Below, piece after piece: positions 1-26,973 of a stretch of DNA of 26,973 bases (positions within the stretch are counted from its first letter, which is position 1; every line of letters starts with the position of its first letter). The stretch covers positions 1-26,973 of IMG/VR virus record IMGVR_UViG_3300009285_006862. The stretch is one strand, 5' to 3'. Under the pieces are notes generated by a model. It saw nothing but the letters and a program-made list of their open reading frames with translations, had not been told where the DNA came from and searched no databases. The stretch comes from a virus. The translations under genes were made by a program, and so were the position numbers.

Positions 1-6
1 AAAAAG

Positions 7-525
<519 letters not shown>

Positions 526-526
526 A

Positions 527-620
527 CGAATGGGAAGGCATTAAATTTCAATTATTATGTTTTTACCTTAATCTCTATACCTTTTTCCATAATAATTGAA
601 ATTTGCTATGTTCCCGTTCG
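527..620 (+). repeat. Long imperfect inverted repeat / hairpin after the first gene
   Basis: The 33-base arms are 527-559 and 588-620. The inner 17 bp (543-559 with 589-604 and neighbours) pair perfectly, and the outer 10 bp pair apart from one G-U. A 6-base partly mismatched stretch separates them. The 28-base loop is T/C-rich. The hairpin begins 2 bases after the stop at 525 and ends just before the TATA-like element at 634. It could be a transcript 3' end structure, a bidirectional protein-binding site, or a structured RNA. Nothing in the loop looks coding. Confidence 0.8.
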
Positions 621-633
621 TGTAGCGAAGTCA

Positions 634-641
634 TTTATATA
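634..641 (+). promoter_or_regulatory. TATA-box-like element
   Basis: TTTATATA in the gap after the long hairpin, the same octamer as at 672, 9838 and 22675. An archaeal promoter would start transcription near 660-670, before the ATG at 706. Confidence 0.45.
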
Positions 642-671
642 CTGACTAATGGAAAACAATGGAAAGAAACA

Positions 672-679
672 TTTATATA
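672..679 (+). promoter_or_regulatory. TATA-box-like element, leaderless spacing to ATG 706
   Basis: TTTATATA preceded by GAAAC (a possible BRE-like purine stretch). Its first T is 34 bp upstream of the ATG at 706, the spacing expected for a leaderless archaeal transcript. The element at 22675 sits 35 bp from its ATG. Confidence 0.45.
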
Positions 680-705
680 TTTGCTATGTTTCCTTTATTA
701 AAAAA

Positions 706-867
706 ATGACGGAGATATATGTGCGGAAGCATGGGGTGAGGATACAAATTGTAGATGCTAACAAGCAAGTGCCTTCTAAAGCTATGACTATCTATGATTG
801 TTCAGTCGAATCCGCTTTCCAAAAAATTAAGTCCGTATTCGAATTAAAATGGGAAGAAGAGAATTAG
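706..867 (+). CDS. Small hypothetical protein (53 aa; alternative start 649)
   Basis: Not recognised. The protein begins MTEIYVRKHGVRIQIVD and looks like a small alpha/beta fold without motifs. ATG 706 is preferred because TTTATATA at 672-679 lies at leaderless promoter distance and would otherwise sit inside the gene. An upstream in-frame ATG at 649 would add 19 residues. Neither start has a clear ribosome-binding site. The last 19 bases overlap the next gene, so the two are probably cotranscribed and translationally coupled. Confidence 0.5.
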   Translation: MTEIYVRKHGVRIQIVDANKQVPSKAMTIYDCSVESAFQKIKSVFELKWEEEN

Positions 868-1139
868 AACCAACCGAAAGATTAGCTATAGAAAAACAAA
901 TGCCTAGATTTGAAAGAGTAAGACGTATTCTGTGGGCCAGAATTAGGGGACTCGATCATATGATTAATTTTGAACTATCTGCGAACTTCGAAGAAAAAAT
1001 GGAAGAACTCAAACTTAGAAAAAGGCAGTTCGAAGATGAATACCGCGAAAACGAAATCAATATTATCAATCTCAGAGATCAACTGGAGAATGGAGTATTA
1101 ACCAAGGAGGAAAATCAAAATGGTACTAGCAACGCCTGA
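849..1139 (+). CDS. Small charged helical/coiled-coil protein
   Basis: A 96-residue protein that is almost entirely charged and helical: ERLAIEKQMPRFERVRRIL, then a long amphipathic helix around EEKMEELKLRKRQFEDEYR. No catalytic motif is visible. It overlaps the preceding gene by 19 bases and the next gene by 20 bases, so it belongs to the same small operon. It could be a DNA-binding or structural accessory protein. Function not known. Confidence 0.65.
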   Translation: MGRRELEPTERLAIEKQMPRFERVRRILWARIRGLDHMINFELSANFEEKMEELKLRKRQFEDEYRENEINIINLRDQLENGVLTKEENQNGTSNA

Positions 1140-1581
1140 AATTTATGGGACTGGAGAAGATTATGAAAAACTTTCGTTAAGGGGGAATTTGTCCAGACAA
1201 AGAAATCCTTATTATGCGAAATTGATAGATACTCAGCAAGAATTTACTAAGAAAAAACAACCCTTCTGTTTTAGGTGTGCTAAAGCTGACTGGGAAGAAC
1301 TCCAAAATGAAAAAGGAAAACCAAATGCATCCCGGAAAGAGTTGCCCACTTTGGATACTTATTCTGACCCGAACAGGTTCAAATTTGTTAAGGTTGATGA
1401 AGCACGAAACCCAGTCAGGGATGTTATGAATAATAAAATTGTAATGACTGTCGTTGGCAAAGATTATTCGTATATTTGCAAGGTTAGAGGCTGCCGACAC
1501 ACCATTTTCAAAGAAGCAGGGGAAGCAGAAGTCCCACCAATACCTATGAAAGAAGATTTAAGAAAAAAGCAAATCTTTTAA
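1120..1581 (+). CDS. Putative zinc-binding protein upstream of terminase
   Basis: A 153-residue protein with two Cys pairs: CFRC near residue 50 and CKVRGCRH near residue 125. These are spaced like a split zinc ribbon or treble-clef site, and the C-terminal half is predicted beta (KFVKVDEA, KIVMTVVGKDYSYIC). A strong ribosome-binding site (AAGGAGG) precedes the ATG by a normal distance inside the end of the upstream gene. Its place just before the packaging genes would suit a nucleic-acid-binding role, but that is inference. The stop codon lies inside the first half of the tandem palindrome at 1576-1614. Confidence 0.75.
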   Translation: MVLATPEIYGTGEDYEKLSLRGNLSRQRNPYYAKLIDTQQEFTKKKQPFCFRCAKADWEELQNEKGKPNASRKELPTLDTYSDPNRFKFVKVDEARNPVRDVMNNKIVMTVVGKDYSYICKVRGCRHTIFKEAGEAEVPPIPMKEDLRKKQIF

Positions 1582-1614
1582 TCAACGATTAAAACTTTTA
1601 ATCACTGATTAAAA
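1576..1614. repeat. Two tandem 19-bp palindromes upstream of terS
   Basis: TTTTAATC-AAC-GATTAAAA (1576-1594) and TTTTAATC-ACT-GATTAAAA (1596-1614) are identical except in the 3-base centre and repeat every 20 bp, about two helical turns. Such spacing favours dimeric proteins on one DNA face. It could be an operator for the packaging operon or a terminase recognition (pac/cos-type) site. Confidence 0.85.
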
Positions 1615-1630
1615 CATTCGTGCACAAACC

Positions 1631-2092
1631 GTGGCAGCAACTATTTCAAATCTAACTCCTTTCAAGAAAGGAGATCCTCGAACTATTGAGTGTGCCAGAA
1701 AAGGAGGACTTGCATGCGTTAATAAATATCGCCAGCATTGGGGGTATTTGAAAGAACTCAAGAAACAAAAACGAATAACCCCCAAAGATATGAAACGGAT
1801 CATTGAGATCATGGATGACCCGGATGTTTCGGTTGCGGATCTTTATCTTTTTGCCGACGAACTAAAAAATAAGCCGGGGACGTCTACACAAACTTTGATT
1901 AATTTGATGGACAAATTTATTGCATTGCACAAACTCCGTCACGGAGAAAAGTTGCAGATCGAGACTAAAAACGTAAATGTCAATATCGATGTTACCAAAG
2001 AAGAATTTGATGGACTCTGTTCCCGATTCGGACAAGGAAAGTCTGTTTATGATGTGGTGGATAGAGAAGATAACAAATCTGAAACTACATGA
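1631..2092 (+). CDS. terS: Terminase small subunit (probable)
   Basis: A 153-residue protein starting at GTG. The N-terminus has PFKKGDPRT (10-18) and ARKGG (22-26), a signature seen at the start of many phage small terminases or terminase-associated proteins. Helical segments follow (ITPKDMKRIIEIMDDPD, LYLFADELK) and a C-terminal helix that could oligomerise. Small terminases recognise viral DNA and load it onto the large subunit. The gene overlaps the large terminase by about 40 bases, the usual gene order. No ribosome-binding site is visible before the GTG; the only other in-frame option is a weak ATT at 1616. Family assignment rests on motif and position. Confidence 0.75.
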   Translation: MAATISNLTPFKKGDPRTIECARKGGLACVNKYRQHWGYLKELKKQKRITPKDMKRIIEIMDDPDVSVADLYLFADELKNKPGTSTQTLINLMDKFIALHKLRHGEKLQIETKNVNVNIDVTKEEFDGLCSRFGQGKSVYDVVDREDNKSETT

Positions 2093-3320
2093 TTATCAAA
2101 TTGCTTTTCTCATCGACTGTCTGGTTTCTAAACGGGTCGTAGGCGTTTTTGCGCGTCAGTCAGGCAAAACAACGATATGTTCAGCGTTTGCAGTATTTTA
2201 TGCTTTGCGTAAAGAAAAACGAACCGTGCTTGTTATTGGTCCGACCGATAGACACGTAAGTATTTTTGCCAAACGTATGCAAGATTACTTGACGGCTCCA
2301 CAGGTTCAGCCATACGTCCTACGCTCGACAGCCCGCCACATAGAATTCAAGAACGGGAGCGAGATTAAGGCAATGACTACCGGTGATTCGGGGGATAACA
2401 TTTTGGGGCACACAGCCGACATGATAGTTCTTGAAGAAAGTAGTTTGATCAAAGATACCATTTATACTCGGATTATATTTCCCATGGTAATGGCTCGCAA
2501 TGCAACGATAATCAAAATTGGCACTCCCAGGGGTCGCAACCATTTCTATGAATCGTATCGAGACAAAAATTATAGATCGCATAAATATAATTATACGTGG
2601 TGTCCTTCGTTCACCAAAGAAATTTTGGAGGAGTATAGATTGACGGCGACTCAGCTAGAATTTGAGACCGAGATGAATGCGAACTTTGTAGAAGACGCGG
2701 ATACATATTTCAAGTGGTCTTTGATTGAAAGTAGTATCTCCGACATTCAGCAATATCCCGAGTACACTGTTCACCCCAAATCAGAATTTTTTCTGGGTGT
2801 AGATTTTGCATCCAAAGGTTTGGATGAGTGTGTGTTCATTGTAATAGAGCGACCATTCACTGAACCAAATATGTTATACGTTAGACTGATTGATTCAATG
2901 AAACAAAATAAATTGACGGAGGCAGTAGGCCATATTCAACATTTGGATTCTATCTGGCATTTTAAGAATATTTGTGTTGACCAAACTGGAATGGGTGAGA
3001 TGCCAACCGAACTGTTGAGGACTAAATGGAGTGGGCGGGTTATTGGGGTAACATTTACTCAGCAATCAAAAGAAGAAATGTATGCCAACTTGCAACTGAA
3101 AATGGAGGGCGGGGTCCTCAAATTCCCCGACCACAAAAAGTTAGTGTATCAGTTATTGGATTTGAGATATGAACGGTCTGTGAACGGCCGACTTAAGATT
3201 TCGCACAGCGAAAGAGGTCACGACGATTTCCCGACCGCTCTGGCTCTGGCTGCATGGTGTATGCGACCAGCTGCATTTGGGTACCAATACGCCGGTGTTG
3301 CGGGGGCGAGCTGGGATTAG
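2052..3320 (+). CDS. terL: Terminase large subunit (ATPase-nuclease)
   Basis: The motor that pumps DNA into proheads and cuts it. With ATG 2052 as start (422 aa), the ATPase has a Walker A-like ARQSGKT (34-40), a Walker B-type MIVLEE (124-129, with Glu where Asp is more usual) and the coupling motif KIGTPRG (155-161). The RNase H-like nuclease follows with Asp in GVDFAS (D251), VDQTG (D310) and HDDF (D391/D392). All expected acidic residues are present, so the enzyme looks intact. The frame is open further up to 1977, but those residues overlap terS and match nothing expected; GGAAAG lies ahead of 2052. Downstream there is a gap with a TATA-like element before the portal gene. Confidence 0.95.
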   Translation: MWWIEKITNLKLHDYQIAFLIDCLVSKRVVGVFARQSGKTTICSAFAVFYALRKEKRTVLVIGPTDRHVSIFAKRMQDYLTAPQVQPYVLRSTARHIEFKNGSEIKAMTTGDSGDNILGHTADMIVLEESSLIKDTIYTRIIFPMVMARNATIIKIGTPRGRNHFYESYRDKNYRSHKYNYTWCPSFTKEILEEYRLTATQLEFETEMNANFVEDADTYFKWSLIESSISDIQQYPEYTVHPKSEFFLGVDFASKGLDECVFIVIERPFTEPNMLYVRLIDSMKQNKLTEAVGHIQHLDSIWHFKNICVDQTGMGEMPTELLRTKWSGRVIGVTFTQQSKEEMYANLQLKMEGGVLKFPDHKKLVYQLLDLRYERSVNGRLKISHSERGHDDFPTALALAAWCMRPAAFGYQYAGVAGASWD

Positions 3321-3349
3321 TCAACAAATTATATATTTTGGGGGGAACT

Positions 3350-3357
3350 TTTATAAA
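3350..3357 (+). promoter_or_regulatory. TATA-box-like element before the portal gene
   Basis: TTTATAAA lies in the 85-base gap between terL and the portal gene. Transcription would begin about 25 bases before ATG 3406. A second AT stretch (ATTATATATTTT, about 3329-3340) just after the terL stop could be an alternative. The portal ATG has no ribosome-binding site. Confidence 0.4.
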
Positions 3358-3405
3358 TCGAAATAACATAATCCACAATTAGTTCAAATCTCCCGTTTCA
3401 TAATC

Positions 3406-5292
3406 ATGGCAATCTTTGATTGGTTTAGAAAGAGTAGTGAGACGAAAGTATACAATTCTAGTTTTGCAATAACTGCGCCAAATACCGATATTAAGGAACA
3501 ATTCAAGGGCGAAATAAATAAACGCGGATCACCTATTTCTAGTTTGCGAGAGGATATTGGCGAGGAACACCCATTCGATTTCAAACTTACCGAGGACCTG
3601 TACAAAAAGTTTGGGTTCGTTACTGGTGTCATTGACAAGTACGTTGATTTCGTGGTGGGTCCGGGATTTTATGTTGTTTCCGAGGACGAAAGAGCCAAAA
3701 CAATAATCACCCAGTTTATGCACGATATGAATTTTGATACTTTGCTAAGGGGATGGGTCAAAGAAGCATTGATCAAAGGTAACGGTTTTTTGGAGTTGGG
3801 TGGTAAAAAGGATCAGCCTCCGACGGGCGCCAAGGTATTGGATGCGAATTATATTTATGTCAAGCGTAATGATTTTGGAGATGTTGAGAGGTACACCCAA
3901 TACCGGGGGCGGATATCCAAACTGATCGTCTTTGATCTAACCCAGATTGCCCACATCAAATTCAATAATTTGGCGGATGACGCGTATGGGATTGGTCTAG
4001 TCTATCCGGCACTGAATACTATTAACAATCTTCTCGGTAATGAAAAGGATATGCATATGTTGATGCGGAGGAAGGCAAACGCTCCCTTCCATGTTAAGGT
4101 GGGGAATATAGAACATAACATAATGCCTACCAAAGACCAGATCTCTCAGCTAGGCAAAGATTTGGAATGGTTGCATAACAAACATGAATGGGTTACAGAT
4201 GCTGCGGTCGAGATGAAGGTGTTAGACTTTGGGAATATTGGTGAGAAGTTTGATGCTATCAATCGGTACGACCTCGACATGTTATTCTTCACGTTCCAGG
4301 TTCCGGAAGTATTGATGGGCCGTGGTTCAATCCCCGAGGGGTTAGCCAAAGTTCAATTAGAAGCCTTCGAACGTCGAATTCAAAGTATGCAGGCCGAGAT
4401 AGAAAAGATAATCGAAACCCAAATCTTTAATCGGGTGTTGGTTGCAAACGGAATAACCGCCCATGTTGAGTTCGAGTGGGGGCAAGAATCCGAGTCTCGG
4501 AAGGTTCAGCGTATTGACTCGATTACTAAAATCTTGCAATTGTTTAGTCTGCAACCGAAATTAAGAACAATGTTAGAATCCGAGCTGGCTGTTTTATTGA
4601 ACCTAGATTCCGAGATTTTGATGGATCCAGAGGAGGAACGCGAATTCGAAGAAACCCAACCCCAACCAATCGTGCCCGGCAGTAAGAGATCGCGGGAATC
4701 GATCCCGGGAAACAATTTTGTTGAATATTTGACTGAGGTTGATGAATATCCTTTGAAAGAGTTTGTTGGGTTCAATTATTTGGAATATTTGAAAAACATA
4801 TTTAAGTTCATAGAGAGCAAAGAATTCCCTAAACGTGAGTATAAAGGTTTTGAATTTGTGCCTGGTACAGAACAGAAAGAGTGGCGTGAAGTTATTATAA
4901 GTTATGATTTGCATGACAATTTGAGCGAGAAACAGATTAATAGATTGCGGCTGGTACTTAAGAACGGATTGGGAGAGGGTGCAAGTATCCGTCAGATAGC
5001 AGCAGATATTAAAGATGCAGTTAAGCCTGAGCAGATAGGTAACTTGAGCACTGAATTTCGTAGTTTGCAATTGGCAAGAACCGAAGTAGTTAGGGCCGCA
5101 AATGAAGGCGCCTTGAAAACGTATTCGGATCAGGGGATTAAACGGGTTGAATGGATTTCCGGGGGTTCGGAAAGAACCTGCGCTCGATGCGAGTCGATGA
5201 ATGGCAAACTCTTGAGTTTGGAGGATGCAAAGGAACAGATACCTGTTCATTCGAACTGCAGATGTAATTACGTGCCAGTAATGAAAGGGTGA
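3406..5292 (+). CDS. Portal protein fused to MuF-like head morphogenesis domain
   Basis: A 628-residue protein, longer than ordinary portals. Residues ~1-430 read as an HK97/SPP1-type portal: FDWF at the start, GFVTGVIDKYVDFVVGPGF, YGIGLVYPALNTINNLLGNEKD, and FQVPEVLMGRG followed by the long helix expected of the stem/wing. An acidic linker (EEEREFEETQ) leads into a C-terminal domain of about 150 residues with LARTEVVRAANEGAL, GGSERTCARC (C592, C595) and HSNCRC (C618, C620). That is the signature of the MuF/SPP1 gp7 minor head protein, usually a separate gene just after the portal. The portal is the dodecameric DNA gate. MuF-type proteins join a few copies per capsid and may travel with the DNA. 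Confidence 0.92.
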   Translation: MAIFDWFRKSSETKVYNSSFAITAPNTDIKEQFKGEINKRGSPISSLREDIGEEHPFDFKLTEDLYKKFGFVTGVIDKYVDFVVGPGFYVVSEDERAKTIITQFMHDMNFDTLLRGWVKEALIKGNGFLELGGKKDQPPTGAKVLDANYIYVKRNDFGDVERYTQYRGRISKLIVFDLTQIAHIKFNNLADDAYGIGLVYPALNTINNLLGNEKDMHMLMRRKANAPFHVKVGNIEHNIMPTKDQISQLGKDLEWLHNKHEWVTDAAVEMKVLDFGNIGEKFDAINRYDLDMLFFTFQVPEVLMGRGSIPEGLAKVQLEAFERRIQSMQAEIEKIIETQIFNRVLVANGITAHVEFEWGQESESRKVQRIDSITKILQLFSLQPKLRTMLESELAVLLNLDSEILMDPEEEREFEETQPQPIVPGSKRSRESIPGNNFVEYLTEVDEYPLKEFVGFNYLEYLKNIFKFIESKEFPKREYKGFEFVPGTEQKEWREVIISYDLHDNLSEKQINRLRLVLKNGLGEGASIRQIAADIKDAVKPEQIGNLSTEFRSLQLARTEVVRAANEGALKTYSDQGIKRVEWISGGSERTCARCESMNGKLLSLEDAKEQIPVHSNCRCNYVPVMKG

Positions 5293-5296
5293 GATA

Positions 5297-5461
5297 GTGC
5301 AACAAAGACCTAAATGCGATAATCCGAAATGCGAGAACGGGGCGTTAATATTTTATGGAGTTAAAAAGTTGTGTGGAGATTGTTGTATGAAATTGGAATC
5401 AGTGAAACAACGCGCATATGATCAGTTATTGGAGGAAGCAAATGAAGAATTGGCAAAGTAG
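5297..5461 (+). CDS. Small zinc-ribbon-like protein (54 aa)
   Basis: A short gene starting at GTG 5297, four bases after the portal stop. Cysteines are arranged as CDNPKC (7-12) and CGDCC (26-30), a credible four-Cys zinc site, followed by a helix ending EEANEELAK. It overlaps the next gene by 20 bases, and its codons include the next gene's ribosome-binding site. Function unknown; small zinc proteins of this size are common in archaeal viruses. Confidence 0.6.
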   Translation: MQQRPKCDNPKCENGALIFYGVKKLCGDCCMKLESVKQRAYDQLLEEANEELAK

Positions 5462-5786
5462 AGTGGTGTGCCCTAATTGTAATGCAGTAACGTTAAGATC
5501 GCCCAATTCAGGAGACTTTGTTCATGACTGTGCGACTGATCCGAAATCGATTACTGCTGTGCGGCAAGATGATATCCCCCGACGAAACACTATTACCGAT
5601 AGTGATGGGACTACTACGTTTCAATTAGCAGAAATGATTTATGGGGGCGTAGAAAATAAGTTGTGGGGGACTAGAGCGGAATTAGAAGGAGAAAATGTCG
5701 ATCCACGAAATGTACGTGGGAATCGTACCGAGACAACATCTGCTCGAAATCATTTCGAATATTTAGATCAGGATTCAGAGGAATAA
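5442..5786 (+). CDS. Small putative zinc-finger protein (114 aa)
   Basis: ATG 5442 is chosen over an upstream ATG at 5418 because GGAGG (5431-5435) sits at ideal distance. The protein begins MKNWQSRVVCPNCN and has C-x-x-C near residue 11 and HDC near residue 30, a likely zinc knuckle. The rest is hydrophilic and looks disordered. It sits between portal and structural genes and may be a minor head or head-assembly protein. Function not recognised. Confidence 0.65.
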   Translation: MKNWQSRVVCPNCNAVTLRSPNSGDFVHDCATDPKSITAVRQDDIPRRNTITDSDGTTTFQLAEMIYGGVENKLWGTRAELEGENVDPRNVRGNRTETTSARNHFEYLDQDSEE

Positions 5787-5790
5787 AAGA

Positions 5791-6138
5791 ATGTCATACC
5801 ATGTTAGGACTCAAGAAATAAGTATGTCGACGGGAGAAAGTGGATCTGCCGAAATCTTGAGTTCACATATTAATGGACAATTGTATGGTTTTTCGTTTCA
5901 GTCAGATAAACAAGTAAGTTTACGTTTATCGTTATCAGACTTAGATGTTTCCCTATACGAGCAAAGAGCAATCCAAGGAGAAAGGTATATTCCGTTATTG
6001 GCCAGAGCACATTCTGATAACGGAGAAGTATACAACTTTGCGCAAGTTCCATGGTTTATCGATGATTCGATAAAAATCTTTGTGAAGGGGTCTGTGCAGA
6101 GTTTAATTAAAATAAAATTATTTTATTTGGAAGATTAA
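5791..6138 (+). CDS. Beta-rich hypothetical virion protein (115 aa)
   Basis: Predicted almost entirely beta: QLYGFSFQSDKQVSLRLSLSD, then FIDDSIKIFVKGS and LIKIKLFYLED at the end. No cysteines and no signal peptide. Starts four bases after the previous stop and ends two bases before the next gene, so it is part of the block between portal and protease. The small single-domain beta fold suggests a decoration or connector-type component, but no family is recognised. Confidence 0.6.
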   Translation: MSYHVRTQEISMSTGESGSAEILSSHINGQLYGFSFQSDKQVSLRLSLSDLDVSLYEQRAIQGERYIPLLARAHSDNGEVYNFAQVPWFIDDSIKIFVKGSVQSLIKIKLFYLED

Positions 6139-6140
6139 AA

Positions 6141-6665
6141 ATGCCTGAAGTATTATTGACGGGGGATGGGCTGGGGTATACAGCGAAGATTGACAAATCA
6201 GGAGCTTTGTTTACCGTTGGTAGCATTGTTAGTATGCCCTCGATCACTCTTGGCTCCGTGGACGTTCAAATAGGTGCCGTAGAAATCCGTGACCAGGGAA
6301 GTGATAATAGGGCGACAGTTGCGGGTTCTGCGTTATTCGTGTTTGGGACCACTGGCAGTTTTTTTTATAACTCGGTTTCAAGTATTACAAGTGGTGCTGA
6401 TTCGGCAATTGGTAGTGTTGTGTCAACCGGTAGCTTTTATTTGTTGGGGTGGGAGGCCGGAGGAACTGCCGAAGCCAAGTTTAGATTGAAGCGGGGGGCA
6501 ACTGTGATGAGTACTCTCCGTAATAGTACCGCCCAACGTTATATTTCCAGGGATTTTATGTATCCCGTTCATTTCAATAGTGGGACGGTAATAACTGTTA
6601 CAGGGGAACACGGAGAAACTTTAAGCCAAAACTTTGAAGCGACTTTGTGGTACAAACTTATATAA
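6141..6665 (+). CDS. GSV-rich beta-sandwich virion protein, paralogue 1
   Basis: 174 residues. The N-terminal half is low-complexity and rich in GSV/TGS/SVSS; the C-terminal ~80 residues form a beta domain starting GSFYLLGWEAGG and ending FEATLWYKLI. The same layout, a Gly/Ser/Val stalk followed by a domain that begins with an aromatic-rich strand after TGSF, appears in the proteins at 6948 and 7656, so the three look paralogous. A likely role is a capsid or neck fibre or decoration protein. Inference from composition and gene position only. Confidence 0.6.
   Translation: MPEVLLTGDGLGYTAKIDKSGALFTVGSIVSMPSITLGSVDVQIGAVEIRDQGSDNRATVAGSALFVFGTTGSFFYNSVSSITSGADSAIGSVVSTGSFYLLGWEAGGTAEAKFRLKRGATVMSTLRNSTAQRYISRDFMYPVHFNSGTVITVTGEHGETLSQNFEATLWYKLI
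6658..6665 (+). promoter_or_regulatory. Possible TATA-like element
   Basis: TTATATAA overlaps the stop codon of the upstream gene and sits 64 bases before ATG 6722, leaving a leader that contains a weak GTGAGG ribosome-binding site. A local promoter is possible but weaker than those at 9838 or 22675. Confidence 0.25.
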
Positions 6666-6721
6666 TTGTGAGAATAGATTTAAGAATCTGAAGTTATAAT
6701 TTATTGTTGTGAGGCTAATAA

Positions 6722-6955
6722 ATGGGAGATATTGGAGATATTAATCACGAAACAAACGTATTGGTTCGGCGTTTGGAATTAGATTTGGAAGATAAAAATA
6801 TTACTAAACGCGAAATAAAAGTGCAACAAGAGAAAGCTGCACAACAATCGCGCAGGTATGATGTTGAGCTTATGAAAATCGATATTGAGATTAGAAGGTT
6901 AGAAAACGAACTTAAGCTTCATAAACAAAAATTGGAGGGGATAAATAATGGCTGA
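6722..6955 (+). CDS. Small coiled-coil protein (77 aa)
   Basis: Essentially one long helix with heptad-like hydrophobic spacing (LVRRLELDLEDKN, IEIRRLENELKLHKQKL) and no cysteines or motifs. It overlaps the following GSV-repeat gene by 8 bases, so translation is likely coupled. It could be a chaperone or a stalk partner for that protein. Function unknown. Confidence 0.6.
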   Translation: MGDIGDINHETNVLVRRLELDLEDKNITKREIKVQQEKAAQQSRRYDVELMKIDIEIRRLENELKLHKQKLEGINNG

Positions 6956-7619
6956 TTTTGCAAGTAGGTTGCCTACTGAAAATTTAGGTTCGGTAGCAGT
7001 TACATCACAAGCAGTTTGGGTAGGGGTAGGTTCTGTTCTCGTCACCGGGTCAGTAAATTTAGGAGCAGCAATGGTTGCATGGACGGGAGTAGGTTCAACT
7101 CTTGTCACGGGGTCTGTTAATCTTGGAGCGGCAATGCCCGCGTGGACTGGTGTTGGTTCCGTCTTAACCACTGGTTCGGTTAATATTGCCGGGAATCCTG
7201 GAGTTTGGACTGGAGTGGGATCTGTACTTGTTACAGGGTCTGTAAACATCGCGAACGATATTAACGCTCAGTTTGGTCAAGAAGCGGGCGCAGTTGTAGA
7301 TTATTCCACTGCTTCGGCACTGGCTGCAGCGGGTAGCAGTATTCATTGGTATAAACCGACCGGAAGTTTTTATGTATTGGGAGTCAAAGGGAGCTTCAGC
7401 GGTAAAGGGAAGGTAGTTGTTGGTACGGGAAGTCCAACATCAACAAATAAAGTTGTGTCGTTTAATAGCACCGCACATCCCGACTGTGATATCGCCTTCC
7501 CGGATACGATGGGTTTATACATTGGATCGAACACTTTGTTACAAGTAGTTAGATTCAATCGCGAAGCAACAGATGCGCAAGACGTATACTCGACTGTTTT
7601 CGGGGTGAACAACCCATAA
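6948..7619 (+). CDS. GSV-repeat fibre-like protein, paralogue 2
   Basis: 223 residues. After a short N-terminus, residues 24-107 are four tandem 21-residue repeats of the form WTGVGSVLVTGSVN plus seven variable residues. They are Gly/Ser/Val-rich with no charge, as in beta-structured fibre shafts. The C-terminal domain starts GSFYVLGVKGSF and resembles the one in the protein at 6141. GGGG plus ATAA precedes the ATG as a fair ribosome-binding site. A terminator-like hairpin with T8 follows the stop. Best guess: a trimeric virion fibre or decoration protein. Confidence 0.65.
   Translation: MADFASRLPTENLGSVAVTSQAVWVGVGSVLVTGSVNLGAAMVAWTGVGSTLVTGSVNLGAAMPAWTGVGSVLTTGSVNIAGNPGVWTGVGSVLVTGSVNIANDINAQFGQEAGAVVDYSTASALAAAGSSIHWYKPTGSFYVLGVKGSFSGKGKVVVGTGSPTSTNKVVSFNSTAHPDCDIAFPDTMGLYIGSNTLLQVVRFNREATDAQDVYSTVFGVNNP
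7017..7268 (+). repeat. Four tandem 63-bp coding repeats
   Basis: Encodes the four 21-residue WxGVGSxLxTGSVN units. The copies differ mostly at third codon positions, so selection appears to act on the protein rather than the DNA. Confidence 0.9.
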
Positions 7620-7648
7620 AATTAATTTAATTTAATTTTATTTTTTTT
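7617..7648 (+). terminator. AT hairpin followed by T8
   Basis: TAAAATT (7617-7623) pairs with AATTTTA (7634-7640), immediately followed by eight Ts (7641-7648). It begins on the stop codon of the GSV-repeat gene. Oligo-T runs end transcription in archaea even without hairpins. Confidence 0.55.
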
Positions 7649-7655
7649 CATATTT

Positions 7656-8144
7656 ATGGCAGACTTAACAGCATTTCAAGCCGCGGATCCGGTTACACCA
7701 GTTACATCTGGTGGTGCATTGTTGTTTGATAGTACAGCGGGCCTTATAACGGGAAGCGTCGTAGTACCGAACGCAGTAGGATCGGTTGCAGTAACTACTT
7801 CTCCGTTGACTGTTAGTGGTAACATGATTTCTTTGGGCTCACCAGGTTTCAAGTTAGCGCAAAGTAGTACCAGTGGAACGTTTAAGTCTGTCTGGGATCC
7901 CGGGGCGAGCAACAAAGTAGAAATCCATGGCTGGGATATTTCGTCCCAGGTAGCAATGCAAGTTATTGTAAAGATCAGCGGGGCCTCGACTGTGGCCGTA
8001 CAACAATATCATATTCCTGCGTCTGGTGTTTTGATTAAAACGTTTGTATCCCCGATAGCTCCGGGCGCGAATGCACAGATATTTGGGTTTGGTCAGACTG
8101 CCGCGGGTAGTGTTGACATGGTTGTATATGGTCGAGCAATATGA
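7656..8144 (+). CDS. GSV-rich beta-sandwich virion protein, paralogue 3
   Basis: 162 residues. The N-terminal part has ITGSVVVPNAVGSVAV, matching the GSV style of the two preceding structural proteins. The C-terminal part is a beta domain (SNKVEIHGWDIS, IKTFVSPIAPGANAQIFGFG, MVVYGRAI) that reads as a jelly-roll-like sandwich. The start lacks a ribosome-binding site and follows directly on the oligo-T tract, so it may have its own short leader. It overlaps the next gene by four bases (ATGA). Likely another virion surface component. Confidence 0.6.
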   Translation: MADLTAFQAADPVTPVTSGGALLFDSTAGLITGSVVVPNAVGSVAVTTSPLTVSGNMISLGSPGFKLAQSSTSGTFKSVWDPGASNKVEIHGWDISSQVAMQVIVKISGASTVAVQQYHIPASGVLIKTFVSPIAPGANAQIFGFGQTAAGSVDMVVYGRAI

Positions 8145-8524
8145 TTGAACAATTCGAGTTAGAAGACGGCAAAGAGCATGTTATATTGACTGGTTCTGGT
8201 ATCGACGTTAGACTTGCGTATTGGGTAACCAATAAAGGAAACATTTACAGGGCAGTAGGGAGATGCCAGCCCGGAAATTGTTGTAATACCGAGAATAACC
8301 GAAATTGTTGTGAAGAGTATGGATGTCCGTTCCCTCATGACGGAAAGAAAGAATGTCCTTCGTTCGGTACTTCGTGGAAATTAGAGAACGGAGAATTCGT
8401 GTTTACTAAAAAAGCGTTGTGGAGACACACCTGGATTCCGTTGGCGTACTTACTTTATCCTTTGCCAGAAACAACCGATTTATTTATTCCCGGATGTAAA
8501 GTTAAATACGAAAAAGTCAAATAA
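8141..8524 (+). CDS. Cys-rich hypothetical protein (127 aa)
   Basis: Starts in the ATGA overlap with the previous gene. The middle carries a dense cluster of cysteines (GRCQPGNCC, RNCC, YGCPFPHDGKKEC), with one more near the C-terminus (PGCKVKY). The pattern could be a zinc site or disulphides in an exported or virion domain. No signal peptide is visible. Position between two virion-like genes suggests a structural role; not recognised. Confidence 0.6.
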   Translation: MIEQFELEDGKEHVILTGSGIDVRLAYWVTNKGNIYRAVGRCQPGNCCNTENNRNCCEEYGCPFPHDGKKECPSFGTSWKLENGEFVFTKKALWRHTWIPLAYLLYPLPETTDLFIPGCKVKYEKVK

Positions 8525-8526
8525 CC

Positions 8527-9831
8527 ATGGTAACGATAAATATTGGGAGTATTGGTAGTGGGGCGAGACAAATTTCGTCTTCGCTCGAGTCTGTTCAACA
8601 CGGCATTCAAAGAAGTGGTGTTGGTTTTTGGGCATTTTACCAATTTGGCTTTTCCACTGGTTCTTTTTTTGGTAATGAATATAAAGAAAGTCCAATAGGC
8701 GAATGGGCGGGGCCAATCGAAAAAACTCTGTTTTACGGAGCAGGAGATAATGAATTTGCTGTACAAAAAGTTTTGCAAAGTGGAACAACTTTTTATTTGT
8801 TTGGGGATCTGAGGACATCTTATTATGCTTCAGGCCCAATGATAACTTGGACGATTCCCTCTTCTGGCGTGGTGGCAACTTCGGGGGCAGTTCAATGGAT
8901 CATACAAACGAGTGGTCATGACAGAGATGCATATCAAACAGCAATGCTTTCATCCGACTCTAACTTTTGGGTAGCCAAGGGAAATATTTTGAAAACTGAG
9001 AATGTACACGGCGTCGATGTGTTTACTTCTGCGATTCAAGTCTTTAGAAACCCCAATAATTTGGATATTAGCGGCGCCGCATTTAACAAAGTTAGTTTTA
9101 CTACGGGTAGCCAAACTACAGATTCCACTCGGCAATTTTATTCGTTAGCAGCACTTCCGGGAGGCAGTGCGCTTTTAGTCTATGGAAGACCAAATACAAA
9201 TTCAACCAGTAGTTTTGTTTCTGTTGGCAGCGCTGTGCACTATCGCGTCATTGATAGCGGCCTAGGTCTGGGCACCGAACAATTGTTTGATGCAGAGGGA
9301 TTTGAATTTGGGAATGTCCTAACTCAATTAAATAAAGGAATGATCAATTGTATTCATGATACAAATTATAATGCTCACGTTGCTTGGTTGGGTTCTGGAT
9401 CCCCCCACAATATCTATTACAAAAACTTCACTGGCGGGGCTACGTTAGGGGTTCGAAGAACGATAGCAACTGCATCTGGTTTGAGCCAACCCGCGATTAC
9501 GATAGATAACACCGATCAGACGGCATATATCGTATACGCATCTCATTATGCCGGGCACGTGTACATTGTTAGTGGTGGGAGCCCGTGGTCTTCTTTTGGA
9601 ATTATTGGGAGTGTCTCTCAAACATTTTCGAATTTAAGTATAACCGTTGGAACTTTTTTTCCGAGCATTACAGAACCTTCACAATCTAGTGGCACCATTT
9701 CTTTTTTAGGGATGGGCTCGCCAGTTGCGACTGGATCTTTTCCTTTGTTTGTATATTACGATTTCATGATAACTGGGGCGGCGTTAACTACAGATTTTCA
9801 TCCAATGCATTTGATTTCCTACAATTTCTAG
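8527..9831 (+). CDS. Beta-propeller/sialidase-like virion protein (434 aa)
   Basis: A long all-beta protein with repeated units resembling propeller blades: NAHVAWLGSGSPHNIYYKNF, then QTAYIVYASHYAGHVYIV, each an HVAW/AYIVY strand followed by a surface loop and an IYY/VYIV strand. Similar blades occur in BNR/sialidase-type and tail-spike proteins. There are many GSG, TGS and SGA segments, as in the neighbouring GSV proteins. No catalytic residues can be assigned. A carbohydrate- or receptor-binding virion protein is the best guess, but coming before the protease it may sit on the head rather than the tail. The gene is followed by a promoter region. Confidence 0.55.
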   Translation: MVTINIGSIGSGARQISSSLESVQHGIQRSGVGFWAFYQFGFSTGSFFGNEYKESPIGEWAGPIEKTLFYGAGDNEFAVQKVLQSGTTFYLFGDLRTSYYASGPMITWTIPSSGVVATSGAVQWIIQTSGHDRDAYQTAMLSSDSNFWVAKGNILKTENVHGVDVFTSAIQVFRNPNNLDISGAAFNKVSFTTGSQTTDSTRQFYSLAALPGGSALLVYGRPNTNSTSSFVSVGSAVHYRVIDSGLGLGTEQLFDAEGFEFGNVLTQLNKGMINCIHDTNYNAHVAWLGSGSPHNIYYKNFTGGATLGVRRTIATASGLSQPAITIDNTDQTAYIVYASHYAGHVYIVSGGSPWSSFGIIGSVSQTFSNLSITVGTFFPSITEPSQSSGTISFLGMGSPVATGSFPLFVYYDFMITGAALTTDFHPMHLISYNF

Positions 9832-9837
9832 AAAAAT

Positions 9838-9881
9838 TTATATAATTTCTTGGATACATTTAAAAATATAAAATATATTTT
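9838..9881 (+). promoter_or_regulatory. Promoter with TATA-like box and adjacent inverted repeat
   Basis: TTTATATA at 9838-9845, preceded by a purine run (GAAAAA, BRE-like), would start transcription near 9868, leaving a leader of about 15 bases to ATG 9884. AAAATATA (9863-9870) and TATATTTT (9874-9881) form a perfect inverted repeat around the expected start site, where a repressor could block initiation. It would drive the capsid assembly block. Confidence 0.55.
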
Positions 9882-9883
9882 AT

Positions 9884-10930
9884 ATGGCTATGCCGATGAA
9901 ACCTCATAAAGGAGAAATGGAATCTGATTTCATGGATAGGTGTATGGCAGAGATGAGCGAGGATAAGTCTCAGGATCAGAAAGCAGCGATTTGTAAGTTG
10001 GCCTGGAGTAAAGATCATAAAATGGAATCGGTTGTTAACCAAAAATTAATTTATTCTGTACCAATTGCCGAATCTGCAAGACTTAAGAAAGATTTTGTTA
10101 TAAAGGGTGTGGCAATTAATGAAGTAACAACGAGGAACAATGTCCGGTATGTTGCCGAGGAACTGGCAATGTCCGCCCAATCTTTGAGAGGTAAACCTTT
10201 GCTTAAAGATCACAATAATTCTATTGATGCTATTGTTGGTCGGGTAATGGAAGCATCATTTGATCCTATTAATAGGAATATTCAGTTTGAAGCACGAATC
10301 GTTGACAAAAAAATCCAAGAAATGATTGAAGATGGGCTGGTAACTAACGTTTCTGTAGGAGCAATGGTTCGTGAACTGGCTAAGGCGGAAGAAGAGGGTG
10401 CTGATTATATGGTTGCGCGAGGAATTGAATTTGTGGAACTGAGTTTGGTTTCGGTGCCTGGAGACCCCAATGCAGGATTTGCAATGGCAATGTCTGAAGC
10501 ATTTGAAATGAACGAAAAAACGCAGAATGAAATTTTTGTAGCGGATACTTCAATAGATCTACGCATTAAACTCAAGGAGGAAAGTACGATGGCTGAGGAA
10601 ATAAAAGAACAAGTAAAACCTGTAGACGATGTAAGAACAATGTTTGCAGAATTTAAAGACGAAATAAAAAAAGAGTTAGTCCAGTTGAAAGCGGAACTAG
10701 AAAAAAAAGAAACAGTGGTTTTGGAAGAAGCAGACGACGAAGAGGATGAAGAAGATGCCAAAGAAAAAAAAGAAGACGTGGCCGAAAAAATGAAAGGATT
10801 GGTGGGCGGAATGGAAGAAAAAAATGAACAATTCGAAGATTATTTAGGTATTGACAAGGTTGGAAACAAATTTACGGTGTATGCTGAATTTTATCCAACT
10901 AAATTGAAAAATTTACAGGCGAGGAGGTAA
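9884..10930 (+). CDS. Prohead protease with C-terminal scaffold domain
   Basis: 348 residues in two parts. Residues ~55-195 match the HK97-type prohead protease (peptidase U35/S78): FVIKGVAINE, the probable catalytic His in LLKDHN (H110), VGRVMEASFD, and the probable catalytic Ser in TNVSVGA (S157), then VELSLVSVPGDPNAGF. Residues ~236-348 are charged and helical (EEADDEEDEEDAKEKKED), as expected of a scaffold. The N-terminal 40 residues (FMDRCMAEM, KAAICKLAW) form a small Cys motif also seen at the start of other phage head proteins. The protease digests scaffold and possibly capsid N-termini during maturation. A strong internal ribosome-binding site at 10574 suggests the scaffold is also made alone. 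Confidence 0.9.
   Translation: MAMPMKPHKGEMESDFMDRCMAEMSEDKSQDQKAAICKLAWSKDHKMESVVNQKLIYSVPIAESARLKKDFVIKGVAINEVTTRNNVRYVAEELAMSAQSLRGKPLLKDHNNSIDAIVGRVMEASFDPINRNIQFEARIVDKKIQEMIEDGLVTNVSVGAMVRELAKAEEEGADYMVARGIEFVELSLVSVPGDPNAGFAMAMSEAFEMNEKTQNEIFVADTSIDLRIKLKEESTMAEEIKEQVKPVDDVRTMFAEFKDEIKKELVQLKAELEKKETVVLEEADDEEDEEDAKEKKEDVAEKMKGLVGGMEEKNEQFEDYLGIDKVGNKFTVYAEFYPTKLKNLQARR
10589..10930 (+). CDS. Nested scaffold protein from an internal in-frame start
   Basis: AAGGAGG (10574-10580) is followed after 8 bases by ATG 10589, in frame with the protease gene. The product would be 113 residues (from MAEEIKEQVKP), a charged, helical, Glu/Lys-rich scaffold ending in KFTVYAEFYPTKLKNL. This nested arrangement is known from lambda C/Nu3: extra scaffold copies are needed without protease. 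The signal is as strong as those of the decoration and capsid genes. Production of the separate protein is inferred, not shown. Confidence 0.65.
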   Translation: MAEEIKEQVKPVDDVRTMFAEFKDEIKKELVQLKAELEKKETVVLEEADDEEDEEDAKEKKEDVAEKMKGLVGGMEEKNEQFEDYLGIDKVGNKFTVYAEFYPTKLKNLQARR

Positions 10931-10937
10931 TTAAAAA

Positions 10938-11393
10938 ATGGCAGGAGCAGGAATAGGAAACGCAGCAGGCCTCGTAACAGTATTTGATGGCGGAAATCCA
11001 AGAATTATTGGCGGATATGCGAGATCTAATATTAGCGGGGGAGCTTTTGTATTTGCGAGTGGAGCGGATAACGTAGTAAGTTCCGGTTTGAATAGTTTCG
11101 TAACGGGCGATGTTTTGTTTACAACAGATGCAAGCGGAGCACAATTTAATGGAATCTGTGTCCAATCTGCGGGAAGTAATTCACCAGTTGCAGTTGCAAC
11201 AAGAGGATGTTATATTTTGGTGGCAGATGGAACAGTAACTGCAGGATATAAAGTTAAATGCGACGGAAGTAATTCAGTAGCGAATATTGGATCAACAGCA
11301 GACGCATTAGCAAATGGACCGTCCATTGCAATTGGTAGAGCTTTAACAAATGCGGCAAGTGGCGGATTTTGTATAGTTGATATTCAAGGATGA
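10938..11393 (+). CDS. Capsid decoration protein (DUF2190-like)
   Basis: 151 residues rich in Gly, Ala and Ser with short beta strands. Segments such as GGAFVFASGADN, ILVADGTVTAGYKVKCDGSN and AIGRALTNAASGGFCIVDI match the pattern of DUF2190-type decoration/stabilisation proteins that sit on the capsid surface. GAGGAGGT precedes the ATG at good distance. Its place between protease and major capsid protein is typical for the family. The next gene's ribosome-binding site begins on its stop codon. Confidence 0.75.
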   Translation: MAGAGIGNAAGLVTVFDGGNPRIIGGYARSNISGGAFVFASGADNVVSSGLNSFVTGDVLFTTDASGAQFNGICVQSAGSNSPVAVATRGCYILVADGTVTAGYKVKCDGSNSVANIGSTADALANGPSIAIGRALTNAASGGFCIVDIQG

Positions 11394-11404
11394 GGAGGAT
11401 AAAG

Positions 11405-12259
11405 ATGGCCGAAATGAAATACGTAAAAGAATTGTTGGCAACAGGGGCAGGTACCGAAGGGCAACTATTGTTACCTCGTAAAATTTATGATGCTTTGATC
11501 GAAGAAGTAGATAAATTTTTATTACCAAGAAGCGAGGCAGCATTTGTAATGGGTCCTGGAGATATTCCTGGGTCAAGTGTAGATATTGATTTAGTAACAG
11601 CAGATACTATGGATATACGAGAAGTACCAGAGGGTGCGGAAGTTCCATTAGATCAGGCTTCATATACTAGTATAAATCTGAAACCAAAGAAATATGGGGT
11701 AGCTTTGCGAATTACTCGAGAGTTGTTAGAAGACGCCAAATGGAATCTTCTACAGCACAATGTAAAGATTGCGGGTAGAAGACTAGCAGAGAACGAAAAT
11801 TCGTTAATTATCTCTCAAGCTTTGGATGACGCAAGTAACACGGTTTCTGGTGGCGCTGCAATTACGATTGCAAATATTACAAGAGCAATGCAATATTTGG
11901 AAGATGCAGATTACACTCCGACAACCTTCTTGGTTGGTTTTGAAGTATTAAACGATCTTAGAAATATTGATACTTTTGTAGAAGCAGACAAATTGGGATC
12001 ACGGGAAATGTTGGAAACTGGTTTCGTTGGTAGATTGTACGGCATGAATGTACTTCGATGTAGTACAAACGCCGGAATGACTGCAACAAGTTCGTACGTC
12101 TTTGATAGAGAGCACGCGTACGTAATCGCGGAAAAACGACCAATCAGCGTCGAAAATTTTGAACTTCCAGCATACGACATGAGTGCGTCAGTAGTAACTC
12201 AAAGAATTTTGCCGGGCGAGCTCAGAGCAGCAGCAATATCAAAGGTGACAACTTCATAA
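11405..12259 (+). CDS. Major capsid protein (HK97 fold)
   Basis: 284 residues when started at ATG 11405, which has GAGGAGG at 11392-11398; an ATG at 11390 would overlap that site and is less likely. Expected HK97-fold features are visible in order: an N-terminal helix (MKYVKELLAT), LLLPRKIYDALIEEVDKF, an E-loop-like stretch (REVPEGAEVPLDQASY), the spine helix (LRITRELLEDAKWNLLQHNV), the A-domain (FLVGFEVLNDLRN, MNVLRCS) and C-terminal strands (YVIAEKRPISVENF, VVTQRI). It lacks a separate delta domain, in line with the preceding scaffold. A hairpin with oligo-T follows at once, as suits a very highly expressed gene. Confidence 0.92.
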   Translation: MAEMKYVKELLATGAGTEGQLLLPRKIYDALIEEVDKFLLPRSEAAFVMGPGDIPGSSVDIDLVTADTMDIREVPEGAEVPLDQASYTSINLKPKKYGVALRITRELLEDAKWNLLQHNVKIAGRRLAENENSLIISQALDDASNTVSGGAAITIANITRAMQYLEDADYTPTTFLVGFEVLNDLRNIDTFVEADKLGSREMLETGFVGRLYGMNVLRCSTNAGMTATSSYVFDREHAYVIAEKRPISVENFELPAYDMSASVVTQRILPGELRAAAISKVTTS

Positions 12260-12289
12260 AGATAATATATTTTTTTTTATTATCTTTAT
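12256..12289 (+). terminator. Hairpin with oligo-T loop after the capsid gene
   Basis: ATAAAGATAATA (12256-12267) and TATTATCTTTAT (12278-12289) are perfect reverse complements; the 10-base loop is nearly all T, so the T-run spans the loop rather than following the stem. It overlaps the capsid stop codon. Archaeal termination at T-tracts would still work here and could lower transcription of later genes. Confidence 0.65.
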
Positions 12290-12316
12290 TGTTTCCAAAT
12301 ATAGGAGGTTTATAAA

Positions 12317-13078
12317 ATGCCAAAAGGATTAAGAGAGGGATTAGGCTTTGAAGAAGCAATTGTTGGGAGTGAAGCGGGGCTAACAACCGCAAACGTCTTA
12401 TTTACAGGCAGTGTTACATCATTCGCTGAATTTAGTGGATTAAACGCATTTCTTGCGGGGTCTGTCCAGTGTGATAAGATCATGGGAGACGTACAAGTTA
12501 CCGGTCTTAACGTTTTTGCGGCAGGGTCAATGCAAGCCGATAAAATAATCGGAGATGTTCAGTTATCTGGTCTTGACGTATTCGCAGCTGGAAGTGTTCA
12601 GGCCGACGTAATTGTCGGAGACGTTAGAATATCTGGTCTTGACGTATTCGCAGTAGGTAGCGTTCAAGCAGATAAAATAGTGGGAGACGTTCAATTATCA
12701 GGTCTTGACGTATTCGCAGCAGGAAGTGTTCAAGCCGACGTAATTGTCGGAGACGTAGTGATCTCTGGTGTAAACGTTTATGCAGCAGGGTCAACATTGG
12801 CTGCAGGTCGACGTTTGAGTTCTGCAGGTACCGGAAGTCCAGTTGTATGGGGCAGATTAGTTCAAGCGGGAAACGGTACAACCAGTGCAGGATCGATATT
12901 GTGGGTTGCATTCCCCGTTGCATTTAGTGCTGCACCATTTGTAGCATTGACAATTGCAAACGATGACGACGGCGATGTTGGTACTTTGCTTGGTAGTCCG
13001 CTGGTTGCGGGCAGTGTTCGCGTAGTAAGTGGTGGCGCCAGCAAAAATTTCAATTGGATTGCAGTAGGTCCGGCTTAG
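12317..13078 (+). CDS. Repeat-stalk protein with C-terminal H-type lectin-like domain
   Basis: 253 residues with AGGAGGT before the ATG. Residues ~41-160 are six 22-residue repeats of the form SGLDVFAAGSVQADKIVGDV, a regular fibre-like stalk. After a linker (SSAGTGSPVVWG) the last ~80 residues have ILWVAFPVAFSAAPFVALT, and end FNWIAVGPA, which fits the H-type lectin-like domain found at the tips of tail fibres (paired beta strands with a closing FxWxAxG). A receptor- or glycan-binding role follows from that family. Lying directly after the capsid gene, it may be a head fibre or a cell-wall-binding protein rather than a tail fibre. Confidence 0.72.
   Translation: MPKGLREGLGFEEAIVGSEAGLTTANVLFTGSVTSFAEFSGLNAFLAGSVQCDKIMGDVQVTGLNVFAAGSMQADKIIGDVQLSGLDVFAAGSVQADVIVGDVRISGLDVFAVGSVQADKIVGDVQLSGLDVFAAGSVQADVIVGDVVISGVNVYAAGSTLAAGRRLSSAGTGSPVVWGRLVQAGNGTTSAGSILWVAFPVAFSAAPFVALTIANDDDGDVGTLLGSPLVAGSVRVVSGGASKNFNWIAVGPA
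12437..12796 (+). repeat. About six tandem 66-bp coding repeats
   Basis: Period 66 bp, encoding 22-residue units with conserved Gly (residues 41, 63, 85, 107, 129, 151). Some units are nearly identical in DNA over more than 20 bases, so unit number could change by recombination. Confidence 0.9.
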
Positions 13079-13085
13079 AAATTTG

Positions 13086-13142
13086 TTTAATTTTATTTTT
13101 TATTATTATTTGTCCCGCCTAAGAGCAAAGCCTAGACGGCGG
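13086..13142 (+). terminator. T-rich tract followed by a GC-rich hairpin
   Basis: A T-rich tract (13086-13111) closes the previous gene. CCGCC (13115-13119) then pairs with GGCGG (13138-13142) around an 18-base loop. The GC-rich stem stands out in an AT-rich gap. AAGGGGG downstream serves as the ribosome-binding site of the next gene. Confidence 0.45.
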
Positions 13143-13159
13143 ATAAGGGGGTTTAAAAT

Positions 13160-13525
13160 ATGGTTCGAGAATCGAGGATTAAGTCATATGATTTTGGGGC
13201 GTTCACGCCAACTTCTGGTACAAATAGAGTAGCATATACTGATAATCCGTTAAATGGGGAATTGTTAGCTATTGAAATAAAATCGGATTCTACCGGGAGT
13301 ATTTATTTGTATACGAGCGGAGTCAATGAACAAGTATGGGCCAGAAATAGTGTAAGTGGGAATCTTGCAATTATCGATTATCCGTTTGTATATGGGGTCA
13401 CTAATGCTGCAGCAACAGGATCACCGCAAGCAGTCTATAACCGAGTATTGAACAACAAATTGTGGTATAGTGGTTTGGGTTTTGAAGGTGGCTCAGTAAT
13501 CTATTTCAGTGTTAAATATAGGTGA
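13160..13525 (+). CDS. Beta-rich virion protein (121 aa)
   Basis: Strand-rich: LLAIEIKSDSTGSIYLYTS, NLAIIDYPFVYGVTN, and a C-terminal strand VIYFSVKYR. It resembles the general style of the small structural protein at 5791, but no family is recognised. GGGGG precedes the start. It sits between the lectin-like fibre and the connector genes; a decoration or neck role is possible. Function not assigned. Confidence 0.6.
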   Translation: MVRESRIKSYDFGAFTPTSGTNRVAYTDNPLNGELLAIEIKSDSTGSIYLYTSGVNEQVWARNSVSGNLAIIDYPFVYGVTNAAATGSPQAVYNRVLNNKLWYSGLGFEGGSVIYFSVKYR

Positions 13526-13531
13526 TTATAA

Positions 13532-13915
13532 GTGGGAAATTGGTCGTTAGGTAGCGTCTCTGACCAGGTGCACAACTTTGTAGAGGGAGTTCCAAGTAGC
13601 GTTAGTGGTACTCCAATGCTTGCATTAGCAGACCGAAAACGACAATTTGTTGAAAATTATATCGATGTCGCCATTGGCAGTAATTCCATTGGGATCTCCC
13701 ACCAATCAATAATTTTAAATCTGACAATTGCTGAAACTTTGAGATCAATGAATTTGATTGGCGCAGATGTTTCATCCATATCTTTGGGAGATCTATCAAT
13801 TTCCAAGGGGGGAGAATCTAATCTGGAAGTATCTGCCGTGGCCTTTGAGAAAAGAGCAATGGAAGAATTAAAAGTAATCGGATGGGGGGCGCGGTATTAT
13901 AAAGCGCTAGGGTGA
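13532..13915 (+). CDS. Head-tail connector (adaptor) protein
   Basis: 127 residues from GTG; the AGGTGA ribosome-binding site overlaps the previous stop. It is mainly helical, with ADRKRQFVENYIDVAIGSNSIG, HQSIILNLTIAETLRSM, then GADVSSISLGDLSISKGG and a final helix (EKRAMEELKVIGWGARYYKA). This helix set plus the sISLGDlSISKGG loop fits the gp6/gp15-like adaptor that binds the portal. Position between capsid and tail genes agrees. Assignment is by pattern and order. Confidence 0.65.
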   Translation: MGNWSLGSVSDQVHNFVEGVPSSVSGTPMLALADRKRQFVENYIDVAIGSNSIGISHQSIILNLTIAETLRSMNLIGADVSSISLGDLSISKGGESNLEVSAVAFEKRAMEELKVIGWGARYYKALG

Positions 13916-13918
13916 AAC

Positions 13919-14119
13919 ATGGTATTATTACAATTCGTTGGGAAGGGCGACCCTGATTATTCTATTTATGAAATAATAGATTTTCCGAGGCACATGGTGG
14001 ATCGATTACTAGATTCTGGGAACTGGAAAATTGTAGACCCGGACGAAGAATCTTCAAAAAGAGTGAAAGAGATGGTTCGGTCTAGTTCAATAACGAAAGG
14101 CCCCAAAACCAAATTATAA
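13919..14119 (+). CDS. Small hypothetical neck-region protein (66 aa)
   Basis: Not recognised. It starts three bases after the adaptor gene. Features: LLQFVGKGDPDYSIYEIIDFPRHMVDRLL, then a basic C-terminal tail rich in Ser and Lys. Small proteins of this kind are common between adaptor and head-closure genes. Role unknown. Confidence 0.55.
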   Translation: MVLLQFVGKGDPDYSIYEIIDFPRHMVDRLLDSGNWKIVDPDEESSKRVKEMVRSSSITKGPKTKL

Positions 14120-14131
14120 ATATAAAAGCTT

Positions 14132-14554
14132 ATGGTAACTGCATCATCGGTCGGATCTGAAGTATTAGGACTTATCAAGGAAGCGGGTAGGCCCGTGCGA
14201 ATCCGAATATATGCCGAATCGGGGGCGAGCGCAGGGTATGACGATGACGTAACCTTTATTTCTGGGGCTAATACGTGGACTTCGGGAATAATTTCTCCTC
14301 TTGACACACGCAAGGGGAGTTCTGAGGCAATGTTAGTTGAACAGGGAAGATTGTTTTCTAACGATAAAAAAATGTATCTTTTGGGGGAAATTAATACCTC
14401 CGGAGCAGCAGTTAAAATTGGGATCGGTTCTCCCCCCGACGAAGAATATTATATTGTCCCTGAAGGAGTCACGGCATGGGAATTGGGCGGGACCAAAGCA
14501 TATAAAAAGTTATATTTACGCGTTTTAACCAATGGTTCGTTTGTCGGAGAATAG
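14132..14554 (+). CDS. Probable head-closure/neck protein (140 aa)
   Basis: Beta-rich, with VRIRIYAESG near the N-terminus, GIISPLDTRKGSSEAMLVEQGRL in the middle, and KKMYLLGEIN and YYIVPEG strands later. Size, fold style and place between adaptor and the HK97 gp10-like gene fit the head-closure (gp16-like) class. The sequence similarity is weak, so this rests mainly on synteny. Confidence 0.5.
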   Translation: MVTASSVGSEVLGLIKEAGRPVRIRIYAESGASAGYDDDVTFISGANTWTSGIISPLDTRKGSSEAMLVEQGRLFSNDKKMYLLGEINTSGAAVKIGIGSPPDEEYYIVPEGVTAWELGGTKAYKKLYLRVLTNGSFVGE

Positions 14555-14556
14555 TA

Positions 14557-15015
14557 ATGGTAAAAGTACCTTCCTCAATGTTTCGTAGCAAGGAACCGTT
14601 CGTAGAGGTAACTATTCTTGGTGTTGCAGATGTACAACAAATGTTGATGAGACAAGGTATAATGTTGACTGCAGGGGTCGAATCCCAAATATTAAGAAGT
14701 GCGCAGTATGCTGCTTCCGAGGTCCAGGAGAGTATAATTGGTAATAGGGATGAAATTAAATCCGTAGACACTGGCAGGTTTGCTAACAGTATCCAGGTAC
14801 AGATAGAAGGAGCTCATGCAATTATTTCTTCTCCGGTAGAGTATGCAGTCGCCCTCGAATACGGAACCACTAAAATGCCAACTCCTCGCAAACATTTCCG
14901 TAACACTGCGGTGAGAATTGAGCCAGTGATAAAAGAACAGTTTGAAAAGGTCGTAAAAAAGGTTGTGGGCAATAAAGGCTTACTCTCTCCAAATATAGAT
15001 CTCGAATTAGTTTGA
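14557..15015 (+). CDS. HK97 gp10-like neck/tail-completion protein
   Basis: 152 residues. Diagnostic segments are VDTGRFANSIQVQIEGAHAIISS, then VEYAVALEYGTTKMPTPRKHFRNTA, the hallmark of the HK97 gp10 family, whose members join the tail to the head. The N-terminal helix region (DVQQMLMRQGIML, SEVQESIIG) is usual for the family. Starts two bases after the previous gene, and a promoter/palindrome region follows. Confidence 0.85.
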   Translation: MVKVPSSMFRSKEPFVEVTILGVADVQQMLMRQGIMLTAGVESQILRSAQYAASEVQESIIGNRDEIKSVDTGRFANSIQVQIEGAHAIISSPVEYAVALEYGTTKMPTPRKHFRNTAVRIEPVIKEQFEKVVKKVVGNKGLLSPNIDLELV

Positions 15016-15016
15016 A

Positions 15017-15061
15017 TTATATAATTTCAAAGATATATTTAAAAATAAAGAATTCTTTATT
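15017..15061 (+). promoter_or_regulatory. Tail-operon promoter with perfect 18-bp palindrome
   Basis: TTATATAA (15017-15024) and TTTAAAAA (15038-15045) are two TATA-like candidates. AATAAAG-AATT-CTTTATT (15044-15061) is a perfect palindrome lying between the second box and the expected start near 15068, an operator position. It separates the neck genes from the tail genes. Confidence 0.5.
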
Positions 15062-15087
15062 CTACGCGTTCTCAAGCGAGAGAATAT

Positions 15088-15123
15088 ATGAATTTAGCCA
15101 AGCGAGGTGAGATAAGATCGTAG
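15088..15123 (+). other. Possible short leader ORF (11 aa) before the tail terminator
   Basis: ATG 15088 to TAG 15121-15123 encodes MNLAKRGEIRS. It lies in another frame from the next gene and ends just after that gene's ribosome-binding-like AGGTGA. It may be a leader peptide that couples translation, or chance. Confidence 0.25.
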
Positions 15124-15137
15124 CCACAGCAACTGTA

Positions 15138-15575
15138 TTGCAGGACAGTGTATTGTTCATACGTAACGATCTTTCTAGCAATGTTACAGATCCTATTGCG
15201 GGTTCTCGTTCGGGTCGTGATCGTTTTGTCAGGACTTCATATCCAAAAAGGCCCGTTACTTATCCTATTATCACAGTAAGATGTACCGGTATAAAAGATG
15301 TTTCAAGGTTAGGAATGAGATCAGAATTACACTGGCTCAGAATACCAATCGAAGTAAGAATCTGGGCCAGAAATGAAAAAGAACGCGACGATTTAACGCA
15401 GGACGTATATAACAGATTACGGTCCAATCAATTTGGTGGCGGGGCGTCGAGTTCGGATGACGAAGAATTACATGACTTCCTTTTACAATCTTCGGTGTTA
15501 GTGGACGAAGAAGGGGAAGGCGGAATTAAAAGTTGTGTAATGTTATTTTCATATTCGTTTATAGCGGGGTCATAA
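15138..15575 (+). CDS. Tail terminator / tail-completion protein (start uncertain)
   Basis: The body matches the tail terminator class (alpha/beta, ~145 aa): RPVTYPIITVRCTG, RIPIEVRIWARNEKERDDLTQDVYNRL, and a final strand VMLFSYSFIAG. It would cap the tail tube and contact the head. No ATG or GTG is available: the frame opens at 15111, and the first ordinary start is TTG 15138. AGGTGA (15105-15110) lies 6 bases before an in-frame ATC at 15117; starting there would give a Val-Ala-Thr-rich extension much like the MV- starts of neighbouring genes. The true start could be ATC, TTG, or an ATG spoilt by a sequence error. Confidence 0.7.
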   Translation: MQDSVLFIRNDLSSNVTDPIAGSRSGRDRFVRTSYPKRPVTYPIITVRCTGIKDVSRLGMRSELHWLRIPIEVRIWARNEKERDDLTQDVYNRLRSNQFGGGASSSDDEELHDFLLQSSVLVDEEGEGGIKSCVMLFSYSFIAGS

Positions 15576-15633
15576 CTTTGCAAAGAATAAGTGGGTCAAA
15601 AATAAGACCAAAACTAATGGAGGATTGATATTT

Positions 15634-16617
15634 ATGGGAAGATTTTTGGGCGATCAAGCAAGCACAGTATTATTTTATGAATCAGGAACTTATGGAAACA
15701 AATCGGGGCCGCAGTGGCCAGGGTTAGTAACAGAAAATGAAATAACCGAAAACGTTAATGTGAGTTCGTTACGGTACGCGGGGACTTTGAATAGGAACGT
15801 GGACCAATATATCGATGGCCCCCTAGACTTTACAGGGAGATTAGTGTGTCATCCCCAAAATTTCAGGTGGTTTGTATTTGCAATGGGGAGTGTAGTTGAC
15901 GCAGGTAGTCCATCACCATATACTCACGTTATTTCAGAACTCAATAATGGGAGTTCGAGCCAATTTATTTCCGGAACCAAAAATCCGTTTACGAGTTTCC
16001 AGATCGAAGATGCACAGAAAGCTCCAGGAACTGGCGTCAATTTCGTACGGACAGTACAAGGAGCTGTAGCAAATGTTACTAGGTTGAGTGCTGGTGAAGG
16101 AGAGCTAGCAAACCTCGAAATTGAATACGTTGCTCAAAATGTACTTTTTACTAGCGGAGCTTTAACTGCAGCAACAGAGGATACAACTCGACCGTTCCAG
16201 TGGCGAGACTTTTTAGTGCACATTCCTTCGGGGACGGTCTTTACTGAAATAAAGGACGTTTCTTTGGAGATCAATAACAATTTTGAAGCGCCTCATTATC
16301 TGAACGGTTCTCGGGTAATCGATGCTCCAATTGCATTAAATAGAGATTATACTCTGTCTCTGACTTTGCACGGTACCAGCGAACGAACAAAAACACTTTA
16401 CGACCAATATTTCCTTGGGGGATCAACCTTTAACGCAATGCTGGCAGTCTCTGCATCTACTGGAAGCCGTGAAGGATTTTTCGTGATGAGTGGTTGTAAA
16501 TTGGTTGAGATGAGCGCTCCGACGAGAGCAGAAGGAGTTCAGGAACAATCAGTAACGATCCGACCTCAGACAATGGTACTCAATGTTAACGACACGGTTT
16601 TCAAGTATGGGTTTTAG
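15634..16617 (+). CDS. Major tail tube protein
   Basis: 327 residues from ATG 15634, with GGAGG (15619-15623) upstream; the TTG at 15625 is too close to that site. It begins MGRFLGDQASTVLFYESG, and continues with alternating strands (VNVSSLRYAGTLNRNVDQYIDG, TGRLVCHPQNFRWFVFAMG) and a C-terminal part with LSLTLHGTSERTKTLYDQYF and VTIRPQTMVLNVND. The layout of two related beta domains and its place just before the chaperone and tape measure genes fit a siphovirus tail tube protein, perhaps with a duplicated tube domain. Confidence 0.82.
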   Translation: MGRFLGDQASTVLFYESGTYGNKSGPQWPGLVTENEITENVNVSSLRYAGTLNRNVDQYIDGPLDFTGRLVCHPQNFRWFVFAMGSVVDAGSPSPYTHVISELNNGSSSQFISGTKNPFTSFQIEDAQKAPGTGVNFVRTVQGAVANVTRLSAGEGELANLEIEYVAQNVLFTSGALTAATEDTTRPFQWRDFLVHIPSGTVFTEIKDVSLEINNNFEAPHYLNGSRVIDAPIALNRDYTLSLTLHGTSERTKTLYDQYFLGGSTFNAMLAVSASTGSREGFFVMSGCKLVEMSAPTRAEGVQEQSVTIRPQTMVLNVNDTVFKYGF

Positions 16618-16630
16618 AGGGTGAAACGGT

Positions 16631-17002
16631 ATGACTAGTTTATCCAAAAATAGTTGTCTTTTCTCTCGGGATGAGAAGGGCGAACTTTTGCCAATCGAGG
16701 TAGAATTAGAATCTTTGGAAGACAAACCAAAGATTAAGATTCTGCCATTGACCAAGGGCGCCCTTAATAAATTGTTTATAGAGCAAGCAAAGGGGACTGA
16801 CCAAGACGCCGAACTAATTTTGAAGCATTGCAAAGAACCTTCCTTTACGGAAGACGAACTTAAGCACATGAAACCAAAAATAATGACTGCAATAATTACA
16901 GCGATTCTTGCTGCTTCATTAGACGTCTCTCAACAATCTTTGAATGAAAAGACTATTAAAAGTATCGAAGATAATCAAAAAAAAACGAACTTTGGGAAAT
17001 AA
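16631..17002 (+). CDS. Tail assembly chaperone, short form (G-like)
   Basis: 123 residues. The N-terminal half has short strands (IEVELESLEDKPKIKILPLTKG) and the rest is helical (LNKLFIEQAKG, DELKHMKPKIMTAIITAILAASLD). It ends NQKKTNFGK after a nine-A run. Position between tail tube and tape measure is that of lambda gpG, which coats the tape measure protein during tail assembly. A run of A in the last codons allows a -1 shift into the frame at 16975-17196, giving a longer GT-like form of about 188 residues. Confidence 0.82.
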   Translation: MTSLSKNSCLFSRDEKGELLPIEVELESLEDKPKIKILPLTKGALNKLFIEQAKGTDQDAELILKHCKEPSFTEDELKHMKPKIMTAIITAILAASLDVSQQSLNEKTIKSIEDNQKKTNFGK

Positions 17003-17196
17003 TTGAGCAACAACAGAATGATGCAGAAATACAACGTATCACATTTTTGCATAAACTAGGGTATACATATTTCGAAATCCCAAAATTAACAATTTCGGAA
17101 ATAAATGTGTTAGTGTCCGCGGAGAATGAGCGCATTAAAAAAGAAAATCGCGAATACAGACAACAAATGGCAAGAATGAAATCAAAGAGGAAATAA
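16975..17196 (+). CDS. GT extension read by -1 frameshift
   Basis: The -1 frame opens just before the A-run (a TAA lies at 16972-16974) and stays open to TAA 17194-17196. After the shift it reads NELWEIIEQQQNDAEIQRITF and ends QQMARMKSKRK. There is no usable start codon near its beginning, so frameshifting is the simple way to express it. Its stop overlaps the ATG of the tape measure gene (TAATG). In the lambda system the T part recruits the tail tube protein to the tape measure. Confidence 0.8.
   Translation, partial: SKKNELWEIIEQQQNDAEIQRITFLHKLGYTYFEIPKLTISEINVLVSAENERIKKENREYRQQMARMKSKRK
16977..16985 (+). promoter_or_regulatory. Slippery A9 site for -1 programmed frameshift
   Basis: Nine As. 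In the zero frame the codons are CAA AAA AAA ACG, so A-AAA-AAA fits the X-XXY-YYZ slippery pattern and the next codon after slipping is AAC. No clear downstream stem-loop is visible by eye. Confidence 0.75.
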
Positions 17197-18800
17197 TGGC
17201 GGGAATATTTGGTGGGTTGATGGGATCGGGGGGTGCTGCGGCTGCAGTTTCTATAGTTATCCGAGCCGAAGATAGATTTAGTTCTGTATTAGATAAAGCC
17301 AAAAATTCGTTAGCTGATTTCAGAAGTGCCAGCCGAATTGCGGGGACTGCATTACTCGGGCTAGGAGTTGCAGGGGTAGTTGCAATGAGCAAATTTGCGG
17401 TTGAGGGGGCAAATGCCTCAGATGTCATGTCTAACTTTAATCGGATAGTTGGCACTGACGCCCCCCGAGTCCTGGAATCGTTACAACGAGCTACGTTGAA
17501 TACAGTAAGTAAATTCGATTTGATGGCTGTCACTAATATGTCTGTATTAAAGGGTGTCCGCACCGATTTATTGCCGGCAATGGCAGATTATGCAATGCGT
17601 TTGAAGGATATGGGCCGTGCTTCGGGAAGTGTGACCGATATTGTAGACACGATGAGTACTGCTTTGGCAACCCAACGCCAAATAACATTGAACCAGTACG
17701 GGATTATCATTGATACAGAAGAAGCGTATAAACGGTACGCGACGGCATTGGGTAAGACAAATGAACAATTGACCGAGTTAGATAAAAAGACCGCCTTTGC
17801 ATTAGAATTTGAAACCAAATTAAAAGAAATGCTTGAGAAGACCGCGAAACCAACCCGGGATGTGGCCGACGCCTTTGCAGCAATTAGTGCAAGTTTGAAA
17901 GATTTTAGGGCCGAGCTAGGGATGGCTCTTGGTCCCACTGCTGACCGGTATGTGGGGTTTATTGAAAAAATGGCGGGGGGTTTGAAAGATCTAAAACCGG
18001 CCACTATCGAAAGTATTGCGAAATGGGCGGTCTTGGGGACTGTGTTTTCTTTAGTCGGGGGGGCGTTATTATTGTTAGCGACCTCAATAGGTTCGACCGT
18101 TGGGTTATTGTTGGCAATGAGCGGGGCTCTTGCTCTTACCTTCCTGAATGCCAAAGACCTAGCAGACAAAACTGGGTTGACGGCCTGGCTCAAAGATAAA
18201 TTGGGGCCAACGATAAGCTCAGTAGTTGGGACTATACGCACTTTCGTTACCGAACTAGGGATTTTCAAGTCTAGGACTGATGAAGTTCTGCCAGCGGCCC
18301 AAGAACAATTTAAGAAATTTGGGGACGAATTTTTGCATAATCATGAGAAGAGTACTAAATTTTTGTTGGGGATGCGCAACATAAATACGGAATTATTGGA
18401 AGAACTCTTGCCAACTATAGATATGGCCAAACTAGGTTTACAGGGGATGGGCGAGGAAGCAGACAAAGCCTCCGCTAAATTTGATAAATTGTCTAATAGC
18501 GCCCAGAACGTATCAAAGTCGGCAGGACTTTCTAATTTTGCTCGAGCAATGATTGCCGCCGGAAGGTATGATCCAGGTACACCCGTTACTAAGAGAAAGT
18601 TTCAAACCGGGGGGTTCGTTGCAAATACAGGTTTGGCGTTAGTACACCAAGGAGAAAGAATAGTTCCATCTTCGATGAACAAATCTAGTAACGGGAAAGG
18701 TATCATTATTAACATTGGCCAATTATCAGGGGTTGGGTTAACAGTAGACGAGTTAGCAATGCGCCTTCAACTAAAACTAGCTCAAATGGTGAGATTTTAG
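17196..18800 (+). CDS. Tail tape measure protein
   Basis: 534 residues, long, helical, Ala/Leu-rich. It starts in the TAATG overlap with the chaperone extension. N-terminal AVSIVIRAEDRFSSVLDKAK is characteristic of tape measure proteins. A hydrophobic stretch at about 275-320 (AVLGTVFSLVGGALLLLA, then GLLLAMSGALALTFL) is the usual membrane-active segment. The C-terminus has FQTGGFVANTGLALVHQGER, the common tape measure ending. At about 1.5 A per residue it predicts a tail near 80 nm, so a short siphovirus-type tail. Confidence 0.93.
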   Translation: MAGIFGGLMGSGGAAAAVSIVIRAEDRFSSVLDKAKNSLADFRSASRIAGTALLGLGVAGVVAMSKFAVEGANASDVMSNFNRIVGTDAPRVLESLQRATLNTVSKFDLMAVTNMSVLKGVRTDLLPAMADYAMRLKDMGRASGSVTDIVDTMSTALATQRQITLNQYGIIIDTEEAYKRYATALGKTNEQLTELDKKTAFALEFETKLKEMLEKTAKPTRDVADAFAAISASLKDFRAELGMALGPTADRYVGFIEKMAGGLKDLKPATIESIAKWAVLGTVFSLVGGALLLLATSIGSTVGLLLAMSGALALTFLNAKDLADKTGLTAWLKDKLGPTISSVVGTIRTFVTELGIFKSRTDEVLPAAQEQFKKFGDEFLHNHEKSTKFLLGMRNINTELLEELLPTIDMAKLGLQGMGEEADKASAKFDKLSNSAQNVSKSAGLSNFARAMIAAGRYDPGTPVTKRKFQTGGFVANTGLALVHQGERIVPSSMNKSSNGKGIIINIGQLSGVGLTVDELAMRLQLKLAQMVRF

Positions 18801-18801
18801 G

Positions 18802-20340
18802 ATGGTCATATATACCGAACTAAAGACTGATGCAGTGGTGAGATCGTTCGCATACAATTTGTCTGTCAAAAAGACGATAGGTGAATCTAATTCTAGTTCG
18901 GCATTTGAAGCTATCTTCGATAATACTGCGGGCGTGAATGATAATACTTTCGATATCAACGACGAAGTAGAAATACGGGTGGGAAGCGTAGACCCGCCCA
19001 CAACTTTGATATTTAAGGGAGTTATTGAAGATATTCAGCACCAGGCTCACCATCTTAAAGAAATGGTTTCAATAACTGGCAGAGATTATATGGTTCGGTT
19101 AATGGATGAAACCGTTGAACCGTCGGTGTATAACAATTTAGAGGCGGGGTCGATAGTCAAGAGCCTTATTGCAAATTATACTCAAGATATTACAACTACA
19201 AATGTCAATACTACTTCGAAAACAATAACCCATATCACATTCAATCACACCCCGGTTTTTGATGCAATCAAAAAGTTGGCGGATCTCGCAGGCTATTTTT
19301 TTTATGTTGACACCGACAAAGATTTGAATTTCAAGGAAAGAGGGAGCAATGAATCAAATCTTACTTTGAATAATACAAACACTCATTCCCTGGATATTAG
19401 GCATTCCGATTACGATCTTGCAAACAAAGTGTGGGTTTATGGTGGGAGACAATTAACAGGATGGCGCGAGACGTTCACTGCTAACGGTGCGGGTAGTACC
19501 TTTACTTTGACGTATAACCCCCACGATACTGAAGTTTTGGTGGCGGGTAGTACCCAACCAAAAAAGGGAGGGATATTCGAACTTCACGAGACTGTAATCT
19601 CTGGGGTCGAATATTTGGTTGATTTTGATCAAAAGAAAATAATTTTTATTAGTGGTACCACTCCTGGCAACTTTATCCCGGGGAGTACTAATTCAGTGGC
19701 GGTCAATTATCAAAGAAGTACCCCCATTATCAAATATGGGGAAGATAGAGCAAGTATTGCGGCGTACGGCCCTCACTCAAAGGTCATAGTAGATAAAAAT
19801 ATCGTAGATCCCCAACAAGCAAAAGATATATTGATAGATACTTTGAAACGTCAAAGTTTGCCACTTACTTTGGGGAATATTCATTTTAATGATATACAGG
19901 ATCTGGATCCGGGGGATTCGGTCACTGTAACTTTGCCTTTTGTAAATGTATCTGGGCTCAAATACGAAGTTATCGAAACCAATTACGATTTTAATCCGAT
20001 TAATAATAGAGAAGAACGAGTAATGTCTGCCAGAGTTAATAGGAGAATTGACGATTATAATGATACTATGAAAGAAGTAATCTTGACGTTACGTAAATTA
20101 GAAGCCGAGGATGCGATCGATACCGACGTTATTAGTAGACTAGAATTTGGGGCCGGAAGTTATGAGCCCGATGTCAAATCGTGGTACGTATACACCCGGA
20201 CTCTTGGAAGCAGTTTCGTTTTAAACAGTCCTCTCTATGGTGATTTGGGGTCGGGCACAGATCAAGTCGCCCCCCAAACTTATTTGGGGGATAGTAGGGG
20301 GGCGTTAGTTGCTCAGTACAGTGGGGGGAGGTGGAATTAA
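18802..20340 (+). CDS. Tail hub/baseplate protein (gp27-like)
   Basis: 512 residues just after the tape measure gene. The N-terminal part has AFEAIFDNTAG, DINDEVEIRVGS and LIFKGVIEDIQHQ, the opening pattern of late-control/hub proteins whose barrels ring the tail tip. Later, YFFYVDTDKDLNFKERG and LDPGDSVTVTLPFVNVSG recall the second barrel of the same family. The C-terminus (SRLEFGAGSYEPDV) may bind the small baseplate proteins that follow. It likely connects the tube to the receptor-binding proteins. Confidence 0.75.
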   Translation: MVIYTELKTDAVVRSFAYNLSVKKTIGESNSSSAFEAIFDNTAGVNDNTFDINDEVEIRVGSVDPPTTLIFKGVIEDIQHQAHHLKEMVSITGRDYMVRLMDETVEPSVYNNLEAGSIVKSLIANYTQDITTTNVNTTSKTITHITFNHTPVFDAIKKLADLAGYFFYVDTDKDLNFKERGSNESNLTLNNTNTHSLDIRHSDYDLANKVWVYGGRQLTGWRETFTANGAGSTFTLTYNPHDTEVLVAGSTQPKKGGIFELHETVISGVEYLVDFDQKKIIFISGTTPGNFIPGSTNSVAVNYQRSTPIIKYGEDRASIAAYGPHSKVIVDKNIVDPQQAKDILIDTLKRQSLPLTLGNIHFNDIQDLDPGDSVTVTLPFVNVSGLKYEVIETNYDFNPINNREERVMSARVNRRIDDYNDTMKEVILTLRKLEAEDAIDTDVISRLEFGAGSYEPDVKSWYVYTRTLGSSFVLNSPLYGDLGSGTDQVAPQTYLGDSRGALVAQYSGGRWN

Positions 20341-20343
20341 AAC

Positions 20344-20694
20344 ATGGTTACTACTACAGCAGGAAAACGTATGATTGCCAGACGAATAACTTCTGGTGCA
20401 CAAACGTATCCATTATTTGTTGCCATTGGTTCGGGGTCGGGCGCAGTTTTAGTATCAGATACTAATTTGGTTGCTCAAACAGGCTCAAACACATTTACAA
20501 GTACGGATATTTCTACGGCATTAGAAGCAACCTGGGTGACTGATTACGCAAGTACTACGATGAGTGGTACTAATTTACGAGAATTTGGGTTAAAGGATAA
20601 TGCGGGGTCGTTATGGCAACGCGAAGGGTTCGCAGCGGTTACATTCGATGGCACGAATGAACTCCAAATACAAATAACCTTCAAGGTGTACTGA
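20344..20694 (+). CDS. Small tail/baseplate protein (116 aa)
   Basis: Starts MVTTTAGKRMIARRI, with YPLFVAIGSGSGA, NLREFGLKDNAG, and LWQREGFAAVTFDGTNELQIQITFKVY at the end. This set of segments is common in small tail fibre or baseplate proteins that follow the hub gene. It may be a connector for the receptor-binding proteins encoded next. Confidence 0.6.
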   Translation: MVTTTAGKRMIARRITSGAQTYPLFVAIGSGSGAVLVSDTNLVAQTGSNTFTSTDISTALEATWVTDYASTTMSGTNLREFGLKDNAGSLWQREGFAAVTFDGTNELQIQITFKVY

Positions 20695-20705
20695 GGAATA
20701 ATAAT

Positions 20706-21440
20706 GTGGCGGTAAGAACAGTCAACTTTGGTTCGGGAACGAATTGGGCAGATGGTGATATTTTATATGCTGCAGATTTGAATCATTCATTGGGTGTTTT
20801 ACCTGGTAGAAATAGATACCGATTCTTCGATGACATGTTTTATAGTTATATGGGGTCGAAGGCAGGGGATTATCAACGTCACGATCCTTACGATTTAATT
20901 TGGAGTTGGGACGGTGTCGGAACTGCCCCCTGGATTTCAGGAATCTCCAATAATGCCGCAGGTGTAATCAGAATACATAACGGGGAGAGGGCAGGAAATA
21001 AAATCGGGTTTGGATTTTTGGCTCAGATATTTTTAGCCGGGTCGGGTTTTTATGTAGAATTACGGATAAGACCGAATTGCGCTGGCTCAGAGATTCCATT
21101 TCTCAAGATGGCAGCAAATACTGCTGCAGATACAACTACTCTGGGCAACAATTATATCCGAATATTTAATGGAACTAATGGGAGTTCGGTTTTAGAATTG
21201 GGTTCTAACAGTGTTGCCAATACCTTTTACTTTTCAAGTAATATGGCAAATAATACATGGTATACACTTGGTCTAGATGTAAAATCTACTCTGGCCACAG
21301 TATATTTGAATGATACGGCGGTGGCTAGTGGAACTACTATCCCCACCGCCAAATTAAATTATTTGCACGTTGTTGATACAACCACCGCGGACGAATATTA
21401 CGATATAGATTATATCCTGATAACGGGGTCGAGGACATAA
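20706..21440 (+). CDS. Receptor-binding-like protein, copy 1
   Basis: 244 residues from GTG. The N-terminus (TVNFGSGTNWADGDILYAADLN) is a motif often used to attach tail fibre proteins. The rest reads as a concanavalin/LamG-like beta sandwich: IGFGFLAQIF, GFYVELRIRPN, WYTLGLDVKSTLATVYLND and a closing YDIDYILITGSRT. The final part is shared with the copy at 21469, so the pair arose by duplication. Such jelly-roll domains bind sugars, in keeping with a receptor-binding role. Confidence 0.7.
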   Translation: MAVRTVNFGSGTNWADGDILYAADLNHSLGVLPGRNRYRFFDDMFYSYMGSKAGDYQRHDPYDLIWSWDGVGTAPWISGISNNAAGVIRIHNGERAGNKIGFGFLAQIFLAGSGFYVELRIRPNCAGSEIPFLKMAANTAADTTTLGNNYIRIFNGTNGSSVLELGSNSVANTFYFSSNMANNTWYTLGLDVKSTLATVYLNDTAVASGTTIPTAKLNYLHVVDTTTADEYYDIDYILITGSRT

Positions 21441-21468
21441 AGATCAAGATATACTGAGGTGTTAAAAT

Positions 21469-22203
21469 ATGGCGATAAGAACGGTTAACTTTGGTTCGGG
21501 AACGAATTGGGCGGACGGCAATGTTTTGTCTGATATAGATCTGAATCATTCTTTGGGCGTGTTATCTGGTAGAAATAGATATAGATTCTTCGATGACATG
21601 TTTTATAGTTATATGGGGTCAAAGGCAGGAGATTATCAACGTCACGGCCCTTACGATTTAATTTGGAGTTGGGACGGTACAGCAACAGCCCCCTGGATCT
21701 CGGGAATTGCCGTTAACAATGCGGGAGTAGTAAGAATACATAACGGAGCAAGGGCAGGAAATAAAATCGGGTTTGGATTTTTGGCTCAGCAATTTAATCC
21801 CGGGTCTGGTTTTTATGTAGAATTACGGATAAGACCGGACTGTGTTGGTGCAGAGATTCCATTTCTCAAGATGGCAGCAAATACTGCTGCAGATACAACT
21901 ACTCTGGGCAGCAATTATCTCCGAATATTTAATGAAACTAATGGGAGTTTGGTTTTAGAATTGGGTTCTAACAACGCAGCCAATACCCTTTACTCTTCAA
22001 GTAATATGACTGCTAGTACGTGGTATACTCTTGGTTTGGAAGTGACCTCTACTCTGGTCAGGGTATATTTGAATGACACTCTGGTTACTAGTGGAACTAC
22101 TATCCCCGCCGAGCAACTAAATTATTTGCACGTTGTTGATACAACCACCGCGGATGAAAAATATGATATAGATTATATCCTGATAACGGGGTCGAGGACA
22201 TAA
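21469..22203 (+). CDS. Receptor-binding-like protein, copy 2
   Basis: Same length and overall sequence as the protein at 20706, from ATG. The attachment motif (NFGSGTNWADGN) and the sandwich strands are kept, while the differing positions cluster in several loop regions: for example FLAGSG versus FNPGSG, and NGTNGSS versus NETNGSL. Long DNA stretches are identical, including the last ~60 bases, so the duplication is recent or maintained by gene conversion. The two may form a mixed fibre or extend host range. Confidence 0.7.
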   Translation: MAIRTVNFGSGTNWADGNVLSDIDLNHSLGVLSGRNRYRFFDDMFYSYMGSKAGDYQRHGPYDLIWSWDGTATAPWISGIAVNNAGVVRIHNGARAGNKIGFGFLAQQFNPGSGFYVELRIRPDCVGAEIPFLKMAANTAADTTTLGSNYLRIFNETNGSLVLELGSNNAANTLYSSSNMTASTWYTLGLEVTSTLVRVYLNDTLVTSGTTIPAEQLNYLHVVDTTTADEKYDIDYILITGSRT

Positions 22204-22205
22204 AG

Positions 22206-22391
22206 ATGGCATTATTAATTAACAATTCGGATAAAATAAGCGGAGATTTATCGGGGGGTCAATTTACTGGTAACGTCCGTCCAGAGATTATGATCGTTAA
22301 ACGAATTAATAAAATAGTGGATGTTTTGATAGAAATGAAGGCAAGAATCCAAATTTTGGAAGACGAAGTACAAAAACTTAAGGGAGGCTAA
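22206..22391 (+). CDS. Small coiled-coil protein (61 aa)
   Basis: An N-terminal polar part (INNSDKISGDLSGGQFTG) and a C-terminal helix (VDVLIEMKARIQILEDEVQKL) with leucine/isoleucine at heptad positions. It may be a trimerising neck for a fibre or a small tail accessory. GAGG is 8 bases upstream of ATG. Not recognised as a named family. Confidence 0.6.
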   Translation: MALLINNSDKISGDLSGGQFTGNVRPEIMIVKRINKIVDVLIEMKARIQILEDEVQKLKGG

Positions 22392-22392
22392 A

Positions 22393-22629
22393 ATGGCAAA
22401 ACGTAAGTATGATTGGAAGTTGGGGGTTTGGAAAGGGTTGAGACGATTCTTACAATTTGCGATACCCCTCTTATTATTGAATTCGGAATTGAAGGCGCTA
22501 ACACTTGGAGCGATCTTAGAGTTGGTTCTCAACTGGTCCAAATTCAATGGAAACAGTGACCGAGTTGTGAAATATTCCAAAGAAAAAGCAAACAAACTAT
22601 TGGGTTTAGTTTCACGTAAACGGTTATAA
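22393..22629 (+). CDS. Small membrane protein, holin candidate (78 aa)
   Basis: GGGAGG (22381-22386) precedes the ATG. A basic N-terminus (KRKYDWK) is followed by a strongly hydrophobic hairpin-like stretch (FLQFAIPLLLL, then ALTLGAILELVLNW) and a basic C-terminus. Size, topology and place at the end of the tail genes fit a holin or another membrane protein, and no endolysin gene is visible in the window. Two short membrane segments cannot be separated from one long one by eye. Confidence 0.45.
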   Translation: MAKRKYDWKLGVWKGLRRFLQFAIPLLLLNSELKALTLGAILELVLNWSKFNGNSDRVVKYSKEKANKLLGLVSRKRL

Positions 22630-22640
22630 CAGTTTCATAT

Positions 22641-22682
22641 TCTTTTTATTTTTATATTCTGTTTTATGAGAATATTTATATA
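22641..22682 (+). promoter_or_regulatory. T-rich terminator then TATA-like promoter
   Basis: T-rich sequence at 22641-22653 ends the tail block. ATATTCT (22654-22660) and AGAATAT (22669-22675) form an inverted repeat next to TTTATATA (22675-22682), which is 35 bp from ATG 22710, a leaderless archaeal promoter spacing. Confidence 0.5.
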
Positions 22683-22709
22683 TTTGAATTGTCACCCGTG
22701 TAATTAGAA

Positions 22710-22943
22710 ATGTATACAAAACCTTCCCGGCTTTATAAACTTCGTAAGATTGTTACCAATAACGAAGACGGAGATGTATACGGCGTAACAATGCCTTCTG
22801 AAATTTCTAAAAAATATTCTGATATTTTTTTCACGATAACTGAATCAGGAAATGCTATTGTTCTTGAATCTGGTTGCAAGATACACAAACAACATACAAC
22901 CCATGAAGTTTATTGGCGTGAGACTATCTGGAAGAATAACTAG
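22710..22943 (+). CDS. Small AbrB-like protein (77 aa)
   Basis: VYGVTMPSEISKKYSDIFF and ITESGNAIVLESGCKI have the look of the swapped-hairpin AbrB/MraZ-type DNA-binding fold (xVTIPxE, then IxLxSG). The resemblance is to the first half of such domains, so this is tentative. It stands as the first gene after a promoter and may regulate the cassette that follows. An antitoxin-type role would need a partner toxin, which is not seen. Confidence 0.4.
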   Translation: MYTKPSRLYKLRKIVTNNEDGDVYGVTMPSEISKKYSDIFFTITESGNAIVLESGCKIHKQHTTHEVYWRETIWKNN

Positions 22944-22974
22944 TTGCCAGTTTTGAAGAGAGGAGATAGAATTA

Positions 22975-25392
22975 ATGACAGAAAAAATAAAAGTATTACA
23001 TTTGTCCGATAGCCCATTTATCAATACTGGCTTTTCTTCACAAAGTCTTTGGCTTATGAACGGGCTTGCTAATAAAAATTTTGAATGTCATTATCAAGCC
23101 GCAAATGGATACGCGGGCCAGGATTTACCTAAAGGATGCGTTAAATTACAGGACGGAACTCCATTCGATTTTAGTTTGTATGGGCACGGCCGGGAACCAT
23201 ATTCTTCTGATCTATGGCAACCTCGTATCAACGATGTCAAACCTGAATTTTTTGGGGTTTTGTTAGACACTTTTATGCTGTACCCCAAATGGTTGCAATT
23301 CCCTAACTTCGCCCCCGCCAAATCTTATTTTTGGTTCCCGAGTGACGGAGGTTTAGGTTTGCCTCATTCATGTGACCAGATCCTTAGAAAAGTTAATCTT
23401 CCGGTGGCAATGAGTAAGTTTGCCCAAAAACAAGCCCTTGACTATTACGGTATCAAGACCCATTATATCCCACACGGAATAGACACTACCCTTTTCCATC
23501 CAATGTCGGACAAAGAAAGGGCCGAGGCTAGGGCTAGGTGGGGACTCCAGGATAAATTCGTGGTGGGATGTTTTCTTAAAGGAACGGGAGTATTAATGAA
23601 TGATTTTGAAAAGAAAAAAATTGAAGATATATGTATTGGGGATAAAGTCATATCTCATTATGGGATATCCAGGAAAGTATTGAACACACAAAAGAAAGAA
23701 TTTAAAGGAAATCTTTTTTCGTTAACTATAACTGGTTTATCTTCTTCCCAATTAATCGCCACACAAGAACACCCTATTCTTTCAATAAAAAGAAAAGAAA
23801 TTTTATGTAAATTTCAATCAAGACAAAAGAGAAATTTTATTTGTAGAATGAAAAAATATTCAAATTGTTGGAATTGTCAAAAATACAAAAATACAATAGA
23901 ATTAAAATGGAACCCGGTTAAAAATTTAGAAGTTGGTGATTACGTTGCATTCCCTATACCCAAAGAAATAGAAGATTTGTCAACTATAAATTTAGAATCT
24001 TTATTTGATATAAAAACGATAAATAAATACAGTAAATCTTGTATTCCACTTATTATACCTCTCTCGTATGAATTTTTAAGAATGATTGGCTTATTTCTTG
24101 CTGAAGGTAATTTTATTAAATCCCGGGGCAATCTTAATGGTATAAATTTTACTTTTTCTATAAAAGAAGATATTTTTGTTGAAGAAGTAAAACAAAGTAT
24201 TCATAAAATATTTGGGTTGCAGAGTAATATATATAGAAGAAATAATAAGGGGAGTATAGAGATACGGATAATGAATAAATTATTGGCACATTTATTTAAA
24301 TATTTATGTGGGGAATATGCAAAATATAAACAAATTCATACATTATTAATGAAAATTGATCCACAAAAACAGAAGATAATTTTAGGCGGGTTAATGGCGG
24401 GAGATGGATGGGAAGGAATTAATTCTCATTGTAAAACTACACGAAAAACATTGGCAACAATTTCTGGAAAGCTTGCTGAACAAGTATTAATAATTTGTTT
24501 GAGAAATAAAATTATTGCAAATACATCTAAACAAATCCCAAAAAACAAAAAAAATAATGTTATTTGGAAAATTAATTTCCATGAAAATAAAAGAACACAG
24601 GTGAGTTTTTTTATTGACGATTGGCTTATGAGGCCCATAAGGAAGGTTCATAACAAACAAATAAACGATTATGTGTATAATTTAGAAGTTAAAACAGATA
24701 ATAGTTACATTGTAAATAATGTTGCAGTGCATAATTCAGTAACCAGAAATCAGGGCAGAAAAATGTTGGATCGGCAAATCAAATCGTTCGCATTATTTGC
24801 AAAGGACGTCCCCGAGGCAGTAATGCTGCTTCATACCGATCCTCAGGATGGTGCTGCGGTATTCGATATGCATCATTTGATACGAAAGTATAATATGCAA
24901 AATCGAATCAGGTTTACCGGCCTCCAATTTTTCAAAGGATTCCCGTACCAAAAAATGAATGAGATATATAACCTCATGGATGTATTTTTCTTGTCAACCA
25001 GTGGCGAAGGTTTCGGAATCCCGACACTGGAAGCTAATGCTTGCGGAGTTCCGGCAGTTGTTACCGATTTTACGACGACCCACGAACTTTTAATGGAGAA
25101 TGGTCAGTCGGGGTTACCAGTAAAATTAGCGGGCACGGAACACGTAGACCAGAAACTGTCAGAGGTCCAGAGAGATATTTTGATGGCGGAAGGTACGATA
25201 ACGGGTAGCTGGACTGTTGAAAGAGCTATAATGTCTATTAAAGACGGAGCAAGATGTTTGTCCGAATTATACAAAAACGAAGAACTAAGAAAGGAATTTG
25301 GAAGGAACGGAATTAAAAAAGTAAAACAAATCTATGATTGGCCAATCATAATTAAACAATGGGAAGATTTGTTCAAAAATAATTTGGATTAA
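22975..25392 (+). CDS. GT4-type glycosyltransferase split by an intein
   Basis: 805 residues as encoded. AGGAG precedes the ATG. The host enzyme has a first Rossmann-like part (IKVLHLSDSPFINTGFSSQS, IPHGIDTTLFHP) and a second with the GT4 EX7E motif EGFGIPTLE (E678, E686) followed by GVPAVVTDF. Residues 199-587 are an intein with LAGLIDADG endonuclease, inserted between VVG198 and S588VTRNQGRK, which is the nucleotide-sugar-binding loop of GT4 enzymes. Removing it leaves a 416-residue, normal-sized enzyme. It transfers a sugar from an activated donor; acceptor unknown. The extein uses a more balanced base composition than the AT-rich intein. Confidence 0.92.
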   Translation: MTEKIKVLHLSDSPFINTGFSSQSLWLMNGLANKNFECHYQAANGYAGQDLPKGCVKLQDGTPFDFSLYGHGREPYSSDLWQPRINDVKPEFFGVLLDTFMLYPKWLQFPNFAPAKSYFWFPSDGGLGLPHSCDQILRKVNLPVAMSKFAQKQALDYYGIKTHYIPHGIDTTLFHPMSDKERAEARARWGLQDKFVVGCFLKGTGVLMNDFEKKKIEDICIGDKVISHYGISRKVLNTQKKEFKGNLFSLTITGLSSSQLIATQEHPILSIKRKEILCKFQSRQKRNFICRMKKYSNCWNCQKYKNTIELKWNPVKNLEVGDYVAFPIPKEIEDLSTINLESLFDIKTINKYSKSCIPLIIPLSYEFLRMIGLFLAEGNFIKSRGNLNGINFTFSIKEDIFVEEVKQSIHKIFGLQSNIYRRNNKGSIEIRIMNKLLAHLFKYLCGEYAKYKQIHTLLMKIDPQKQKIILGGLMAGDGWEGINSHCKTTRKTLATISGKLAEQVLIICLRNKIIANTSKQIPKNKKNNVIWKINFHENKRTQVSFFIDDWLMRPIRKVHNKQINDYVYNLEVKTDNSYIVNNVAVHNSVTRNQGRKMLDRQIKSFALFAKDVPEAVMLLHTDPQDGAAVFDMHHLIRKYNMQNRIRFTGLQFFKGFPYQKMNEIYNLMDVFFLSTSGEGFGIPTLEANACGVPAVVTDFTTTHELLMENGQSGLPVKLAGTEHVDQKLSEVQRDILMAEGTITGSWTVERAIMSIKDGARCLSELYKNEELRKEFGRNGIKKVKQIYDWPIIIKQWEDLFKNNLD
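23569..24735 (+). mobile_element. LAGLIDADG intein (389 aa) in the glycosyltransferase
   Basis: Begins with Cys199 (CFLKGTGVLM) and ends VAVHN with Ser+1, the standard splice junctions. Block B is ATQEHPIL (T263, H266), block F/G contains VYNLEVKTDNSYIVNN. The two endonuclease motifs are MIGLFLAEGN and LGGLMAGDGW. A four-Cys cluster (C278, C290, C298, C301) lies before the endonuclease. The DNA is clearly more AT-rich than both flanks. Self-splicing and homing activity are inferred from intact motifs. Confidence 0.9.
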
Positions 25393-25397
25393 CTAAA

Positions 25398-26714
25398 ATG
25401 GGAAAACGCTTATTGTTAATGTCTTTACGCTCTCCATACTTAGACGACGCCAAAGTTTATCCTCCACTAGGAATTCTATATTTGAAATCTGCGGCCGAAA
25501 AACAAATTTCCGATCTTGAAATTGATTTAATGGACGATTACGATCTCAACGATCCTTCTTTATTTGATCCGTATGATTTTGTTGGGTTGAGTGTGATGAC
25601 CCCTCAACGTGAAGAAGCAAACCGAGTATTAACCCGAATAAAAGATTTAGATCCGAAAAAGAAAGTCATAATTGGAGGCCCGCACGCGCAATTCTATTTT
25701 GATGAAGTACAGAGACAACCATGGGATCATATTGTTTTAAGGGATGGCCAGAGAAGTTTAGTAAGAATCTTGCAAGGCGATGAAAGAAGAATATATTCTG
25801 ACATTCTAAATAAACAGGAATGGAAAGATCAACCAAATCCAGACAGAACAAGCGATATAGCAAGAAAGTTTTTAGCGCAATATAATTATACTTTGCAGGG
25901 GAAGCGTGCAGGGACTATGCTAACTGCAACGGGCTGTCCCGAACTTTGCAAATTTTGTGAGGATAGTCAAACACAGGTAAGGTGGCGGAGTGTAGAAACG
26001 TTGGCACAGGAAATGGATGATCTTCTGAGTTTGGGGTATCAGGGGGTATATTTGTTCGATGACATTTTTTCTATTGCCATGCACCAGATTAAACCAATAT
26101 TGGTGGAATTAAAAAAAAGAGATTTAGTATTCAGATGTAATGGTCAAGCAAGATATTTCACCAAATGGGGCGAAGACTTTGCAAAGTTATTAGCGGAACA
26201 CGGGTGTGCCGAGATTGCATTTGGCCACGAAACCGGGAGTCAGAAGATATTAGATAATATACAAAAAAGAACAACTGTCCAACAAAATTATGATTCAGTT
26301 ATTTACGCAAAAAAGTATGGGGTAAAGGTAAAATCTTTTATACTGCTGGGTCTCCCTGGAGAAGATATGGAGACACTTGCCGAAACTGAACGATTTGTTG
26401 CAACTGCAGGAATGGACGACTTCCAGTGTTGTGTATTTATGCCGTTTAAAGGAACAAAAATAAGAGAGAGTATTGATAGGGGGGAAACCATCGATTTAAA
26501 AATAGAAGCCAAGGGTGCTGATGGAGAAATAACGGGCGCATACGGCATTAAGGGGGGAGAGTCTTCCTATGAAGTAAGGACGGGGGCATTATCTTCCAAA
26601 GACTTAGAAGATTTTAGAAATTATTTGGTAACCACTTATAAACCCAAATCACATGCGAAAAAGTGGCAAGAAGATAAATTTTTTGATATTGGAAAAGATA
26701 CACATTCGATATAA
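25398..26714 (+). CDS. B12-binding-type radical SAM enzyme
   Basis: 438 residues. The N-terminal part (YPPLGILYLKSAAEK, VGLSVMTPQ, VIIGGPHAQF) is like the Rossmann-type cobalamin-binding domain of B12-dependent radical SAM proteins. The cluster motif is GCPELCKFCED with Cys180, 184 and 187 (CxxxCxxC). Later segments GLPGEDMETL and FMPFKGTKI fit the TIM-barrel end. These enzymes use an iron-sulphur cluster, SAM and often cobalamin for methylation or ring/chain modifications. It starts five bases after the glycosyltransferase stop. A sugar- or lipid-modifying role is likely from context but is not proven. Confidence 0.85.
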   Translation: MGKRLLLMSLRSPYLDDAKVYPPLGILYLKSAAEKQISDLEIDLMDDYDLNDPSLFDPYDFVGLSVMTPQREEANRVLTRIKDLDPKKKVIIGGPHAQFYFDEVQRQPWDHIVLRDGQRSLVRILQGDERRIYSDILNKQEWKDQPNPDRTSDIARKFLAQYNYTLQGKRAGTMLTATGCPELCKFCEDSQTQVRWRSVETLAQEMDDLLSLGYQGVYLFDDIFSIAMHQIKPILVELKKRDLVFRCNGQARYFTKWGEDFAKLLAEHGCAEIAFGHETGSQKILDNIQKRTTVQQNYDSVIYAKKYGVKVKSFILLGLPGEDMETLAETERFVATAGMDDFQCCVFMPFKGTKIRESIDRGETIDLKIEAKGADGEITGAYGIKGGESSYEVRTGALSSKDLEDFRNYLVTTYKPKSHAKKWQEDKFFDIGKDTHSI

Positions 26715-26715
26715 A

Positions 26716-26853
26716 ATGGCGATCTGGAATCATAAACAAAATTGTAAATGTAAGGCGTGTGGATATCCCTTCTGGTTAAAGAATTTTCCCTCCTGGAATA
26801 AAAACGAAGATAAATTTTTTGAAACGTGGCAAAAGGAGACTAAAAAATGTTAG
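26716..26853 (+). CDS. Small Cys protein (45 aa)
   Basis: Starts at ATG 26716, one base after the stop of the radical SAM gene; a longer in-frame start (26653) would overlap that gene heavily. It has CKCKACGYPF (C-x-C-x-x-C) and two W-rich turns. It could hold a metal ion. Function unknown. Its stop overlaps the next start. Confidence 0.55.
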   Translation: MAIWNHKQNCKCKACGYPFWLKNFPSWNKNEDKFFETWQKETKKC

Positions 26854-26973
26854 TAGTTGCATATATTGGAGATCGGTGTGCGAAATTCTTAGATATGAGT
26901 TTCAAAAGTATACTTGATGCAGATAAAATAATTTTTGTGTGGGGGATGGAAGATCCCGAAACGGTCTATTTCC
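26847..26973 (+). CDS. GT2-type glycosyltransferase (3' truncated by window end)
   Basis: Starts at ATG 26847 with AAAAGGAG upstream. The 42 visible residues (LVVAYIGDRCAKFLDMSFKSI, then ADKIIFVWGMEDPETVYF) match the start of a GT2 family enzyme, with a Rossmann-like first strand, a helix, and a D-x-T-like site near MEDPET. The rest lies outside the window. Confidence 0.7.
   Translation, partial: MLVVAYIGDRCAKFLDMSFKSILDADKIIFVWGMEDPETVYF

Follow-up and report, generated by a model that had tools for sequence, protein, structure and literature searches.

The interrupted gene and its neighbours

The window, by which is meant the whole stretch of 26,973 nucleotides of viral DNA analysed here (IMG/VR record IMGVR_UViG_3300009285_006862), carries near its end a single open frame (22975-25392) that has no internal stop and in which the coding sequence of a GT4-type glycosyltransferase is interrupted by that of an intein, with the frame intact at both intein junctions. 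The locus comprises the following features, all on the plus strand.

22710..22943 (+), gene of 77 aa, the first of a conserved three-gene cassette, its homologues in L144 and L147 lying immediately 5' of the intein-free enzyme
22975..25392 (+), precursor ORF of 805 aa, ATG to stop, GT4-type glycosyltransferase with in-frame intein (ORF reading, Pfam)
22975..23568 (+), N-extein, residues 1-198, C-terminal end ...KFVVG (alignments; GT-B N-domain well modelled)
23569..24735 (+), intein of 389 aa, precursor residues 199-587, CFLKGTGVLM...NNVAVHN (Pfam PF14890, PF14528 and PF05203; model)
23569..23571 (+), Cys1, predicted first splicing nucleophile (sequence, alignment)
23761..23772 (+), block B TQEH, intein residues 65-68 (sequence, alignment)
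23806..23877 (+), Cys-bearing insert, intein residues 80-103, with C80, C92, C100 and C103 (sequence; low model confidence)
24052..24588 (+), LAGLIDADG homing endonuclease domain, intein residues 162-340 (PF14528; structural match to I-DmoI and I-Tsp061I)
24076..24108 (+), LAGLIDADG motif 1, LRMIGLFLAEG, acidic residue E179 (sequence, alignment)
24328..24330 (+), Lys254, near-invariant endonuclease lysine (alignment)
24379..24408 (+), LAGLIDADG motif 2, ILGGLMAGDG, acidic residue D279 (sequence, alignment)
24673..24735 (+), C-terminal splicing blocks, VYNLEVKTDNSYIVNNVAVHN, with penultimate His388 and Asn389 (sequence, alignment)
24736..25389 (+), C-extein, residues 588-805, starting at Ser+1 (SVTRNQGRK) (PF00534, alignments)
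25398..26714 (+), B12-binding radical SAM protein, the third of the cassette (PF04055, PF02310), with homologues beside the enzyme in L144, L147 and L148

The C-extein matches the Pfam family PF00534 (Glycos_transf_1) within the precursor at 1e-14, above the curated cut-off, and the match improves to 1.7e-17 in the spliced form, in which the joined exteins give a protein of 416 aa. Alignment of relatives shows the invariant residues of GEGFGIPTLEA, including the EGFG...E motif, and the extein family corresponds to the phage glycosyltransferases of PHROG 2170. In a structure model of the precursor both extein parts are confidently predicted, adopt a GT-B fold and, when the insert is passed over, match MshA, sucrose-phosphate synthase, BshA and PimB'; the intein itself is modelled with low confidence there because the alignment used for the precursor contained no inteins. 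The enzyme thus shares family and fold with MshA, BshA, PimB' and the PHROG 2170 proteins, all of which, in contrast to it, are intein-free. Domain, fold and motif together place the extein among the GT4 glycosyltransferases, as an earlier note on this DNA had held, and it is predicted to be a sugar transferase.

The three-gene cassette is complete in L144, where the enzyme lacks an intein; the enzyme and the radical SAM gene are common to L147 and L148, and the small gene is also found in L147. For the radical SAM protein the nearest NCBIfam models, among them P-methyltransferases and HpnJ, all score far below cut-off, and the cassette (22710-26714) may be a module that modifies glycans or the virion. 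Elsewhere in the window, a 628-aa ORF (3406-5292) fuses a portal domain to a Mu F-like head morphogenesis domain (Pfam), and two adjacent 244-aa ORFs (20706-21440 and 21469-22203) with weak lectin-like or laminin-G-like matches are perhaps duplicated virion proteins.

Anatomy of the intein and its nearest known relatives

Three Pfam families are matched inside the intein, all above their curated cut-offs: PF14890 (Intein_splicing, 1e-9), PF14528 (LAGLIDADG_3, 2e-8) and PF05203 (Hom_end_hint, 1e-7). Class 1 inteins are defined by Cys, Ser or Thr at position 1, a C-terminal Asn, and Cys, Ser or Thr at position +1 (PMC4031507). Direct reading of the sequence gives Cys1, T65-x-x-H68 (TQEH), H388-N389 and Ser+1 as splicing residues, and removal of the insert restores an uninterrupted homologue. 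The endonuclease contributes E179 in GLFLAEG, K254, and D279 in GLMAGDG, so that each of the two LAGLIDADG motifs carries an acidic residue. Four positions (H68, G180, D279 and N389) do not vary among 21 aligned phage inteins, and C1, T65, K254, G280 and H388 are nearly invariant. Block F reads VYN...DNS, not the commoner VYD...H, and the Asp (F:4) and His (F:13) are therefore missing; as these are less conserved assisting residues (PMC4031507) and the variant is common to related phage inteins in the alignment, their loss is not disqualifying.

Modelled separately with 21 intein sequences (AlphaFold2), the intein reaches a pLDDT of 89.6, with its endonuclease domain at high confidence. The top Foldseek matches are all inteins that combine splicing and endonuclease domains, and VIA gives a Z of 31.3 with the TliVMA intein (7qsu; 318 residues, 2.8 Å) and of 31.1 with PI-PkoII (2cw7). 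Full-length inteins match the model over 318-331 residues at 2.8-3.4 Å, PI-SceI also being among the matches, and mini-inteins such as that of Mtu RecA (Z 18.7) are matched as well, which assigns the model to the HINT fold. Intein residues 162-341 align structurally to I-DmoI (Z 15.9) and I-Tsp061I. Family models, residues and the empty sites described below confirm 23569-24735 as a complete class 1 LAGLIDADG intein, predicted to splice; the earlier note had placed it at exactly these coordinates and had read its splice residues and both endonuclease motifs as intact.

By sequence, the top PDB entry is 2cw7 (E 8e-4), the Pol intein 2 of Thermococcus kodakarensis. It and TliVMA resemble the window intein in pairing, in the same arrangement, a HINT splicing domain and a single LAGLIDADG endonuclease with two motifs, but are only 16-19% identical to it and reside in a DNA polymerase and a V-ATPase, not a sugar transferase. 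The closest full-length phage relatives in GenBank are the inteins in the 'tRNA synthetase' and the portal protein of Eggerthella phage LE2-3 (MW679026; 22-26% identity), host proteins that likewise differ from the glycosyltransferase. These two inteins (L007 and L010) lie a few kb apart, and that of the 'tRNA synthetase' has a C/H-bearing insert (CICGRSFKSHRSLAAH) resembling a zinc finger. The intein of the cyanophage CL131 dCTP deaminase, which self-excises in E. coli, also interrupts a phage enzyme and, like that of the window, has been matched to the T. kodakarensis intein; its host, unlike the glycosyltransferase, belongs to nucleotide metabolism (PMC6293099).

The insertion site and its empty counterparts

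The insertion point, FVVG|SVTRNQGRK (the bar marks the junction), lies where the first strand of the C-terminal nucleotide-sugar domain ends, and in the precursor model the insert is placed after strand 195-200 and before helix 598-609. In an alignment to 6kih the segment VTRNQGRK, which directly follows the join, falls over VGRFDRRK, presumably the Arg...Lys loop that binds the donor phosphates in GT4 enzymes. The placement in the nucleotide-sugar loop, also proposed from the sequence by the earlier note, is therefore borne out by the structure models, and since the insert disrupts this loop the unspliced protein should be inactive.

The boundary between G198 and S588 is supported by relatives that read straight across it. 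The enzyme of Pontimonas phage phiPsal1 aligns without a gap over the join (KFVVG-SVTRN against EFVIG-MVAAN), as do those of Microcystis, Synechococcus and Tetrasphaera phages; a Pontimonas match that appeared to extend into the intein was an alignment overrun, the Pontimonas gene having no intein. A scan of IMG/VR found 461 relatives; the 80 best were retained, and in all 80 the site is empty, the alignment crossing it with at most 7 aa inserted; the closest of the 80 (L064-L066) are 49% identical. L144, a phage found through its TerL (35% identity), has an intein-free enzyme that is 55% identical and stands in the same three-gene cassette; its site, the nearest empty one, carries Ser at +1. 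The empty sites in all relatives retrieved fit a gain of the intein in the window lineage.

The account that we consider very probable is that of a class 1 LAGLIDADG intein in a GT4-type phage glycosyltransferase that most likely splices itself out and homes. After translation, an acyl shift at Cys1 would be followed by transfer to Ser+1, cyclisation of Asn389 and a further acyl shift, and the product would be the 416-aa enzyme with its donor-binding loop uninterrupted and its activity presumably restored. During co-infection the endonuclease domain would cut intein-free alleles of the same gene, and repair would copy the intein into them. There is very little chance that the Hint/LAGLIDADG insert cleaves without ligation to leave two enzyme halves, as Cys1, His388-Asn389 and Ser+1 are all present and the loop that it interrupts is conserved and kept whole by relatives.

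An intein that still splices, but whose endonuclease is inactive or no longer has a target and which is inherited vertically, is an unlikely but more serious alternative to homing. Searching the whole 805-aa protein against IMG/VR recovered no near-identical allele, either occupied or empty, and among close kin there is no second carrier, the best 80 of the 461 relatives all being empty, which would suit such a domesticated element. Against it, the endonuclease domain is confidently modelled and retains K254 and the two acidic residues, and empty sites, the nearest with Ser+1, are plentiful. Patterns for the same-site C-terminal junction matched in IMG/VR only the 213-kb contig described below; these patterns are narrow, so that the absence of further same-site matches is weak evidence. 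A pattern made for this site in cellular GT4 enzymes, also narrow, gave one match in 84,980 genomes, which was discarded as a chance reading of 15 codons.

Other intein-bearing phage glycosyltransferases and the history of the element

The DNA pattern HN|[SCT]xxRNQxRK retrieved one 213-kb contig (L062, IMGVR_UViG_3300037461_000428). Here a 1253-aa ORF (L145:2287-6048) encodes a homologous glycosyltransferase with two inteins, which make up about 60% of the ORF; the precursor has no Pfam glycosyltransferase match, and its identity comes from alignment to the window extein. One intein (L145:3061-4188) occupies a site identical to that in the window (FLIG|CFLKDTPV...GVHN|SVARNQPRK), and the other interrupts the EGFG motif (SEGF|CSFGDTRI...AVHN|CLPVIE), whereas the window enzyme has a single intein. 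The two same-site inteins share Cys1, the terminal Asn and Ser+1 and are about 30-35% identical, but that of L145 is without the Cys-bearing insert (23806-23877 in the window), for which metal binding is possibly a role.

The second contig bears on two further readings. Conditional splicing, responsive to redox state, metal or temperature, might turn the sugar transferase on under certain conditions only, with the Cys-bearing insert as sensor; the position in the donor-binding loop, which should leave the unspliced enzyme inactive, and the four cysteines (C80, C92, C100, C103) of a segment poorly ordered in the model without a ligand would agree with such a role. We nevertheless regard it as quite improbable, since the same-site intein of L145 lacks the insert and relatives of the enzyme do without any intein. 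To an assembly chimera or chance reading, which could be raised because the window is one metagenomic contig, we give next to no credence: the frame is kept at both junctions, the boundaries are residue-exact, and L145 is an independent contig with an intein at the same site.

Returning to the intein as a self-splicing, homing element, its GC content is 26.6%, whereas the exteins have 42.9% and 40.8% (15-16 points more) and every other 1167-bp stretch sampled in the window at least 32.9%. None of 40 other phage inteins compared shows so large a drop. However, 39 of the 40 are likewise AT-richer than their own exteins, by a mean of 6 points, and composition alone is therefore weak evidence of recency; of the earlier suggestion that an AT-rich insert had arrived recently, the compositional part holds and the timing is weakly supported. 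A tree built from 34 inteins groups that of the window with the same-site intein of L145 and with L011 (support 93/72). L011, which resides in an unrelated host protein, falls between the two same-site inteins, so that in this tree these alone do not appear as a clade, and a tree that forces them together is not rejected (p-AU 0.227). As judged from these sequences, an old lineage specific to this site and separate arrivals of the two inteins are therefore both possible.

Intein alignments were used to pull intein-like loci from IMG/VR, 51 at first and then 22 (4 already seen), or about 69 in total. Further glycosyltransferase hosts were L146/L043 (INVS|CLPAGELI...TTHN|CAEGFG; PF00534 3e-7), L156 (SETF|CCLPGTQI...IVHN|CITAVSAG), where the host is a multi-domain GT4-GT2 polypeptide, and L023 (PDIV|CVPPWTKV...IVHN|CDIRDEW), whose spliced form matches PF00534 weakly (9e-4) and the extein profile at E 1e-22. 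With the window, the tally is six inteins at four positions in five phage glycosyltransferases. The positions are VVG|S before the RNQxRK loop (window and L145), the EGF|xLP motif (L145 and L156), just upstream of AEGFG (L146), and PDIV|CD in the N-domain (L023); three of the four are in or beside donor-binding motifs. As the sample is skewed to relatives of the window intein, the 4 of about 69 loci give no general frequency among phages. L074, taken at one stage for a glycosyltransferase with an insert, proved to hold two tandem enzyme genes; the two, which differ from each other, lie at L074:2614-4924 in another phage contig, directly 5' of a 471-aa terminase large subunit-like ORF. Plasmid records yielded no glycosyltransferase carrying an intein over most of its length.

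Phage genes that carry inteins are already well known (PMC5050341, PMC6293099), and inteins in general are concentrated in proteins of replication, repair and recombination (PMC5874633). Those of mycobacteriophages sit at functional motifs of phage proteins, and some splice and cut; their hosts, unlike that in the window, are terminase, RecB-like, nucleotidyltransferase, methylase, portal and similar proteins, and the word stem 'glycosyl' is absent from the text of that report (PMC5050341). A search of full-text, open-access literature found no earlier report of an intein in a glycosyltransferase, co-mentions being unrelated where checked. The intein is of a well-known type, in a host enzyme that is out of the ordinary. 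The view that such a host is rare stands as regards published cases, and is tempered by the four additional phage cases among the loci sampled, one of them at the same site. On balance we favour the interpretation that inteins have repeatedly, and so far without recognition, targeted phage GT4-type glycosyltransferases, with one position common to two distantly related phages.

Annotation pipelines can mistake such intein-split genes for fused or broken ones. Inteins in sugar-transfer enzymes, which phages may use to alter surface glycans, widen the known host range of these elements, and the availability of several independent cases allows one to ask whether what inteins follow is not DNA metabolism in itself but conserved sites of nucleotide binding. 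If the recurrent targeting is true, inteins would track conserved nucleotide-binding motifs beyond DNA metabolism too.
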